Program-made: the position numbers and the translations under genes
Part shown: positions 1 through 64,000 of the stretch, piece by piece
How positions within the stretch are numbered: position 1 is the first letter of the stretch
Layout: the number at the start of each line of letters is the position of its first letter
Assembly: GCF_000484535.1 (NCBI RefSeq)
Contig: NC_022600.1
Location: forward strand, 1,922,001-1,986,000
From: Gloeobacter kilaueensis JS1
GTDB taxonomy: Bacteria > Cyanobacteriota > Cyanobacteriia > Gloeobacterales > Gloeobacteraceae
DNA length: 64,000 nt
Direction: 5' to 3'
Notes under the pieces: model-generated
The model's database searches: none
Told to the model about the DNA's origin: nothing
The model's input: only the letters and a program-made list of their open reading frames with translations

Positions 1-390
1 CGTATCGAAGAGTTGGGTAGTAAAGGCAACCGGGCCGTTTACCTCTGCCAGTGCTTTTCTAACGAACCAGCCGCTGCAGAACCAGACACCAACCAGGGCG
101 TCAGGGTACTGGGGTTGTCCATCGGGAAGAACGCCATCCCCTGCTCCGGGCGTGAGCGTACCGGGCTTGTAGAGGAAGCCCTCGATGACGAAGGCGGTAC
201 CGTTGGTGGGTTGACCGGAAGGATCGAGGGGGCCGGAAAGACCGATGGTCGTGCCGTTGCCGCTGACATCGTACAACAAAGTAGGTTGTCTGGCGTAGAC
301 TGGCCGCTCGGTAACCACCGCCGCACCCAGTGCCCCTAAACCAAGGGAAGCAGTCTTAATCAGATTTCTTCTTTGGATAGACCCGGACAT
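1..390 (-). CDS. Tat-exported protein of unknown function, N-terminal part only
   Basis: The open frame runs from an ATG at 390 through the left edge, so only the first 130 residues are visible. The N-terminus carries a twin-arginine signal (SIQRRNLIKTASLGLGALG), meaning an RR pair followed by a hydrophobic stretch and a small-residue region. This predicts export of a folded protein by the Tat pathway. The visible mature part is rich in Gly, Pro and Thr, with phrases such as DVSGNGTTIGLSGPLDPSG, and resembles a secreted beta-rich protein. I do not recognise the family. About 250 bases of AT-rich DNA separate its start from the next gene and should contain its promoter. The frame continues to base 1 without a stop, so the end is missing rather than broken. 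Confidence 0.7.
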   Translation of the reverse strand, partial: MSGSIQRRNLIKTASLGLGALGAAVVTERPVYARQPTLLYDVSGNGTTIGLSGPLDPSGQPTNGTAFVIEGFLYKPGTLTPGAGDGVLPDGQPQYPDALVGVWFCSGWFVRKALAEVNGPVAFTTQLFDT

Positions 391-641
391 TGTGAATACC
401 TCAGACGGAAAACGTCCCCCAAGGAAACACAAATAAATTGCTCAATCCTACATTTGGGGGACAGGTTAGAGTATATCGCAACTGATCAAAACAAGTCAAT
501 AATTTCTTGTAAAAATTCGTCTCGAATGTGAGTCAAATACAAAAACAGGCAGACGATAACCATCGCCGTCCATAGCCTTTATTCGATTGCAAAAAGGGAA
601 ATAAATTGATGCTAGACAGGATAAAATTTCCCAACAATGAT

Positions 642-2231
642 CTACATAAAAATCTCCTTGCAGCCAAAAAGTCTCTCTGCAGCGATGTTTTGCTCCCGGC
701 AACCTGTCAGCAACTTTTCAGATTCGACGATGGGTCGAGAGCGCTCCGTGTACTGAATGGAAGTGAGATGAGTGAGCCAGGGTTCCTGGCCCATCGCATA
801 AACGTAGGCAGCCCTGGGCCGAAATTTTTCGACGATAGCGAGGGCTTTTTCAAAGTCCGATCCGTTCAGGCGACGCGATTGATCCATCTTGCGGGCGAGC
901 GGCCTGGTCAGCAGTGCTCCGTACAGCCAGCTTAAGGGCGCACCGTCACATTCCATGCCGACAAAAAGCGCGTCGAGGTCTCCGGTGAGAGCATGAACGT
1001 GCTCGTACAGTTGGGGTTCGAGGTTGTTGGAGTCGGCAGCGCAAAGAAGTGAGCGGCCCTGAATATTCAGGTGATAGGCGAGCTTGGTGCGGATATTCAA
1101 ATCGGCGTGTTCACCAAAAAACGGCAGGCCCGTGATCGTTCCTTCTGGGATCTTGATCGCCTCCATCTCATCCAGTTCCATCACCCTATCGAAGCCACTG
1201 TGCTGCAAAATCAGCTTCAAAGAAGGATCTGCCAGATTGCCGCCGCTGCTTCTCGGTACGACGAGTTGCCGGATCTTGTGGCGCAACTGCAGCAGGGTTT
1301 CGAGAATGCAGTGGTCCTGGTGATTGTGGGTAATCAGGACGTAATCGATCCACGGGGGCAGGTCCGCGTAGGTATAGCGCGGCAGGGCACTGTCGTAGCG
1401 ATAACTGATGAGCGGATCGACGAGGATAGCCACCTCCTGCGATTCGACGAGCAGGCAGGCGTGGCCAAAATAGCGGATGCGAAGGCCGGGGCCGCTATAC
1501 GCCTCTGGTTCTGGCGGTGGCTCGCTTGTCAAGAAAGAAGCAAACAGGGGCAGCTCCGCTTCATCGAGGCCCAGTTTCTCGGCGGTCTCCTCCAGCGGCT
1601 GGGGTAGGGTTCGCATCTGAAACAACGCATCTACTGCCGGATGGGCAAAGGGCAGCTTCAGGTGCAGATGCTCGCCATCCGGCAGGCGCGGTGTATTCAA
1701 CACAAATGGGCGCTGGTCCTGCTCGATGAGGGACAGTAAAAAACTCTGTTGGCCCGGCTGATAGAAGCCACTGGTGTATAACAGCCCTTCGATGAGCCGA
1801 AAGGTCGGCTGGTTGCCCAGATCGTAGACAAGCTCGACATAGCCTTTCAGCGGTGCTGGAATGTGGCTATAAAGGCTCTCCAGGCTGTGACCGTCCGCCC
1901 GCTCCCTTAGTAGCGCCTCCAGCTCGGCAATCGCCGCTGCCAGTTCCAGCAGTACTGTCTGTTCTTCGAGCGTCTGGACGATCAACTGTTCGATCTCCGC
2001 CAGCCGCTCCGCGCCGTAGTTGACGTAGGGACCACCCAGTAGAGCCGGATTGCGCACGGCGGCGACGTGGACCTGGGGAGCAGCGACGAAGGAGCGCATG
2101 ATTTTAAGATGTGCGTTCGCGACGTAAAGAGCAGCCGTCGCCGGTGCGATTAGATAAGGCCAGGCATACCACTGGCCCACCAGGGGCTCCACCAGGACGT
2201 TTTGCTTTAAGTAAAGAAGTTCAGCCGTCAT
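642..2231 (-). CDS. CmlA-like diiron beta-hydroxylase (metallo-beta-lactamase fold)
   Basis: This 529-residue protein has an N-terminal domain beginning NVLVEPLVGQWYAWPYLI and a C-terminal metallo-beta-lactamase-fold domain from about residue 250. The metal motif THNHQDH gives H302, H304, D306 and H307. The next ligand position is Glu374 (FFGEH), not the usual His, followed by Asp400 (CAADS). A Glu at that place and this N-terminal domain are the known marks of CmlA, the non-heme diiron oxygenase that beta-hydroxylates an amino acid held on a peptidyl carrier protein in chloramphenicol synthesis. Length also agrees (about 530). By inference it hydroxylates a carrier-bound amino acid. It is divergent from a phosphopantetheinyl transferase gene, which fits carrier-protein chemistry, but no NRPS module is in the window. 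A plain hydrolase of the fold is the alternative. Confidence 0.75.
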   Translation of the reverse strand: MTAELLYLKQNVLVEPLVGQWYAWPYLIAPATAALYVANAHLKIMRSFVAAPQVHVAAVRNPALLGGPYVNYGAERLAEIEQLIVQTLEEQTVLLELAAAIAELEALLRERADGHSLESLYSHIPAPLKGYVELVYDLGNQPTFRLIEGLLYTSGFYQPGQQSFLLSLIEQDQRPFVLNTPRLPDGEHLHLKLPFAHPAVDALFQMRTLPQPLEETAEKLGLDEAELPLFASFLTSEPPPEPEAYSGPGLRIRYFGHACLLVESQEVAILVDPLISYRYDSALPRYTYADLPPWIDYVLITHNHQDHCILETLLQLRHKIRQLVVPRSSGGNLADPSLKLILQHSGFDRVMELDEMEAIKIPEGTITGLPFFGEHADLNIRTKLAYHLNIQGRSLLCAADSNNLEPQLYEHVHALTGDLDALFVGMECDGAPLSWLYGALLTRPLARKMDQSRRLNGSDFEKALAIVEKFRPRAAYVYAMGQEPWLTHLTSIQYTERSRPIVESEKLLTGCREQNIAAERLFGCKEIFM

Positions 2232-2628
2232 TTCTCGCGCTTTTGATTTCTAATCCCCGCAGGCAAAAACTGCCGGTAAGCGGAACGCTCCGGTATCGGA
2301 CAGACTTAACCCCATGCAAACCCCGATGTCGGCACCCTCGAACCCAGCCCGCGATCGCGGTCCTCTAAGCCGACAGAGCTTATTGTAAGGGTGCCAGAGC
2401 CATTTTCGGCAGGATGTGTTCTATGCCACATACGGCTGGGGCACGGCTGGGAGCTATATACTCAGGTAGGATGGCTCCGTGGACCTTATGCATTTTGGGC
2501 ACCGCTTGCAGTCCGCGCTCACCTGAGATCCAGAAATACTAGATTATTTTCTGTTTGTATTCGATCACTGCCAAAAATTGTCTGCTGCAACCGGTCCTCG
2601 GGATCATTTTTGCCGTCTTTTGCCGACG
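2232..2628. other. 397-bp divergent intergenic region
   Basis: This is the spacer between the CmlA-like gene (leftward) and the phosphopantetheinyl transferase gene (rightward), so it must hold promoters for both. A TATACT hexamer within the 2450s is a possible -10 element. Short frames here have no ribosome-binding site or recognisable product. I see no RNA gene or repeat. Confidence 0.4.
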
Positions 2629-3375
2629 ATGAGCGCCACGTCTACCGGCCCCTGGCCTGCACGATTATTGCCTGTGATCCTCTCCCAGAGCGAGGTTCAC
2701 CTGTGGTTGGTCAGCCTCGATCTTCCTGAGACAGAGATAGCGCGCCTGGCGTTGCTGCTCGCCGAGGACGAGCGGCAACGGGCTGCCCGGTTTGTCAGGG
2801 CCGTCCTGACAAACCGGTTCATTGCCGGGCGTGGTCGGCTGCGGGAGATCCTCGCGAGCTACCTGGGTTGTCCGCCGGCAGCCCTGCACTTCACTTATAC
2901 GGCCCACGGCAAGCCCGAACTGGTTGGGCCTGCAGGTACCGGCGACTTACAGTTCAACCTGTCCCACTCCGAGGATCTGGCCCTGTGCGCTGTGCGCTGG
3001 AAGGGGCGCGTCGGCGTCGATCTCGAAGCCGAGCGCGAGATGATCGACCTCGAAGCGATGGCAAGACAATACTTTACTCAAAAAGAGTATCACGAAATAT
3101 GTTCTCTGTCTCCCCCGTTGCGCTCCCGAAAATTTCTTGAACTCTGGACTTTTAAGGAGGCGTACCTCAAGGCGACCGGCGAGGGGCTGGCAGGGCTGGA
3201 AAAATTGCAGCAAATAGAAGCGGGGGAGATCGCAGCCGGCTGGTCCAGTGTGCCGCTGCCGCCGCTGCCCGGTTTCGCGGCGGCGCTGGTGGCCGAGGGA
3301 GAGGGCTGGCGGCTGTGCTGCTGGCGGTGGCAACCTGTGAACATACCTGATGAGGGAGTGGCCCCCGATGGCTGA
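2629..3375 (+). CDS. 4'-phosphopantetheinyl transferase, Sfp/HetI type
   Basis: The enzyme transfers 4'-phosphopantetheine from coenzyme A to the serine of acyl or peptidyl carrier proteins. The Sfp-type signatures are visible: GVDLEAE, which provides the Mg-binding acidic pair, and LWTFKEAYLKATGEGL, the WxxKEA motif. The 248-residue length is normal for the Sfp class. I chose the ATG at 2629; an in-frame TTG at 2578 and a GTG at 2674 are alternatives, and none has a strong Shine-Dalgarno. The 3' end overlaps the following lyase gene by 8 bases, suggesting one transcript. The divergent CmlA-like gene is a plausible functional partner. In cyanobacteria one such enzyme normally serves all carrier proteins, so it may equally be the housekeeping copy. 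Confidence 0.9.
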   Translation: MSATSTGPWPARLLPVILSQSEVHLWLVSLDLPETEIARLALLLAEDERQRAARFVRAVLTNRFIAGRGRLREILASYLGCPPAALHFTYTAHGKPELVGPAGTGDLQFNLSHSEDLALCAVRWKGRVGVDLEAEREMIDLEAMARQYFTQKEYHEICSLSPPLRSRKFLELWTFKEAYLKATGEGLAGLEKLQQIEAGEIAAGWSSVPLPPLPGFAAALVAEGEGWRLCCWRWQPVNIPDEGVAPDG

Positions 3376-4642
3376 GGACGATCCGGGACTCGAAAAAAAG
3401 CGGCAACTGCTGGCACAGCTGCTGCGCAGTGAGGCTTCAAAGCGGGATGCCACCGGACCTGCAACTCCCGAGCGCTTGAGCGCCCACCGGGAGCTATTTG
3501 CAGCTCTCCAGAACAAGGTCTATCTCAACTTTGGTGGCCAGGGACCGCTGCCCCAACCGGCGATCGCTGCAATTGCCGGTGCCTACGCTGAGATCCAGCG
3601 GCGCGGGCCTTTTTCTAACAGCGGCCTGGGCTGGATGCAGCAACAGATGGGCCGGCTGCGCATCGCCATCGCCCAGGAACTGGGAACACAGCCGGAGACG
3701 ATCGCCCTCACCGAGAACGTCTCCCTTGGCTGCAACATCGTGCTCTGGGGCATCGACTGGCAGCCGGGGGATCATCTGCTCCTATCCGACTGCGAGTATC
3801 CGGGGGTACTGGCCGCTATCGAGGGGCTGCGCCGCCGCTTCGGCATCGAAGTCTCCGCCTGTCCGCTGGCCGGGGGGAGCGAGGCGGAGGCCGCCCCTTT
3901 GGTCGCAGAGCACCTGCGCCCGCGCACGCGCCTGGTGGTTCTGAGCCACATCTTCTGGAGCACGGGCGGCATCGCTCCGCTCAAGGCCATCGCCGCTGCC
4001 TGCCGCGCCCATCCGACAGAGGGGCCGCCGGTGCGTTTGCTGGTGGATGCGGCCCAGTCGGTCGGGATGCTGCCTCTCGATCTGCCGGATCTGGGCGTCG
4101 ATTATTACGCTTTTACCGGCCACAAGTGGTGGTGTGGGCCGGAGGGAGTGGGCGGGCTCTACGTCCGTCCCGAGGCGATGGGGGATCTGCAGCCGACCTT
4201 TTCGAGCTGGCGCGCCCTGCCCCCTGACTGGCCGGATACCGCCTGCTGGCCCGATGCCCGCCGCTACGAGATCGCCACCTCCGCCTGGCCCCTCATCGCT
4301 GCTTTAAGTAGTGCCCTCGCCCTGCACAACCAGTGGGGCACTGCCCACGAGCGCTATCAGCGCATCCGTTCCCTCGCTATCTACCTGTGGGAGCAACTCG
4401 GTCATCTGCAATCGAGCACCGCCCTTGTCCGCCACCAGTCCGATCCCCCCGAAACTGGCATTCTTACCTTCTCCACCGGTACAGCGCCCGCCCACCTCGT
4501 CCAGGTGCTCGAAGCCCAAGGCATCTTCGTGCGCGCCCTTCCCGCTCCGCGAGCCGGGGTGCGCGTCTGCGTCCATTACCTGACGCTCAAAGAGGAGATC
4601 GACAAATTCATCGCTGGCCTGCGCCAGTCCTTGCGGCGCTGA
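3368..4642 (+). CDS. L-cysteine/cystine C-S lyase (C-DES type), class V aminotransferase fold
   Basis: This is a PLP enzyme of the class V aminotransferase/NifS superfamily. The lysine that binds PLP is K253 in YYAFTGHKWWCGPEGVGGLY. The order of motifs (YLNFGGQGPLPQPA, CNIVLWGIDW, SDCEYPG, LVVLSHIFWSTG, VDAAQSVG) follows the Synechocystis C-DES enzyme, which cleaves cystine to a persulfide that can feed Fe-S assembly, more closely than it follows cysteine desulfurases. Compared with that enzyme it has about 45 extra N-terminal residues, charged and helix-like. The ATG at 3368 is preceded by GGGAG at good spacing; an in-frame ATG at 3350 is possible. It overlaps the transferase gene upstream and lies 55 bases ahead of crtI. 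The substrate is inferred from family resemblance. Confidence 0.8.
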   Translation: MAEDDPGLEKKRQLLAQLLRSEASKRDATGPATPERLSAHRELFAALQNKVYLNFGGQGPLPQPAIAAIAGAYAEIQRRGPFSNSGLGWMQQQMGRLRIAIAQELGTQPETIALTENVSLGCNIVLWGIDWQPGDHLLLSDCEYPGVLAAIEGLRRRFGIEVSACPLAGGSEAEAAPLVAEHLRPRTRLVVLSHIFWSTGGIAPLKAIAAACRAHPTEGPPVRLLVDAAQSVGMLPLDLPDLGVDYYAFTGHKWWCGPEGVGGLYVRPEAMGDLQPTFSSWRALPPDWPDTACWPDARRYEIATSAWPLIAALSSALALHNQWGTAHERYQRIRSLAIYLWEQLGHLQSSTALVRHQSDPPETGILTFSTGTAPAHLVQVLEAQGIFVRALPAPRAGVRVCVHYLTLKEEIDKFIAGLRQSLRR

Positions 4643-4697
4643 GCCACCCTTCCAGTTCAAGTGTTAAGATTCGTGCTGGAGCAGTCGGGGGAAGGCT

Positions 4698-6338
4698 TTG
4701 GAGCGCAAGAAGGCAATCATTGTCGGTTCGGGCATCGGCGGGCTGGCCCTGGGTATCCGTTTGCAGAGCCTGGGTTTCGAGACAACGATATTTGAGAAGC
4801 TCGACGGGCCGGGCGGGCGGGCCTACGTGCGCCGGGCTGCGGGCTTTACCTTCGATATGGGTCCGACTGTGATCACGGTGCCCCACTTTATCGAAGAACT
4901 GTTTGCCCTGGAGCGCGACCGGCCCGCCCTCGACGCGCCGGATTTTCCCGCTTCGGTGCTGGCAGAAAATAGCCGCATCCGTTCCGGCGTAAGTGGCGGA
5001 CCGGCTACTTCCAGATACGTCAAAATTATTCCGATTCTGCCTTTTTACCGCATCTACTTCGAGGACGGGGCGTACTTCGACTACGACGGCGACCCGGAGC
5101 ACACCCGCGAGCAGATCCGCGCCCTCGCCCCCGACGATCTAGAAGGCTACGAGCGCTTTCATCGCGACGCCAGAGCGATCTTCCAGCGCGGCTTTCTCGA
5201 ACTGGGCTTTACTTACTTTCGCGACATCCCCTCGATGCTGCGCATCGCCCCGGATCTGGTCAAACTCGACGCCGTGCGGCCTTTGTTCTCGTTCGTCAAG
5301 CGCTACTTCAAAAGCGACAAGCTCCGGCAGGTCTTCAGCTTCGAGCCCCTGCTCATCGGCGGCAATCCTCTGGCTGTACCGGCTATCTACGCGATGATCC
5401 ACTTCGTCGAGAAGACCTGGGGCATCCACTTTGCGATGGGCGGCACCGGGGCGTTGGTGCAGGGCTTCGTGCGCAAGTTCGAGGAATTGGGGGGCACGAT
5501 CCGCTACCAGAGCGAAGTGGCGCGTATCGAAGTGACCGGCAGCGGCAAAGACCGTCGGGCCACTGCCGTCCTGCTCGCCAATGGCAGCCGCTACCCTGCC
5601 GACCTCGTCGCCTCCAACGGCGACTACGTGAACACTTACTTAAAGCTCATCGACCGCCCCCACCGTCCCTCCCACCCGGACGTGCGCCTGAAGCTCTCCC
5701 GCCAGTCGATGTCGCTGCTGGTGATCTACTTCGGCTTCCGGGCCGACGGATTGGATCTCGACCTGCGCCACCACAACATCATCCTCGGCCCCCGCTACGA
5801 AGAACTGCTAAAAGACATCTTCAGCCGCAAGGTGCTGGCATCCGACTTCTCCCAGTACCTGCACATCCCTTCGATTACCGACCCCAGCCTCGCCCCGGCA
5901 GGCCACCACTGCGCCTACACCCTGGTGCCCGTTCCCCACAACGGCAGCGGCCTCGACTGGTCGAAGATCACCGACCCCTTCGTAGACACAGTGCTGGGCT
6001 TCCTCGACGATCGGGGCTACATTCCGGGACTGCGCGAGCGGCTGGTCTACAAGAGCTGCATCACCCCCGACTACTTCGAGCACACCCTCAACAGTTGGCT
6101 GGGCAACGGCTTCGGCGTCGAGCCGGTGCTCTGGCAATCGGCCTACTTCCGGCCCCACAACAAGTGCGGAGACATCTCCAACTTCTACTTAGTTGGAGCA
6201 AACGCTCAACCGGGGGGCGGCACCCCGGCGGTGATGATGTCCGCCAAGATGACCGCCCGCGAGGTGGCCCGCGACTTTAACCTCTCCTTCGACAGCATTG
6301 AGAGCCTGGCCCAACCTGCTTCCCCGAGAGCTATCTGA
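4698..6338 (+). CDS. crtI: phytoene desaturase, bacterial CrtI type
   Basis: This FAD enzyme converts phytoene to lycopene through all desaturation steps. The N-terminal dinucleotide-binding fold [20 protein letters not shown], then EKLDGPGGR, and the C-terminal [16 protein letters not shown] typical of CrtI are present. At 546 residues it is longer than usual (about 490-510). An extra segment at roughly residues 75-110 separates the substrate-pocket helices. Use of CrtI instead of the CrtP/CrtQ/CrtH set is established for Gloeobacter and is the strongest taxonomic marker here. The start is TTG at 4698, behind GGGGAAGG with short spacing. No other carotenoid gene is adjacent. An IS element has landed 42 bases beyond the stop codon, leaving the gene intact. 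Confidence 0.93.
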
Positions 6339-6371
6339 TTTCATTACCAAGCAGGGAGCATTACATTAATC

Positions 6372-6380
6372 CTTTACCCT
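6372..6380. repeat. left target-site duplication of the IS element
   Basis: CTTTACCCT directly precedes the left inverted repeat, and the same nine bases directly follow the right inverted repeat at 7774-7782. Confidence 0.9.
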
Positions 6381-7773
6381 CATCCGTGACAAGTTAAGGT
6401 CACGGACGGTTTGTCAAGTAGGGTGAGGAGCAACATTGAGGCGGACTTCTGGTTTTCGGATCGTCTTGAGCACACCCAAATCTTTGTTCTTCGGCGCTGA
6501 CAAATACTCGACTACATCACTGGCTATCCCACGATTGGCGGCATTGCAAAAGTGATACAGCCCCCGATACACCATCTCCTGCGAAATCCGCTCGTACTCG
6601 ACAGACAACGCCTCTGCCACCGCATCGCTCAAGTCCACCAGCACACTGTAAAACAGCCAACTCGCCCAGACTTGTAATTGCACGCCATTGATTGAACCGG
6701 TCCACAGGTACGACAACCCCAACAAGCGCTTAACGATGCCAAAAGCTGTCTCAATATTCCAGCGTCTACTATACAAATCTGCTACGACAAAAGGCGGCAA
6801 CACGGTTGGGTCGAGCACCGAGGTCAGATAGCTGTACCAGGTATTGCCCTGCTTCACTTCTACCAATCGCAGCACAGGCAACTCTCCCTTGCTGGAGGTG
6901 AGCAAAATGGTGCGCTCCCGGTGGTAGGCACTTTTAGAAAGGCTTTCGACCACCACATAAGTCGTGTTTTTCTTCATCCGACTCAGAAACTGGCCACCAC
7001 CTGCAAGAACACGGGCGAACTCGCCAAAGTCATAAAACCCCCGGTCCAAAACCAGCAATATGCCCGGACGGACGCGGGAATGTAAGGCTGGCCAGAAAGT
7101 GGTGTCATGGGCCAGTGGCTGCTCCTCAAACCATACATCCACCGGCAGATGAGTACACATGTCCAGCAGCGTGCAAATCTTCCCCCCAAGCACTCCTGCG
7201 GGTTGCTCCTGGAGGCTGTCGAGTTTGCGGAACACCGCTTCGAGCGTCGAGCCGTCTGCTATCCAGAGCGCCTCAAAGTGTTTTTTTGCGATTTGGAGGG
7301 CGACGGGTAGGGGACGGGTGCGCTGTTGCTGACGTTGCTGGAGGGTGGGAAGCAATGCTTGCAGGACAGAAGCGAACAATCCTGCAGCAAATGCCAGCAG
7401 ACGCTGGGACAAAGCTTGCTGAGAGACATCGACCGCCGTACACCAGAGGAGATTGTCTCTTGCGAGCATCCGGGCCAGTTCATGGACTGAGGGTACCTGC
7501 CGCCAGATGAGGGTGAGCGTGGCTGCGACCATCAGTGGCAAGGAGAGAATGCGCTCGCGTAGGCCCAGTTGGCGATAGCTGGCAAGTTGGCTGTAGACCG
7601 CAGGCTTGAGAAGCAGGGTGAGGTGCTCTTCAATCTGCTCACTGGTGGGAGCGCTCATGCGGCGGGAGCGCACGTGGTCAGGGTGACGAGTCTTCTTGTT
7701 GGTTGTCATGCCGCCTAAACTAGCAAAGCGGCAGGCTTGACAAAAACATGATTACCTTAACTTGTCACCCATG
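6381..7773 (-). mobile_element. complete IS4-family insertion sequence, 1393 bp
   Basis: The ends are 20-bp inverted repeats: CATCCGTGACAAGTTAAGGT at 6381-6400 and, read from the other strand, CATGGGTGACAAGTTAAGGT at 7754-7773, with two mismatches. An exact 9-bp target duplication, CTTTACCCT, flanks the element. Inside is one intact DDE transposase on the minus strand. Intact ends, intact duplications and an undamaged frame indicate a recent insertion that may still be active. The site lies between crtI and the AT-rich AIPR gene, so the element could affect transcription of either. Confidence 0.95.
6414..7709 (-). CDS. IS4-family DDE transposase
   Basis: This 431-residue transposase nearly fills the IS element. 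The catalytic triad can be placed at the Asp of WIADGSTLEAV, the Asp of LVLDRGFYDFGEF and the Glu of YSRRWNIETAFGIVKRLLGL. The last follows the Y-(2)-R-(3)-E-(6)-K signature of the IS4 family. The N-terminus (TNKKTRHPDHVRSRR) is basic and probably contacts the terminal repeats. Start and stop both lie inside the inverted repeats, the length is normal and there is no frameshift, so the enzyme should be functional. Confidence 0.95.
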   Translation of the reverse strand: MTTNKKTRHPDHVRSRRMSAPTSEQIEEHLTLLLKPAVYSQLASYRQLGLRERILSLPLMVAATLTLIWRQVPSVHELARMLARDNLLWCTAVDVSQQALSQRLLAFAAGLFASVLQALLPTLQQRQQQRTRPLPVALQIAKKHFEALWIADGSTLEAVFRKLDSLQEQPAGVLGGKICTLLDMCTHLPVDVWFEEQPLAHDTTFWPALHSRVRPGILLVLDRGFYDFGEFARVLAGGGQFLSRMKKNTTYVVVESLSKSAYHRERTILLTSSKGELPVLRLVEVKQGNTWYSYLTSVLDPTVLPPFVVADLYSRRWNIETAFGIVKRLLGLSYLWTGSINGVQLQVWASWLFYSVLVDLSDAVAEALSVEYERISQEMVYRGLYHFCNAANRGIASDVVEYLSAPKNKDLGVLKTIRKPEVRLNVAPHPT

Positions 7774-7782
7774 CTTTACCCT
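7774..7782. repeat. right target-site duplication of the IS element
   Basis: CTTTACCCT is an exact copy of bases 6372-6380 and directly abuts the right inverted repeat. Confidence 0.9.
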
Positions 7783-7790
7783 TGTTCGTT

Positions 7791-7812
7791 AGATAAGAAG
7801 ATCTTCTTATCT
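7791..7812. promoter_or_regulatory. perfect 22-bp palindrome upstream of the AIPR gene
   Basis: The half-site AGATAAGAAGA is followed directly by its exact reverse complement, with no central spacer. It lies 111 bases before the AIPR start, in the AT-rich acquired segment. A second partly matching stretch (CTTAAGAAG) follows. A zero-spacer palindrome suits a dimeric repressor operator better than a terminator, since there is no loop and no T tract. The role is inferred. Confidence 0.5.
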
Positions 7813-7922
7813 TAAGAAGCAGAAGCTTATTTAAATCTGGATAAGATAGTCACGACAATCTTGACAAGCGATGTGCTGTTTGAGAAGCTCTATCTAGAAT
7901 ACTCGTGGCCTTGGTCGAAAAG

Positions 7923-9653
7923 ATGTCACAGCAATTTAACAGCATCCAGCTCATTGATCTTACGTATAATAGTATGCTTACCCTGATACATCCATATCTA
8001 GTTTCAGGACGTACTGAATCCGCAGCTTTTCTTCACTGGTTTTTGGTACACATATATAGACTTGATCAAATGTTGGTCGAAGATATTGTTTGTGATGGAC
8101 CTCAAGATAGAGGAATTGATGGAATATATGTGGATGAACATGAAGAGTACATAGACGTTTTTCAAACAAAAATTACACAGAATTCTTCAAGGACACTAGG
8201 CGATGTTGTACTAAAAGAGTTTTTAGGAACACTTCATCAATTTCAAACAATTGATAAAGTAGATTTATTAATCGCAACTGCTTCAAATCCTCAGCTTAAG
8301 GGCCTCCTTCTGGAAAAACGGAGCTTCTTTGAAAGAGGCTACCCTATACGAGGAATTTTTGTAACTAACATGGCAAAGAATGTTGACTCTGATAACTACT
8401 TGGAATCACTTGAGAGTGATACTAATATCGCGGATAAAAACGTTGAATTAAAAGTATGGGATAAGACTCTTATAGAGAGAATGTACGTCCCCGGAGAGCG
8501 AGCGATTCCCTCTACAACCGAAGCGTCTTTCGACATTTCTTACACCAATATAATTGACTATAACGTAGGTAACAGGGCAAGAGTTATAATTGCACCGATA
8601 TCCGCTACAGATCTTGTACATCTAGATGGTATCGATAACCAGAAGATTTTTGATTTGAACGTAAGAAAGAGTCTTGGTAAGACTAAAGTAAACAAGGATA
8701 TCACAAAGAGTATAGGAGATTTGAATGAACATAATCAGTTTATACTTTACCACAATGGGATTACAATCATTTGTAGTAGGGTTGATGTAGATTCTGAAAA
8801 AGGCAAAATAAAAATTCAGGGTTATGCAGTTGTCAACGGATGCCAGAGTCTGTCTTGCCTGTACGATAAACGTATGCAAGTAACACCTGATTTGAAAATA
8901 CTTACGAGGATAGTAGAGATCCAACCTGGGTCAGATCAGTTATTATCAAAAATTACATACAATAGCAATAATCAAAATGGTGTAAAAGCAAGGGATTTTC
9001 GCTCGAATAGTATTGTGCAAGTTAGGCTTCAAAATGAGATTAGACAGAACTACCCTAAATATTTTTATCAAATCAAACGTGGCGATGATCCTGGAGAAGC
9101 AGTTATCATTGATAGTGAACTTGCTGGCAAATTGTTGATTGTGTTTGATTTAAAGCAACCTTGGACAGTACATCAATCATATAAAATATTTGATGAAATG
9201 CATCAGGAAATATTTGCTCGACCAGAAGTAAATGGTGGCAGGATAGTTACTCTATTTGAAGTAATGAACGAGATTGAAAGGCACTTGAACACTATTGAGC
9301 CTCAGATTTTTGGCCGCTACCAAATGACTAAGTTCTTTATTTTATATATCTTACGCGAGATACTTGACTCAGACCCGATTGGCAAGAAGTTTTGTCGCAA
9401 ACCTGAGACGTTTTATGACACCGAAAAAGATTTGCAAAAATTGATTACGTGTATTCAACAACTGATTATAGATTTAGTCGTCGATCTCAATGGAGAATTT
9501 AGTGAAGAAGGTGCTAACTTCGATTTCAAAAGAGTATTGAAAACGCAAAGTTTATCTCGTCAACTAGCAAGGAAAGTAGTTGATGCTCATCAAAAGTTAG
9601 TATCGAGAGGACGAATCGACTCATTTTCTGCAGCCTGGGATGAAGCTAACTAA
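7923..9653 (+). CDS. AIPR-family protein with an N-terminal nuclease-like motif; probable phage defence
   Basis: The central part matches the AIPR (abortive infection phage resistance) family: FDLNVRKSLGKTKVNKDI, then FILYHNGITIICS and GYAVVNGCQSL. The first 90 residues contain DRGIDGIYVDE followed by YIDVFQTK, which fits the D...(D/E)xK core of Mrr-like restriction nucleases (candidate D66, D78, Q81, K83). About 576 residues is usual for the family. The gene is visibly AT-rich, with many AAA, ATT and TTA codons in a GC-rich chromosome, so recent transfer is likely. It has no partner gene, although an Uma2 gene lies 219 bases beyond it. The start is either the ATG at 7923 or the GTG at 7905; neither has a clear ribosome-binding site. 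A role in abortive infection is inferred from the family. Confidence 0.8.
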   Translation: MSQQFNSIQLIDLTYNSMLTLIHPYLVSGRTESAAFLHWFLVHIYRLDQMLVEDIVCDGPQDRGIDGIYVDEHEEYIDVFQTKITQNSSRTLGDVVLKEFLGTLHQFQTIDKVDLLIATASNPQLKGLLLEKRSFFERGYPIRGIFVTNMAKNVDSDNYLESLESDTNIADKNVELKVWDKTLIERMYVPGERAIPSTTEASFDISYTNIIDYNVGNRARVIIAPISATDLVHLDGIDNQKIFDLNVRKSLGKTKVNKDITKSIGDLNEHNQFILYHNGITIICSRVDVDSEKGKIKIQGYAVVNGCQSLSCLYDKRMQVTPDLKILTRIVEIQPGSDQLLSKITYNSNNQNGVKARDFRSNSIVQVRLQNEIRQNYPKYFYQIKRGDDPGEAVIIDSELAGKLLIVFDLKQPWTVHQSYKIFDEMHQEIFARPEVNGGRIVTLFEVMNEIERHLNTIEPQIFGRYQMTKFFILYILREILDSDPIGKKFCRKPETFYDTEKDLQKLITCIQQLIIDLVVDLNGEFSEEGANFDFKRVLKTQSLSRQLARKVVDAHQKLVSRGRIDSFSAAWDEAN

Positions 9654-9871
9654 ATCATTTTAAAGATTGTAAGCCTTTAGAAACTACATACAAAGAGAAG
9701 TTGAATCAATCAGCTAACCGCCACGTATACCACTCCCTAATGGTCTCCGACTATTGTTCGTAGTCTTTGCTCGAGAAATTGCAGGACTGGCCATGAAATA
9801 TCTTGAGAATCACAAGGACTTAAATAACTCGGATAGCGCACGAACAACAAAGTAAACCATGCGAGAGCAGC

Positions 9872-10681
9872 CTACATACTCTCTGGATCGATTCCTGCTG
9901 CTTTGAGTCGTTCGATAAGTGCCTGGGTGCGTTGTTCAGCTTCTCTAGCACGTTGCTCTGCCAAGTCTGCCCGTTGCCGCTCCAGTTCGGCTCGCTGCTG
10001 CTCCTGAATCCGCTTTTCCTGCTCGGTAGGGATCCACTGCCCTTCACTGTCGTACCACCGCAACCACTGCCGCTCCCAGTCGGCAAATCTCCCCCTCCAC
10101 AAGCCCAGGCCAATCTGCAGCTCTGCTATCCACAGACGACTCTCGGCTTGCTCCTGGTAAAACCCGTCTTCGAGCCGGAATATCTGGAGTGTGTCGTCTA
10201 CCCGGTTGAAGAGCACGTAGTAGGGCACCTGCAATATTTGCTCGTACACTTCCCACTTCGAGGGCGGTTGCTGGCCGCGCAGCGTCAGCCCCTGGTCCTC
10301 TTCGATCGTGTTGGGGGAAAGCAGTTCGACGACGACGAGGGGCGAGCGCCCTTCCTGCCAGCGCACATAGCTGAGGCGGCCCCCTTCGACGAAGCGAGGC
10401 ACACCGACGGCGGCGAACCAGTCCGGACGCTTGTAGTAGCGGGTGGTCGCTGAGTCGTAGTAGATATTCAAGTCGGCGGCAGTGAGCACCTGATCGATGG
10501 GCACGGTCTTTGGCTTGAAGGTCTGGCTGAGCAGTTGGGGCTGCCAGTCGTGGAACTGGTCGGGCAAACCGGGCTCCTCGGGGTTCTCGCTTGGTAAATC
10601 GTACATCGTTGGCAAGGAGGGGTCTGCCAGCGGCGTCGGAAATGGGGAACCTGGTTTGAAGGCACTCATCGCTTCACCCAA
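9872..10681 (-). CDS. Uma2-family (DUF820) PD-(D/E)xK nuclease-like protein
   Basis: This protein belongs to a family greatly expanded in cyanobacteria. Typical phrases are PDWFAAVGVPRFVEGG, VVVELLSPNTIEED, KWEVYEQILQVPYYVLFN and LGLWRG, in the usual order over residues 70-190. VVVELLSP would carry the acidic core residue of the restriction-endonuclease-like fold. The last 60 residues form a charged helix (repeats of ERQRADLAEQR type) that should make a coiled coil and is common in this family. Start is ATG at 10681. The cellular role of the family is not settled, and the position after the AIPR gene may be chance. The 218-base gap to the AIPR stop contains no gene that I can see. Confidence 0.85.
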   Translation of the reverse strand: MGEAMSAFKPGSPFPTPLADPSLPTMYDLPSENPEEPGLPDQFHDWQPQLLSQTFKPKTVPIDQVLTAADLNIYYDSATTRYYKRPDWFAAVGVPRFVEGGRLSYVRWQEGRSPLVVVELLSPNTIEEDQGLTLRGQQPPSKWEVYEQILQVPYYVLFNRVDDTLQIFRLEDGFYQEQAESRLWIAELQIGLGLWRGRFADWERQWLRWYDSEGQWIPTEQEKRIQEQQRAELERQRADLAEQRAREAEQRTQALIERLKAAGIDPESM

Positions 10682-10719
10682 GCGGCACGGTGGCTTTTAG
10701 TCTATCTTTTCGGACACTC

Positions 10720-11784
10720 TCAAGGATGAAAGAGAAAGGCGAAGGCGACGATCGCGTAGGTGGCAAGCAGTTGTACCCCTTCGAGCCAGTTGGAGCGGCC
10801 ATCGCTGGCGACGGAGTTGACGATCGTCACAGAGACGATCACCGCCACCACCTCGAAGAGGTTGAAGTCGAGGTCCATCGGCCTGCCCATCGCCCAACCC
10901 GCCAGCACGAGCACCGGGGCAACGAACATGGCAATCTGCAGGCTGGAGCCGATCGCGATCGTGAGGGCCAGGTCCATCTTGTTCTTCATCGCCACGGTGA
11001 CGGCGGTGGCGTGCTCGGCAGCGTTGCCCACCAGCGGCACGATAATCACACCGACAAACAGTTCAGTCAGCCCGAGGGCGCTGGTCGTCTTCTCGATTGC
11101 CCCCACCAGAAACTCGGACTCGAAGGCGATGAGCACCGTCGCCCCTAAAAGCGTCGCCACCGCCAGCGGCACGTTCACCTTCGATCGTGGATGCTCTTCT
11201 TCTTCTCCCTCGACCAGTTCGTACAGGTAACTGTGGGTGCGCAGCGAGAAGATGAGACTCAAAATGTAGACAGTAATAAGAATCAGGGCCGTCGCAAGCG
11301 ACAGGTTGCGAATCGCCCCCGGCACCAGTTGCGGCGTCGTAGCGTGGACCGCCGCCGGCAAGAGCATCGCGATCACCGCCAGCGTCATCAAGGAAGCGTT
11401 CAATCGGGCGACGATGGGCTGGAACTCCTGCTCCTTGAACTTCAGACCGCCTAAGAACACCGCCAGTCCCACCACCAGCAATATGTTGCCGATGATCGAG
11501 CCTGTGAGGCTGGCTTTGACGACCGAGTAAAGCCCGGCGTTGAGCGCCACCAGGGCGATGATCAGTTCGGTGGCGTTGCCGAAGGTGGCGTTGAGCAGAC
11601 CACCGATCGTCGGCCCGCTCACCACGGCAATTTCTTCGGTGGCCTGGCCCATAAATTTGGCCAGCGGCACGATCGCGAGCACCGAGGTCGTAAAGATGAC
11701 GACCGGATCCCAGTGCAGCAGTTCCGCTGCGATCGAGACCGGCACAAAGGCGAGCATCGCCAGAAAAAACCAGTTGCTTTTCAT
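10720..11784 (-). CDS. cax: calcium/proton antiporter, CaCA superfamily (CAX)
   Basis: This is an inner-membrane antiporter expected to export Ca2+ in exchange for protons. Both alpha-repeats are visible: GPTIGGLLNATFGNATELII near residue 60 and VPLVGNAAEHATAVTVAMKN near residue 250. Each carries the acidic residue that binds the cation (Glu in NATE and NAAEH). About ten to eleven hydrophobic segments surround an acidic loop, GEEEEHP, near residue 190. The 354-residue length is typical. It is divergent from the next gene, and an inverted repeat lies in the 90-base gap. Salt tolerance at alkaline pH is a known role for cyanobacterial homologues. Confidence 0.93.
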   Translation of the reverse strand: MKSNWFFLAMLAFVPVSIAAELLHWDPVVIFTTSVLAIVPLAKFMGQATEEIAVVSGPTIGGLLNATFGNATELIIALVALNAGLYSVVKASLTGSIIGNILLVVGLAVFLGGLKFKEQEFQPIVARLNASLMTLAVIAMLLPAAVHATTPQLVPGAIRNLSLATALILITVYILSLIFSLRTHSYLYELVEGEEEEHPRSKVNVPLAVATLLGATVLIAFESEFLVGAIEKTTSALGLTELFVGVIIVPLVGNAAEHATAVTVAMKNKMDLALTIAIGSSLQIAMFVAPVLVLAGWAMGRPMDLDFNLFEVVAVIVSVTIVNSVASDGRSNWLEGVQLLATYAIVAFAFLFHP

Positions 11785-11804
11785 CTACACCGCAGGGTGA
11801 ACAG

Positions 11805-11833
11805 GATCCAGCTAGGGCTATCCTGGCTGGATC
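11805..11833. promoter_or_regulatory. 8-bp inverted repeat in the divergent cax promoter region
   Basis: GATCCAGC at 11805-11812 and GCTGGATC at 11826-11833 are exact inverted repeats separated by 13 bases. They lie between cax (starting at 11784, leftward) and the gene starting at 11875. The arrangement suits an operator for one or both genes, but no regulator can be named. Confidence 0.3.
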
Positions 11834-11874
11834 GTATCACTGGCTAAGATAGAGATAGATTTGCGCGGTGCAGC

Positions 11875-12288
11875 ATGATCCATGCTCTGATCTGGTTGCC
11901 CCTGCTCGCCCTGTTTGGCTATCTGGCCTGGGCGGGCTGGAACGAGTACCAGAAAGTTCAGGCGTATAGCCAGTGGGCACAGGACTTTGACAACGCCAAG
12001 TACGACCTGCTCGCCGTCGCTGGCCGCAAGGACAATCGGCTGGTCTGGGGACGACCGACGCGCAAGGGTCCTATCGATCTGCAGTCTGTCTCGCTGCAGA
12101 CAGTCAAGGACGTTTCTCTTTACATCGATGGCAGGCCAATCAGCCCAGAAACTCCACCGGCAAAAGCCCGGCAAATCGCCCTCCGCCTTACCCTCGCTGA
12201 TCCCCAGAGGCAAATATCTATACCGTTTACCGAGGCTCCCCTCGCTGCCCGCTGGTGTAAACTTCTGCAACAAAATCTTGTCAGCTAA
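11875..12288 (+). CDS. small membrane-anchored protein of unknown function
   Basis: This protein has 137 residues. The first 22 (MIHALIWLPLLALFGYLAWAGW) form one membrane span, followed by a soluble part containing WGRPTRKGPIDLQSVSL and a C-terminal half that may be beta-rich. I recognise no family. It precedes nrdR by 39 bases on the same strand, so the two may share a transcript, and it faces away from the Ca2+ antiporter gene. The codon pattern matches its neighbours and the frame is undisturbed, so it is probably real. Confidence 0.7.
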   Translation: MIHALIWLPLLALFGYLAWAGWNEYQKVQAYSQWAQDFDNAKYDLLAVAGRKDNRLVWGRPTRKGPIDLQSVSLQTVKDVSLYIDGRPISPETPPAKARQIALRLTLADPQRQISIPFTEAPLAARWCKLLQQNLVS

Positions 12289-12327
12289 CCAGTTTCGCCC
12301 CCGAAACTGATTCAATAGTCGGTAATT

Positions 12328-12846
12328 ATGCTTTGCCCGTTTTGCTCCTACTCCGATAACCGTGTCCTCGAGTCCCGATTGGCCGAGGAAGGGGAGAGTG
12401 TGCGCCGCCGCCGCGAGTGCAAGCAGTGCCGTCGGCGCTTCACCACCTACGAGCGCATCGAATTTGTCCCGACCGTCGTGATCAAGCGCAACGGGCGACG
12501 CGAAAACTTCGACCGCTCCAAGGTGCTGCGCGGCGTGACGATTGCCTGCGAAAAGACCGATGTTCCACCTGAACTCATCGAGCAACTCGTCGATGACCTG
12601 CAGGCCGAGCTGCAGCAGCGCTCCAGTCGCGAGGTGACGAGCGCTGAGATCGGTGAAATCGTCCTCAGTCTGCTCAAGCCCCTCAACGAGGTCGCCTACG
12701 TGCGCTTCGCCTCGGTCTACCGCAAGTTCAAGGGTGTGACCGATTTTGTGAGCGAACTGCAAAAATTTGAAGCGAACGCCGAACTCGATACGCTCAAGGC
12801 GAGGCTCGAACGCCTCGCCGCAACGCCCGAGCAGCAGGGCGACTGA
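12328..12846 (+). CDS. nrdR: transcriptional repressor NrdR
   Basis: NrdR represses ribonucleotide reductase genes in response to ATP/dATP. The N-terminal zinc ribbon is complete: CPFC near residue 3 and CKQC near residue 31. It is followed by an ATP-cone domain from about residue 48 ([21 protein letters not shown] through [14 protein letters not shown]). At 172 residues it is slightly longer than usual (about 150-160). The extra part is a charged C-terminal helix. Start is ATG at 12328. No ribonucleotide reductase gene is in the window, so its targets lie elsewhere. Confidence 0.96.
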
Positions 12847-12861
12847 GGCATCTTTTTGCCC

Positions 12862-13137
12862 TCAGTCCTGGACGACCTCGACGGCGTGGATGCGGTTGAC
12901 ATCGAGAGTTTCTTGCCGGTCGCCCATTTTGTAGTGCAGGAACTCGGTGCCGTCGTGGGTCACCAGATCGACGGGTTCGACGACGATCTGTTCGTGAAAA
13001 TCTTTAAGTTGAAGGCGCAGTTTCTGGTGCAGGGTGATCGCCGATTCGAGCACATCCAGCTCGTCGCAGCGGCTCAACTGGTCCGGGTACGGCTCACCCG
13101 CCCCTTCGATGCGATCGGCGTGCATTTTTTCAGACAT
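12862..13137 (-). CDS. Rof-like protein (possible Rho antiterminator fold)
   Basis: This protein has 91 residues. The pattern C-x-E-x-DVLE-x-A, H-x-KLRLQLKD, VDLV, GTEFLHY and a closing TLDVNRIHAVE follows the small beta-barrel Rof (YaeO) family. E. coli Rof binds the Rho hexamer and inhibits termination. The start ATG at 13137 is preceded by GGAGG at eight bases, which supports translation. It converges on nrdR with 15 bases between the stop codons. The match is a motif impression only. Because Rho is generally missing in cyanobacteria, another role, such as RNA binding through an Sm-like barrel, is possible. Confidence 0.5.
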   Translation of the reverse strand: MSEKMHADRIEGAGEPYPDQLSRCDELDVLESAITLHQKLRLQLKDFHEQIVVEPVDLVTHDGTEFLHYKMGDRQETLDVNRIHAVEVVQD

Positions 13138-13211
13138 CTCGCTTTCCTCCCAAGACTTCGATGGTAGAAGTTTAGCGCCAGTGGCGCTTCCTCCTCGCGG
13201 TACAGCGCACT

Positions 13212-14558
13212 TTAAGTCAGCAGGCGGGCGAGGCTCGGCAGCGCTTCGCCGTAGGTCGGATGGATGTGGACCGACTGCTCAAGCAGTTGCCAGCTTGAAC
13301 CGGCCTGCATGTGGGCGAGCAGCACATGCACCAGTTCGGCGGCCTCGTAGCCCACCAGCGTCGCCCCGAGGATGCGATCGGTCTCACTATCGACCACCAG
13401 TTGATAAAAGCCCAAGTCGTGTCCCCACTCGATGGCGCGGGCGATGTAGGTCATGGGCAAAGTGACGGCGCGGGTCTTAAAACCCTGTTTTTTGGCCTGC
13501 TCACCGGTGAATCCGACCCGGCCCACCTGGGGCTCGGTGTAGACGGCATAGCCGAGTACCCGGTCGTCGCGGCGGCGATCCTCGCCTTTGAGGATGGCTG
13601 TGAGGCGGCGGTAGTCCTCCCAGGAGACGTGGGTAAAGGCCGGTTGACCGGCAACGTCGCCGATGGCGTAGACGCCGGGGGCCGTCGTCCGAAACTGCTC
13701 GTCGATCTTCACGTAGCCCTGCTCGTCCAGTTCGACACCGGCGGCGGGGGCGTCGAGGGCATCGGTGTTGGGTCTGCGGCCAGTGGCGACCAGGAGCGCT
13801 TCGCCTGTCAGGGTAGAACCGTCGCTTAGATGGAGAGTGTAGATGCCCTGTTCGTAGTGCAGTTGATCGACTCTGACCCCGAGGTGCAGGTCGATATTGT
13901 CGCGGTGAAAAGCCTCGGCCAAAACGTCGCTGACTTGCTGCGCTTCGCTATTGAGCAGGTGCGCGTGGCGGTGGACAAGATGCACTTTGCTGCCGAGGCG
14001 GGCCAGCCCCTGGCCCAGTTCCAGGCCGATGTAGCCGCCTCCGAGGACGATGGTGTGCTCGGGCAGGTTCTTTTGATCGAAGAAGTTGAGGTTGGTGAGG
14101 ACGGGCACCTCCCTCAGGCCAGGGATCTCGGGCAGTTGGGGCGAGGTGCCGGTGTTGAGGACGATGAGCGGTGCCTGGACGCTCACCCCGCCGCCGGTGA
14201 TCGTCTGGCCGTCGCTGAAGCGGCCTTCGGCGCGCACGACGCGCACGCCTGCTTTTACGAGGCGCTGCTCGACCCCCTGGTTGAAGCGGTCGCGGATGCT
14301 GCGTACCCGCTCCATCACCTGGGCAAAATCGACTCTGACCTCGGCGTGGATGCCAAGGGCGGCGGCCTGTCTTGCCCGCCCGGCGGCGTGGGCGGCGGCC
14401 AGAAATGCTTTGGAGGGGGTGCAGCCGTAGTTGATGCAACTGCCGCCCAGGCTGCGGCGCTCGAAGAGCACGACCTGTTTGCCCGCCGCCGCCAGATCTG
14501 CGGCCAGGGGGACGCCGCCCTGTCCGCTGCCGACAATTACTGCGTCTACCCGCTCCAT
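13212..14558 (-). CDS. FAD pyridine nucleotide-disulfide oxidoreductase, mercuric reductase-like
   Basis: This 448-residue flavoprotein has an N-terminal FAD motif (VIVGSGQGGVPLAADLAAAG) and a redox-active disulfide in GGSCINYGCTPSK. It also has a second nucleotide fold (VLGGGYIGLELGQGLARLG), the ATGRRPNTD motif, the FAD-binding YAIGDVAG and a C-terminal dimer domain ending with the catalytic HIHPTYGEAL. This is the layout of dihydrolipoamide dehydrogenase and mercuric reductase. It lacks the N-terminal metal-binding domain and the C-terminal Cys pair of true MerA, so mercury reduction is doubtful. I prefer the ATG at 14558, with GGAGAAG upstream, over the GTG at 14579. The in vivo substrate is unknown. 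Confidence 0.88.
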   Translation of the reverse strand: MERVDAVIVGSGQGGVPLAADLAAAGKQVVLFERRSLGGSCINYGCTPSKAFLAAAHAAGRARQAAALGIHAEVRVDFAQVMERVRSIRDRFNQGVEQRLVKAGVRVVRAEGRFSDGQTITGGGVSVQAPLIVLNTGTSPQLPEIPGLREVPVLTNLNFFDQKNLPEHTIVLGGGYIGLELGQGLARLGSKVHLVHRHAHLLNSEAQQVSDVLAEAFHRDNIDLHLGVRVDQLHYEQGIYTLHLSDGSTLTGEALLVATGRRPNTDALDAPAAGVELDEQGYVKIDEQFRTTAPGVYAIGDVAGQPAFTHVSWEDYRRLTAILKGEDRRRDDRVLGYAVYTEPQVGRVGFTGEQAKKQGFKTRAVTLPMTYIARAIEWGHDLGFYQLVVDSETDRILGATLVGYEAAELVHVLLAHMQAGSSWQLLEQSVHIHPTYGEALPSLARLLT

Positions 14559-14667
14559 ACCTGTCTTCTCCACTGCCACGTTCTAGAGGATTTGAATCCA
14601 CCGCTGCGCTTCTGGGGCGATAGAGAGATTGCTTTCGTCGCTTGTTGTTTTTGAGTATAGCTGGAAA

Positions 14668-14862
14668 TGTCCCCCACCTCCCCATACCCCCCTGCCCCCC
14701 TTTCCCCTCCTTCCCCCGCCGGGGAAAGAGGGGAAAGGGGGGTTCACTGTAACTGGGCTGCCCACTGGCTCGGCGAAGTAAGTTCTGGATTTGTCTTACT
14801 CCCCTCGCCCCTTGTGGGAGAGGGGCTGGCCCCTTTTGGGGCCAGGTGGGTGAGGGGTGACG
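14668..14862 (+). repeat. GC-rich dispersed repeat, copy A
   Basis: This segment is repeated in inverted orientation at about 48335-48525. The most exact shared blocks are GTTCACTGTAACTGGGCTGC at 14742-14761 (other strand at 48414-48433), TTGTCTTACTCCCCTC at 14791-14806, and TTGTGGGAGAGGGGCTGG just after. C-rich runs flank them, and there is an internal palindromic part, CCTTTCCCC with GGGGAAAGG. The GH63 stop codon lies inside it. It resembles a non-coding mobile repeat that settles at gene 3' ends. Confidence 0.8.
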
Positions 14863-17507
14863 GTGGCCGGGGAGCGCCGGGTAGCAAGCTGAGAGATCAA
14901 GTTGGCCACCAGGCCCGTCCAGCCGGTCTGGTGGCTGGCACCGATGCCAGCACCGTTGTCGCCGTGGAAGTACTCATAGAAAAGCAATAGCTCGGGCTGG
15001 AAGGGCAGGTGGGTACCGCCGAAGACGGGCCGCTGTCCCTGGGGGTCGGTTTTGAAGATCGAGACGAGGCGGCGGGAGAGTTCGGCGGCGACCTCGTCGA
15101 GGGTTTGATACTGGCCTGTGCCGGTCGGGCATTCTATCTGGAAGCTGTCTCCCCAATAGCGGTAGAAGCGCTGCAGTGCGCCGATGAGCAGGTAATTTAC
15201 CGGAAACCAGACCGGCCCCCGCCAGTTGGAATTGCCGCCAAACAGGCCACTACTCGATTCGGCAGGCTCGTAATCGACCCGGTGGAGCGTCCCATCTGTT
15301 TCGAAGAGATAGGGCTCGCGGGCGTGGCAGCGGGAGATGGCCCGGATGCCGTGGGGGCTTAAAAATTCGCTCTCGTCGAGCAGGCGGCCCAGGATTTGCC
15401 GGAGTTTGTCGCGGTTGACGATGGCAAGCAGTCGGTGGGCACCGACGCCCGGCGTCTCCATGCAGGCGACGTTTTGCCTCAGATCGGGCCGGTTGTGGAT
15501 GAACCACTCCAGGCGACGCTTGAAGCCCGGCAGCCGTTCGAGAGTCTGGGGGCCGAGGGTCTCGATCGCCAGAAGCGGTATCAGGCCCACCAGCGAGCGC
15601 ACCTTCAGGCGCAGGTGCCGGTCGTCTTCGAGGTGCAGCACGTCGTAGTAAAAGCCGTCCTCTTCGTCCCATAGCTCGATGTCCTCGCCGCCGATGTGGT
15701 TCATCGCGTCGGCGATGTAGAGAAAATGCTCGAAGAATTTGCTCGCGATGTCCTCGTAGGCGGGGTTTTCGAGGGCCAGCTCGATCGCGATGGCGAGCAT
15801 GTTCAGGCAGTACATGCCCATCCAGCTGGTGCCGTCGCACTGATCGATGTGGCCGCCGGTCGGTAGCCGGGCGCTGCGATCGAAGACGCCGATGTTGTCG
15901 AGACCTAAAAAGCCTCCCTGGAAGACGTTTTTTCCTTCGGCGTCCTTGCGGTTCACCCACCAGGTAAAGTTGAGCAGCAACTTTTGAAAGACGCGCTCCA
16001 GAAACACGCGGTCGGTGCGGCCATAGATTTGCTGCTCGATCTGGTAGACCTCCAGTGTCGCCCAGGCGTGGACGGGCGGGTTGACGTCGCCGAACTGCCA
16101 CTCGTAGGCCGGAATCTGGCCATTGGGGTGCATGTACCATTCGCGGGTCAATAGTTCGAGCTGGCTTTTGGCAAAGTCCGGATCGATGAGTGCCAGAGAA
16201 ACTGCGTGGAAGGCCAGATCCCAGGCGGCGAACCAGGGGTACTCCCACTTGTCGGGCATCGAGAGGATGTCCTCGTTGTAGAGGTGGAACCACTCGTGGT
16301 TGCGGCCCCGGCGGCGCTCAGCAGGCGGGGGCGGTCCTGCCGGGTCGCCCGCGAGCCACTGCTCGACGACAAAGTGGTAGTACTGCTTGTTCCAGAGCAT
16401 TCCGGCAAACGCCTGGCGCTGGATCTGGCGCTCCTCCTCGCTCAGCCCGGCGGGGGCGAGGCGCTGATAAAAGGCGTCCGCCTCCTCGATCCGCTCGCGA
16501 AAGACCATCTCGAAGTCGCTGTCGAACGGATCGGCGAGATCAGCAGCGTTGCTCAATCGCAGGCGGACCACCTTCGTCTTGCCGGGGCGGATCGTCGAGA
16601 CGTAGTGGGCGGCCACCTTCGTGCCGACTGCTTCTGGGTTGACCGCGCCGGTCTGCCCATCCACGACGCAGGCGTGAAAGGCGTCCTTGACGTAGGGGGA
16701 GCGGTTGGGCGCGCCGAAGAGACGCTCGTTGTTGGTCTCGTTCTCCGTAAAAAGCAGTTCTCGTGGGCCCTCGCAGTAGAGCCAGCGCTTGCCCAGAATC
16801 GGGTGGTCAGCCTCGACGCAGCGGCAGGGCGTCTCGGCGTCGAGCCCCCGCAGGCTGGGTCTTGGACTCTCCGGCTGCCACGACCAGGTGTTGCGAAACC
16901 AGAGCGTCGGCAGCAGGTGGATGGGCTTTTCCTCTGGGCCGCGATTGGTGACGCTGATCTGGATGAGCAGGTCTTCCTGGGACGCTTTGGCGTACTCGAC
17001 CACCACATCGAAGTAGCGATCGTCGGCGAACACGCCGGTATCTACCAGCTCGAACTCGGGCGCTCCCCGCCCCCGCCGCCGGTTCTCCGCCACCAGTTCG
17101 GCGTAGGGAAACGCCCGCTGGGGATACTTGTAGAGGTACTTCATGTAGGCATGGCTGGGGAGATTGTCGAGATAGAAGTAATACTCTTTGACGTCCTCGC
17201 CGTGGTTGCCCTCGCTGCCCGAAAGGCCAAACAGCCGCTCCTTGAGAATTGGATCGGCCTCGTTCCAGAGGGCGACGGCAAAACACAGGTACTGGTGGTT
17301 GTCGCTGATCCCGGCGATGCCGTCTTCTCCCCAGCGGTAGGCGCGGCTCCTCGCCTGGTCGTGGGGAAGGTAGTCCCAGGCGGTGCCGTTCTCGCTGTAA
17401 TCCTCGCGCACGGTGCCCCACTGGCGCTCCGACAGATAGGGTCCCCAGCGCCGCCAGTGCGCCTGGCGGGTACGGGAGGCAGCCAGTCTCTGTTCTTCTG
17501 CTGTCAT
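14796..17507 (-). CDS. GH63-type (MGH1-like) glucosidase
   Basis: This large cytosolic glycoside hydrolase (903 residues from the ATG at 17507) has an N-terminal beta domain (about residues 1-330) and an (alpha/alpha)6 barrel after it. Barrel phrases include [54 protein letters not shown] and [15 protein letters not shown], as in the GH63/mannosylglycerate-hydrolase-like group. A role on glucosylglycerate-type compatible solutes or short alpha-glucosides is inferred. An in-frame GTG/ATG extension to 17615 is possible, but AGAAG before 17507 and the family N-terminus favour the shorter form. The last 20 or so residues (ending HKGRGE) are encoded by the dispersed repeat, so the native C-terminus was replaced or extended. 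Confidence 0.88.
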
Positions 17508-17667
17508 AAAATGCTTCTTCTCCCAGGAGGCAGGCACCTGGCACCTGTAGAATGCCGTTGCCTTACATGAGATACGCGCCGCTGCGCTCCAGTAGATGAG
17601 CCCTACTTGTGCCACCGGGCGACGGCAGTAGTATGGATGGGCTACTGTCTTTCAGCGTGCTTGCATC

Positions 17668-18372
17668 GTGGGTGGTCATATTTTACTGGTCGAAGATGAG
17701 CCGAAGCTGGCTCGCTTCGTCGAACTGGAATTGCTGAGCGAGGGCTACCGCGTCCACCTTGCTCCCGACGGCATCGCCGGTCTGACGGCGGCGCGGGAAG
17801 AGCCGCCGGACCTGATTTTGCTCGATTGGGAATTGCCGGGTCTGTCGGGGCTGGAAGTGTGCTGCCGCCTGCGCAAGACCGGCAGCCGGGTGCCGGTGAT
17901 TTTTCTGACGGGCCGCGACGAAGTGAGCGATCGGGTCCGGGGTTTAGACGCCGGAGCGGACGATTACCTCACCAAGCCCTTCAGCATCGAGGAGTTGCTC
18001 GCCCGCATCCGGGTGCGCCTGCGCCAGCAACAGCCCCCAACTGCCGACCCAAACGTGCTCAGCTTCGAGGACGTTCGGCTCAACCGCCTGACGCGGGAAG
18101 TTTTTCGGGGTGAGCGCAGCGTCGAGCTGACGCCCAAAGAGTTCGAGTTGCTGGAGTATTTTTTGACCCACCCCAGACAGGTGGTGACCAAGAGCGGCAT
18201 TCTCGAAACAGTCTGGGGCTACGACTTTATGGGCGACTCGAACATCATCGAAGTCTACGTCCGCAATCTGCGCCTCAAGCTCGAAAAAGAAGGTGAAGCG
18301 CGGCTCATCCAGACCCTGCGGGGCGTAGGCTACATCCTCCGGGTCGTCCCGCCGCTCCCTGGCCACGAGTAG
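17668..18372 (+). CDS. OmpR/PhoB-family response regulator
   Basis: This 234-residue two-domain regulator has a receiver domain over residues 1-118, with the acidic pair E9-D10, the phosphoacceptor D53 (LILLDWELPG), Thr in FLTGRDE and Lys in LTKPFS. A winged-helix DNA-binding domain follows from about residue 130 (LTPKEFELLEYFLTHPRQVVTKSGIL). The start is GTG at 17668 without a clear ribosome-binding site. It faces away from the GH63 gene. A hybrid-free histidine kinase gene lies on the opposite strand 340 bases past its end, with a small periplasmic protein gene between. That kinase is a candidate partner but is not in the same operon. Confidence 0.95.
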   Translation: MGGHILLVEDEPKLARFVELELLSEGYRVHLAPDGIAGLTAAREEPPDLILLDWELPGLSGLEVCCRLRKTGSRVPVIFLTGRDEVSDRVRGLDAGADDYLTKPFSIEELLARIRVRLRQQQPPTADPNVLSFEDVRLNRLTREVFRGERSVELTPKEFELLEYFLTHPRQVVTKSGILETVWGYDFMGDSNIIEVYVRNLRLKLEKEGEARLIQTLRGVGYILRVVPPLPGHE

Positions 18373-18380
18373 CGCTGAAT

Positions 18381-18647
18381 TTAAGATTTGCGGTTCGGCG
18401 GAAATTCTTTTTTCATCGCCGCCATCTCGGTCTTCATGGCACTCAATTCCCGGCGCATGACATCGATTTCTGCCTGCATCTTCTTGAGTTCTTTTTCAAA
18501 GAAGGCGCGCAATTCGGCTGGAGAATCGCCGCCGCTCTTGACATCGGCGCTGCCCTCCTGGGCGAGCAGTACCGGTTCGGCAAAGGCGCTTTGCACGGGC
18601 AGGACGACGAGGGCGGCGCTCAATAGCAGGATCGTCGGTTTGAACAT
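18381..18647 (-). CDS. small exported coiled-coil protein
   Basis: This 88-residue protein starts at the ATG at 18647, preceded by GAGGAG at good spacing. Residues 1-25 form a signal peptide (MFKPTILLLSAALVVLPVQS, cleaved after the following AFA). The mature part is almost entirely a charged helix, with heptads such as ELKKMQAEIDVMRRELSAMK and MKTEMAAMKKEF. A short periplasmic coiled coil or oligomer is expected. No enzyme motif is present and I recognise no family. It converges on the response regulator gene, with only 8 bases between the stop codons. Confidence 0.75.
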   Translation of the reverse strand: MFKPTILLLSAALVVLPVQSAFAEPVLLAQEGSADVKSGGDSPAELRAFFEKELKKMQAEIDVMRRELSAMKTEMAAMKKEFPPNRKS

Positions 18648-18714
18648 CGAATGGCTCCTCAAAGTGTGGTGGACTTATGAGGAATACGCGCCCGGTTCGG
18701 GGAATGGATGAAGT

Positions 18715-19935
18715 CTAATCGGTGGCCCGCAGTCGAATACAGATGGTTGTTCCTTCCGCCGGATTCGAGCGGATGTGCAATTCGCCGCCGTGGGCCTCGA
18801 CGATGCGCCGGACGATCGCAAGTCCCAGCCCGGTTCCTGCCGGTTTGGTCGAAAAAAATGGTTCGGTAACCCTGGGCAGATCCGCCGGGGCGATCGGTTC
18901 CCCGCCGTTGTGGACCGCCAGTTCTACCTGAGCCTGCCCATCGACCGCTAGCTGCCAGGTGATGGGCTCGGTGGGGGTGACAGCCTGAGCGGCGTTCAGG
19001 CCAATATTGATCAAAGCCTGCTTGAGTTTGTCGCGGTCGCCCAGCACCCGCACCGGACCGGGATCGTCGAAGCGCACCCGCTGGCCCTGGGTACGCAACG
19101 AGTCGATCACTTCCTGCACCAACTGGGTGAGATCGACTTCGTGCAGGCGCAGAACCTGGGGCTTGGCGTAGAGCAAAATTTCACTCAAAAGCCGCTCCAG
19201 CCGGGCCGACTCCTCCAGCGCCAGCGCCAGCCGCTCCTGGGCAGCCGCAGGCAGAACCTGACGGCGAAAATAGCGCAGCACCCCGCTTACGGTCGTAAGA
19301 GGATTGCGAATCTCATGGACGATCGACGCGGCAAATTCGCCGATCGCCGCCAGCCGCTCCCGCTCTACCAGCTTTGCCTGGGCAGAGCGCAACTGCTCGG
19401 TGCGCTGGAGGATCTCGGTTTCTAGCGAAGCGTGGAAGTTGCGCTCCCGCTCGTAGAGATGAAAGTTGTCGAGGGCAATCGCCGCCCGCTCCGCGAACAT
19501 CTCGACGATGCGCACCTCCGCCTCCGAGTAGTGCCGCGCGGTGCGGTGAAACGAGCAGATCGAACCGATCACCGTGCCCTGGGGCGTGCGCAGGGGAATA
19601 CCCAGGTACGAGCGATAACCGGCGGGGCCGCGACCGTACTCCGGCTGTTTTTCGACATCGTCCACGATGAGCGTCTGGCCGGTGGCGACCACGTAACCTG
19701 TCAGGCGGCCATGCAGCGGGTAATAGCGGCTGCGCTCGCCCATATCGATGCTGCTTGCCATCACCGTCTCGGTGCCGTCCTCGCAGAAGGTGACCACCGA
19801 CCAGTCGATCCCCAGCAGTTCGCTCACTCCATCGGCGATCGTCTGCAGGTACACCTGCAGGTCGCCGGTGCGGTAACTGAGCGAATAGAGGATGTCCAGC
19901 AGGCGTTGGGCGTTTTGCCAGGGTGGGGCGTTCAT
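18715..19935 (-). CDS. GAF-domain sensor histidine kinase
   Basis: This soluble kinase has 406 residues. A GAF domain spans about residues 15-160 (ADGVSELLGIDWSVVTF through IVEMFAERAAIALDN) and a linker coiled coil follows. The HisKA box FAASIVHEIRNPLTT contains the phosphoacceptor H207, and the HATPase domain has its N box (KLKQALINIGLNAAQ) and G boxes (GTGLGLAIVRRIVEAHGG). No membrane segment or chromophore Cys motif is evident, so the signal is probably a small intracellular ligand. I take the ATG at 19935; an upstream frame to 20007 lacks support. The small coiled-coil gene lies downstream on the same strand. Confidence 0.93.
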   Translation of the reverse strand: MNAPPWQNAQRLLDILYSLSYRTGDLQVYLQTIADGVSELLGIDWSVVTFCEDGTETVMASSIDMGERSRYYPLHGRLTGYVVATGQTLIVDDVEKQPEYGRGPAGYRSYLGIPLRTPQGTVIGSICSFHRTARHYSEAEVRIVEMFAERAAIALDNFHLYERERNFHASLETEILQRTEQLRSAQAKLVERERLAAIGEFAASIVHEIRNPLTTVSGVLRYFRRQVLPAAAQERLALALEESARLERLLSEILLYAKPQVLRLHEVDLTQLVQEVIDSLRTQGQRVRFDDPGPVRVLGDRDKLKQALINIGLNAAQAVTPTEPITWQLAVDGQAQVELAVHNGGEPIAPADLPRVTEPFFSTKPAGTGLGLAIVRRIVEAHGGELHIRSNPAEGTTICIRLRATD

Positions 19936-20127
19936 CGCAGTTACAGTCAGGCTCGGCGGCAGGCTGAATGGTGCCTGAATGTAGATTAACGATTTGCTGA
20001 AGCGCAAATAAATGATCTTTCAGGGATTCGCTGCCATTTTTTGCGCAAACCGTCATCGTCCGATCAGCCCCTGCCGTCATTCTGGAGCCATGACAAACAA
20101 CAGAAAGCCCGGCAAGGAGTTTCCAAT

Positions 20128-20697
20128 ATGTACTGCGAATCTGGCCCATTGAACACGGATTTTCAGTTGTCAACAATCTTCAAGTGCAGCAAATCCCAGG
20201 CAATGGACAGGCTGTACCGGCAGTACAACCGCCTGGTCTTCCGCACCGCCTATCGGCTCATGGGCAACTTTCAGGAAGCGGAAGATCTGGTGCAGGAAAT
20301 CTTTCTTGCCCTCTGGCATCGCTTTCCCTACGACCCGCGCCGGGGCACGATAGAGAGTTTTTTGCGCACCCTCACCCGCTCGCGCTCGATCGACCGCCTG
20401 CGCAGCCAGCAAGCCTCCCGCCGCTCCCTCGAACGGCTGGGCAAAAATCAACAGAGCCTGCCGCAGCCTCCTGCTCCCCTCGATCGCTGTGCCGAGGAGG
20501 AGCGTTCCGCCGGCCTGCGCGCCGCCCTCAGCCAGCTACCCGCCCCCCAGCGCCAGGTGCTGGAACTTGCCTACTACGCCGGCCTCAGCCAGAGCACGAT
20601 CGCCAGAACCTGCAATGCGCCCCTCGGCACCGTCAAAAGCTGGGCCAGACAGGGCCAGCGCAACCTGCGCCGCGAGATCGAAAAAAGTGGAGTGTAG
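20128..20697 (+). CDS. ECF-type sigma-70 family RNA polymerase sigma factor
   Basis: This 189-residue protein has sigma region 2 (RLYRQYNRLVFRTAYRLMGN, then EAEDLVQEIFLALW) and region 4 (LSQLPAPQRQVLELAYYAGL, then IARTCNAPLGTVKSWARQGQ), joined by a short linker without region 3. This is the ECF plan. The ATG at 20128 is strongly supported by AAGGAG at eight bases. No anti-sigma gene is next to it: argJ follows after 76 bases and the histidine kinase gene is divergent. Its regulon is unknown. Confidence 0.92.
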   Translation: MYCESGPLNTDFQLSTIFKCSKSQAMDRLYRQYNRLVFRTAYRLMGNFQEAEDLVQEIFLALWHRFPYDPRRGTIESFLRTLTRSRSIDRLRSQQASRRSLERLGKNQQSLPQPPAPLDRCAEEERSAGLRAALSQLPAPQRQVLELAYYAGLSQSTIARTCNAPLGTVKSWARQGQRNLRREIEKSGV

Positions 20698-20773
20698 GTA
20701 TGCGAGTTTAAGGAGGCTGCCCTCCCAGACATGGACAATCCTATAATCGCTTCGGATACGAGCGAGAAGCGAT

Positions 20774-21994
20774 GTGAGCGATTGGAACTGGGTTGAGGGT
20801 GGTATAACGGCGGCGCGCGGATTTCGAGCATCGGGAATGATCAGCGGCATCAAACCTTCCGGTAAGCCGGATCTGGCCCTCGTTTTTTCAGAAGTACCGG
20901 CAACAGCGGCGGGAGCATTTACGACCAACCTCGTGCAGGCCGCCTCGGTCATCTACGACCGGGAACTCCTCAAGCGACGCGAGAGCGTGCGCGCCATCGT
21001 CGTCAACTCCGGCAACGCCAACGCCGCTACTGGCGAGGCGGGCTACCGGGCTGTTCTGGACACAGCCCGGCTGCTGGCCGATCTGCTCGCGATCGAGCCG
21101 GAGGAGGTGCTCGTCGCCTCCACCGGTGTCATCGGTGTGCCTCTGCCCGTCGAGAAGATCCAGGCTGCTGCGCCGCAGCTGGTGGCAGACGCCGCAGCGG
21201 ATGGTTCTGAGCGGGCAGCCGAAGCGATCTTGACCACTGACCTTGTTCGCAAGCAGTGCGCTCTGAGCGCCGTTATCGCCGGCAAGACCGTCCACGTGGG
21301 CGGGATCGCCAAAGGGTCCGGGATGATCCATCCGCAGATGGCGACGATGCTCGCCTTTATCACCTGCGACTGTGCCGTCGCCGCGCCGCTCTGGCGGCAG
21401 ATCGTCCGGCGGGCGGTGGACCGCTCCTTCAACCAGATCACCGTAGACGGCGATACCAGTACCAACGATCTGCTCGTCGCCCTGGCAAACGGCGAGGCCA
21501 AAAATTCACTCATCGATGACCCGCACAGCCCGCAGGCAGAACTGCTGGAGCAGATGGTCACCGCCGTCTGCATCGACCTCGCCCAAAAAGTTGTCCGCGA
21601 CGGCGAGGGGGCAACCAAGGTGGTCGAGGTGCAGGTCAAAGGGGCAGCCGACGATGCCGCCGCCCGTCAGATCGCCCTTACGGTGGCAGGTTCGTCGCTC
21701 GTCAAAGCGGCGATGTTCGGCAACGATCCAAACTGGGGGCGGCTGGCGGCAGCAGCGGGCCGGGCCGGAGTTCGCTTCGATCCCGAGAAGCTGGCGATTC
21801 GCCTGGGCACCTTTGCCCTGATGGAGGCGGGGCAGCCCCTCGTCTTTGACCGGGCAGCCGCTTCGCACTATCTCAAGAGCGCACCGACGGTCGTAGTCTT
21901 TTTGCAGGTCGGCGAGCAGGCTGGAACTGGGACGGCCTGGGGCTGCGATTTGAGCTACGATTATGTCAAGATCAACGCCGAGTATACGACCTGA
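20774..21994 (+). CDS. argJ: bifunctional ornithine acetyltransferase / N-acetylglutamate synthase ArgJ
   Basis: ArgJ moves the acetyl group from N-acetylornithine to glutamate, recycling acetate in arginine synthesis, and may also make N-acetylglutamate from acetyl-CoA. The precursor of 406 residues self-cleaves between Ala190 and Thr191 in GSGMIHPQMATMLAF; the new N-terminal Thr is the nucleophile. The oxyanion-hole phrase ASTGVIGVPLP is also present. The start is GTG at 20774, which gives the normal family N-terminus (WVEGGITAARGFRASG). No other arg gene is near. An in-frame open stretch continues for 51 codons beyond the stop. Confidence 0.96.
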   Translation: MSDWNWVEGGITAARGFRASGMISGIKPSGKPDLALVFSEVPATAAGAFTTNLVQAASVIYDRELLKRRESVRAIVVNSGNANAATGEAGYRAVLDTARLLADLLAIEPEEVLVASTGVIGVPLPVEKIQAAAPQLVADAAADGSERAAEAILTTDLVRKQCALSAVIAGKTVHVGGIAKGSGMIHPQMATMLAFITCDCAVAAPLWRQIVRRAVDRSFNQITVDGDTSTNDLLVALANGEAKNSLIDDPHSPQAELLEQMVTAVCIDLAQKVVRDGEGATKVVEVQVKGAADDAAARQIALTVAGSSLVKAAMFGNDPNWGRLAAAAGRAGVRFDPEKLAIRLGTFALMEAGQPLVFDRAAASHYLKSAPTVVVFLQVGEQAGTGTAWGCDLSYDYVKINAEYTT

Positions 21995-22302
21995 AAAAGT
22001 ATCACTGTCGTAGGCGGGTTGCTGTCTGCTGACGACGAACTTGTTGCCGTTGGAGCAGGTTGGGAAAGCACCGATAAGCTACCGGAACCGGCCATCGGTG
22101 CTATCGCCAGTGCAAGCAACGATCAGCTATCAAACGGAAAACAATAAATAACACCAAAATTTTACATTTACTCGATCAACAACACTTGTATCGGTTATAT
22201 GATCGCGGTCAGCAGGCGCGGCTCGGGGGGAAATACAGAGAGAGCCTCGCCCTTTCCTACTTAGCGATCGTCCGGTGCGTACACCGGAAATATAGGGTTG
22301 AT
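21995..22302. other. 308-bp intergenic region with stem-loops
   Basis: This lies between convergent argJ and the glycosyltransferase gene. AGCACCGAT at 22067-22075 pairs exactly with ATCGGTGCT at 22094-22102, and the loop holds a smaller CCGG/CCGG stem. A second exact stem pairs TCCGGTG (22271-22277) with CACCGGA (22282-22288). Neither has a T tract. The first 150 bases stay open in the argJ frame until a TAA. No recognisable gene is present. Confidence 0.5.
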
Positions 22303-23337
22303 TTAGCGAAAGTCTGTCAGCACCCGTGCGGTGAGCATGGCGCTGCGGCTCCAGCGAAACTGCTCTACCCGCTGCAGTCCCCGCGCTATACAGTCCTGGC
22401 GGAGGCCGGGCCGGGCCAGATAAAAGCAGATCTTCTCGGCGAGGGCACGGTGGTCGAGGGCATCGAAGCATAGCTCCGCGTCGCCCACCACTTCTATGAG
22501 GGACGATCCAGCCGCCGCCAGCGCCACCACCCCGCAGGCCATCGCTTCGAGCACCGGCAGCCCGAATCCCTCGCACAGCGACGGATAAACGAACAGATCC
22601 GCGTTGGCGTACAGGGCAGGCAGATCCGCGTCGGCGACGTAGCCCAGCAGGCGGATACCTGCGGTCTGGTCGGGTGCAACATCGACGTCGGCAAAGTTGC
22701 GGTGGCGATCGCCTGCGATCAAGAGTTCGTAGCCCCTCAGGCCCAGGTGCCGCTGGGCGTAGGAGAACGCCTTCAGCAGGGTTGCAACGTTCTTGCGCGG
22801 CTCCAGCGAGCCTACGTAGAGCAGATACGGTGCGCCGATACCGTAGCGGGTGCGGATTGCGGAGGACGCCGAGCGCAGCGACGGCACAAACCGTTCGCTC
22901 ACGCCGTTGGGTACCACCGTCACTTTTTTTTCGTCCACGCCGGTGCCGGCGAGAATCTGGCGGCGCGAAAATTCGGAGACGGTGAGGATGTGGAGAGCCC
23001 GGCGGGCTAAAAGCGGGATGAGGGTGCGGTAGTAGAGCTGAAAGGCGGGCCGGTAGAACTGGGGATAGACCAGCGGCACGACATCGTGCAGGGTGATCAC
23101 GTTGGCCGGATGGGCGAGCGGTGCCAGGTTGCAGGGATTGAAGAGCACCGTATCGCGGGCGAGCCGAGCAGGCAGAATGGCCTGCTCCCACAGGTGCTGG
23201 TAAGCGCTCTGGGCGGAGCGGGGGCGCTCGACGCGCAGCGGCCCGTACTCGGGCAGGCGGGCAAGCAGCTCGTGGGCGTAGCGCTCGACGCCTGTGATCC
23301 GTTTTCTGAGCAAAAATCGGCCATTGACGGCGATCAT
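22303..23337 (-). CDS. GT4-family glycosyltransferase
   Basis: This GT-B fold glycosyltransferase of 344 residues likely adds a sugar to a lipid-linked exopolysaccharide precursor at the cytosolic face. The GT4 marks are visible: LLYVGSLEPRKN in the nucleotide-sugar domain and YPSLCEGFGLPVLEAMACG, which holds the EX7E motif. The N-terminal acceptor domain has GVERYAHELLARL and ITLHDVVPLVYP. The ATG at 23337 gives the proper start; an in-frame extension to 23457 overlaps the Wzc gene and is not credible. It sits 10 bases after the Wzc stop on the same strand, so both genes probably form one operon. Confidence 0.92.
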   Translation of the reverse strand: MIAVNGRFLLRKRITGVERYAHELLARLPEYGPLRVERPRSAQSAYQHLWEQAILPARLARDTVLFNPCNLAPLAHPANVITLHDVVPLVYPQFYRPAFQLYYRTLIPLLARRALHILTVSEFSRRQILAGTGVDEKKVTVVPNGVSERFVPSLRSASSAIRTRYGIGAPYLLYVGSLEPRKNVATLLKAFSYAQRHLGLRGYELLIAGDRHRNFADVDVAPDQTAGIRLLGYVADADLPALYANADLFVYPSLCEGFGLPVLEAMACGVVALAAAGSSLIEVVGDAELCFDALDHRALAEKICFYLARPGLRQDCIARGLQRVEQFRWSRSAMLTARVLTDFR

Positions 23338-23347
23338 GGCTGCGCCA

Positions 23348-25657
23348 TCAGGGGCGGGATTTGCTGTCCTGGCGGGCGCTGAAGATCTGATACCACTTGC
23401 GGGAGCTGCCCTTGCCGTTGCCGTTCGTCGCGTAGGCTCTGCCGTTGCCGCTGCCATTTTTGGTGCTCACGGCGAGACTGTCGGTAGAACGGGTCTGGTA
23501 GCGGTTGTAGTAGTAGTACTCGCTGTGGCCTTCGTTGGCGGCGATCGTGCCGTTGACGATCTGGCCTAAAAGCCGGATGCCGGGGCGCTTGAGGCTCTCG
23601 CGGACCTTGACGAGGATGCGCTTGTTGGCGACGGTGGGCCGCACCACCAGCACCAGACCGTCGCTGAGGGCAGTGAGTGCCAGGGCGTCAGCGGCGGCGG
23701 TGACGGGCGGGGTGTCAAAGAGGATGAGGTCAAATTCGGCGCGCCACTGCGCCAGCAGTTCCGGCAGTTGGCGCGACTCCAGAAGCGCCAGCGGATTCGG
23801 CGGCATCGGTCCAGCCGTAAGAAGCGACAGCCGCTCAAGCCCTGGCGGCTGCACGAGCAGATCGCGCCAGTTGCCTTCGCCCGTCAGCAAAGTCGAGAGG
23901 CCCTGCTGGTTTGACACCTCCCAGAGCTTGTGCTGACGGGGTTTGCGCAGATCGGCGTCGATGAGGAGCACCCGCGCCCCTGACTGGGCACTGACGATCG
24001 CCAGGTTGGCCACCGTCGTCGATTTGCCCTCCTGGGGGCTGGCGCTGGTAAAGACCACCGCTGTGAGCGGGCTCTCGGCGCTCAAAAATTTGAGATAGGT
24101 GCGCACCGAACGGTAGGCTTCGCTCATCGGTGAGAGCGGATCGCTCTGGGCGACGAGCCCCGGCCCCTCCGCGCCGGTCCAGCGGGGAATCGTGCCCAGT
24201 AGTGGCGTCCCAAGCAGGCTGGTCGCCTCCTCGACCGTCTGGAGCGAATCGTCGAAGAACTCGCGCCCGTAGGCGACCAGCATCGCCAGAATCGCTCCTA
24301 AAAGTGCCCCGGCCCCCAGGTTTAACAGCGGACTGGGCCAGGCAGGCAACTCTGGGGCCACGGCTGGTTCGATGAGTTCAGCGTTGCCGATATTTTGGGC
24401 CTCAAGAATCCGGTACTCGTGAAACTTGGTCTGCAAGAGCTTGTAGGCGGCGCTGTCCGCCTCCACCTGCCGCTCCAACTGGCGCTGGGTCTCCTCCAGC
24501 CTGGGCATCGCCGCCACCTGGGAGCTGTAGCGCTCAGAGACGCTATTTAAGGCGTCGGTGCGGGTGCGGGCGGCCAGTTCTTCTACCCGCGCATCGACGA
24601 GATCTTTGAGCAGTTTCTGGCGCACCAGGTCGAGGCGGGGGAGATTGTCCTTCGTCGCCGGAGCCTGGGCCTCGGCGGCCACACTCGCATCGACCAGCGA
24701 ATCGGGCAGCCCAGGCTGGCCCAACAGGCGGCCCGCTTCGGTCTTGAGCAGGGCGCGCAGGGCGTTGCGCTGCTTGATGAGCCGGTCTACGTCCGGATAA
24801 TTGTCCTGGTACTGGGCGCGGGCGAGGGCGAGCTTCGATTCGACTTCTACGAGATCCTTGCGCAGTTCGCTCATCCCGTCGCTGCTGGAGAGGGCACCGG
24901 CCACCAGCGCTTCTTTTTCAGAAAGTCCGCCCATGCGGCTCGCGATTGCCCCGGCGCGGGTCTGGGCCTCGGCCAGCTTGACAGCCGCCTGGGCCTGCTC
25001 GCTTTTGAATTCGGCCAGTTGCTTGACGACCGCCTGCTGTTCTTCGGGCAGGGCAACGCTGCCGTAGCGCTCCTTAAATTCGCGCAACCGGCGCTCGGAG
25101 TCGCGCAGGCGCTGCTCCATCTTTGGGAGCTGGCTCTCGACAAAGGTGCGGGTCGAGGACGCCTCGGCCCGGTTCTGCTGCACATTCTCGACGATGTAAG
25201 CCTGGGCGAGGGTGTTGACGACTTTTGCCGCCAATTCCGGATTGAACTCGCGGTAGCGGATCACAAGCAGGTCGGTGCGCCTGAGTGTCTCGACTTTGAG
25301 AGCTTTGAGAAATTTTTCGGGCCGGAGGAGCTGCCCCCGCCGCTGGGGATCTTTGAGCTGGAGGGTGCGGATCACCTTCTCGACCAGAGGCCGCGACTGG
25401 ATAATTTCTGCCTGGGTGTCGAGGGGATTGCCGAAGGCGACCGAGTCGAGCTGGCCCAGCGAACCGCGTAGACTTCTTGCCGGGTTTTCGCTTCCCACCG
25501 CTGTGTCTTTTTGCTTAAAAAGCAGGCGGCCCTTCGCTTCCCAGACCGAAGGTGAGGTGAAGGTCCAGACCGCCACACCCGCCACCACCAGGACAAATAC
25601 CCCTCCGGCATACAAGCGGTGGCGGTTCAGTACTCGCAAATAGTCGCGCAGGCCCAC
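23348..25657 (-). CDS. polysaccharide co-polymerase / tyrosine autokinase, Wzc type
   Basis: This 769-residue inner-membrane protein controls chain length and export of exopolysaccharide. It has a Wzz domain with a first membrane span near residues 16-35, a long periplasmic coiled coil (about 150-420) and a second span near 440. The cytoplasmic BY-kinase domain carries Walker A in SASPQEGKSTTVANLAI, Walker A' VLLIDADLRKP and Walker B LILFDTPP. A tyrosine cluster EYYYYNRY near the C-terminus is the expected autophosphorylation site, and a basic tail follows. The start is GTG at 25657 behind GAGGAG. The glycosyltransferase gene follows directly, and an inverted repeat lies just upstream. Confidence 0.93.
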   Translation of the reverse strand: MGLRDYLRVLNRHRLYAGGVFVLVVAGVAVWTFTSPSVWEAKGRLLFKQKDTAVGSENPARSLRGSLGQLDSVAFGNPLDTQAEIIQSRPLVEKVIRTLQLKDPQRRGQLLRPEKFLKALKVETLRRTDLLVIRYREFNPELAAKVVNTLAQAYIVENVQQNRAEASSTRTFVESQLPKMEQRLRDSERRLREFKERYGSVALPEEQQAVVKQLAEFKSEQAQAAVKLAEAQTRAGAIASRMGGLSEKEALVAGALSSSDGMSELRKDLVEVESKLALARAQYQDNYPDVDRLIKQRNALRALLKTEAGRLLGQPGLPDSLVDASVAAEAQAPATKDNLPRLDLVRQKLLKDLVDARVEELAARTRTDALNSVSERYSSQVAAMPRLEETQRQLERQVEADSAAYKLLQTKFHEYRILEAQNIGNAELIEPAVAPELPAWPSPLLNLGAGALLGAILAMLVAYGREFFDDSLQTVEEATSLLGTPLLGTIPRWTGAEGPGLVAQSDPLSPMSEAYRSVRTYLKFLSAESPLTAVVFTSASPQEGKSTTVANLAIVSAQSGARVLLIDADLRKPRQHKLWEVSNQQGLSTLLTGEGNWRDLLVQPPGLERLSLLTAGPMPPNPLALLESRQLPELLAQWRAEFDLILFDTPPVTAAADALALTALSDGLVLVVRPTVANKRILVKVRESLKRPGIRLLGQIVNGTIAANEGHSEYYYYNRYQTRSTDSLAVSTKNGSGNGRAYATNGNGKGSSRKWYQIFSARQDSKSRP

Positions 25658-25691
25658 AATCGCTCCTCAAAAGACGAAGATCTCGCACCCA

Positions 25692-25710
25692 AACTGTACA
25701 CCATACAGTT
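25692..25710. promoter_or_regulatory. inverted repeat upstream of the Wzc gene
   Basis: AACTGTA at 25692-25698 and TACAGTT at 25704-25710 are exact inverted repeats with a 5-base spacer, 35 bases ahead of the Wzc GTG and inside the 73-base gap after the S9 peptidase gene. There is no T tract, so an operator is more likely than a terminator. Confidence 0.4.
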
Positions 25711-25730
25711 CGTATTTTCCGCGACATGGG

Positions 25731-27719
25731 TCAGGGTCGAGCGGCGGTCGGCCCGGAGCCGATCGTCTTGACAATCGCCGTCGAACCCGGATAGGGGTCG
25801 CTGGGCAGAGGCTCCGAACGACCGCCGAGTATGTCGGCCAGAAATTTTTCGGCGCGGGCATAAAAGTCGAGGCGGTTTTCGGGGCGGGCAAAGCCATGGC
25901 CCTCGTCGGTGTAAAGAACGTAAGTTACCTTGCCGCCGTTCTTTTCGATCGCCGAGACGATCTGCTCGGATTCGGCCTTGTTGACCCGTGGATCGTTGGC
26001 TCCCTGAGCGATGAGCAGGGGCTTTCGGATCTGATCGGCTCTAAAGAGCGGCGAGGCGTTCTTGACCAGCTCTGCGTCCTTAGACTCATCGACGTTGCCC
26101 ATGCGCCGGTCGAAGATCGCCCGGAAAGTCTTCCAGTACGGCGGGATCGCAGCGATCAGGGTCTTGAGGTTCGATGGACCGACGATGTCCACCCCAGCCG
26201 CGTACAGTTCCGGCGTGAAGGTCAGTCCCGCCAGCGTGGCGTAGCCGCCGTAGGAACCGCCAAAGATCGCGACTTTCTTTTCATCGGCGAGGCCCAGGCT
26301 GCCGGTGAGCCAGTTGACGCCGTCGGTGAGGTCGTCCTGCATCTTGAGGCCCCACTGGCGGTTCCCGGCGTTGAGAAATTTTTTGCCGTAGCCGGTCGAA
26401 CCCCGGTAGTTGACCTGGAGCACGGCGTAACCCCGGTTGGCGAGCCACTGGGCTTCCCGGTCGTACCCCCAGCTGTCCCGCGACCAGGGGCCACCGTGGA
26501 CCAGGAGCACCGCCGGTAGTTTGCGCGCCGGGACACCCACCGGCGTAGTGAGGTAGCCGTTGATCTTGAGGCCGTCGCGGCTGGTGTAGCTTACCGGGTC
26601 CATTTTGGCGAGGGACAGACCTTCGAGCTTCGGGCGCGAGACCAGCAGGAGCGTCGCTTTTTTAGCGGCGCGGTTCCAGGTGTAATAGCGCACAGGAGAC
26701 CGATCTGCGTCGTAGGCGACCAGCCAGGTCGTATCGCGCGCGTCGCGATTGACGATCGAAAAGTCGCCGTCGTAGACCTTTGCCAGGGCGTCAAAGTCGG
26801 CCTGCACCGAGGGGGAGACCACCTTCCAGCTTTTGCGGCCCGGCTCGAAGGAAACCGCCTGGACCAGGTGAGTCTTTGGCTGGATTGCCACCTCACCGGC
26901 GTCCACCTCGTTGCTGGCGGCGAGCACCTTCTCGTTTTTCTTCGTGATTCCCCTGAGCACAGCGCGGGCGGTGTTCGATCCGAGGGAGGAGCGGAGCACG
27001 GCGGACTGGCCGTCGGCGGTAAAATCGACAAAATCGAGAATTTCATCGGGACCGGCCTTGAGCCAGGTTTTCCAGGGAGCGGCGGCACTGCTGCGGATGC
27101 GGATCTCCGTGCCGCCGTCGGGGGTCGTCACCTGGGCTGCCCGCACCACCAGCTTTGGATCGGCAAAGAAAGCGCCGACATCGCCGGGATTTTCGGTGTC
27201 GAGCTTGAGTTTCCCGGTATCGAGGTTGAGGCGGTAGGCGTCGAAGAGCTGCTTGTTGCGGGAATTGAGGCTGAGGAGCACCTCGTCTGGATAATTCGGA
27301 TCGATAGCAAGGATGTCGGCGCGGGCCCCCGGCGCAGGGGTGAGATCGCTTACCTTACCGGCAGCGAGATCGACGCCGTAGATATGAAAATTTTCGTCGC
27401 CGTCGCGGTCCTGCAAATAAAGAAGGGTGCGGTTGTTGTAGGCCCAGTAGAACTGGCGGATGCCGCGCTTTTTGTCGTCGGTGACGATCCGCTCGTCGTT
27501 CTTGCCGACCGTCTTTACCCACACCTGCAGCACGTTGTTTTTGTCCGGTGCCAGCCAGGCAAGGCGCTTACCGTCCGGCGACAGTTGCGGACTGGTTTTC
27601 TCAGGATTGCCAAAGAGCACTTCCCTTGGAATCAAAGGCGGCAACTCCGCCCGCACGGGCAGGCAGCTAAAACTTGTAGCGGCGAGGGCAAGCAGCGAGA
27701 GACCAGCAATCGGTTTCAT
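25731..27719 (-). CDS. exported S9 prolyl oligopeptidase-family peptidase
   Basis: This protein has 662 residues from the ATG at 27719. A signal peptide (about 24 residues, ending PVRAE) is followed by a beta-propeller domain with TolB-like repeats (SPQLSPDGKRLAWLAPD, then YLQDRDGDENFHIYGVDL), to about residue 400. An alpha/beta-hydrolase domain completes it. The catalytic triad can be placed at Ser in FGGSYGGYATLAG, Asp in GANDPRVN and His in DEGHGFARPENR. It probably trims peptides in the periplasm. An in-frame upstream extension to 27962 has no support. The exopolysaccharide pair follows on the same strand, but the functional link is unclear. Confidence 0.92.
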   Translation of the reverse strand: MKPIAGLSLLALAATSFSCLPVRAELPPLIPREVLFGNPEKTSPQLSPDGKRLAWLAPDKNNVLQVWVKTVGKNDERIVTDDKKRGIRQFYWAYNNRTLLYLQDRDGDENFHIYGVDLAAGKVSDLTPAPGARADILAIDPNYPDEVLLSLNSRNKQLFDAYRLNLDTGKLKLDTENPGDVGAFFADPKLVVRAAQVTTPDGGTEIRIRSSAAAPWKTWLKAGPDEILDFVDFTADGQSAVLRSSLGSNTARAVLRGITKKNEKVLAASNEVDAGEVAIQPKTHLVQAVSFEPGRKSWKVVSPSVQADFDALAKVYDGDFSIVNRDARDTTWLVAYDADRSPVRYYTWNRAAKKATLLLVSRPKLEGLSLAKMDPVSYTSRDGLKINGYLTTPVGVPARKLPAVLLVHGGPWSRDSWGYDREAQWLANRGYAVLQVNYRGSTGYGKKFLNAGNRQWGLKMQDDLTDGVNWLTGSLGLADEKKVAIFGGSYGGYATLAGLTFTPELYAAGVDIVGPSNLKTLIAAIPPYWKTFRAIFDRRMGNVDESKDAELVKNASPLFRADQIRKPLLIAQGANDPRVNKAESEQIVSAIEKNGGKVTYVLYTDEGHGFARPENRLDFYARAEKFLADILGGRSEPLPSDPYPGSTAIVKTIGSGPTAARP

Positions 27720-27874
27720 AAGCAAGACAGAACCTCGACGGGTGGTGAAGGCCAGCATCAGGCTAGCAGAAAGCCGCCCCCAGCAAAGGTCCGCCCGCCC
27801 TGCGATCCCGGCAGAATTTTTCCGCTTGATTTGAGCTGCTAAACTGAACAGGAATCCATCCACCCCACCCGGCC

Positions 27875-28321
27875 ATGGATCGGCTGTTATACGAAAGCTC
27901 GGTTTCGTATCGCGGTTTTTTGATTGTACCGTTTCGTTACGCGACCGCTGCCGGAGCAACAATTTATTCCTACGGTCTGCTGTGCGCCCTCGGTTATCGC
28001 AGTCGCTGGCACCGCTCCGAAAATCCGGCTGGGCTATTCTCTTCTACCCTCGCCGGGATCGGGGCGATTGCCCGCGAGCACCTCGACTGCTATGGCGACA
28101 TCTTGATCGAAGTCGATCACTTCGCCCGGCGCTACGTCTACTGCGACAACCTGATCGTCGTCTGCCAGATTGGCGAGAAATTCTTTTACGATCATTACCT
28201 GCCCACCAGCCTCGAAAAGATCGCTGCTCCCCGGCTGTTTGGCGGTGAAAACGAATGTCTGGAGTGGATCCGGCGCGGGATCGATCGGTTGCAGACCCAG
28301 CGGGCATCGGATACGGTTTAA
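27875..28321 (+). CDS. conserved-looking protein of unknown function
   Basis: This 148-residue protein contains SYGLLCALGYRSRWHRSENPAG in its first half and a predicted alpha/beta part with YVYCDNLIVVCQIGEKFFYDHY. No signal peptide, membrane span or catalytic motif is evident. Start is ATG at 27875. The stop codon overlaps the msrB stop on the other strand (the four bases TTAA), so the genes are tightly convergent. It is divergent from the S9 peptidase gene, with 155 bases between starts. I do not recognise the family. Confidence 0.7.
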   Translation: MDRLLYESSVSYRGFLIVPFRYATAAGATIYSYGLLCALGYRSRWHRSENPAGLFSSTLAGIGAIAREHLDCYGDILIEVDHFARRYVYCDNLIVVCQIGEKFFYDHYLPTSLEKIAAPRLFGGENECLEWIRRGIDRLQTQRASDTV

Positions 28322-28767
28322 CTGCCCAGGTAGGCGATCAACTGCTTGAGCAGCCGCTCCGCCAGATCCGGGTTGCCCTTTTCAAAAACCAGCGCCGCCG
28401 AGTTCATGCAGTAGCGCAGGCCGGTGGGCCGGGGACCGTCGTCGAAGACATGGCCCAGGTGGGCGTCGCAGGTGGCGCAGAGCACCTCCGTGCGCCGCAT
28501 GAAGAGGCTATTGTCGGCGACAAGGGCAACGTTCTCCTGCTTGATCGGTGCCCAGAAGCTGGGCCAGCCCGTTCCTGAGTCGAACTTGGTCTTTGAACTG
28601 AAAAGCGGCGTGCGGCAGCAGACGCAGCGATAGATCCCAGACTCGTGGTTGTTGTAGTACTGGCCGCTGAAGGGAGCCTCGGTGCCCTTCTGGCGCGTCA
28701 CCCAGAATTGCTGGGGGGTAAGCAACCGCTTCCACTCAGCCGCGCTCCTGCGAATTTTGACAATCAT
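28318..28767 (-). CDS. msrB: peptide methionine-(R)-S-oxide reductase MsrB
   Basis: MsrB repairs oxidised methionine R-sulfoxide in proteins. All landmarks are present in 149 residues: a zinc site from two Cys pairs (CVCC near residue 49 and CATC near 98), the substrate motif FDSGTGWPSF, HLGHVFDDGP, and the catalytic Cys in GLRYCMNSAAL. The start is ATG at 28767. A small helical protein gene ends 63 bases upstream on the same strand and may share its transcript. Confidence 0.96.
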   Translation of the reverse strand: MIVKIRRSAAEWKRLLTPQQFWVTRQKGTEAPFSGQYYNNHESGIYRCVCCRTPLFSSKTKFDSGTGWPSFWAPIKQENVALVADNSLFMRRTEVLCATCDAHLGHVFDDGPRPTGLRYCMNSAALVFEKGNPDLAERLLKQLIAYLGS

Positions 28768-28830
28768 CTGCGCCGTTCCTCGAACAGTAGACCCGCCGGG
28801 AATACGCGCCAGTACCCACAGCGGATCGCT

Positions 28831-29223
28831 CTAATTAAATTCGAGAATCTCGTCCTCGCCAACTTCGCTCTCATCGAGCAAAGCGAGGGCCGGACGGGCC
28901 CGCTCCCGCGCCTCGCGGTACTGCCGCTTGAGCCTGACGTATTCGGCCAGAGTCTCGATGCCCGCGAGCAACTGCTCGGCCTGCTCGGCTGTGATGTCTT
29001 CGTCAGAAAACAGCACCCCCAACCCCTGGCGCACAGCCGTCGCCTGTTCGCGCAACCGCTGCACGTCGAGCTTGAGCGTCACCAGCTGCTTGATCTCTTT
29101 GATCGCCTTTTCGGTGCTGTTCTCGTGGACAGGCCGCTGCCGCCGCTTTGGGGCTGCTTCGGCGGCGGGCACGGCAAAAATCGCTTCGCTCTTCGGCACC
29201 CGCCTTTCTTGAATCGCTACCAT
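28831..29223 (-). CDS. helical coiled-coil protein of unknown function
   Basis: This protein has 130 residues. After a basic N-terminus (RRVPKSEAIF, then PKRRQRPVHE), nearly all the rest is predicted helix with heptad character (EKAIKEIKQLVTLKLDVQRL, then RLKRQYREARERARPAL), ending in an acidic tail. No catalytic motif is seen. It precedes msrB by 63 bases on the same strand. Start is ATG at 29223. The family is not recognised; a DNA- or protein-binding accessory protein is possible. Confidence 0.65.
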   Translation of the reverse strand: MVAIQERRVPKSEAIFAVPAAEAAPKRRQRPVHENSTEKAIKEIKQLVTLKLDVQRLREQATAVRQGLGVLFSDEDITAEQAEQLLAGIETLAEYVRLKRQYREARERARPALALLDESEVGEDEILEFN

Positions 29224-29340
29224 CTCGTCGCCTCAAAAAATGCTTCTGGGACAATTGTACACAGTCAGAATCCTCCTGGGGCAGATTCGGGCAATTATGG
29301 GGATGGTTTACTTTGAAAATACAGGACCAGGGAGGATGGT

Positions 29341-29568
29341 GTGCGTTCCAGAAACGACGACGATGGCCTGCCACGCGGCAATCCGGCCTGGTTCGACAAT
29401 CTGCTGGAGTACGAAGATCGGCCCCTGAGCAAAAAGCTGGCGCTCGGGGTGGCAATCGGGTTGGTGGTCACCTTTTTGTTCTTTGGGGCGACCCTGCTAC
29501 TTTATAAGCCGATAGGCAGCAAGACTGCGCCCCCGGTCGCAACGCCAGCGATGCCTGAAAGCCATTGA
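29341..29568 (+). CDS. small single-span membrane protein
   Basis: This 75-residue protein starts at a GTG (29341). The N-terminal 30 residues are charged (RSRNDDDGLPRGNPAWFDNL), a single membrane helix follows (LALGVAIGLVVTFLFFGATLLL), and a short Pro-rich tail ends the protein. The N-terminus is expected in the cytosol. It lies 69 bases before the M3 peptidase gene on the same strand. No family is recognised. GGGAGG ends about 8 bases before the GTG. Confidence 0.6.
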   Translation: MRSRNDDDGLPRGNPAWFDNLLEYEDRPLSKKLALGVAIGLVVTFLFFGATLLLYKPIGSKTAPPVATPAMPESH

Positions 29569-29637
29569 ATCTGCGTTTTTTGGAGCCGATTTAGACTGGT
29601 TTAATCTCGTTCGTGGCAGGGCAGGTAAGAGAACTTC

Positions 29638-31314
29638 ATGCAACAGGTACACGATTTTTCAGACATCCAGGCACCGACGCCCAGCTACGAGGCGGTGGCA
29701 GCTGAGTACGAGCAGATCCGAGCGGGGCTTGAAGGAGCGGACTGGCAGCGCGCCTTCGAGCGCTGGGACGCGCTCAGGCGCAAGTTAAGTACCTGGAGTG
29801 CCCTCACCTACCTGCGCTTCAGCCAGGACACCGGCAACGAAACCTACCGCGAGGCGCGCAACACCTGCGACGCGCTCACGCCCAAATTTACCGACCTGGA
29901 GGTGCAGCTCAAGCGCCAGCTCCTCGCCAGTCCCCGGCGCGCCGAGTACGAAGCGCGCATCGGCAAGCAGGCATTTTTATTGTGGGAAGCGGATGTGACC
30001 ACCTTCGAGCCTGCGATCGAGGCAGATCTGGTGGCAGAGGCGCGCCTGAGCGCCGAGTACACCGAGTTGCTCGCCTCGGCAAAGCTGCCCTTCGACGGCC
30101 AGATCCTCAACCTCGAAGGGATCGGAAAATACACTCAGCACGCCGATCGCGAGGTGCGCCACCAGGCCCAGCAGGTGCGCTGGCAGTTTTTTGAAAGGAA
30201 CGCCGAAGCGCTCGATCGGATCTACGGCGAACTGGTGCAGTTGCGCCACGGGATGGCCCGCAAGCTGGGCTACGAGAATTACATCGCCCTCGGCTACCGG
30301 CGGATGCAGCGGGTCGATTACGACGAAAAGGACGTCGAGCGCTACCGCGATCAGATCGCTGAGCTGGTGGTGCCCCTCGCCGCCCAGATCGTCGAGCGCC
30401 AGGCGCGCAACCTCGGGGTCGATCGGGTCTATTTCTGGGATGAACCGGTCTTCGATCCGCGTGGCAACCCCGCGCCGGTGGGCGATCACGACTGGATGCT
30501 CGCCCAGGCGCAGGGAATGTTCGACGAGATGGCCGCACCGCTCGGGGATTTTTTCAGGCTGATGGTCGCCCGGCACCTGCTGGATCTCAAGAACCGGCCA
30601 GCCAAGGCGGGGGGCGGCTTTTGCACGAGCTTTCCGACCTACGGCCTGCCATACATCTTTGCCAACTTCAACGGCACCAAGGGCGACGTCGAGGTCTTTA
30701 CCCACGAGATGGGCCACGCCTTTCAAAACTGGCAGAGCCGCAGCACGCCGGTCTACGATTACCTGTGGCCGACGCTCGAATCGTGTGAGATTCACTCGAT
30801 GAGCCTCGAATTTTTGAGCTGGCCCTACATGGAGCGCTTCTTCGGCGACGAGGCCGAGCGCTTCCGCACGATCCATCTGGCCGAATCGCTGCTGTTTTTG
30901 CCCTACGGGGTGGCGGTCGATCACTTTCAGCATCTGGTCTACGCCCATCCCGAGGCGACGGCTGCCGAGCGCAAGCGCCTGTGGCAGTCGGTCGAAAAGC
31001 GCTATCTGCCCTGGCGCGACTACGGCGATCTGGCCTATCCGGCGGCGGGAGGACGCTGGCAGTTGCAGCGGCACATCTACAACTCGCCTTTTTATTACAT
31101 CGACTACACCCTGGCCGGTTGCTGCGCGCTGCAGTTCTGGGCAAAAGCCCAGGGCGATTACCAGAAGGCGCTTGCCGACTACGTAGCGCTCTGTCGGCGC
31201 GGCGGCGAAGCGCCCTTTCAGGAGCTGGCCCGCTCGGCGGGGCTGGTCTCGCCCTTCACCCCCGGTGCCCTGAGCAGCGTCGTCGAGCAGGCCCGGCGGG
31301 CTCTGGCACTGTGA
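29638..31314 (+). CDS. M3-family oligoendopeptidase (PepF-like)
   Basis: This 558-residue cytosolic zinc metallopeptidase degrades short peptides. The HExxH site is in VFTHEMGHAFQ, with H356, E357 and H360. The third zinc ligand Glu is expected in ESCEIHSMSLEFLSWP about 25 residues on. A helical N-terminal domain covers the active-site channel (YEAVAAEYEQIRAGLEG onward). Length is typical for the M3B group. The start ATG at 29638 follows a weak AAGAG. The stop overlaps the start of the next gene (GTGA), so the ligase gene is probably translationally coupled to it. Confidence 0.93.
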   Translation: MQQVHDFSDIQAPTPSYEAVAAEYEQIRAGLEGADWQRAFERWDALRRKLSTWSALTYLRFSQDTGNETYREARNTCDALTPKFTDLEVQLKRQLLASPRRAEYEARIGKQAFLLWEADVTTFEPAIEADLVAEARLSAEYTELLASAKLPFDGQILNLEGIGKYTQHADREVRHQAQQVRWQFFERNAEALDRIYGELVQLRHGMARKLGYENYIALGYRRMQRVDYDEKDVERYRDQIAELVVPLAAQIVERQARNLGVDRVYFWDEPVFDPRGNPAPVGDHDWMLAQAQGMFDEMAAPLGDFFRLMVARHLLDLKNRPAKAGGGFCTSFPTYGLPYIFANFNGTKGDVEVFTHEMGHAFQNWQSRSTPVYDYLWPTLESCEIHSMSLEFLSWPYMERFFGDEAERFRTIHLAESLLFLPYGVAVDHFQHLVYAHPEATAAERKRLWQSVEKRYLPWRDYGDLAYPAAGGRWQLQRHIYNSPFYYIDYTLAGCCALQFWAKAQGDYQKALADYVALCRRGGEAPFQELARSAGLVSPFTPGALSSVVEQARRALAL

Positions 31315-32027
31315 TCCGGCTGCTGCCTTTTTGGGTGGCCGATGGCCCGACCCAGATGGCCGCCGACGAGGCGATGCTCGAAGCGCTCAAGCAGGGGTAC
31401 GCTCCGGCGAGCCTGCGCTTTTATCGCTGGGAGCGGCCCACTCTCTCCCTCGGCTTTCACCAGCGCCAGCTACCAGCCCACTGGAACGGCTTCGAGCGGG
31501 TGCGCCGACCCACCGGTGGTCGAGCGGTCTGGCACAGGGGCGATCTGACCTACGCCCTCGCAGCACCCTGCCCGACCGGCTCGACCGGAGCGATCTACGC
31601 CCAGCTGAGCCGCTTTTTGATCGTGGGACTGGCCCGGCTTGGGATCGAACTTCACTCTGGCCGGGGCGGCAGCGAGTACGTCCGCTACCCTGGCTGCTTT
31701 AGCAGCGCCACCTCCGCCGATCTGCTCTGGCAGGGGCGCAAGCTCATCGGCAGCGCCCTGGTGCGCAGGGGCGGCACCGTTCTCCAGCACGGCAGCATTC
31801 AGATTCAGCCCGATCGTATCGGACTGGCAACACTTTTTCCTGAGCAAGTGCCCACGGCGATCGTCGGTCTGACTGAGATCCAGCCGGACCTCGACGGGCT
31901 GCAGGTGGCGGAGGTGCTGGCGGCGGCCTGCGCCCAGGTGTTTGCCTGTCCTGTGATCGCCTCTGAGTGGAGCGATTGGGAGCGCCGCTTTATCAGGGGC
32001 GCTCGGGCGCGCTGGGCCATTGGTTAG
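31311..32027 (+). CDS. LipM-like octanoyl/lipoyl transferase (BPL/LplA/LipB fold)
   Basis: This protein has 238 residues and starts at a GTG that overlaps the M3 stop by four bases. The BPL_LplA_LipB fold shows RRPTGGRAVWHRGDLTYAL, and the lysine motif QGRKLIGSALVRRGG. A Cys in the phrase YPGCFSSAT occupies the place of the catalytic cysteine of LipM. This supports an octanoyl transfer role to GcvH or E2 proteins rather than ATP-dependent lipoate ligation. An in-frame extension to 30981 lies wholly inside the peptidase gene and is not real. Activity is inferred from motif position only. Confidence 0.85.
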   Translation: MIRLLPFWVADGPTQMAADEAMLEALKQGYAPASLRFYRWERPTLSLGFHQRQLPAHWNGFERVRRPTGGRAVWHRGDLTYALAAPCPTGSTGAIYAQLSRFLIVGLARLGIELHSGRGGSEYVRYPGCFSSATSADLLWQGRKLIGSALVRRGGTVLQHGSIQIQPDRIGLATLFPEQVPTAIVGLTEIQPDLDGLQVAEVLAAACAQVFACPVIASEWSDWERRFIRGARARWAIG

Positions 32028-32076
32028 ACGGATTGGCACGGGTAAGGCAGAATGTAGAGAAGCAAGGGGAACGCAG

Positions 32077-32283
32077 ATGGAGGGAACCCGGCTGGTATTG
32101 CTGTTGCGCAACACGGTTATCGGGTCAGAGCTTGTCTGCACCGGCTGCCTCTACGCCGACCTCGAGGGTCGGCCCCGCTATCGCGGTGAGCGCTGGCTCT
32201 GTGCAAGTGACTCTTCCTCTCAGACCGGTCGCTTCCGTTGCCAGATGGGTTTTCACCTTGCCCAGATCCAAGCGTCTACCTGA
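32077..32283 (+). CDS. small four-cysteine protein, possible zinc-binding
   Basis: This 68-residue protein starts at the ATG at 32077, preceded by AGGGGA at about eight bases. Four cysteines occur as CTGC, then a C in RWLCASD, then a C in GRFRCQMGFHLAQ. This spacing could bind one zinc ion or an Fe-S centre. Short proteins with VCxGC and RCxxG motifs are, as far as I recall, conserved in cyanobacteria, but I cannot name the family. It lies 14 bases ahead of the Tic20-like gene and may be co-transcribed with it. Confidence 0.6.
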   Translation: MEGTRLVLLLRNTVIGSELVCTGCLYADLEGRPRYRGERWLCASDSSSQTGRFRCQMGFHLAQIQAST

Positions 32284-32297
32284 TCTTAGGAACGGAT

Positions 32298-32777
32298 ATG
32301 AGCTGGCGCGGCAGTACTTCACCGAGTGATCGCATCTTTGCAAGCCTTCCTTATTTGCTGCCGATGGCGGCAGCCCTGCCCTACGGCGTTCAACTGCTCG
32401 AACAGCTGGGCCTGACGGCGATCGTTCAGCTACTGGCCCCGGTGATGTTCCTCAACTCGGGCTTCATCGGTCTGGCGGTGTTCATCGCCCTTTTTGCCCT
32501 GGTGGTCAACAACCCCAACATCAGCCACTTCATTCGCTTCAACGTCTTTCAATCGCTCCTGGTCGGGATTATCCTCTCGCTTTTGAGCCTCGTGCTGCCG
32601 CTGCTCATCAAGATGTTCATCTTTTTGCCGGGCATCGACGTGATCAACCAGACCCTCAGCAATACGCTGTTCTTGGGTGTCTTTGCCCTGGGCATCTACG
32701 GCATCGTCCAGAGCCTGCTGGGCCGCTACGCGGAGGTGCCCACGATCTCCGAAGTCGTCTACAGTCAACTGCGCTAA
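32298..32777 (+). CDS. Tic20-family membrane protein
   Basis: This 159-residue polytopic membrane protein resembles Ycf60/Tic20, the chloroplast inner-envelope import channel component, whose cyanobacterial forms have an unknown role. Motifs are IFASLPYLLPMAAALPYG, HFIRFNVFQSLLVGII and GIVQSLLGRYAEVPTISEV, with four hydrophobic segments. Start is ATG at 32298; an upstream in-frame stretch to 32238 overlaps the four-cysteine gene and is less likely. The stop codon is immediately followed by the TTG of thiL, suggesting coupling. Confidence 0.9.
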   Translation: MSWRGSTSPSDRIFASLPYLLPMAAALPYGVQLLEQLGLTAIVQLLAPVMFLNSGFIGLAVFIALFALVVNNPNISHFIRFNVFQSLLVGIILSLLSLVLPLLIKMFIFLPGIDVINQTLSNTLFLGVFALGIYGIVQSLLGRYAEVPTISEVVYSQLR

Positions 32778-33776
32778 TTGAGTGAGCCGACCCTCGCGGA
32801 TCTGGGCGAGCGGGGGCTGATTGCCCGCCTGGGCCGCTTCTTTGGCCGGGGTAAAAATCTGGTGGTCGCTGCCGGGGACGATGGGGCGGTACTCGCTTTA
32901 GGCGATCGCCTGCTGGTTGCCACAAGCGATCTGCTCTTCGATGGGATCCACTTCAGCGACCAGACGACGAGCGCCTTCGATGTGGGTTGGCGTGCAGCGG
33001 CAGCCAACCTCTCGGATCTGGCGGCGATGGGAGCGGAGCCTATCGGAACGCTGATTGGTCTGGGGCTTACGGAAGCCACGCCGGTGAGCTGGGTGGAGCA
33101 GCTCTACGCGGGCTTTACGGCCTGCGCCGATCCCGTGGGTGGGATCATCCTCGGGGGCGATACCTGCCGGGCCAAAAGCCGCAGCGTGGCCGTCACTGCC
33201 CTGGGGGCGGCCCCGTCAGGCCGCATCCTCCGCCGGGACGCGGCCCGTCCGGGTGATTTGCTGGTCGTCACGGGCCACCTCGGGGCTTCCTGCGCCGGTC
33301 TGGCGGTGTTGCAGCAGCCCGAGCGCTACAGCCATCTGGACCCGGCAGTGCGCGAAAGGGTCATCGAAGCCCACCGACGGCCAGTGGCGCGCCTGGGGGT
33401 GGCACCCCTCGTTTTCAGCGCCTGCGATCGGGCGGCAGCGATGGATACCAGCGACGGCCTCACCGATGCGATCGAGCAGGTCTGCGGCCAGAGCGGCTGC
33501 GGGGCGATCGTCGATCTGGAGAATGTGCCCATCGACCCGGCAACGCGGGCGGTGGCCGGCGGCGATGCTGAGCGCTGGGCGCTGGGGGGCGGCGAAGATT
33601 ACGAACTTTTGATTGCCCTGGAAGCTGCCGCTGCAGGAGATCTGATCCGGATGCTCGGCAACAGCGGTCTGGCTGCCACAGTCGTCGGCGAGGTGACAGC
33701 TGAGCGCCCCATCGTCGATCGCCGGGGCCAGCCCCTCGCTGGGCCGCAATTCGAGCACTTTGGCGACATAAAATGA
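32778..33776 (+). CDS. thiL: thiamine-monophosphate kinase ThiL
   Basis: ThiL phosphorylates thiamine phosphate to thiamine diphosphate, the last step of cofactor synthesis. The protein has 332 residues with the PurM-like fold: GDDGAVLALGDRLLVATSDLL (Mg/ATP site), AAANLSDLAAMGAEPIG, GGDTCRAKS, AMDTSDGLTDAIEQV and GGGEDYELLIAL. It begins at a TTG placed directly after the Tic20 stop. ispH follows after 23 bases. No other thi gene is in the window. Confidence 0.95.
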   Translation: MSEPTLADLGERGLIARLGRFFGRGKNLVVAAGDDGAVLALGDRLLVATSDLLFDGIHFSDQTTSAFDVGWRAAAANLSDLAAMGAEPIGTLIGLGLTEATPVSWVEQLYAGFTACADPVGGIILGGDTCRAKSRSVAVTALGAAPSGRILRRDAARPGDLLVVTGHLGASCAGLAVLQQPERYSHLDPAVRERVIEAHRRPVARLGVAPLVFSACDRAAAMDTSDGLTDAIEQVCGQSGCGAIVDLENVPIDPATRAVAGGDAERWALGGGEDYELLIALEAAAAGDLIRMLGNSGLAATVVGEVTAERPIVDRRGQPLAGPQFEHFGDIK

Positions 33777-33799
33777 CGGTGTAGGTCCGGGAGCAGCCG

Positions 33800-35011
33800 A
33801 TGCAGTCCAAAAATTACTTTCGCAAGGGCTTTGGCCTCAAAGCCGAGATCGAGGACGACTTAAAAGCAGAGTACGAATCGGCGCTGATTACGACCATCCG
33901 GGCCAACCAGAACGTTCTGGTGCGCGGCGAGATGACGATCCGCCTTGCGGAGGCATTTGGCTTTTGCTGGGGAGTAGACAAGGCCGTGTCGATGGCCTAC
34001 GAGACGCGCCGCAAGTTTCCGGACCGCCAGCTGTGGATCACCAACGAAATCATCCATAACCCCCTGGTCAACCAGAACCTGCGCGAGATGGGCATCCGCT
34101 TTCTCGACGAGGATGCCAACGGCTCTCGGGTGGCCAAAGACTTCGAGCGCGTCGGCGAGCAGGACGTGGTCATTCTGCCTGCCTTCGGAGCCTCGATGCA
34201 GGAGATGGCCGTTCTCGAAAAGAAAAACTGTGTGATCGTCGATACTACCTGCCCCTGGGTCTCGGCGGTCTGGCACCGGGTGGGCAAATACGAGACGTCC
34301 GCCTTTACCTCGATCATCCACGGCAAGTACCAGCACGAGGAAACCGTCGCCACCGCCTCCCGCGCCAGCCGCTACCTGGTCGTCCTCAACCTCGAGGAGG
34401 CCGAGCAGGTCTGCGACTATATCCTCAAGGGCGGCGATCGCAGAGCCTTTTTGAACAAATTTGCCCCCGCCGCCTCGCGCGGCTTCGACCCCGACACCGA
34501 TCTGGTGCGCGTCGGCATCGCCAACCAGACGACGATGCTCAAGGGCGAAACCGAGCAGATTGGCAAGCTCTTCGAGCGGACGATGATGCGCCGCTACGGC
34601 CCCGAGAACCTGGCTGGCCACTTCAAAAGTGCCGATACGATCTGCGATGCCACCCAGGAGCGCCAGGACGCGATGTTCAAGCTCGTCGAGCAACCGCTCG
34701 ATCTGATGATCGTGATCGGTGGTTACAATTCTTCTAATACTACCCACCTGCAGGAGATCGCCAGCGAGCGCGGCCTGCCCTCCTACCACATCGACAGCGC
34801 CGAACGGCTGATCGCAGCGAATCTGATCGAACACCGCGATCTAGGACGCAAGGCGCTGGTGCGCACCCGCGACTGGCTCCCTCAGGGACCGGTGACCGTG
34901 GGTGTCACCGCCGGTGCCTCGACGCCGGATCGCGTCGTAGCGGAGGTGATTGCCCGCCTGTTCGAGCTAAAAGGCATTGCTGCCGCTGAGCCGGAAGTCG
35001 CAAAGCGCTGA
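33800..35011 (+). CDS. ispH: 4-hydroxy-3-methylbut-2-enyl diphosphate reductase IspH (cyanobacterial/plant type)
   Basis: This is the last enzyme of the MEP pathway, making isopentenyl and dimethylallyl diphosphate, the precursors of carotenoids and chlorophyll side chains. The three [4Fe-4S] cysteines are seen in [25 protein letters not shown] and [11 protein letters not shown]. The 403-residue length with an N-terminal extension is the plant/cyanobacterial form. ATG at 33800 follows GGGAG at seven bases. It follows thiL closely. Its last 130 bases are overlapped by ruvC on the other strand. Confidence 0.97.
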
Positions 35012-35469
35012 AACCAGCTGGTAAGGGCAAGGGCGAGGGCGTCGGCGGCGTCGTCGGGCCTGGGTAGGGTAGCAAGCTCAAGCTCCCGCTGCACCGCCAG
35101 TTGCATCGCCTGCTTGTCGGCGCGGCCATCGCCGGTGAGGGCGAGCTTCACCTGGGGCGGACTGAATTCGACATAATGAACGGCGTGTTGGGCGGCACAC
35201 AGCAGCACCACTCCCCGCGCCTGGGCGACGGAGATCGTGTTGCCCATGCGGTAAAAAAACAGCTTTTCAATTGCTACCAACTCGGGCCGGTAGGTGACGA
35301 ACAAACTGCCGATATCTTCGTAGATTGCCGCGAGCCGCACCGGAAAACTGCTCTTTGGCGAGGTCGAAACGATGCCGTAGTCGCGCACCACCGGCAGCGC
35401 GCCCTCGGTGCAATCGAGCACACCGTAGCCCACCGTCGCCAGTCCAGGATCGAGACCAAGTATGCGCAC
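34882..35469 (-). CDS. ruvC: Holliday junction endonuclease RuvC
   Basis: RuvC cuts Holliday junctions during recombination, with RuvAB. The catalytic acids are the Asp in [14 protein letters not shown], the Glu in [14 protein letters not shown] and the acids in [13 protein letters not shown]. The conserved family ends about residue 155. The predicted 195-residue protein has a 40-residue tail ([14 protein letters not shown] within it) translated from antisense ispH sequence and unlike the family. The start is GTG at 35469 with GAGG upstream. The convergent overlap with ispH is 130 bases, which implies loss of the original stop codon and runs the two transcripts against each other. Confidence 0.93.
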
Positions 35470-35568
35470 GCCACCTCATCTCTAGCGCCTTGATCGCTAG
35501 ACTACATCTTCTGGGCACCAGATCTTCAAGATTTTGTATTATCGAGGCAGATATTTGCGGGTGCAGGC

Positions 35569-35994
35569 ATGGATCGCTCCAGATGGGGACTGCTGGGGAT
35601 ATTGCTGTTGGTTGTAGGTTGCGGCGGTACGGCGAGCAAGATAGAAATTGCTCTCAAAGATCTAAGCGTGAACAATTGTCCTCCCGGCAGTGAAAACAAG
35701 ACGAGCATCAGCCTCAACGACAATCCCAACGAGCCGACCCATTGCTGGCAGATCCGGGGAACCGCCGTCAATCCTGCCAGTATCGCCGCCAAAAATGTGG
35801 ACATCTTCGGCAAGATCATCGACGCCAACGGCACCCCCGCCGTCACCCGCCGCCGGGTGGGTTCGCTTGCCCAACTCCCGGCGGGCACCAGCCGCTTCGA
35901 CCTGCAGGTCTATCTGCCCGCCGCCGCCAAACCGCCCTTCAGCCTCGAAAATATGAAGGCCGCCGGCTTTCCCAATCAGGTGGATCGCCGCTAG
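35569..35994 (+). CDS. small lipoprotein of unknown function
   Basis: This 141-residue protein has a lipoprotein signal (RWGLLGILLLVVGC) whose lipobox Cys is about residue 18. The mature part has a predicted beta-sandwich character, with two further Cys residues (NNCPPGS and THCWQI) that could form a disulfide. No family is recognised. Start is ATG at 35569. The stop overlaps the sugar dehydrogenase-like stop on the other strand within the bases CTAG, so the pair is convergent without a spacer. Confidence 0.75.
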   Translation: MDRSRWGLLGILLLVVGCGGTASKIEIALKDLSVNNCPPGSENKTSISLNDNPNEPTHCWQIRGTAVNPASIAAKNVDIFGKIIDANGTPAVTRRRVGSLAQLPAGTSRFDLQVYLPAAAKPPFSLENMKAAGFPNQVDRR

Positions 35995-38378
35995 GGCGTA
36001 CTGCCCGTCAGGTTCATCTCGTATAGAGGCGCGTTGCTCGTTACTTGCAGCATGGCGCTCTTCGCACCGGCGGAGGTGGGCTTGAAGGCCAGGTTGACCC
36101 GTGCTGAGCCGCCGGGGGCGATCGTGAGGGGCAGAGTGGGCAGACTCGTCATCTGAAACTGGTCGGCGTCGGCACCAGCAATCGCCAGACTGCTCACCGT
36201 CAGGTTGACGATGCTGGTGTTGTTGAGGATCAGCGTCTGCGACGGGCTGGCCGCACCGGTGCTCACGGTGCCGAAATTCAGGCTGCCCGGAGTGACGACG
36301 ATACTGGGACCGCTGGTGGGCGGATTTGGGTTGACGCGCAACAGCACGATCCGGCCACCGCTCTGACCGCCGTCGATGAGTTCGGCCACGTAGAGGTTGC
36401 CGTTGCGGCCATCCTCGGTCAGATCCACCGGGTCGGTAAAGCCGGAGGAAAGCTGGGTGACGGTTGCAATGTTGCCGTCGCTGCCGGGGGTGAGCGTGAG
36501 AATATCGTCCCCGGCGCTGTATTCGACGACCAACAGCTGGTTTTTGAGGACACCGGCGAAGCTGCTGCTCTTGTACTCGATCGCTCCATCCGGCGAGCGG
36601 TTGAGGCCAAAGTTGTAGGCAAAGCCCCGGTAGTTCACATCCGGCAGCACGCCTACCGGATAGCCCAGGTAGACTCCGGAGGTGACGACCTCCGCCGGAT
36701 CGACGCCGCTGGTCGGGTTGCCGCCGTTCATGACGTACTGGCCGCGCGTCGGATTGGGATGGCCAAAGTAACCCCCCGACTGGGCAGGGACGACCTTGAA
36801 GAGATAATCGTTCTGGGTCGGACCGCCGGTAATTGCCGGCACTGCCGGGCTCACCCCGGCTGGTGAAGAGGGGGTATTGCCGCCCGCCGCACTGCCGTTG
36901 GTGGGCAGGTACAGATTGCCGTTGCTGTGCCAGACCAGATCGTAGGCGTTGCGCACCCCGGCGGCATAGATTTTGACCGGGGCGTTTTTGGCAAACGGAT
37001 CGTAAAAAGGACCGCTGAAGCTGCCGTAGGGGTCGGTCTGCACGTTGATCGGCAGCCCGAATATCTGCTTTGGGCTCACCTGCAGCACCGCAGCGTTGAG
37101 CAGATGTTCCTCGCGGTTGCCCCAGGTCTCGTCCGGTGCGCCCATCGCACTGTTGCTGCCCTGGGTGAGGTAGAGCTTGCCGTCGGGGCCAAAGGCGAGG
37201 CTGTTGGTGGCGTGGTCCTTCGTCGAGCGCGGCAGGCCGACGATGTAGTCCTGCAGCGTGCCGCTGAAGCTACTTGAATTGAGAATGAGCTTTGTGATCT
37301 TGCCCGAAAAATCGGGGGCGGGCTGAATGTAGATCGGCGCGTCGTTGGCAAGCCAGAGCACCTTTGAGTTGCGCGGATCGAAGGCGAGGCCCAGGAGCGA
37401 GCGGCCCGCCAGGCCGGTGTAGGTTTCAAGGTTGCTCAGGGTACCGTCGCCGCCGATCGTCCAGCGCCGCAGGTTGCCGTCGATCGACGTGGCGTAGAGC
37501 TTGCCGTCCGGTCCAATCACCAGGCTCGCCAGGGCGGCTCCCGAGTAGGCGATCTGCTTGATGAAGCTGGTGCCGGGGGTGCGGGGGCTGGTGGTCGTGC
37601 CGGTCGTGAAGCTGCCCGAGTACGGGACGAAGGCCGCTCCAGATTCGTCGTGCAGGCCGCTCGTCACCTCGAAGATGTACTGGGTAGAAGCGTCGAGCAG
37701 CGTCGTCGGCTGAAAGACGATCGCATCCGCACCGCCGCTGGTATTCACCGTACCGGGAACGGCCTGATTGTCCTTGGCGCGCAGCAGCCGCACGGTACTG
37801 GTGCTGAGAGTGGCCTGATCGACCCCTGCACTGTTGGGCAGCAGCAGATCGGCGCTTACTGCCTGGTCCTGCCTGATGTTGGTCGCACCGTTGATCGGAT
37901 TGGTGCCGCCCACCCCCGGCTGATTGCCGGTGCTCTTGTTGGCAACGGTGAAACTGGCGCTCACCAGTTGGGGTGAACCGCTCGTGGGGGTGATCCGGGC
38001 AGTGACGGTGTGCGGCCCATCGGCAACCGCAGTGCTGTTAAAGGGGTTGGCGAGACTGGTGGTGGTGGAATTCGTTCCCGCAAAGTCGTAGGGAGCGAGA
38101 CTTTCTGTCTGGCGGGGCGTACCGCTCGCGCTGGGGTTGTCTAAGAAAAATTCGACCTTCGTAATGCCGCTCGTCGGCGTCACAAAGATATAAAGATTGC
38201 CCGCGAGAGCCTGGTTCTGAAGCGCGAGAGCATCGCTGCGCGTCGGGGACTGGCTGTTCTGGATGGCGTATTGAGCGAAGGCTGCCTGGCTGAGCAGGCC
38301 AGAACCAAAAAGCAAAATACAAAAAAGTATAGTCGCAGCACACAGCTGCCGACAGCGGCTGACAGGGTTGAGGAGCAT
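35991..38378 (-). CDS. exported multidomain protein with a PQQ-type sugar dehydrogenase propeller
   Basis: This protein has 795 residues from the ATG at 38378 (an in-frame TTG at 38396 is an alternative). The order is a signal peptide to about residue 40, an Ig-like domain, a second Ig-like domain (GGTNPINGATNIRQDQAVSA), and a six-bladed glucose/sorbosone dehydrogenase-like propeller. Propeller phrases include LVIGPDGKLYATSIDGNLRR, NSLAFGPDGKLYLTQGSNS and AGVRNAYDLVWHSNGNLYLP. A C-terminal ASPM/SPD-2/Hydin-type domain (LNFGTVSTGAASPSQTL) ends it. Soluble PQQ enzymes of this fold oxidise sugars, but I could not confirm the PQQ ligands, so catalysis is uncertain. It is divergent from nothing close and ends against the lipoprotein gene. 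Confidence 0.82.
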   Translation of the reverse strand: MLLNPVSRCRQLCAATILFCILLFGSGLLSQAAFAQYAIQNSQSPTRSDALALQNQALAGNLYIFVTPTSGITKVEFFLDNPSASGTPRQTESLAPYDFAGTNSTTTSLANPFNSTAVADGPHTVTARITPTSGSPQLVSASFTVANKSTGNQPGVGGTNPINGATNIRQDQAVSADLLLPNSAGVDQATLSTSTVRLLRAKDNQAVPGTVNTSGGADAIVFQPTTLLDASTQYIFEVTSGLHDESGAAFVPYSGSFTTGTTTSPRTPGTSFIKQIAYSGAALASLVIGPDGKLYATSIDGNLRRWTIGGDGTLSNLETYTGLAGRSLLGLAFDPRNSKVLWLANDAPIYIQPAPDFSGKITKLILNSSSFSGTLQDYIVGLPRSTKDHATNSLAFGPDGKLYLTQGSNSAMGAPDETWGNREEHLLNAAVLQVSPKQIFGLPINVQTDPYGSFSGPFYDPFAKNAPVKIYAAGVRNAYDLVWHSNGNLYLPTNGSAAGGNTPSSPAGVSPAVPAITGGPTQNDYLFKVVPAQSGGYFGHPNPTRGQYVMNGGNPTSGVDPAEVVTSGVYLGYPVGVLPDVNYRGFAYNFGLNRSPDGAIEYKSSSFAGVLKNQLLVVEYSAGDDILTLTPGSDGNIATVTQLSSGFTDPVDLTEDGRNGNLYVAELIDGGQSGGRIVLLRVNPNPPTSGPSIVVTPGSLNFGTVSTGAASPSQTLILNNTSIVNLTVSSLAIAGADADQFQMTSLPTLPLTIAPGGSARVNLAFKPTSAGAKSAMLQVTSNAPLYEMNLTGSTP

Positions 38379-38539
38379 GGGGGGAGGACACTCCAATTCA
38401 GTTGTAAGGGCACTGGACCGATGGGATCCGCTATGCAGACCGATCAGGTCGTGTCACTCGCCCGCTGGCGAGGACACCCTTACCAATAGAACACCTTGTC
38501 GCAGGTTGTGCAGCAATCTTTGCAAATCGCAAAAATTAA

Positions 38540-39955
38540 TCAGCCCGATTGTTTTTGGGCAATCGAGGCATCGATCGCTTTTTTGACCGGCCCGCTGAGG
38601 AGCCACATCGCCGCGCCGATCGTGAAGCACATCAGGGCCATGCCGAGGAAGAAGGTCTGTTTGGGCACCTTCTCCCAGTACGTGCCGAGATAACCCATCA
38701 GGTAGTTACCGGCAAAGTTCGAGAGAAACCAGGCTCCCATGAGCACCGAGACGAGGCGGGCCGGAGCGACCTTGGTCACCAGCGAGAGGCCCACCGGCGA
38801 AAGATACAGCTCCGCCACAGTGGCCAGAAAGAAAAAGCCCAAAAGCCACCACACACTCGCCGTCCCGGACGATCCCGCCTGGATCGCCGCTCCGACCATG
38901 ACCAGGTAGGAGCAGCCGATCGTCATGCAGCTCAAGATCATCTTGCCGATCGTCGAGGGTTCCTTGCGCCGGGAGGACTGCCAGGCCCAGAAGGCAATCA
39001 CCAGGGGCGTCAGCGTAAAGATCAAAAACGGGTTGATCGACTGCACCCAGGTGGACGGAAACAGCCAGCCGTTGCCGAGCAGGTCGCGGTTGGTATTTTG
39101 ATCGGCCCAAAGCTGAATCGTGTTGCCCTGCTGCTCGTAGGCCGCCCACCAGAAGGTGTTGATGACGATAAGAGCAATGAGCGCCAGGATGCTCGCGACC
39201 TCGGTGCGGTTGAGCGGTTTTTTCTCGGTGTGGGTCTGCCGGGTCTGGGTGAGCTGATCGGTGGCGAGGTAGCGCTGACCGGCCAGGTAGACGATAAGAC
39301 CAATCACCATCCCCACCCCGGCAGCGCTGAAGCCGTAGTGCCAGCCGACGGTCTGGCCGAGGGTGCCGCAGACGAGCGGAGCAAAGAACGCCCCCAGGTT
39401 GATCCCGACATAAAAAATATTAAAAGCGCGGTCGCGCCGCTCGTCGCCCGGCGGATACAGCCCGCCCACCTGGGTTGAGATATTTGGCTTAAAAGCGCCG
39501 TTGCCCAGGATGATGAGCCCCAGAGCCGGAAAGAAAAGATTCTCGAAGGCCATCAAAAAATGGCCCATCGCCATGAGCGTGCCGCCCACCACCACCGTCC
39601 GCCGCTGGCCCCAGACCTTGTCGGCCAGATAACCGCCCAACAGCGGCGTCAGGTAGACCAGAGCCGTATAGATCCCGTAAATTTGCGAAGCGAACGCCTG
39701 GGTAGCGAGGGGACCATAGATACCCTCAAGGGCCCCCTTCACCGCGCCAAAGCCCAGCACATGGGCCGCCACCTCCGGCTTTGAGAGGTGATTGACCATG
39801 TAGAGCACCAGCAGGGCACGCATCCCGTAATACGAAAAGCGCTCCCACATCTCGGTGAAAAACAGGATATAAAGCCCGACCGGATGCCCGAAGAGGTTCT
39901 TTGTAGGCGGGGTCGCAGCGGCAGGCAGCGAAACTTCGGCTTGGTAGTTGCTCAT
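38540..39955 (-). CDS. proton-dependent oligopeptide transporter (POT/PTR2 family)
   Basis: This major facilitator protein of 471 residues with about 12-14 membrane spans imports di- and tripeptides with protons. The POT signatures are visible: FTEMWERFSYYGMRALLVLYM in the first helix (ExxER motif) and GNGAFKPNISTQVGGLYPPG, with the conserved Lys, in helix 4. ATG at 39955 is chosen to fit the family N-terminus; an in-frame start at 39979 is possible. It is divergent from the sigma-like gene, with about 230 bases between starts. Confidence 0.94.
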   Translation of the reverse strand: MSNYQAEVSLPAAATPPTKNLFGHPVGLYILFFTEMWERFSYYGMRALLVLYMVNHLSKPEVAAHVLGFGAVKGALEGIYGPLATQAFASQIYGIYTALVYLTPLLGGYLADKVWGQRRTVVVGGTLMAMGHFLMAFENLFFPALGLIILGNGAFKPNISTQVGGLYPPGDERRDRAFNIFYVGINLGAFFAPLVCGTLGQTVGWHYGFSAAGVGMVIGLIVYLAGQRYLATDQLTQTRQTHTEKKPLNRTEVASILALIALIVINTFWWAAYEQQGNTIQLWADQNTNRDLLGNGWLFPSTWVQSINPFLIFTLTPLVIAFWAWQSSRRKEPSTIGKMILSCMTIGCSYLVMVGAAIQAGSSGTASVWWLLGFFFLATVAELYLSPVGLSLVTKVAPARLVSVLMGAWFLSNFAGNYLMGYLGTYWEKVPKQTFFLGMALMCFTIGAAMWLLSGPVKKAIDASIAQKQSG

Positions 39956-40187
39956 GAATGGCTGGCTCAGATACAGCAAGCGTTCGCCGGAAGCCCGAGG
40001 CGCAGCTCAACGCTCAGGCGGGCGATTACATCCACATACCATACCTGCAATTTATTCCAGGTGCGTAGAGCATTAATTGCAACAATTGTTGCCCAGCCTG
40101 ACGACAGGTCCTCGCAGGCCGCATCGAAGCGCAGGAGTCGGCAATCCCAGGCTAGAATCGCCAGACAGCGATGTTTGTTCCTCATCC

Positions 40188-41420
40188 ATGTACATTCCCA
40201 AGCCGCCCCTCAGGCAGGAGACGAGCGAACGCTTTTCGAGTTTTTTGAATCTGGAACGCTTGCAGCCAGGCATCGGAGAGCGGGGCGACTGGTGGCTCAA
40301 AGATGCCCGCCTCATCCGCAGTATGCGCGAGCAGATGCGTCGCAGTGAGAGTCTGGAGGCAGCGGCGTGGGTCCACTACTGGCTGGATATCTGGCAGCAA
40401 AAGCAACTGTCCCTGGCGCGTGCCCATCTGGCCGCCTACTTGCAGGAGTCCTGCTTCCGGGCGGCGGAGGCGATGGCAAAAAAACTGGCGCTGGTGCATG
40501 GTTCGCTGCAGTTCAGCGTCGAGGACTGCTTTCAGATTGCAATTGCCAACCTCGACAAGGTGCTGGTACGCTTCAATCCCGAAGTCAGTGCCAACCTCGA
40601 AGCTTACGCCCACCAGATTTTCCGCAGCAAGATCCGCGACGAAGTCCACAAAAGCCGCGAAGTGCGGCTCATCAGCGAGTGGCTGCTCCTGCGCACCATC
40701 GGCAAGGGGACGCTCATCGAGGCGCTGCAGGCAGCGGGGCTTAGCCGCGAGGCAATCGAGAGCCATCTATTGGCCTGGCGCTGCTACGTAGCCCTCTATG
40801 TGCCCGAGAGCGCTCCAGAAAATCGGCAGTTCAACCGACCGCCCGACCCGACCTGGCAGGCGATTGCCCGCCTCTACAGCCAGGAGTCGGGCGACGCGCT
40901 GAGTGCGGCTGCCGCTGAGCAGTGGCTCCTTACCTGCGCCCGCTCCGCCCGCCAGCATCTCAATCCGCGCATCGAATCGCTCAATGCTCCCCAGCCGGAG
41001 ACTCAGAGCGAACCGATCACGTTTATCCGGGGCGCAGCGGACGAATCGCCCCTCGATCGGGCGATCGCCGAGGAGGCGCAGGCCGAGCGGGCTACTCAAC
41101 TGCTCGCTATTCGCAAGGTCTTGAGTACGGCGCTCATCGTGCTGGAGTCGGAGTCGCAAAAGCTGCTCGAACTCTACTACGGCGAGCAGCTCACCCAGGC
41201 GCAGATAGCCGCACGGCTGGCGATCCGGCAGAGCACCGTCTCGCGCCGCCTGGCGCAGTTGCGCGCCGGGCTGTTGGGCGAACTTGCCGGTTTGCTGGCA
41301 AAAGCCGAGCATATTGTGCCCTCGCGCTCCCTATTGATGGCAGCGGGCGCACAGCTCGACGAATGGTTGACCGAGCGCTTTGCCTCTACTGACAGTCCAA
41401 TCGGGGAATCTGTACTGTGA
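40188..41420 (+). CDS. sigma-70-like factor heading the caspase operon
   Basis: This 410-residue protein is rich in helix. The middle part (ARAHLAAYLQESCFRAAEAM, then DCFQIAIANLDKVLVRFNPE and ANLEAYAHQIFRSKIRDEV) resembles sigma region 2. The C-terminal part (LLELYYGEQLTQAQIAARLA, then QSTVSRRLAQLR) is a clear region-4-like helix-turn-helix. It is longer than an ECF factor and lacks the usual region 3 pattern. It is the first gene of a packed four-gene unit: its TGA overlaps the ATG of the DUF1822 gene by one base. Start could also be a TTG at 40077; no strong ribosome-binding site helps. A role in transcribing its own operon is inferred. Confidence 0.75.
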   Translation: MYIPKPPLRQETSERFSSFLNLERLQPGIGERGDWWLKDARLIRSMREQMRRSESLEAAAWVHYWLDIWQQKQLSLARAHLAAYLQESCFRAAEAMAKKLALVHGSLQFSVEDCFQIAIANLDKVLVRFNPEVSANLEAYAHQIFRSKIRDEVHKSREVRLISEWLLLRTIGKGTLIEALQAAGLSREAIESHLLAWRCYVALYVPESAPENRQFNRPPDPTWQAIARLYSQESGDALSAAAAEQWLLTCARSARQHLNPRIESLNAPQPETQSEPITFIRGAADESPLDRAIAEEAQAERATQLLAIRKVLSTALIVLESESQKLLELYYGEQLTQAQIAARLAIRQSTVSRRLAQLRAGLLGELAGLLAKAEHIVPSRSLLMAAGAQLDEWLTERFASTDSPIGESVL

Positions 41421-42574
41421 TGGACAACACCACCCTGCGCGACAGCGCCGATGCAGCCGAAGTCTGGCTGGATTTGCCGGATGCGGATATCGCCTGGCGG
41501 CAGGCAGAAGCATTTGGATCACCGGCTGGGCGCTGGCGGGCGTACCTGGGCAGCCTCTGCCTGCAGGCGGTGCTCGAATGGGTGCGCACCGATTTTGATC
41601 CGGCAGCGACCGTCTGGCCTTCTGCCGGGGCGCTCGCCAGTATCTGGGAGATTGTAGACGGGACGGCCCTGCAGGTGGCAGGGCGGCGCTGGGTACTGCT
41701 GAGCGATGCCCAACTGGAGAGTCAGGCGCTCAGCGTCCCCCAGGAATGGATCGACATCCCTGGCTGGGCCGCCGATTATTACCTGGCGGTGCAGATCGAC
41801 CCGACCGGAGGCTGGGCGCGTATCTGGGGGTACACCACCCACGCCCGGTTAAAGACGCGCGGTCGCTACGACCCGCCGGAGCGGCTGTATAGCCTCGATC
41901 GCGAAGAACTGGTAGGCGATCTTGCCTGCCTGTGGCTGGAGGTGCAGGGCCGGGTGGCAGAGCCGACCCGTGCGCCTGTCGCGCCTTTGCCGCCACTGGC
42001 CCGTCCCCAGGCTGAGCAGTTGCTGGTGCGCCTGAGCGATGCGCGGGAAGTCTTTGTCCGACTTGCGATTCCTTTTGCGCTCTGGGGAGCGCTCATCGAG
42101 CACGGCGGCTGGCGGCAGCAGCTGTGTGAGCGGCGGCGCGGCCTGCCGGAGCAGTGGTCGGTGCGCCGCTGGCTGGCGGCGGGTCTGACGGGCCTGGCGG
42201 CCCAGGCAGGCTGGCAACCGGCACAGACCGCACCTCCGGCCCTGGCGGCAGCCCGCGATTTTCAACCGGCGGCGGGTGCCTTCGAGCGGGAGCTGACGAT
42301 CCAGAGGCGGCCCTACCGGCTGCGCATCGCCTCGCAGGCCGAAGGGGTCTGGCGCTTCAGCTTGAGCGGGGTAGAGGCGGAGGACCGCGTTCCGGCTGGT
42401 TTTCGCCTGCGCCTGCTCACCGAAGATCTGCAGGATTTTGACCGAAACGAGGACCGGGCCGAGGTGGCAGTCGAAGAACTTTTTATCGAAGTTGCCCTCG
42501 ATCCGGGCGATGGGCTGGTGTGGGAGGTCGAACCCCAGCCGGACGGTTACGATCGCGAAATTTTGCGCTTTTAG
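41420..42574 (+). CDS. DUF1822 family protein
   Basis: This 384-residue protein has an N-terminal WLDLPDADIAWRQAEAFGSP and a central WIDIPGWAADYYLAVQIDPT followed by WGYTTHARLK. This order matches DUF1822, a family of unknown function known mostly from cyanobacteria. The second half (PQAEQLLVRLSDAREVFVRL, then ALIEHGGWRQQLCERR) is helical, and the last 100 residues are predicted beta-rich. It is coupled to the sigma-like gene (TGATG) and ends three bases before the caspase gene. A regulator or adaptor of the caspase protein is a reasonable inference; no catalytic motif is seen. Confidence 0.8.
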   Translation: MDNTTLRDSADAAEVWLDLPDADIAWRQAEAFGSPAGRWRAYLGSLCLQAVLEWVRTDFDPAATVWPSAGALASIWEIVDGTALQVAGRRWVLLSDAQLESQALSVPQEWIDIPGWAADYYLAVQIDPTGGWARIWGYTTHARLKTRGRYDPPERLYSLDREELVGDLACLWLEVQGRVAEPTRAPVAPLPPLARPQAEQLLVRLSDAREVFVRLAIPFALWGALIEHGGWRQQLCERRRGLPEQWSVRRWLAAGLTGLAAQAGWQPAQTAPPALAAARDFQPAAGAFERELTIQRRPYRLRIASQAEGVWRFSLSGVEAEDRVPAGFRLRLLTEDLQDFDRNEDRAEVAVEELFIEVALDPGDGLVWEVEPQPDGYDREILRF

Positions 42575-42577
42575 ACG

Positions 42578-45500
42578 ATGCCCCCAACGGTTCTGCGCAC
42601 CAGTCGCGACCGCCCCGGACCTGCCGTTGCTGGCCGGTTGCGGGCGGTGCTGGTCGGGGTCAACTCTTACGCGGATCCGGCGCTACCGGATCTGCAGTTT
42701 TGCACCGCCGACTGTCAGCAACTGGCCCAGGCGCTCGCTCACCTCCACCGGGGAGCGATAGCCAATGAGATCGCTGTCCACGGCGGCAATGGCGCTCCGA
42801 CCAGTTCTCAGAGCATGCGGTGGAGCCTCGAACGGCTGGTCGAAACCTCCCAGCCGGAGGATACGGTCCTGTTTTATTTTTCTGGCCACGGTCAGCTCGA
42901 CAGCGGCGGTCAGGTGGTGCTCTGTCTGAGCGATGCCGGCGGCACGCTGCCTGTGGGCGAACTGCTCGCTGCCCTTGAGCGCTGCCCGGCCCGGCAGCGC
43001 CTGCTCTGGCTCGATGCCTGCCACGGCGGCGGGCTGGGCACCGCCCGCGACCCGGCTGCATCGCTCGTCGAGGCGGTCGAACACCAGGCCCGCTCCAGTC
43101 GGGGACTCTACGCCATCCTTGCCTGCGACGCGCAGGAGCGCTCGTGGGAGTTTGCGGAACTGGGCCACGGCGTCTTTACATACTTTTTGATTCGCGGTCT
43201 GGCGGGTGAGGCCGCCGATGCCCAGGGGCTGATCGACGCCGATAGTCTCTACAAGTACGTCTACAACCGGACGCTGCGCTACATTGACCGCTGCAACCAG
43301 CAGCTGCGGCTGATCGCTCAACAAAAGCGCCGCCAGGGCGACAGCTCAACGAGTCGCTTTGCCTATTCGCTGCAGGCTCCCCGGCGCTGCGTCGGCGGGG
43401 CCGGAGAAGTCGTGCTGGGCAGCACGGCCCAGCGGCAGCGCGCCAGCCGCCGTCAGGCGCTGGTCATCGACGGTGGCAGCGGCAAGCACACCAGTCTGCA
43501 GCTGAGCCGCGAACTGGCCCGCCGGGGCGACTTTGCCGTACAGTACTGGCCGCCGCCGGGCGGTTCCGCTATTTCGGCTCAGCTATTGCTCGCCGAGGGT
43601 GTGGCGGCAGGATCGCTCATCTACCTGCGCGGGCGGCTCACCGGCACCGCCGACGCCCTGCACCTGGAGATCGGAGCGGAGCAGTTGGGCCTTGCCTGGC
43701 TCGAACCGTTGCTGCAGCGGGCAGCTCCCCAGTTGCTGCTGTTCGATTGGGTCGGTGAACCGGACAGCCTGATCTGCGCCAGCCGCTGGTTGCGCTCGCT
43801 GCAGGGCTCGCTGGGCGATCAGCATTCGTGGATCGCTGGGCTTACTGTGAGCGAACAGAGCGAGCAGGTAGGAGCAGCACTGCTCACCACCCTCAAGCAG
43901 AACCACGCAACCGGGCTCACCGCCGCCGACTGGCTCAGCCGGGTGCGGGAAGAACTGGCCAGTAGTGCTGTGCAGCTGGAGACCTGGCTGTGCGCCACCC
44001 AGGGCGTCGTCGAGGTGCTCCCCGAACGCTCCGACGGCCAGATTGGCCTCGACATCTGCCCCTACATGGGCCTGCGCCCCTTCCTGGAGGAGGCAGCGCC
44101 GTACTTTTACGGGCGCGAGGCCCTCGTCCAAAAATTGCTCCTCCGCCTCGAACAGCATCCGCTATTGGCGGTGATCGGCGCTTCCGGCAGCGGCAAATCT
44201 TCCCTCGTCCAGGCGGGGTTATTGGCCCAACTGCGCACCGGCCAGGCGATTTTTCGCAGCGACCGCTGGTGGCTGCGCTCGATGCGACCGGGCGAACGCC
44301 CCACCGCTGCCCTCATCGATCAGTTGGGTGCGACGCGGCCTGCGGAGCGCGAAGCGCTCGAAGGATTGCTCTACCTGGGCAGCGCCGGGCTGGTGCGCTG
44401 GCTGCGCACCGCTGCGGAGGGGCTGGTGGTGCTGGTCATCGATCAAGCAGAAGAACTTTTTAGCCAGACACCGGCAGCGGAGCGCGAGCGCTTTTTGGAG
44501 CTGATCTTGGGCGCGCTGAAACAGGCGGCGGATCGCTTCAAGGTGGTGTTCATCCTGCGCGCCGACTTTACCGAAGCCGCCCTGGCGGTGGATGGTCTGC
44601 GCGAACACCTTGAGGCAGCCACCGTCTATGTCCCGGCCACCCTCGACGAGCAGGAGTACCGCCAGGCGATCGTCCGCCCCGCCGAGCAGGTGGGCCTCAC
44701 GGTTGAGCCGGAGCTGGTGGAGGTGCTGATAGGCGAGTTGGGCGGCTCGGCGGGCGAGTTGCCCTTGCTCGAATTCGTGCTCGAACAGCTCTGGGAACAT
44801 CGGCGGGAGGAGCGATTGGGCCTGGCGGCCTACCGCGAGTGCATCGGTGGTCTGGCGGTCGCGCTCGAAAAGCGCGCCGATCAGGTCTATCAGGGACTGA
44901 GCAGCGAAGCGCAAGCCTGTGCCCACTGGCTTTTTACGTCTTTGACCCAGCTGGGGGACGGCGTGCCGGACACCCGCCGCCGCCTCGGTCGCGACGAGCT
45001 GAACGTGCCGCGCTACCCGCCCGCCCTCGTCGAAGAGACAATCAAAGCCTTCAGCGACGCCCGGCTCCTGGTAGTCAACACAGCCGCCGCACCCGCCGCC
45101 CGGAGCCGGGGAGCGACGATCGCAGCCCAGATTGAGCAGTTGCGCGGCGAGACGACGATCGAGGTCGCCCACGAAGTTCTCATCCGCCACTGGTCCACCC
45201 TGCGCTGGTGGCTCGAAGAAAACCGGACCCGCCTGTACCGCGAACGGCAGATCGAGCAGGCGGCCTGCCTCTGGCGACAGCGCGGCGCTCAGCCGGACTT
45301 TCTTTTGCGCGGGGTGCGCCTCGCTGAGGCGGAGGAGATCTATGTCCGTCACGGCGACGAGCTGTCGCAGGAGGTTGGACAGTTCATCGAAGCCTGTCTG
45401 GCCGAACAGCGATCCCAGCAGCAGCGGCAACAAAAACAACTGCGCCAGGCCCGCCTCGTTGCGGGGGCGATGGTGCTGCTGGCTGTTACTGCCCTGGTCT

Positions 45501-47557
45501 TTGGGGCGCTCTTCTTCTATCAGGCCCAGAGCGCCCAAAAAGAAGAAGTCCGGGCGCTGGGTGCCTCCGCCGACGGGTTTCTCGCTTCCCGTCGTCAATT
45601 GGAGGCGCTCGTCGCTGCCACACAGGCCGCCCGCCGGCTCGATCGCACCCTCTGGGCCGATGCGCCGCTCATCAGCCGCACCGAGGGCAGCCTGCGCCAG
45701 GTGCTGGACTCGGTGCAGGAATTCAACCGGCTCACAGGCCACAGCCAGTGGGTGACGAGCGTCAGCTTCAGCCCGGACGGCGAGCGGATCGCAAGCGCCA
45801 GCGCGGACGGCACCGTCCGCCTCTGGAGCCGCCGGGGTACACTCCTGCAGGTGCTGAGGGGCCACACCGGCGAAGTGACCCAGGTGCGCTTTGCGCCGAA
45901 TGGCGAGCGGATCGCAACCGCCGGCATCGATCGCACCGTCCGGCTCTGGGACAATGGCGGGCACTTGCTGCAGACCCTGATTGGCCACGGGCGGGGCATC
46001 TATGGGCTCAGTTTTTCCCCGGACGGCCAGCTCCTCGCCACTGCGAGCGCCGATCGCACTATCCGGCTCTGGCGAATGGATGGGACGGCTCTGCGCACAC
46101 TGCACGGCCACACTGGCCCCGTGCTGGGCGTTGCCTTCAGCCCGGACGGCCAGCTCCTCGCCACTGCGAGCGCCGATCGCACTGTCCGGCTCTGGCGAAC
46201 GGACGGGACGGCTCTGCGCACGCTGCGCGGCCACAGCGACTGGGTGCAGGGGGTGGCCTTCAGCCCAGATAGTCGCACTCTCGCCACCGGCAGCCTCGAT
46301 AAGACCGTCCGCCTCTGGAAGCGCAGCGGCGAGCCGGTAGCCGTGCTGCGCGGCCACACCGACGCCGTACCGGCGGTGCGCTTCAGCCCCGATGGCCGGT
46401 TCATCGCCAGCGCCAGCTTCGATAAGACCGTCCGCCTCTGGCAACTGAACGCTCAGCCCGCCGCTATTTTGAGCGCCCACACCGGCGAAGTGAGCGCCCT
46501 GGACTTCAGCCCGGACAGTCGCACCCTCGCCACCGCCAGCCTCGATAAGACCGTCCGCCTCTGGCATCTCACTGCCGCCTTGCGCCAGAGGTTTATCGCC
46601 CACCGGGGCGCTGCCTTGAGCGTCACCTTCAGCCCCAATGGGCAGCTCGTCGCCACCGCCGGGGCAGACGACCGCATTCGCCTCTGGGGAGCAGATGGGC
46701 GACTTATAAAAACGCTGAGCACCCCAGGCGGCACCTACGCAGTGCGCTTCAGCCCGGACGGCGAGCAGATCGCAAGTGCCGGTGCGGATGGCAACCTGCG
46801 ACTTTGGCAACGGAATGGACAGCCCATCCGGGCATGGCGCGCCCACGGCGATCGGGTACGCGACCTGGACTTTGCTCCAGATGGCCAGTTACTCGCCAGT
46901 GCTGGGGCGGACGGGACGGTGCGGCTCTGGAATAGCGCCGCTCAGAATGTCGCTACTTTGAGGGGCCACGCGGGCCAGGTGACGAGTGTGCGCTTCTCCC
47001 CGGACGGCCATGCCATCGCCACCGCCGGTACCGACGGGACGGTGCGCCTCTGGAGCACTGCAGGTTCACCCATCGCCCTCTGGCGCAACCACCGGGGAAT
47101 GGTGACGGCGGTGCGCTTCAGCCCCGATGGTCGATTCCTGGCCTCCGCAGGCTACGACGGCACGATCACTCTGCGCGACAGGCTGAACCCTTCGATTCGT
47201 AGCTGGCAGGCCCACAGCGACTGGATCGATTCCCTCGCCTTCAGCCCGGACGGCACTACCCTGGCAAGCGTCAGCCACGATGGCAGCCTGCGGCTCTGGA
47301 AACCTGACGGCACACCAGGCGTGCGCTTTGGCAGCCCCACCGCCAAAGCGCTTACCGCCGTCACCTTCAGCCCGGACGGCACTACCCTGGCGGCGGCGGG
47401 GATAGATGGGACAGTTCTTTTCCAGCGGGGATGGCAGCTCGGGTTGAAGGGTCTTGTGGCCCAAAGTTGCAGCTGGCTCGCCGACTACCTGATAAACAGC
47501 CCGGACAGCGAAGTGCGCCCCCTGTGCGACGGCATCCCTTCCCAACAACCGCCATGA
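42578..47557 (+). CDS. caspase-like protease / STAND NTPase / WD40 membrane protein
   Basis: This protein has 1659 residues. Residues 20-265 form a C14 caspase-like domain (LRAVLVGVNSYADPALPDL), with the catalytic His104 in FSGHGQ and Cys148 in LDACHGGG. Residues about 495-800 form a STAND-type NTPase (nSTAND1-like) entered by YMGLRPF...FYGRE, with Walker A at 534-542 (GASGSGKSS) and Walker B VLVIDQAEE ending near 626. A helical part follows, then one membrane helix at about 959-981. Residues 1040-1640 hold 14 WD40 repeats, enough for two seven-bladed propellers. Both protease residues and the P-loop are intact, so an active ligand-gated protease is expected. One span puts the propellers on the opposite side from the protease and NTPase, probably the periplasm. 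Neighbour genes are coupled on both sides. Confidence 0.93.
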   Translation: MPPTVLRTSRDRPGPAVAGRLRAVLVGVNSYADPALPDLQFCTADCQQLAQALAHLHRGAIANEIAVHGGNGAPTSSQSMRWSLERLVETSQPEDTVLFYFSGHGQLDSGGQVVLCLSDAGGTLPVGELLAALERCPARQRLLWLDACHGGGLGTARDPAASLVEAVEHQARSSRGLYAILACDAQERSWEFAELGHGVFTYFLIRGLAGEAADAQGLIDADSLYKYVYNRTLRYIDRCNQQLRLIAQQKRRQGDSSTSRFAYSLQAPRRCVGGAGEVVLGSTAQRQRASRRQALVIDGGSGKHTSLQLSRELARRGDFAVQYWPPPGGSAISAQLLLAEGVAAGSLIYLRGRLTGTADALHLEIGAEQLGLAWLEPLLQRAAPQLLLFDWVGEPDSLICASRWLRSLQGSLGDQHSWIAGLTVSEQSEQVGAALLTTLKQNHATGLTAADWLSRVREELASSAVQLETWLCATQGVVEVLPERSDGQIGLDICPYMGLRPFLEEAAPYFYGREALVQKLLLRLEQHPLLAVIGASGSGKSSLVQAGLLAQLRTGQAIFRSDRWWLRSMRPGERPTAALIDQLGATRPAEREALEGLLYLGSAGLVRWLRTAAEGLVVLVIDQAEELFSQTPAAERERFLELILGALKQAADRFKVVFILRADFTEAALAVDGLREHLEAATVYVPATLDEQEYRQAIVRPAEQVGLTVEPELVEVLIGELGGSAGELPLLEFVLEQLWEHRREERLGLAAYRECIGGLAVALEKRADQVYQGLSSEAQACAHWLFTSLTQLGDGVPDTRRRLGRDELNVPRYPPALVEETIKAFSDARLLVVNTAAAPAARSRGATIAAQIEQLRGETTIEVAHEVLIRHWSTLRWWLEENRTRLYRERQIEQAACLWRQRGAQPDFLLRGVRLAEAEEIYVRHGDELSQEVGQFIEACLAEQRSQQQRQQKQLRQARLVAGAMVLLAVTALVFGALFFYQAQSAQKEEVRALGASADGFLASRRQLEALVAATQAARRLDRTLWADAPLISRTEGSLRQVLDSVQEFNRLTGHSQWVTSVSFSPDGERIASASADGTVRLWSRRGTLLQVLRGHTGEVTQVRFAPNGERIATAGIDRTVRLWDNGGHLLQTLIGHGRGIYGLSFSPDGQLLATASADRTIRLWRMDGTALRTLHGHTGPVLGVAFSPDGQLLATASADRTVRLWRTDGTALRTLRGHSDWVQGVAFSPDSRTLATGSLDKTVRLWKRSGEPVAVLRGHTDAVPAVRFSPDGRFIASASFDKTVRLWQLNAQPAAILSAHTGEVSALDFSPDSRTLATASLDKTVRLWHLTAALRQRFIAHRGAALSVTFSPNGQLVATAGADDRIRLWGADGRLIKTLSTPGGTYAVRFSPDGEQIASAGADGNLRLWQRNGQPIRAWRAHGDRVRDLDFAPDGQLLASAGADGTVRLWNSAAQNVATLRGHAGQVTSVRFSPDGHAIATAGTDGTVRLWSTAGSPIALWRNHRGMVTAVRFSPDGRFLASAGYDGTITLRDRLNPSIRSWQAHSDWIDSLAFSPDGTTLASVSHDGSLRLWKPDGTPGVRFGSPTAKALTAVTFSPDGTTLAAAGIDGTVLFQRGWQLGLKGLVAQSCSWLADYLINSPDSEVRPLCDGIPSQQPP
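46021..46203 (+). repeat. near-identical tandem WD40 units in the caspase gene
   Basis: Units beginning at 46021 and 46144, 123 bases apart (41 codons), share an almost unbroken identical stretch of more than 40 bases, then differ at a few positions. The other WD40 units of the gene are more diverged. This points to recent unit duplication or gene conversion. Confidence 0.85.
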
Positions 47558-48327
47558 AAAAGCACTGCCTGCTCATTGTCCTGCTTTTTGGGGGAGCTTT
47601 CTTCTCCCCTGTCCTTGCCCAGCCCTCTACCAGGCCAGAGCCGAAGCCGCCGGCATCGCCCCCAGCCCCCAGGCCCGTGCAGACGACTGCCAGTGTCGAT
47701 GTGCTCACTTTTTTGCGCTCCCCCGATCGCAGCTTGCCGATAACGCGAACCCACACCGAACTGCGCTCCGACAGTTGCTTCGCAGCCGGTTCACCGCCTC
47801 TCACTGCCCTCGTTCCCCGCAGCACACCCGCCCGGACAGCTACTGGCCACCCAACTTTTATCTGGTACCTGCCGGCGACAGCCGACGGGGGCCGCCCGGT
47901 TCATTTCCAGCTCGATGCCATAAATAGCAACAGTACCCGGCTTGTCTACGAAACTCGCTACGCTGCCGGAGAACTCGCCCCTGGGCTGGTGCATCTGACT
48001 CTGCCTCGCCAGATTTCGGCATTGACACCAGGTCAGCTCTATCGCTGGTCCGTCTCGGTTCTCTGCGAACCGGACGATCCTTCGGCAAGTGCGTCAATAA
48101 GCGCCTGGGTCCTGCGGGAACTGCCGTCGCCCGCCTGGCTGGCCCGGCAACAAAAGTCCGACGCACTGGAGCGCCTTCGCCTGAACGCCGTTGCCGGTTA
48201 CTGGTACGAGACCCTGGCCGCCCTCCTCCCCCGACAATCGGACCAGGTACAGCACTACTGGCAGCAACTGCTGTCCGAAGAAGGGCTGAGCGCTGTAGCC
48301 CTTCGCTCGCCCACCCAACAACCCTGA
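47554..48327 (+). CDS. DUF928 family exported protein
   Basis: This 257-residue protein starts at an ATG overlapping the caspase gene stop by four bases (ATGA). A signal peptide (KKHCLLIVLLFGGAFFSP, cleaved near VLAQ) is followed by a Pro-rich linker. The DUF928 domain comes next, marked by HPTFIWYLPATADGG, LTPGQLYRWSVSVLC and YWYETLAALL near the end. DUF928 proteins are largely cyanobacterial and uncharacterised. Export and coupling make it a candidate periplasmic partner of the WD40 half of the preceding protein. A dispersed repeat begins just after its stop. Confidence 0.85.
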   Translation: MKKHCLLIVLLFGGAFFSPVLAQPSTRPEPKPPASPPAPRPVQTTASVDVLTFLRSPDRSLPITRTHTELRSDSCFAAGSPPLTALVPRSTPARTATGHPTFIWYLPATADGGRPVHFQLDAINSNSTRLVYETRYAAGELAPGLVHLTLPRQISALTPGQLYRWSVSVLCEPDDPSASASISAWVLRELPSPAWLARQQKSDALERLRLNAVAGYWYETLAALLPRQSDQVQHYWQQLLSEEGLSAVALRSPTQQP

Positions 48328-48334
48328 ACCCCTC

Positions 48335-48525
48335 TCCCCTCACCCCCAGCCCCTCTCCCACAAGGGGAGAGGGGAGTAAGACAACTCTGAAACCGACTTC
48401 ACCCATCCCGCCTGCAGCCCAGTTACAGTGAACCCCCCCTCTTCTTCCCTGCCCGGCGGGGCAGCCCCCCATTCGGGGGGCAGGAGGAGGAGAGGGGGGG
48501 CAGGGGGGGTGTGGAGGGGTGGGGA
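48335..48525 (-). repeat. GC-rich dispersed repeat, copy B
   Basis: This is the reverse-complement relative of copy A at 14668-14862, with the same ordered blocks (48414-48433 is an exact 20-base match). It starts within about ten bases of the DUF928 stop. With the katG terminator it fills the 361-base gap between the convergent DUF928 and katG genes. I see no other gene there. Confidence 0.8.
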
Positions 48526-48599
48526 CCGTTTTAGCAATCCCCAAAAAACAAAAGAACAACCAACTCCCAAAAGTCTGCTTTCCGCACTTCAGCGACAAA

Positions 48600-48627
48600 A
48601 ATGCCGGGAAGTTCACCTCCCGGCATT
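48600..48627 (-). terminator. intrinsic terminator of katG
   Basis: A 10-bp stem pairs AATGCCGGGA (48600-48609) with TCCCGGCATT (48618-48627) around an 8-base loop. Read leftward, the stem is followed by a run of T, as expected for termination after katG. Confidence 0.85.
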
Positions 48628-48688
48628 CTGTCTGTATTCTGTCTGTTGGATAAAGCAGGTTACCGACAACTGCCGGTAACTGGCTCAC

Positions 48689-50965
<2,277 letters not shown>

Positions 50966-51388
50966 TTATACCGTGCCCTGGCCCTGGCACTGGCGGCAGA
51001 CGCCGCGCACGATCACCTCGACATTGTCGATCTGCGGATAGCGCCCGGCGATCGGACTCAAATCGAGAGAATCGAGCAGATGCCAGTCGATATCGTCGAA
51101 GCGGTTGCAGATGCGGCAGATAAAGTGATGGTGCGGCTGGATATTGGCGTCGTAGCGCAGCACTCCCGCTTCGTGGGTGACTTCGTGTACCAGACCCACG
51201 TCCTTCAGCGTGCTGAGGGTGTTGTAGACCGTGGCCCGCGAGGTCATCGGCAGGTTGCGGTTGAGTTGCTCGACCAGTTCATCGGCGGTAGGGTGACTAT
51301 CGCTCTGCTGCAAAAATTGCAGAATCGCGTAGCGCTGAGGCGTAACCTTCAGCCCCTGCTGTTCGAGAAGTATCGCTGGATCGACCAT
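50966..51388 (-). CDS. Fur-family peroxide regulator (PerR-like)
   Basis: This 140-residue metalloregulator starts at the ATG at 51388 (an in-frame start at 51439 is less likely). The winged helix GLKVTPQRYAILQFLQQSDS and TSRATVYNTLSTLKDVGLV is followed by the metal-binding segment DANIQPHHHFICRICNRFDD and a closing CRQCQG. The two CxxC pairs form the structural zinc site. Placement directly upstream of katG favours PerR over Fur or Zur. An AT-rich palindrome lies between it and murD and may be its operator (autoregulation). Confidence 0.9.
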   Translation of the reverse strand: MVDPAILLEQQGLKVTPQRYAILQFLQQSDSHPTADELVEQLNRNLPMTSRATVYNTLSTLKDVGLVHEVTHEAGVLRYDANIQPHHHFICRICNRFDDIDWHLLDSLDLSPIAGRYPQIDNVEVIVRGVCRQCQGQGTV

Positions 51389-51454
51389 CTTGTTCTGCCC
51401 TGGCAGCACCGGGCTGCCGCTACAGGAAAGGTGCGGCATCTAACCGCTTACGCA

Positions 51455-51475
51455 CTTAGAATAAATCTAGATTGA
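51455..51475 (-). promoter_or_regulatory. candidate PerR/Fur box
   Basis: A TTAGAATAAATCTAGATTG segment contains the exact palindrome AATCTAGATT at 51464-51473, about 75 bases before the PerR-like start and also upstream of murD. It is AT-rich in a GC-rich setting, like Fur-family boxes, but it does not fit the 7-1-7 consensus perfectly. Confidence 0.4.
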
Positions 51476-51546
51476 GATGCTGTCAAGCGCGCGAATCTGA
51501 ATTGCCCTTAAACTGTCCTGGCAGCGGCGTAATTGGGAGTGCAGCG

Positions 51547-52893
51547 GTGGTGGTGGCGGTGGTCGGGGCAGGCAGATCCGGTCAGGCGGCGGCGCGGTGG
51601 CTGGCAAGCCAGGGTATGCAAGTACAGGTATGGGATGGGGGGCGCGGTGAGGCGTTGCAGGGGGTGGCCCAGACCCTCACTGCTGGCGGCATCGAAGTCA
51701 TCCTTGGTCGAGAATTTGTCCTGGAGGAGCCTCTGCCCAGCAAAGTGATCGTCAGCCCCGGTGTGAGCTGGGATCATCCGGGACTGGTGGCAGCGCGGGC
51801 GCGGGGGCTGGCGGTCACAGGCGAAGTGGGCCTTGCCTGGGAAGAACTCAAGGATCGCAGGTGGCTCTGTGTCACCGGCACCAACGGCAAGACGACCACC
51901 ACCGCCCTTATCGGTCACATCTTTGCCCAGGCGGGCATCGCCGCTCCGGTCTGCGGCAACATCGGCAGGCCCGCAAGCGAGCTACTGCTTACCCCAGAAC
52001 CCTGCGAGTGGATCGTCGCCGAGTTGAGCAGCTTTCAGATCGAAGCTGCGGGCGACCTAAAGCCGGAGGTAGCGGTCTGGACCACCTTCAGCCCCGACCA
52101 CCTCAACCGCCACGGCACCCTCGAGCGCTACGCTGCGATCAAGGCGAGTCTGCTCGTGCGCGCCCGGCGGGCGGTTCTCAACGGCGACGACGCCTACTTG
52201 AAGGCGCAGCGCCGCTCGTGGCCCGACGCCTGGTGGACGGCGATTGGCGATCCCCAGGCCCAGGTGAGCGTCGAGCAGGGACAGATCTGTGTGCTCGCAA
52301 AGCCCGTCCTGCCGGTGGCCGCCGTTCGCCTGCCGGGAGCCCACAATTTACAGAACGTGCTGATGGCGGTCGGCGCTACCTATCTGGCCGGCATCTCGAT
52401 CGAGGAGATTGGCCGGGCGGTGGCCAGCTTTGAGGGCGTCGCTCACCGTCTGGAGCCGGTGGGAGTCCACGCCGGTATTCGGTTTATCAACGACTCGAAG
52501 GCGACCAACTACGACGCGGCCCTGGTGGGCCTGCTCGCCACCCCCGCCCCCACCGTGCTCATCTGCGGCGGCGAGGCCAAAGCGGGCGATCCGGACGCCT
52601 GGCTTGCTGCGGCCTGCGAGCGCTGCGCCGCCGTTGTTCTTATCGGCTCAGCCGCGCCACTTTTTGAACAATGGTTCAGAGAACGGGACTACCGGGGGAT
52701 TACCGTCGCTCACACCCTCGACCGGGCCGTCCCCATCGCCTTCGATCTCGCCCGCGCTGCCCAGGCGGGCTCGGTGCTTTTTTCGCCCGCCTGTGCCAGC
52801 TTCGACCAGTTTTTGAACTTCGAGGAGCGCGGTGAGCGCTTTCGGGCTTTTGTGAACGGCCTCACTTCCGTCAGGTCGGATCGCGCTCGATGA
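51547..52893 (+). CDS. murD: UDP-N-acetylmuramoyl-L-alanine:D-glutamate ligase MurD
   Basis: MurD adds D-glutamate to the peptidoglycan precursor in the cytosol. The ATP loop CVTGTNGKTTTTALIGHIF, AELSSFQIE, WTTFSPDHLNRHGTLERYAA and RFINDSKATNYDAAL are all present. Start: GTG at 51547 preceded by GGGAG at seven bases gives the normal N-terminus (VVAVVGAGRSGQAAARW). A TTG at 51472 would add 25 odd residues. The last 23 bases overlap a 34-residue membrane peptide gene on the other strand. Confidence 0.96.
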   Translation: MVVAVVGAGRSGQAAARWLASQGMQVQVWDGGRGEALQGVAQTLTAGGIEVILGREFVLEEPLPSKVIVSPGVSWDHPGLVAARARGLAVTGEVGLAWEELKDRRWLCVTGTNGKTTTTALIGHIFAQAGIAAPVCGNIGRPASELLLTPEPCEWIVAELSSFQIEAAGDLKPEVAVWTTFSPDHLNRHGTLERYAAIKASLLVRARRAVLNGDDAYLKAQRRSWPDAWWTAIGDPQAQVSVEQGQICVLAKPVLPVAAVRLPGAHNLQNVLMAVGATYLAGISIEEIGRAVASFEGVAHRLEPVGVHAGIRFINDSKATNYDAALVGLLATPAPTVLICGGEAKAGDPDAWLAAACERCAAVVLIGSAAPLFEQWFRERDYRGITVAHTLDRAVPIAFDLARAAQAGSVLFSPACASFDQFLNFEERGERFRAFVNGLTSVRSDRAR

Positions 52894-52975
52894 TGAACAG
52901 CAGCGCCGCGAAGGCCATGAAAGGCACGACCAGACCGACGATGATCACCAGCGGCGGAATAACGTTGTACTGCAT
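52871..52975 (-). CDS. 34-residue single-span membrane peptide, possible photosystem small subunit
   Basis: The frame reads ATG CAG TAC AAC through TGA, with AGGGG about seven bases before the ATG. It encodes a short polar N-terminus (MQYNVIPP), one membrane helix (LVIIVGLVVPFMAFAALLFI) and a charged tail (IERDPT). This is the build of small photosystem subunits. The helix centre with Pro and the closing LLFI-IE recall PsaI. Gloeobacter PSI is reported to lack PsaI and to carry an extra small subunit, PsaZ, so a PSI role is an appealing but untested idea. The 3' end overlaps murD by 23 bases. Confidence 0.7.
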   Translation of the reverse strand: MQYNVIPPLVIIVGLVVPFMAFAALLFIIERDPT

Positions 52976-53072
52976 GAATTGCCCCTTGCCGGTACTTCAG
53001 CCCAGAATATACCGCCTGCTCCACCAAAGCGGGACCGATCGCTTTACAACTCGTTAAATTTCGCGACAAAAA

Positions 53073-53098
53073 ACGTGATCAAGAAAGCCCGATCACGT
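53073..53098 (-). terminator. intrinsic terminator of the HNH gene, overlapping its stop
   Basis: ACGTGATC (53073-53080) pairs with GATCACGT (53091-53098) across a 10-base loop, followed leftward by a T run. The HNH stop codon (53079-53081) lies at the base of the loop, so the terminator includes the last codons. Confidence 0.8.
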
Positions 53099-53576
53099 AC
53101 TTGCGCCATTCCTCGTTGATGCCCCCCCTCAGATGTTTGGTGATCTCAAAGTGGAGGGAGCTGTGGGGACGGCGCGGCAGGCTGGTGAGGGGCATCGCCG
53201 CCTCCTTGGGCGTGCGGTTGCCTTTTTTGATGTTGCAGCGCACGCAGGCGGTGATCACGTTTTCCCAGGCATCCTCGCCCCCCTTGGAGCGGGGAATGAC
53301 GTGATCGATGGTCAGATCTTCTTTGCAGCCGCAGTACTGGCAGGTATGGCTGTCGCGGTGCAGCACGTTGCGGCGGGTGAGGGGGATTTCTTTGTAGGGC
53401 ACCTGCACGTACTGGCGCAGGCGAATAACGGTCGGGAGGGGAAAATTGCTTTTGAGAACCTTGCCGTTGTGCTCGACTTGCTCCGCCTTTTCTTTGAGCA
53501 CCAGGATTACCGCCCGACGCCAACTGGTGATGTTGAGGGGTTCGTAGGAGGCGTTGAGAACGAGCACTTTCCCCAT
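53079..53576 (-). CDS. HNH endonuclease family protein
   Basis: This protein has 165 residues from the ATG at 53576 (an in-frame start at 53636 is less likely). An N-terminal region (MGKVLVLNASYEPLNITSWR) precedes an HNH domain: CQYCGCKEDLTIDHVIPRSKGG, then CVRCNIKKGNRTPKEA. Both CxxC pairs and the DH of the beta-beta-alpha metal finger are present. The protein is of the widespread chromosomal type seen throughout cyanobacteria, not linked here to a mobile element, and its target is unknown. Confidence 0.92.
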   Translation of the reverse strand: MGKVLVLNASYEPLNITSWRRAVILVLKEKAEQVEHNGKVLKSNFPLPTVIRLRQYVQVPYKEIPLTRRNVLHRDSHTCQYCGCKEDLTIDHVIPRSKGGEDAWENVITACVRCNIKKGNRTPKEAAMPLTSLPRRPHSSLHFEITKHLRGGINEEWRKYVIGLS

Positions 53577-53650
53577 GGCAGCCGTCAGAGCAGTGCTTTG
53601 CACAGTTTGCCAGATCTTAACTTTAATTATTGCCACCTACAAGAGCTTGC

Positions 53651-54355
53651 TCAGCGGCGGACAGGGGCGGGATTGGGCTTTCTGGGAGCTGCTGAATCGG
53701 ACTTTAAGGGGGCAGGTGGTTTGAGCGGAGCACCGACACTCTTAAAAACCGGGCGCGGCGGCACCAGCGGAATCAGGGGCGGCGGGGGCAGCTTGAGCAC
53801 TGGCGCAACTGCGGGGACAGAAGCTGGTCTGGGGGTGATCTGTTTGGGTTTGGGAGGGGGCGGTGGTGTCCAGACGACGCCGGGAACGAAAAGCGCGTCG
53901 CGCATCTGGCAGCCGTTCATCTCAAAAAGCAGGTCGCCGCGCACCCGGAAGCGGGCGGCAATCTCAGGGAAGCCTTCGCCGCGCTGCGGCTTGTAGAGAA
54001 TGCCGTCGCGGGGCAAAAGCAGCAACCTGTCGCCGCTCTGCAGCGGTCGATTTTGAATCGCTGGGTTGGCTCCAAGCAGCGTCTCGCGCCGCAGCGAGTG
54101 GCTGTGGGCGACGCTCTCGGCTGTGTCGCCTTTTTTGGCGACGTAGCTCGTCATGGGCAGACCGGCACAGACATCTTCGGGGCGGATCGATCCTTCTTGT
54201 GGCGGCACCACTTTGGCGGGCGGGGGAACGCTCAGGGCACTGGCCGGGGCGCGCGTCGTCTCGTCCGGCAGCGAAGCCGGCGTCTGGGCCAGCACAGCGA
54301 ACGGACCTGCCAGATTCAAGAACACCCCTGCCCATCCGGCCCTGACCCAGTGCAT
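53651..54355 (-). CDS. exported LysM-domain protein
   Basis: This 234-residue protein has a signal peptide (AGWAGVFLNLAGPFAVLAQ), a Pro-rich linker, then two LysM motifs. The first is YVAKKGDTAESVAHSHSLRR with LLGANPAIQNRPLQSGDRLL. The second is GEGFPEIAARFRVRGDLLFEMN. A long Pro-rich C-terminus follows. LysM binds peptidoglycan glycan chains; there is no catalytic domain. It starts three bases after the upstream gene, with which it must be co-transcribed. Confidence 0.85.
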   Translation of the reverse strand: MHWVRAGWAGVFLNLAGPFAVLAQTPASLPDETTRAPASALSVPPPAKVVPPQEGSIRPEDVCAGLPMTSYVAKKGDTAESVAHSHSLRRETLLGANPAIQNRPLQSGDRLLLLPRDGILYKPQRGEGFPEIAARFRVRGDLLFEMNGCQMRDALFVPGVVWTPPPPPKPKQITPRPASVPAVAPVLKLPPPPLIPLVPPRPVFKSVGAPLKPPAPLKSDSAAPRKPNPAPVRR

Positions 54356-54358
54356 CGG

Positions 54359-54922
54359 CTAATTTTGCGGGTAGTCGGTTTGCTGCCACAGGCGCGCCAG
54401 CTTCTGACGCCAGACCTGCAGAACCTTTTCGCGCTCCTCGCGGGAGGAACCCAGATCGCCCAGCACCCCCTCGTCGTAGAGGCGCTCGAGCATCTGGTAG
54501 GCTTCTTCGAGACTCTTTTGTTGCCCCTGCAGGCCGAGGACGATCGCCTTGAGCTTTGCTTCGGCCAATTCTTCAAAGGTGCCGTAGGTGTGCAGCTGCA
54601 GCAGTTGGCTGAGGGCTGATTGGAGGTCTTCTGCGTTGAGCGTCGAGAGGCGGTGTTGAAAGACGGCCCACAGCACGCCGTTCTGGAGGGCAAAGCGCGC
54701 CTCGCGGGTGCGATCGAAGCTGGCATCGAGCAATTGGGCCGCCAGTGGCAGCGCCTCCGCCTCCGGCATGATCGGGATCATTGCCCGCAACCAGTCGCGC
54801 TCGACGCTGGTGAGAACCAGCAGCCGCCATTGCTCAGCCTCGATCTGCCACTGGCCGGGGGCCATCTCGGTCACGACGCCACCGGCGCTCGCCAGGGCAC
54901 TCTGCAGAGCTGTGAGATCCAA
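54359..54922 (-). CDS. acidic helical protein of unknown function
   Basis: This 187-residue protein starts with DLTALQSALASAGGVVTEMA and GQWQIEAEQWRLLVLTSVER, reminiscent of a small alpha/beta chaperone-like fold. It continues with helical segments (EDLQSALSQLLQLHTYGTFE, then KSLEEAYQMLERLYDEG). No signal peptide or catalytic motif is seen. It precedes the LysM gene by three bases and is divergent from cobS, with 90 bases between starts. I do not recognise the family, though it looks like a conserved cyanobacterial protein. Confidence 0.7.
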   Translation of the reverse strand: MDLTALQSALASAGGVVTEMAPGQWQIEAEQWRLLVLTSVERDWLRAMIPIMPEAEALPLAAQLLDASFDRTREARFALQNGVLWAVFQHRLSTLNAEDLQSALSQLLQLHTYGTFEELAEAKLKAIVLGLQGQQKSLEEAYQMLERLYDEGVLGDLGSSREEREKVLQVWRQKLARLWQQTDYPQN

Positions 54923-55012
54923 TCTTTACCCACCAACGGCGTCCATCTATTCTACTGTGAGCGCTGCTACCCACCGCCAGGCGCTAAGTTGGCAGTGCTC
55001 CACTGGCAAGCC

Positions 55013-55747
55013 ATGTCCGACCTGCTCGCCGCCCTCGTCTTTTACACGGCTCTGCCCCTCTCGCCCGAGCGGCCCCTCGCCTTTGACCGCATCGCCCGCT
55101 GGCTGCCCACGGTCGGGCTGGTGGTGGGGGTGCTCACCGCCGGTGTGTACGGGTTGGCAGGGTATTGCTTTGAGCCGCACCTGGCGGCTTTGATCGCCCT
55201 CGCCTGCGGTTGGGCGCTTACGGGGGGCCTGCACCTCGACGGCCTGATGGACGCGGCGGACGGCTGGGCTGCGGGGCCGGAGCGGCGACTTGCGGCGATG
55301 GCCGACAGTGCCGCCGGTGCCTACGCGGTGATGGTTGCTATTCTCGTCGCTGCCGCTCGCCTGTTTGCCCTGGTCGATCTGGGTTCCGGCACCGGTACTC
55401 CTGCGATCGTGCTCGCAGCGGTCACAAGCCGCTGGGGGCAGCTGATGGCGATTGGCCTCTACCCCTATCTCAAGAGCGAGGGCAAGGGCCGCTTCTTAAA
55501 AGATCTCACCCGCTGGCCCACCGACGGCTGGTTCGGCACACTGCAGCTCGTACTTGTCGCCGGTGTGGGAGTTGTCTTTTATCCGGCTGCTCGAATCTGG
55601 CCTCTGGCAGCGGCAGGCTGCCTTGTTTCGCTCCTGGTCGGCTGGGTCATCGCCCGGCACTTCGGCGGTCACACCGGCGACACCTACGGAGCGGTGATCG
55701 AGGCGGCAGAAGCGCTGACGCTGGTGATCGCCACTTTGTTCGTCTAA
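55013..55747 (+). CDS. cobS: adenosylcobinamide-GDP ribazoletransferase CobS
   Basis: CobS joins adenosylcobinamide-GDP and alpha-ribazole in the last steps of cobalamin synthesis, in the membrane. The protein has 244 residues: AALVFYTALPLSPERP, GGLHLDGLMDAADGW with its acidic metal-binding pair, AGAYAVMVAILVAAARLFAL, and C-terminal FGGHTGDTYGAVIEAAEALT. Several membrane helices are evident. ATG at 55013 gives the family N-terminus; the frame upstream to 54620 is antisense to another gene. No other cob gene is near. Confidence 0.95.
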   Translation: MSDLLAALVFYTALPLSPERPLAFDRIARWLPTVGLVVGVLTAGVYGLAGYCFEPHLAALIALACGWALTGGLHLDGLMDAADGWAAGPERRLAAMADSAAGAYAVMVAILVAAARLFALVDLGSGTGTPAIVLAAVTSRWGQLMAIGLYPYLKSEGKGRFLKDLTRWPTDGWFGTLQLVLVAGVGVVFYPAARIWPLAAAGCLVSLLVGWVIARHFGGHTGDTYGAVIEAAEALTLVIATLFV

Positions 55748-55758
55748 TGTCTGCCCTG

Positions 55759-56367
55759 TTACAGTGGCCGATCGAGAATCCCGTAGCGCTCCCAGCCCGG
55801 TGCGTCGTAGTGCCACCACTCACTCGGCAACGGCAAAAATCCCGCCGCCGTCATCGCCGCGTGCAAAATTGCGTAGTGCTGCCGGGCCGATTCGCTCCAG
55901 AGCGCCTGGCTGGTGCGGGCCGCTCTTGGTGAAAAATCATCGAAGGTAGTGGGCATCTCCAGATCGTGGCCCTGGGCGTCCACCAGACTCAGATCCACCG
56001 CTGCGCCCCGGTTGTGGCGGGAGCCTTTGGCGGGATTGGCGACGTAGTTTTCGTCCGGCACGAGCGCCCACATCTGTTTTTGAACGGAGAGAGGCCGATA
56101 GCAGTCCCAGACTTTCAGGCCATAGCCCTGGGCAGCCAGTTTATCCGTCACCTGGGCCAGGCGCGCCGCCACGGGCTCCCGCAGCAGGCAGCGGGCTCGG
56201 GCGTAGACAGCCTTGTGCAAAAAATTGTCGGCGGTGGCGTAGCGCAGATCGAGGCGCAGGCGCGGCGCTACCGGAGCGATATCGACCAGTTGTTCTTCCT
56301 GAGCCTGGGCCACCGGCAGCCCCAGGCCCACAAACACCATCCAGACGAGCCACCGGCTTCTTTTCAA
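55759..56367 (-). CDS. exported D-Ala-D-Ala dipeptidase, VanX/DdpX family
   Basis: This 202-residue zinc dipeptidase cleaves D-alanyl-D-alanine. The M15D signatures are complete: SRHNRGAAVDLSLVD holds the first zinc His and Asp, and PSEWWHYDAPGW holds the catalytic Glu and last zinc His. Arg in WDCYRPLSVQ is the expected substrate residue. A signal peptide (RWLVWMVFVGLGLPVAQAQ) predicts the periplasm, so it likely recycles cell-wall dipeptide rather than giving vancomycin resistance. It converges with cobS, with 11 bases between. Confidence 0.92.
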   Translation of the reverse strand: MKRSRWLVWMVFVGLGLPVAQAQEEQLVDIAPVAPRLRLDLRYATADNFLHKAVYARARCLLREPVAARLAQVTDKLAAQGYGLKVWDCYRPLSVQKQMWALVPDENYVANPAKGSRHNRGAAVDLSLVDAQGHDLEMPTTFDDFSPRAARTSQALWSESARQHYAILHAAMTAAGFLPLPSEWWHYDAPGWERYGILDRPL

Positions 56368-56559
56368 TCCTCACTCCTGCGGGCTGGCCCTATCTTAGGC
56401 TGCCGGCCTTGATCGAGCCGGCCTTCGTCCATAGCTTTTTGCCAGAACAAAGGGGGCGAGTGGGCATGCCTGTCGCTGGCTCCCTGGCACGGGTAGGGGC
56501 ATCTGTGCGACGAGCAGATCTGGGGAATTTCAAGAACACTTTCAGTGTGGAGAATGGCA

Positions 56560-57978
56560 ATGTTTCAGGACCACGGCTACAAGGGCGAAAACGACCGCAA
56601 CGAACAACAGCAGGCCCGCGAACCGCTCAGAGGCCCGAACGGCGAGGCGATCGACAAAACCGAAGCCTTTTTGGACTATCTGGGGGACAAAAACCAGCTT
56701 TCTGACCTGCGCACCCCCTCGGACAATCCGCTCTCACCCAACTACGTCGATCCGCAGTTTCGCTACATCCCGGACCCGGCGGCGGACCCCCACGAGGGCG
56801 GCGGCTATCTGGACATGAAGCACTTTACGAGCGCCGCCACGATCGCTCAGAATCTGCCCTCGTTTCTTGGTCCTGTCGTCCGCTCCCACATCGCCGAGGG
56901 GCTGGGGGCTGCCAAGGAGGCCGAGCAATTTGTCCGCGACCGCATCGACGATTTGACCGGTGGACGGACTGATCTTGGCAACGGCAGCGGCTGGCACCAC
57001 TCCGACTTTGAATCCAATCAGGCGGGAGCCGAATTTGGAGCGCGCTACAGCGAGGATCCGAGGCCGATGCAGCAGAAGATGGCCGAGTTTTTAGAACAGC
57101 GCGCCGAGGGTGGCCACCCCAACGAGGTCGATCAGTTCTTCGGCGGCCACCCCGGCAGGGCGATCGATGCGGCGACCGAAGCGCCCTGGAACCTGGTAGA
57201 AGCGGGGCAGGCTGCAGCCCAGGGCGACTGGAGCACCGCCGGGGTGCAGACACAGAATTTTTTTGGCAACGTCGGTGAGGCGATCTCAGAAACCTTCCAG
57301 ACGCCCTTTGCCGGCCTCGACAACACCGTTCTGGCGGCGCAACAGACCGTTCTCGACGGTGCCCAGGCAATCTCCGACGAGGCCGACGAGCACATCGCAC
57401 AGCCTTTGCAGGACTTTTTCCACGAAGTCAGCGATCAGGCCCAGCAATTTGGCGATGCGGCGGGACAGTGGGCCGACAACATCGACCTCAACCAGCTGCA
57501 GGAGTCCGCCGGTGAGGCGGTGGACAACTTCATCGTCGCGCCGCTGGAGAATTTTTTTGGTGGCGAGGCACCCCCCGACGACCCGGAGGCAAATGAGGCG
57601 CAAAGCGGGCTGGGCGGCCTCGTCGATGGCGCTGCGGAGATGGTCTCAGACTGGTTTACCGGCGGCGACGAGCAGCCCGACGCTGCACCTGCAGATCCGG
57701 ACGATGCGCAAGTAGCAGATCTCGATCCAGACGGAATAGAAGACGGGCAGAGCCTGGAGGACGGATTTAGCGGCGCATACGACGAAGCAGAGACCGAAAC
57801 CTGGTCCGAGGAGCCGATCCTAGACGACGAGCAAAATAACCAAAGCTGGAGCGCGGATCAAGAAGCGGACGCCCAGATCGACGAGTGGAGCGAGGAACCG
57901 GCTATGGACCTGATTGCCGAAGAGCCGCTGGGAGCGGATGGACCGCCGGAGGACGAGGGCGAGGTGCCCGTCGAGTAA
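56560..57978 (+). CDS. large acidic protein of unknown function
   Basis: This protein has 472 residues. The ATG at 56560 is chosen because GGAGA lies eight bases upstream. An N-terminal region (about 1-40) is polar. Residues 60-160 contain GGGYLDMKHFTSAATIAQNL and GWHHSDFESNQAGAEFGARY, with spaced His, Asp and Glu residues that could be an active site. Residues 210-330 are amphipathic helices (NFFGNVGEAISETFQTPFAG). The last 110 are strongly acidic (Asp, Glu, Pro, few hydrophobics). No signal peptide is present. I recognise no family; the layout suggests a secreted or delivered effector-like protein, which is speculation. Neighbours give no clue. Confidence 0.7.
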   Translation: MFQDHGYKGENDRNEQQQAREPLRGPNGEAIDKTEAFLDYLGDKNQLSDLRTPSDNPLSPNYVDPQFRYIPDPAADPHEGGGYLDMKHFTSAATIAQNLPSFLGPVVRSHIAEGLGAAKEAEQFVRDRIDDLTGGRTDLGNGSGWHHSDFESNQAGAEFGARYSEDPRPMQQKMAEFLEQRAEGGHPNEVDQFFGGHPGRAIDAATEAPWNLVEAGQAAAQGDWSTAGVQTQNFFGNVGEAISETFQTPFAGLDNTVLAAQQTVLDGAQAISDEADEHIAQPLQDFFHEVSDQAQQFGDAAGQWADNIDLNQLQESAGEAVDNFIVAPLENFFGGEAPPDDPEANEAQSGLGGLVDGAAEMVSDWFTGGDEQPDAAPADPDDAQVADLDPDGIEDGQSLEDGFSGAYDEAETETWSEEPILDDEQNNQSWSADQEADAQIDEWSEEPAMDLIAEEPLGADGPPEDEGEVPVE

Positions 57979-58046
57979 AAACAACCGGCTGGCCGAGGCC
58001 CTCCCTGCCGCCCTATCTTAAAAGAAAGGAACGCAGGGGGTGCTTC

Positions 58047-58994
58047 GTGCAGAGAGTGGCCTTGGGTAGCGGGGGACCGGAAGTAGCGCAGCTGGGTATC
58101 GGCACCTGGGCCTGGGGCGACCGGTTGTTCTGGAACTACGGCAGCGACTACGGTCCGGCGGAGGTGCGGGCGGCTTTTGAGGCGGCGGTGGCCGCCGGCG
58201 TCGATTTGTTCGATACCGCCGAAGTCTACGGGCTGGGCGAGTCGGAGACGCTGCTCGGGCAGTGCCTGCGGGCGAGCAACCAGCCTGTCAAGATTGCCAC
58301 CAAGTACTTTCCGCTACCCTGGCGCTGGAGTGCCGAAGCGGTCGAGGAGGCGGTGAGTGCCAGCCTCAAGCGCCTGGGCGTCGAGCGCCTCGACCTCTAT
58401 CAGGTCCACTCGCCTTTGAATTTTTTTATGTCCGCCGAGACGCTCATGGGTGCCCTTGCCCGCGAGGTCAAGCGGGGCCGGATCGCTGCTGTCGGGGTAA
58501 GTAACTACGGAGCCGCCCAGATGGCCGAGAGCCACCAGCTACTGGCAGCTGAAGGGGTGCCCCTGGCGGTCAACCAGGTGCGCTACTCGCTGCTTACCCG
58601 CGAAATCGAGGTGAACGGCGTCCTCGATACGGCGCGCAAGCTGGGGGTGACCATCCTCGCCTACAGTCCCCTGGCCCAGGGACTCTTGAGCGGCAAGTAC
58701 ACCGCGAGCAATCCACCGTCCGGAGCCCGCCGCCTCGACAGCCGCTACGGCGCTGCCGGGATGGCCGCGATTGCCCCGCTCCTCGATCTATTGCGCACTT
58801 TTGGCAAAAAGTATGATCGCACCCCAGCTCAGGTTGCCCTCAACTGGCTCATCTGCCAGCCGGGGGTGCTGCCGATTCCAGGAGCAAAGACCGCCCCTCA
58901 AGCCCGCGAGAACGCCGGGGCTTTAGGCTGGCAACTGAGCGGCGAGGACGTTCAGCAGCTGGACCAGGCAAGTGTATCCTGGCGAAAAGCCTAG
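58047..58994 (+). CDS. aldo/keto reductase
   Basis: This 315-residue NADPH-dependent oxidoreductase has a TIM barrel. The catalytic tetrad residues are found in DLFDTAEVYGLGESE (Asp, Tyr), TKYFPLP (Lys) and LYQVHSPL (His). The cofactor-binding phrases YSPLAQGLLSGKY and LPIPGAKTAPQARENAGAL follow. The start is GTG at 58047 with AGGGGG at seven bases; an upstream frame to 57885 overlaps the acidic protein gene. The natural substrate is unknown; plant and cyanobacterial relatives act on reactive carbonyls and pyridoxal. Confidence 0.93.
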   Translation: MQRVALGSGGPEVAQLGIGTWAWGDRLFWNYGSDYGPAEVRAAFEAAVAAGVDLFDTAEVYGLGESETLLGQCLRASNQPVKIATKYFPLPWRWSAEAVEEAVSASLKRLGVERLDLYQVHSPLNFFMSAETLMGALAREVKRGRIAAVGVSNYGAAQMAESHQLLAAEGVPLAVNQVRYSLLTREIEVNGVLDTARKLGVTILAYSPLAQGLLSGKYTASNPPSGARRLDSRYGAAGMAAIAPLLDLLRTFGKKYDRTPAQVALNWLICQPGVLPIPGAKTAPQARENAGALGWQLSGEDVQQLDQASVSWRKA

Positions 58995-59268
58995 AGTTGC
59001 CATCGCCGCCCGTGAAGCTTTGGTGAATAGTTCCCCCCTTGTCCGCAGATAGATTGCTCCTATTGCAACGTTTGGTTATACTCGAAGCGTTGATGCAGAA
59101 GCGCTCTCGGGCGGGCTGTATCGCGCTGTGCGGACTGCCTGGCAGCCTGCCGGCTCTGTCGAATTGGAGTTCTTTCCTTGGGTAGTAGCTCTGACATTCC
59201 GATAACACTGCTCCTCTAGGAAAGGAAGGTTTCTCTTCCTTCCCGATGGGGAGCGAAGGGAGGCCCAG
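58995..59268 (+). promoter_or_regulatory. mgtE leader region with alternative pairing
   Basis: The 274 bases before mgtE contain no gene. AGGAAAG at 59218-59224 can pair with upstream CTTTCCT (59172-59178). The overlapping AAGGAAG (59222-59228) can pair with downstream CTTCCTT (59235-59241). The two helices exclude each other, as in riboswitch-like leaders. GGGAGG before the mgtE ATG is the ribosome-binding site. It does not look like the classical M-box. Confidence 0.4.
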
Positions 59269-60621
59269 ATGTTGACGCAAGATCGGCGTGAAGCCCTGCT
59301 CGCAATCGAGGGGCTCGCCAATCTCAAATATGAGCTGAACAACATGAACCCCGCCGACGCGGGGGATTATATTGCGGCATTGCCGCCCAAAGAGCAGGCG
59401 CTGACATTTCGGTTGCTCGCCAAGGGCAGTGCCGCCTCGGTGTTCGAGTATCTGCCCAGCGACGTGCAGGAGATGCTCATCGAGAGCCTGCACGCCCGCG
59501 AGGTGCAGGCTCTCGTCGATCAGATGTCTCCGGACGATCGGGCCGAACTGTTCGACGAGCTACCCGCCCGCGTCGTCAAGCGCCTGCTCTCGCAACTCAG
59601 CCCGAGCGAGCGCGAGGCGACCGCCCTGATTCTGGGTTACCCCGAGGGGACTGCCGGTCGGGTGATGACCACCGAGTACGTGCGGCTGCGCGAAGATCTG
59701 AGCGTTGCCCAGGCGATTCAAAAAATCCGCAAGCTCGACAGCGACAAGGAGACGATCTACTACGCCTACCTCACCGACGGCGAGCGGCGGCTGCTTGGTG
59801 TGGTCTCGCTGCGGCAACTGTTGTTTGCCGAGGCGGAGACGCCGGTGCAGGAGCTGGCGCACGAGGCGATCATCACCGTCCAGACTACGGCCCCGCAAGA
59901 GGAGGTGGCCCGCCTGCTCAAGCGCTACGACCTGCTGGCGGTGCCGGTGGTCGATCTCGAAAACCGGCTGGTAGGCATCGTCACGGTTGACGACGTTGTG
60001 GACATCCTCGAAGAAGAAGCGACCGAGGACATCCAAAAATTGAGCGGCATCTCGGGCGGCGACGAGCAGGCGCTTTCTGCGCCGCTCACCAAGGTGCAAA
60101 AGCGCCTGCCCTGGCTGTTGGGCAATATCGTCCTCTACATCGGAGCGGCGAGTGCGATCGCCCCTTTTCAGACGACGATCAGCCTCATCCCGGTGCTGGC
60201 AGTGGTCATGCCCATTCTTTCCAACACCAGCGGCAACGTCGGCATCCAGGCGCTCTCGGTGACGGTGCGCAGCCTGGCGGTGGGCGAGGTGAGCCCCCTC
60301 GATGTGCTGCGTATCCTGCGCAAGGAGATCCAGGCGGGCCTGCTCAACGCCCTCGCCCTCGGTCTCGCCCTCGGGGCGCTCACCCTGCTCTGGGCTTCGA
60401 GCACCGAGCGCTGGGTCGGCCTGGTAGCGGCGCTGGTAATGGCGCTCAACGTCATCGTCGCCGCTTCCTTCGGGGCGCTGCTGCCGATGATTCTCAAGCG
60501 CTTCAAGCAAGATCCGGCCCTGGTGAGCGGTCCCTTGCTCACCACCCTGCTCGATACGGCGGGTTTCTTTACTTTCCTGGGCCTCGCCTCGCTGTTCATC
60601 CACCAGTTCAAGGTCGGCTAG
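59269..60621 (+). CDS. mgtE: magnesium transporter MgtE
   Basis: This 450-residue inner-membrane Mg2+ channel has a cytosolic N domain (about 1-130, LPPKEQALTFRLLAKGSAAS onward), two CBS domains (about 135-250, GTAGRVMTTEYVRL and VVDLENRLVGIVTVDDV), a connecting helix, and five membrane helices from about 285. The pore motif PILSNTSGNVGIQAL and the acidic QDPALVSGPLLTTLLDT are typical. Binding of Mg2+ between the N and CBS domains closes the channel. ATG at 59269 follows GGGAGG. The long leader suggests control at RNA level. Confidence 0.96.
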   Translation: MLTQDRREALLAIEGLANLKYELNNMNPADAGDYIAALPPKEQALTFRLLAKGSAASVFEYLPSDVQEMLIESLHAREVQALVDQMSPDDRAELFDELPARVVKRLLSQLSPSEREATALILGYPEGTAGRVMTTEYVRLREDLSVAQAIQKIRKLDSDKETIYYAYLTDGERRLLGVVSLRQLLFAEAETPVQELAHEAIITVQTTAPQEEVARLLKRYDLLAVPVVDLENRLVGIVTVDDVVDILEEEATEDIQKLSGISGGDEQALSAPLTKVQKRLPWLLGNIVLYIGAASAIAPFQTTISLIPVLAVVMPILSNTSGNVGIQALSVTVRSLAVGEVSPLDVLRILRKEIQAGLLNALALGLALGALTLLWASSTERWVGLVAALVMALNVIVAASFGALLPMILKRFKQDPALVSGPLLTTLLDTAGFFTFLGLASLFIHQFKVG

Positions 60622-60742
60622 CATCAGCCTGTCCTGACAGGTTCTCCCCCGGCCCCTGTTCTCCTGGGTTGCCTTGCTGCTATGCTTGTCCTCGCCTGAA
60701 GGGGCCAGTGCGTCCCCAACCTGCCCATCCACCCTGACCACG

Positions 60743-61894
60743 ATGCCCTCTATTTCATCCACCGTGCTCGCTGCCGGTGCTGCCGTTCTGGCCGGACTTT
60801 TAAGCCTCCGGCAACCGGTTTTTGCCACCGACATCGCCACCTCCGATCCGGCCAGCAACATCGTCGATGAAGAGTTCGATCAAGGCAGTGCCCAGTTTGC
60901 CTGGGTCGATCTGGCGGGCAACCTCTGGGTCGGCAAGGTGGACCCGAATACGGGCGCTTTTGTGCCGCCCACCGGCAAGGGCGTTCTCGTCGATGGCACC
61001 GCTGCTCCCCTCTCCGGCAACGGCACGACCAACGTCAATGGGCCGGAGTGGGCCTATAGCAGCGCCGGTGCTCAACTGGTCTATACGAGACTTGATCGAA
61101 CGAGCGGCGGCCTCTCGCTTGCGACGGCGGTGCAGAATGGCACGACCTGGACGGCTTCGGCGATCTTAGAGGGCGACAATCGCCAGGGACCGATCGGCAG
61201 CGAGGACACCAACGACACCGCTCCCCGGATTATCTACTTCGATGCGGGCGGCTTCGGCAATTCGGCGATTCTCTGGCGCGATCTTTACGAACCCAGCACC
61301 GAGGGGACCGTCGATAGCGCCGGAGCCTCGGGGGCGCGCTGGAAGCCGATGTCCCACTCGGTCGTCTACACCAGATCGATCAACAACGTTCAGCAGGTCT
61401 TCGAGTTCGATACCGACACCGGCACCGTCACCCAGATCACCTTCGACAAGGGCGATAAAAGCGCCGTCTTCAGCTGGCAGGCACCGGAATTTGGCAACGA
61501 CTACGTGCTTTTTGCCGAGTCCGGGGGCAGCCAGTTTCTGATCTACCGCAAGACCAATGGCCGCTGGAAGAAGATCAACGCCGTCAAACCGCCCTCGACC
61601 GGAAAATACCTGCTCTCGCCCCAGTACTTTGTCTACAACGGCAAGTCCTATATCTTCACCGTCACCTCGACCAGTACCAACCCCTACGCCAACGTGCCGA
61701 CGGACATCTGGCTGGTGGGCATCGACCCGGCCAGTCCTTTCTCGCGCAAGGTGAGCGATGAGACCGTCAAGGCCCGCCGCGATCCGGAGGTCTTTATCAC
61801 CAATCAGGGGCCCTATATCTACTTCAACGCGATCAGCCGCGCCGGTGGAGCGGTGATCTATCGGGCCGACACGGGCTTGGGCAGTACTCCCTGA
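60743..61894 (+). CDS. exported beta-propeller-like protein of unknown function
   Basis: This protein has 383 residues from the ATG at 60743. A signal peptide (SSTVLAAGAAVLAGLLSL, then FAT) is followed by repeats with alternating strand phrases (FAWVDLAGNLWVGKVDP, EWAYSSAGAQLVYTRL, ARWKPMSHSVVYTRS, YVLFAESGGSQFLIY), as in TolB-type propellers. No catalytic motif is evident. It converges on the S8-type peptidase gene with a strong terminator between. The family is not recognised; a substrate-binding or scaffold role is possible. Confidence 0.75.
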   Translation: MPSISSTVLAAGAAVLAGLLSLRQPVFATDIATSDPASNIVDEEFDQGSAQFAWVDLAGNLWVGKVDPNTGAFVPPTGKGVLVDGTAAPLSGNGTTNVNGPEWAYSSAGAQLVYTRLDRTSGGLSLATAVQNGTTWTASAILEGDNRQGPIGSEDTNDTAPRIIYFDAGGFGNSAILWRDLYEPSTEGTVDSAGASGARWKPMSHSVVYTRSINNVQQVFEFDTDTGTVTQITFDKGDKSAVFSWQAPEFGNDYVLFAESGGSQFLIYRKTNGRWKKINAVKPPSTGKYLLSPQYFVYNGKSYIFTVTSTSTNPYANVPTDIWLVGIDPASPFSRKVSDETVKARRDPEVFITNQGPYIYFNAISRAGGAVIYRADTGLGSTP

Positions 61895-61907
61895 ATCATT
61901 AAAAAAT

Positions 61908-61931
61908 GCGCCAGGGACCAACCCCTGGCGC
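61908..61931. terminator. bidirectional intrinsic terminator
   Basis: GCGCCAGGG (61908-61916) pairs with CCCTGGCGC (61923-61931) around a 6-base loop. An AAAAAA run on the left side gives a T tract for the leftward S8 peptidase transcript. It lies between two convergent genes and may also end the rightward one. Confidence 0.85.
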
Positions 61932-61963
61932 GCTGCATTCACAGAACCCATCGGCAAAGAGCG

Positions 61964-64000
61964 TTACTGCTGGATCGCGTCAACAGCCTTCTGGGCGTTG
62001 ACCAGACCAGCGCCGGTGTAGAAGTTGAAGCTCGTCGTGTCGAAGACATTTTTGAACTTCGTGACGCTCGCCGAGCCATCTGAGAAGTTAACGGTGACGA
62101 TCGCATTTTGCAAGACGTCCGCATTCCCTCCCGGCAGAAAGAAGGGATTCTCGCCTGCAAAGACGCGGTTGACGTTGAAGTTGATAAAGCTACCGGGCTG
62201 AAACTCATTGGCATCGAAGGTGACAGTCAGCACCCGGTTGTCGGCGCTCGTCGTCGTGTCGAGTGCGACAATGCCGGTATTCGGGTCAGGAACAAAGCTG
62301 CCGCCGTAGTTGCCTACGAGGGTGCCAAACTGAGGAGCAAAGACGACGCCATTGAGCCCCGTTCCGGTCGGATTGAGGTCGATGCTCACCGTCGAGATGT
62401 TCTTGCCCGCACCCGACTTGAGGCTGAGCCGGAAGAAATTGGCGTCGAAGGTGCCTTCAAAATCGCCGCCGACGGCAAGAATTTTGCCCTCCGCAAAGGT
62501 TGCCTTGCTGAAGGCCCGGCTGAGGTCGAGGGGCAGGCGGGTGGCTGTCGCCTGCAATGTCCGGTAGAGCTTCTGGGGAGAGACACTGCCCGGTCCGCCC
62601 GCTGCCTCCAGCACCAGTGCCGCCACCCCGGCCACGTTCGGTGCTGCCGCGCTCGTGCCAAAAAACTGCGGGAAACCGCTTGGGCCGGGAGGGCCGCTGA
62701 AGAAGGTGGTGCTCACCCCGTCTACACCGGCAATCTGTGGCACATTGCGCAGGTCAGGGGTGCCCAGACGGTTGCCTGCCACATCGAAGAGAATCGTCGA
62801 GGGACCACGGGAAGAAAAATCCTCCGGCAGCTTTGGAAGACCAAAGAATACGGCACCCACCGCCTGTCCGCCCCTCGCCACAGCATGACCGTAGGTGGTC
62901 GGCCCGTCGAGCACCGGCGTCGAATCGAAGGAAGAACCGTTGCCCAGATAGACGTAGCGCAGACGGTTCGCTGGACCGTTGTTGGCCTTGGCGATCGCCA
63001 GTTGGAAGTTGCCGAACGGGAAGACAATCTCCAGCGGCTGGTCGGTGGAGAGGTTTTTGTCGATGCCGCTCACCGAGCCCAGGTAATCCCCCGTCGTCGA
63101 GAAGATGAGCAGGTTGTAGTCGGTTTTGACCAGCCCGGCGTTGAAGGGTTCATCCCACTGAAAGACGATCGGGCCGCCGCTGCTGATCACCTGCTGGGTA
63201 ACGACCGGGATTGGCCCGGTCCCAAAGTTGTGAAAGTTCTTGGCAATCGAAGAAGGCACCTGGGAGAGGTCGATGTTGGTCAGACCCTGGTCTTTGAGTT
63301 GCTGGACGGTGCTGCGGCTCACTGGCTTGAAATTGGTATCTAAGCCCGTGCGCGAGTTGTTGCCCGCCGAGGAGAAGTAGGCCGCGCCGCTGCTGGCGAC
63401 GAAGTTGACCGCCTGGGCGATGACGCCATCCTCGAAGAAGGGCTCATCGAAGTAGATGACATCATCGACGATCACATCCGCGCCAAACTCGTTGCGCAGG
63501 CGAATGATGTTGTTGGCAAATTCAACTTCGCCACTAAAAGCCGTTGCAAAGCCCAGGTCCGCCTTCGGTGCAATGTCATGGACCAGTTGGAGGATCGCCC
63601 GGCCCTCGTCGGCTCCGCCTTCAAATTCTTCGAGCACCGTGACTGGAGTGGTGTTGCCATCGGGGTTGCCCGGACCTGGCAGATCGCCCGTCGCAATATC
63701 ATCCTCAGCCGTTGTTGTAGAGAAGGAGGTGTTGTAGCTGTCGGAGAGCACACCAATCTTGATCCCAGCCCCTTGAAAACCCAGATCTTGAACTGGCTGA
63801 ATCTTCTGGACACTCACCGCTTCGCTCGTCACCGCTCCGATGTTGCGCACCGGTGCGTAGGCAGCCGCGACACTGCGCAATCCCCCGAGCCTGGCGATCT
63901 CACCTGCTCGCTCCAGGGGGATGTAGCCCTCGATCACGCCTCGACGGTAGGTCGAGGTGGCTTTTACCGTGAAGCCGCGCTGCTGCAGCAGGGCAACGGC
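61964..64000 (-). CDS. S8-type (subtilase-like) exported peptidase, 5' end missing
   Basis: The frame runs unbroken from the stop at 61964 to the right edge, so the N-terminus is outside the window. The subtilase core shows the Asp in IKIGVLSDSYN, an oxyanion segment (DVIVDDVIYFDEP) and the nucleophile Ser in FGTSAAAPNVAGVAALVLEAAG. The region expected to hold the catalytic His reads GADEGRAILQLVHDIAP, without the usual HGTxVAG. A C-terminal beta-rich domain of about 200 residues follows. The visible part is about 678 residues. A cell-surface or secreted protease is likely; its neighbour gives no hint of substrate. Confidence 0.82.
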   Translation of the reverse strand, partial: AVALLQQRGFTVKATSTYRRGVIEGYIPLERAGEIARLGGLRSVAAAYAPVRNIGAVTSEAVSVQKIQPVQDLGFQGAGIKIGVLSDSYNTSFSTTTAEDDIATGDLPGPGNPDGNTTPVTVLEEFEGGADEGRAILQLVHDIAPKADLGFATAFSGEVEFANNIIRLRNEFGADVIVDDVIYFDEPFFEDGVIAQAVNFVASSGAAYFSSAGNNSRTGLDTNFKPVSRSTVQQLKDQGLTNIDLSQVPSSIAKNFHNFGTGPIPVVTQQVISSGGPIVFQWDEPFNAGLVKTDYNLLIFSTTGDYLGSVSGIDKNLSTDQPLEIVFPFGNFQLAIAKANNGPANRLRYVYLGNGSSFDSTPVLDGPTTYGHAVARGGQAVGAVFFGLPKLPEDFSSRGPSTILFDVAGNRLGTPDLRNVPQIAGVDGVSTTFFSGPPGPSGFPQFFGTSAAAPNVAGVAALVLEAAGGPGSVSPQKLYRTLQATATRLPLDLSRAFSKATFAEGKILAVGGDFEGTFDANFFRLSLKSGAGKNISTVSIDLNPTGTGLNGVVFAPQFGTLVGNYGGSFVPDPNTGIVALDTTTSADNRVLTVTFDANEFQPGSFINFNVNRVFAGENPFFLPGGNADVLQNAIVTVNFSDGSASVTKFKNVFDTTSFNFYTGAGLVNAQKAVDAIQQ

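What the first reader, a model, noticed from the sequence alone, without database searches (positions are those of the whole stretch)
52871..52975. Overlooked 34-residue membrane peptide gene beside murD
It has a good ribosome-binding site, a single ideal membrane helix and a charged tail, and overlaps murD by 23 bases. The helix pattern with a central Pro and a terminal LLFI-IE hints at a PsaI-like photosystem I subunit. Gloeobacter is reported to have an unusual small PSI subunit, PsaZ. It may be that subunit or a new one.
Basis: partly seen in the sequence, partly recalled or inferred. Interest (0 to 1): 0.62.

Follow-up and report, generated by a model that had tools for sequence, protein, structure and literature searches.

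The report
PsaZ (PsaI-type) photosystem I subunit
The 34-residue membrane peptide gene next to murD is real and is psaZ, the already published Gloeobacter version of the small photosystem I subunit PsaI, so the find is correct but not new.

Summary
The ORF at 52871-52975 (-) is as described: 34 aa, one strong membrane helix, a plausible ribosome-binding site, and a 23-base tail-to-tail overlap with murD. It is a real gene. The peptide matches PsaZ in the solved G. violaceus photosystem I (PDB 7F4V) at E 1e-11, 79% identical. The frame is intact in 8 of 9 Gloeobacterales genomes, and in all 8 that are at least 90% complete and at most 5% contaminated. The first two are the same thing: in 7F4V, PsaZ sits at the PsaI position, and a profile of the Gloeobacterales peptides finds PsaI chains (E about 1e-5). 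A new subunit is excluded. "Overlooked" also fails for this organism: a 2023 paper states that psaI (psaZ) was annotated in G. kilaueensis, unlike in other Gloeobacterales, and concludes that PsaZ is PsaI. The likely role is that of PsaI: a single helix beside PsaL that contacts carotenoids and supports the trimer. For this species that is inferred from the G. violaceus structure. Verdict: already known, low interest.

The parts
52871..52975 (-). psaZ (= Gloeobacterales psaI), photosystem I subunit, 34 aa, one transmembrane helix
   Evidence: ORF; PDB 7F4V PsaZ match E 1.1e-11; intact frame in 8 of 9 Gloeobacterales genomes; PsaI profile match
52982..52986 (-). Shine-Dalgarno-like AGGGG, 6 bases before the ATG (relatives: AGGAGG at the same place)
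   Evidence: sequence
52871..52893 (.). 23-base convergent overlap with the 3' end of murD (4 bases in G. violaceus and in G004)
53073..53098 (-). terminator-like hairpin with T run at the end of the upstream HNH endonuclease gene; suggests that psaZ is transcribed on its own
   Evidence: a consensus match only
51472..52893 (+). murD, neighbour on the opposite strand, no sign of a functional link

Best explanation
The ORF is psaZ of Gloeobacter kilaueensis, the Gloeobacterales form of psaI. It encodes a single-helix subunit of photosystem I. Its helix packs next to PsaL near the centre of the trimer, contacts carotenoids, and stabilises PsaL and the trimer. Shown here: gene, frame conservation, identity as PsaZ, homology to PsaI. 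Taken from the published G. violaceus structure: position at the PsaI site and two beta-carotenes assigned to the subunit. Inferred for this species, and from general knowledge of PsaI: expression, assembly, and the stabilising role.
For: 79% identity to the PsaZ chain of PDB 7F4V, E 1.1e-11. A profile of six Gloeobacterales peptides finds 7F4V PsaZ (1e-21), 9E0J subunit VIII (3.7e-21), and then only PsaI chains (5e-6 and weaker) among 177,635 PDB sequences. hhalign of the PsaZ set against a PsaI set: probability 96.9, E 1.5e-10; the PsaI set is confirmed by Pfam PSI_8 in all six members. All eight Gloeobacterales genomes that are at least 90% complete and at most 5% contaminated have it, once each. 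The own genome has no other PSI_8 match but does have psaL and psaF. Literature: PMC9000952 for position and carotenoids; PMC10694217 for 'PsaZ is indeed PsaI' and annotation in G. kilaueensis.
Against: The single sequence has no Pfam match and PSI_8 finds nothing in this genome, so PsaI membership rests on profile comparison and on position in the G. violaceus structure. No expression or proteomic data for G. kilaueensis were available. It is not beside psaL, which lies about 1.4 Mb away in this genome.
Confidence: 0.97

Rival explanations
1. PsaZ is an unrelated, Gloeobacterales-only subunit that replaced PsaI at the same site (non-homologous replacement), as the name PsaZ and older papers implied.
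For: Published pairwise identity to Synechocystis PsaI is only 20%; single sequences miss the Pfam PSI_8 cut-off; two papers list PsaI as absent and PsaZ as extra.
Against: Profile and single-sequence searches of all PDB chains return only PsaZ and PsaI; profile-profile E 1.5e-10 with the central Pro and the IE at the helix end aligned; same site in the structure.
Confidence: 0.03
2. A chance open frame, or a small membrane peptide unrelated to photosystem I.
For: Short ORF overlapping another gene.
Against: Frame conserved in 8 of 9 genomes; 79% identity to a chain seen in a solved photosystem I; of 17 differing codons against G. violaceus 10 are synonymous, with 14 of 26 changes at third positions; survives where murD has moved.
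Confidence: 0.003

Closest known systems
PsaZ of Gloeobacter violaceus PCC 7421 (PDB 7F4V chain aI)
   Same: Length (35 vs 34 aa), 79% identity, murD next to it in the genome and the HNH gene nearby, same spacing of the ribosome-binding site
   Different: One residue longer near the start; seven substitutions in 33 residues; overlap with murD 4 bases instead of 23
Photosystem I subunit VIII in PDB 9E0J (32 aa, identical to the translated frame in G007, probably Anthocerotibacter)
   Same: Same family, 47% identity, same helix pattern
   Different: Shorter start, aromatic WLVY motif near the start
PsaI (Pfam PF00796, PSI_8) of other cyanobacteria and plastids
   Same: One helix; core of the pattern LV..GLV.P......LF..IER aligned over 30 columns; same site in photosystem I in G. 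violaceus
   Different: Low pairwise identity; below the Pfam cut-off; not next to psaL in this genome

Membership tests
PsaZ | Close sequence similarity to the PsaZ chain of Gloeobacter photosystem I | tested here: met
   E 1.1e-11, 79% identity over 33 residues
PsaZ | Present throughout Gloeobacterales, one copy | tested here: met
   8 of 9 genomes, one match each; the exception is a fragmented genome with 8% contamination
PsaZ | Found in purified photosystem I of the organism | not testable with these tools
   Shown for G. violaceus only (PMC9000952)
PsaI (PF00796) | Match to the family's Pfam profile above the curated cut-off | tested here: not met
   No PSI_8 match in the own genome; one of six Gloeobacterales members matches weakly, E 0.14. 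The published equivalence PsaZ = PsaI rests on structure, not on this profile.
PsaI (PF00796) | Homology to PsaI by profile comparison | tested here: met
   hhalign E 1.5e-10; PDB PsaI chains at E 5e-6 and weaker
PsaI (PF00796) | Occupies the PsaI site beside PsaL in photosystem I | not testable with these tools
   Reported for G. violaceus PsaZ; inferred here by 79% identity
PsaI (PF00796) | Gene next to psaL (seen in some cyanobacteria; not a strict criterion) | tested here: not met
   psaL is at 3.40 Mb, psaZ at 1.97 Mb; of the other PsaI loci only two had psaL within 1.5 kb

The most novel reading that the evidence does not exclude
PsaZ is a non-homologous or functionally distinct replacement of PsaI that contributes to Gloeobacter-specific properties of photosystem I, such as the lack of low-energy chlorophylls.
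Probability: 0.03. Interest if true: 0.4.

Novelty: already known. Interest (0 to 1): 0.1.

Why it matters
Gloeobacter lacks thylakoids and branches at the base of oxygenic cyanobacteria. Its 'missing' photosystem I subunits have been read as primitive traits. That PsaZ is PsaI, and that a psaJ-like frame sits beside psaF, means that part of the apparent absence is an annotation gap in very short, diverged genes. This point is already published (PMC10694217); the present result repeats it independently for this genome.

Tried and rejected
Weak hits L014, L016 and L018 are chance matches: L014 and L016 lie inside long unrelated frames, and L018 is a poor match in a genome that has a proper psaI elsewhere (L015). 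The promoter scan found no sigma-70-like site upstream of psaZ. Considered and rejected: PsaM, because no PsaM chain appears among the hits and PsaI chains do. Structure prediction was not run, because a solved structure of a 79% identical protein exists. One failed script and one rejected term list had no effect.

Full report
Observation. The frame exists exactly as described: 52871..52975 on the minus strand, ATG to TGA, 34 residues, MQYNVIPPLVIIVGLVVPFMAFAALLFIIERDPT. It overlaps the 3' end of murD by 23 bases, tail to tail. AGGGG stands 6 bases before the start; the relatives have AGGAGG at the same place. Its hydrophobic stretch is the strongest of the 264 frames of 25-45 residues in the window, 2.93 against 1.92 for the next.

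Organism. The window's genome is a single contig of 4,724,791 bases. That is the published size of Gloeobacter kilaueensis JS1 (PMC3806779). The relative G001 has 4,659,019 bases, which I recall as the size of G. violaceus PCC 7421; its frame gives the same protein as the 7F4V PsaZ chain.

Identity. Against all PDB sequences the peptide's best match is photosystem I subunit Z of G. violaceus, 7f4v_aI, E 1.1e-11, 79% identical. Every other match up to E 10 is a photosystem I subunit VIII (PsaI) chain. Whole-genome searches find the frame in the same genus at E about 5e-11 and in other Gloeobacterales at E 1e-3 to 6e-3. With a profile of six sequences, eight of nine genomes of the order have one match each at E below 1e-18. 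The profile includes sequences from most of these genomes, so those E-values are partly built in; the independent evidence is the single-sequence search. The ninth genome is a 530-contig assembly with 8% contamination.

Selection and independence from murD. Between G. kilaueensis and G. violaceus 17 of 33 codons differ; 10 are synonymous, and 14 of 26 base changes fall at third positions. In G002 and G003 the intact murD lies elsewhere, and beside psaZ only a short frame resembling the last murD codons is left. The PsaZ protein there is identical to that of G. violaceus. So psaZ is kept for its own sake.

PsaZ and PsaI. The profile of Gloeobacterales peptides finds PsaI chains at E 5e-6 and weaker, and nothing but PsaZ and PsaI up to E 1. 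Profile-profile comparison with six PsaI sequences from other cyanobacterial genomes gives probability 96.9 and E 1.5e-10; all six of those match Pfam PSI_8. Two of those psaI loci (L011, L013) have psaL close by. Pfam PSI_8 itself misses the Gloeobacterales branch. The eLife 2022 paper places PsaZ at the PsaI site, with two beta-carotenes assigned to it (PMC9000952). The 2023 paper concludes that PsaZ is PsaI and says that the gene was annotated only in G. kilaueensis among the Gloeobacterales (PMC10694217). Earlier papers counted PsaI as missing and PsaZ as extra (PMC8386580; PMC7368068).

Mechanism. By identity with the solved G. violaceus subunit, the helix sits at the PsaI site and contacts carotenoids. 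That this site is beside PsaL near the trimer centre, and that PsaI helps to hold PsaL and the trimer, is general knowledge of the family, not tested here. Transcription is probably independent of the upstream HNH gene, which ends in a terminator-like hairpin at 53098..53073; no promoter consensus was found, so this step is inference.

Verdict. A correct reading of a real gene by the first stage, but the gene, its name, its structure in a close relative and its equivalence with PsaI are published. 'Overlooked' does not hold for this species according to PMC10694217, and 'new subunit' is excluded.

Noticed in passing
L041:1342-1452 (-), downstream of psaF at G000:C1:4064611-4065066 (outside the window): A 36-aa frame MKLWSPIAGLLFIVGSLVVLIFANQLAHYPLFFPLS directly after psaF matches photosystem I subunit IX (PsaJ) of PDB 9E0J at E 1.1e-6, although Pfam PsaJ finds nothing in this genome. 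It fits the unannotated Gloeobacter psaJ reported in PMC10694217.
   Followed up: partly
L002 (upstream of 315) and L004 (upstream of 1501): In two Gloeobacter genomes only a short remnant resembling the murD 3' end remains beside psaZ, while an intact murD lies elsewhere; it looks like a rearrangement with a breakpoint near the end of murD.
   Followed up: partly
window 53073-53098 (-): Terminator-like hairpin (11 pairs, T run) that overlaps the last codons of the HNH endonuclease gene.
   Followed up: no
Pfam PF00796, tested on window 52871-52975 and L002-L008: The PSI_8 model misses the Gloeobacterales branch of PsaI; adding PsaZ sequences to its seed would correct the recurrent statement that PsaI is absent from Gloeobacterales.
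   Followed up: partly
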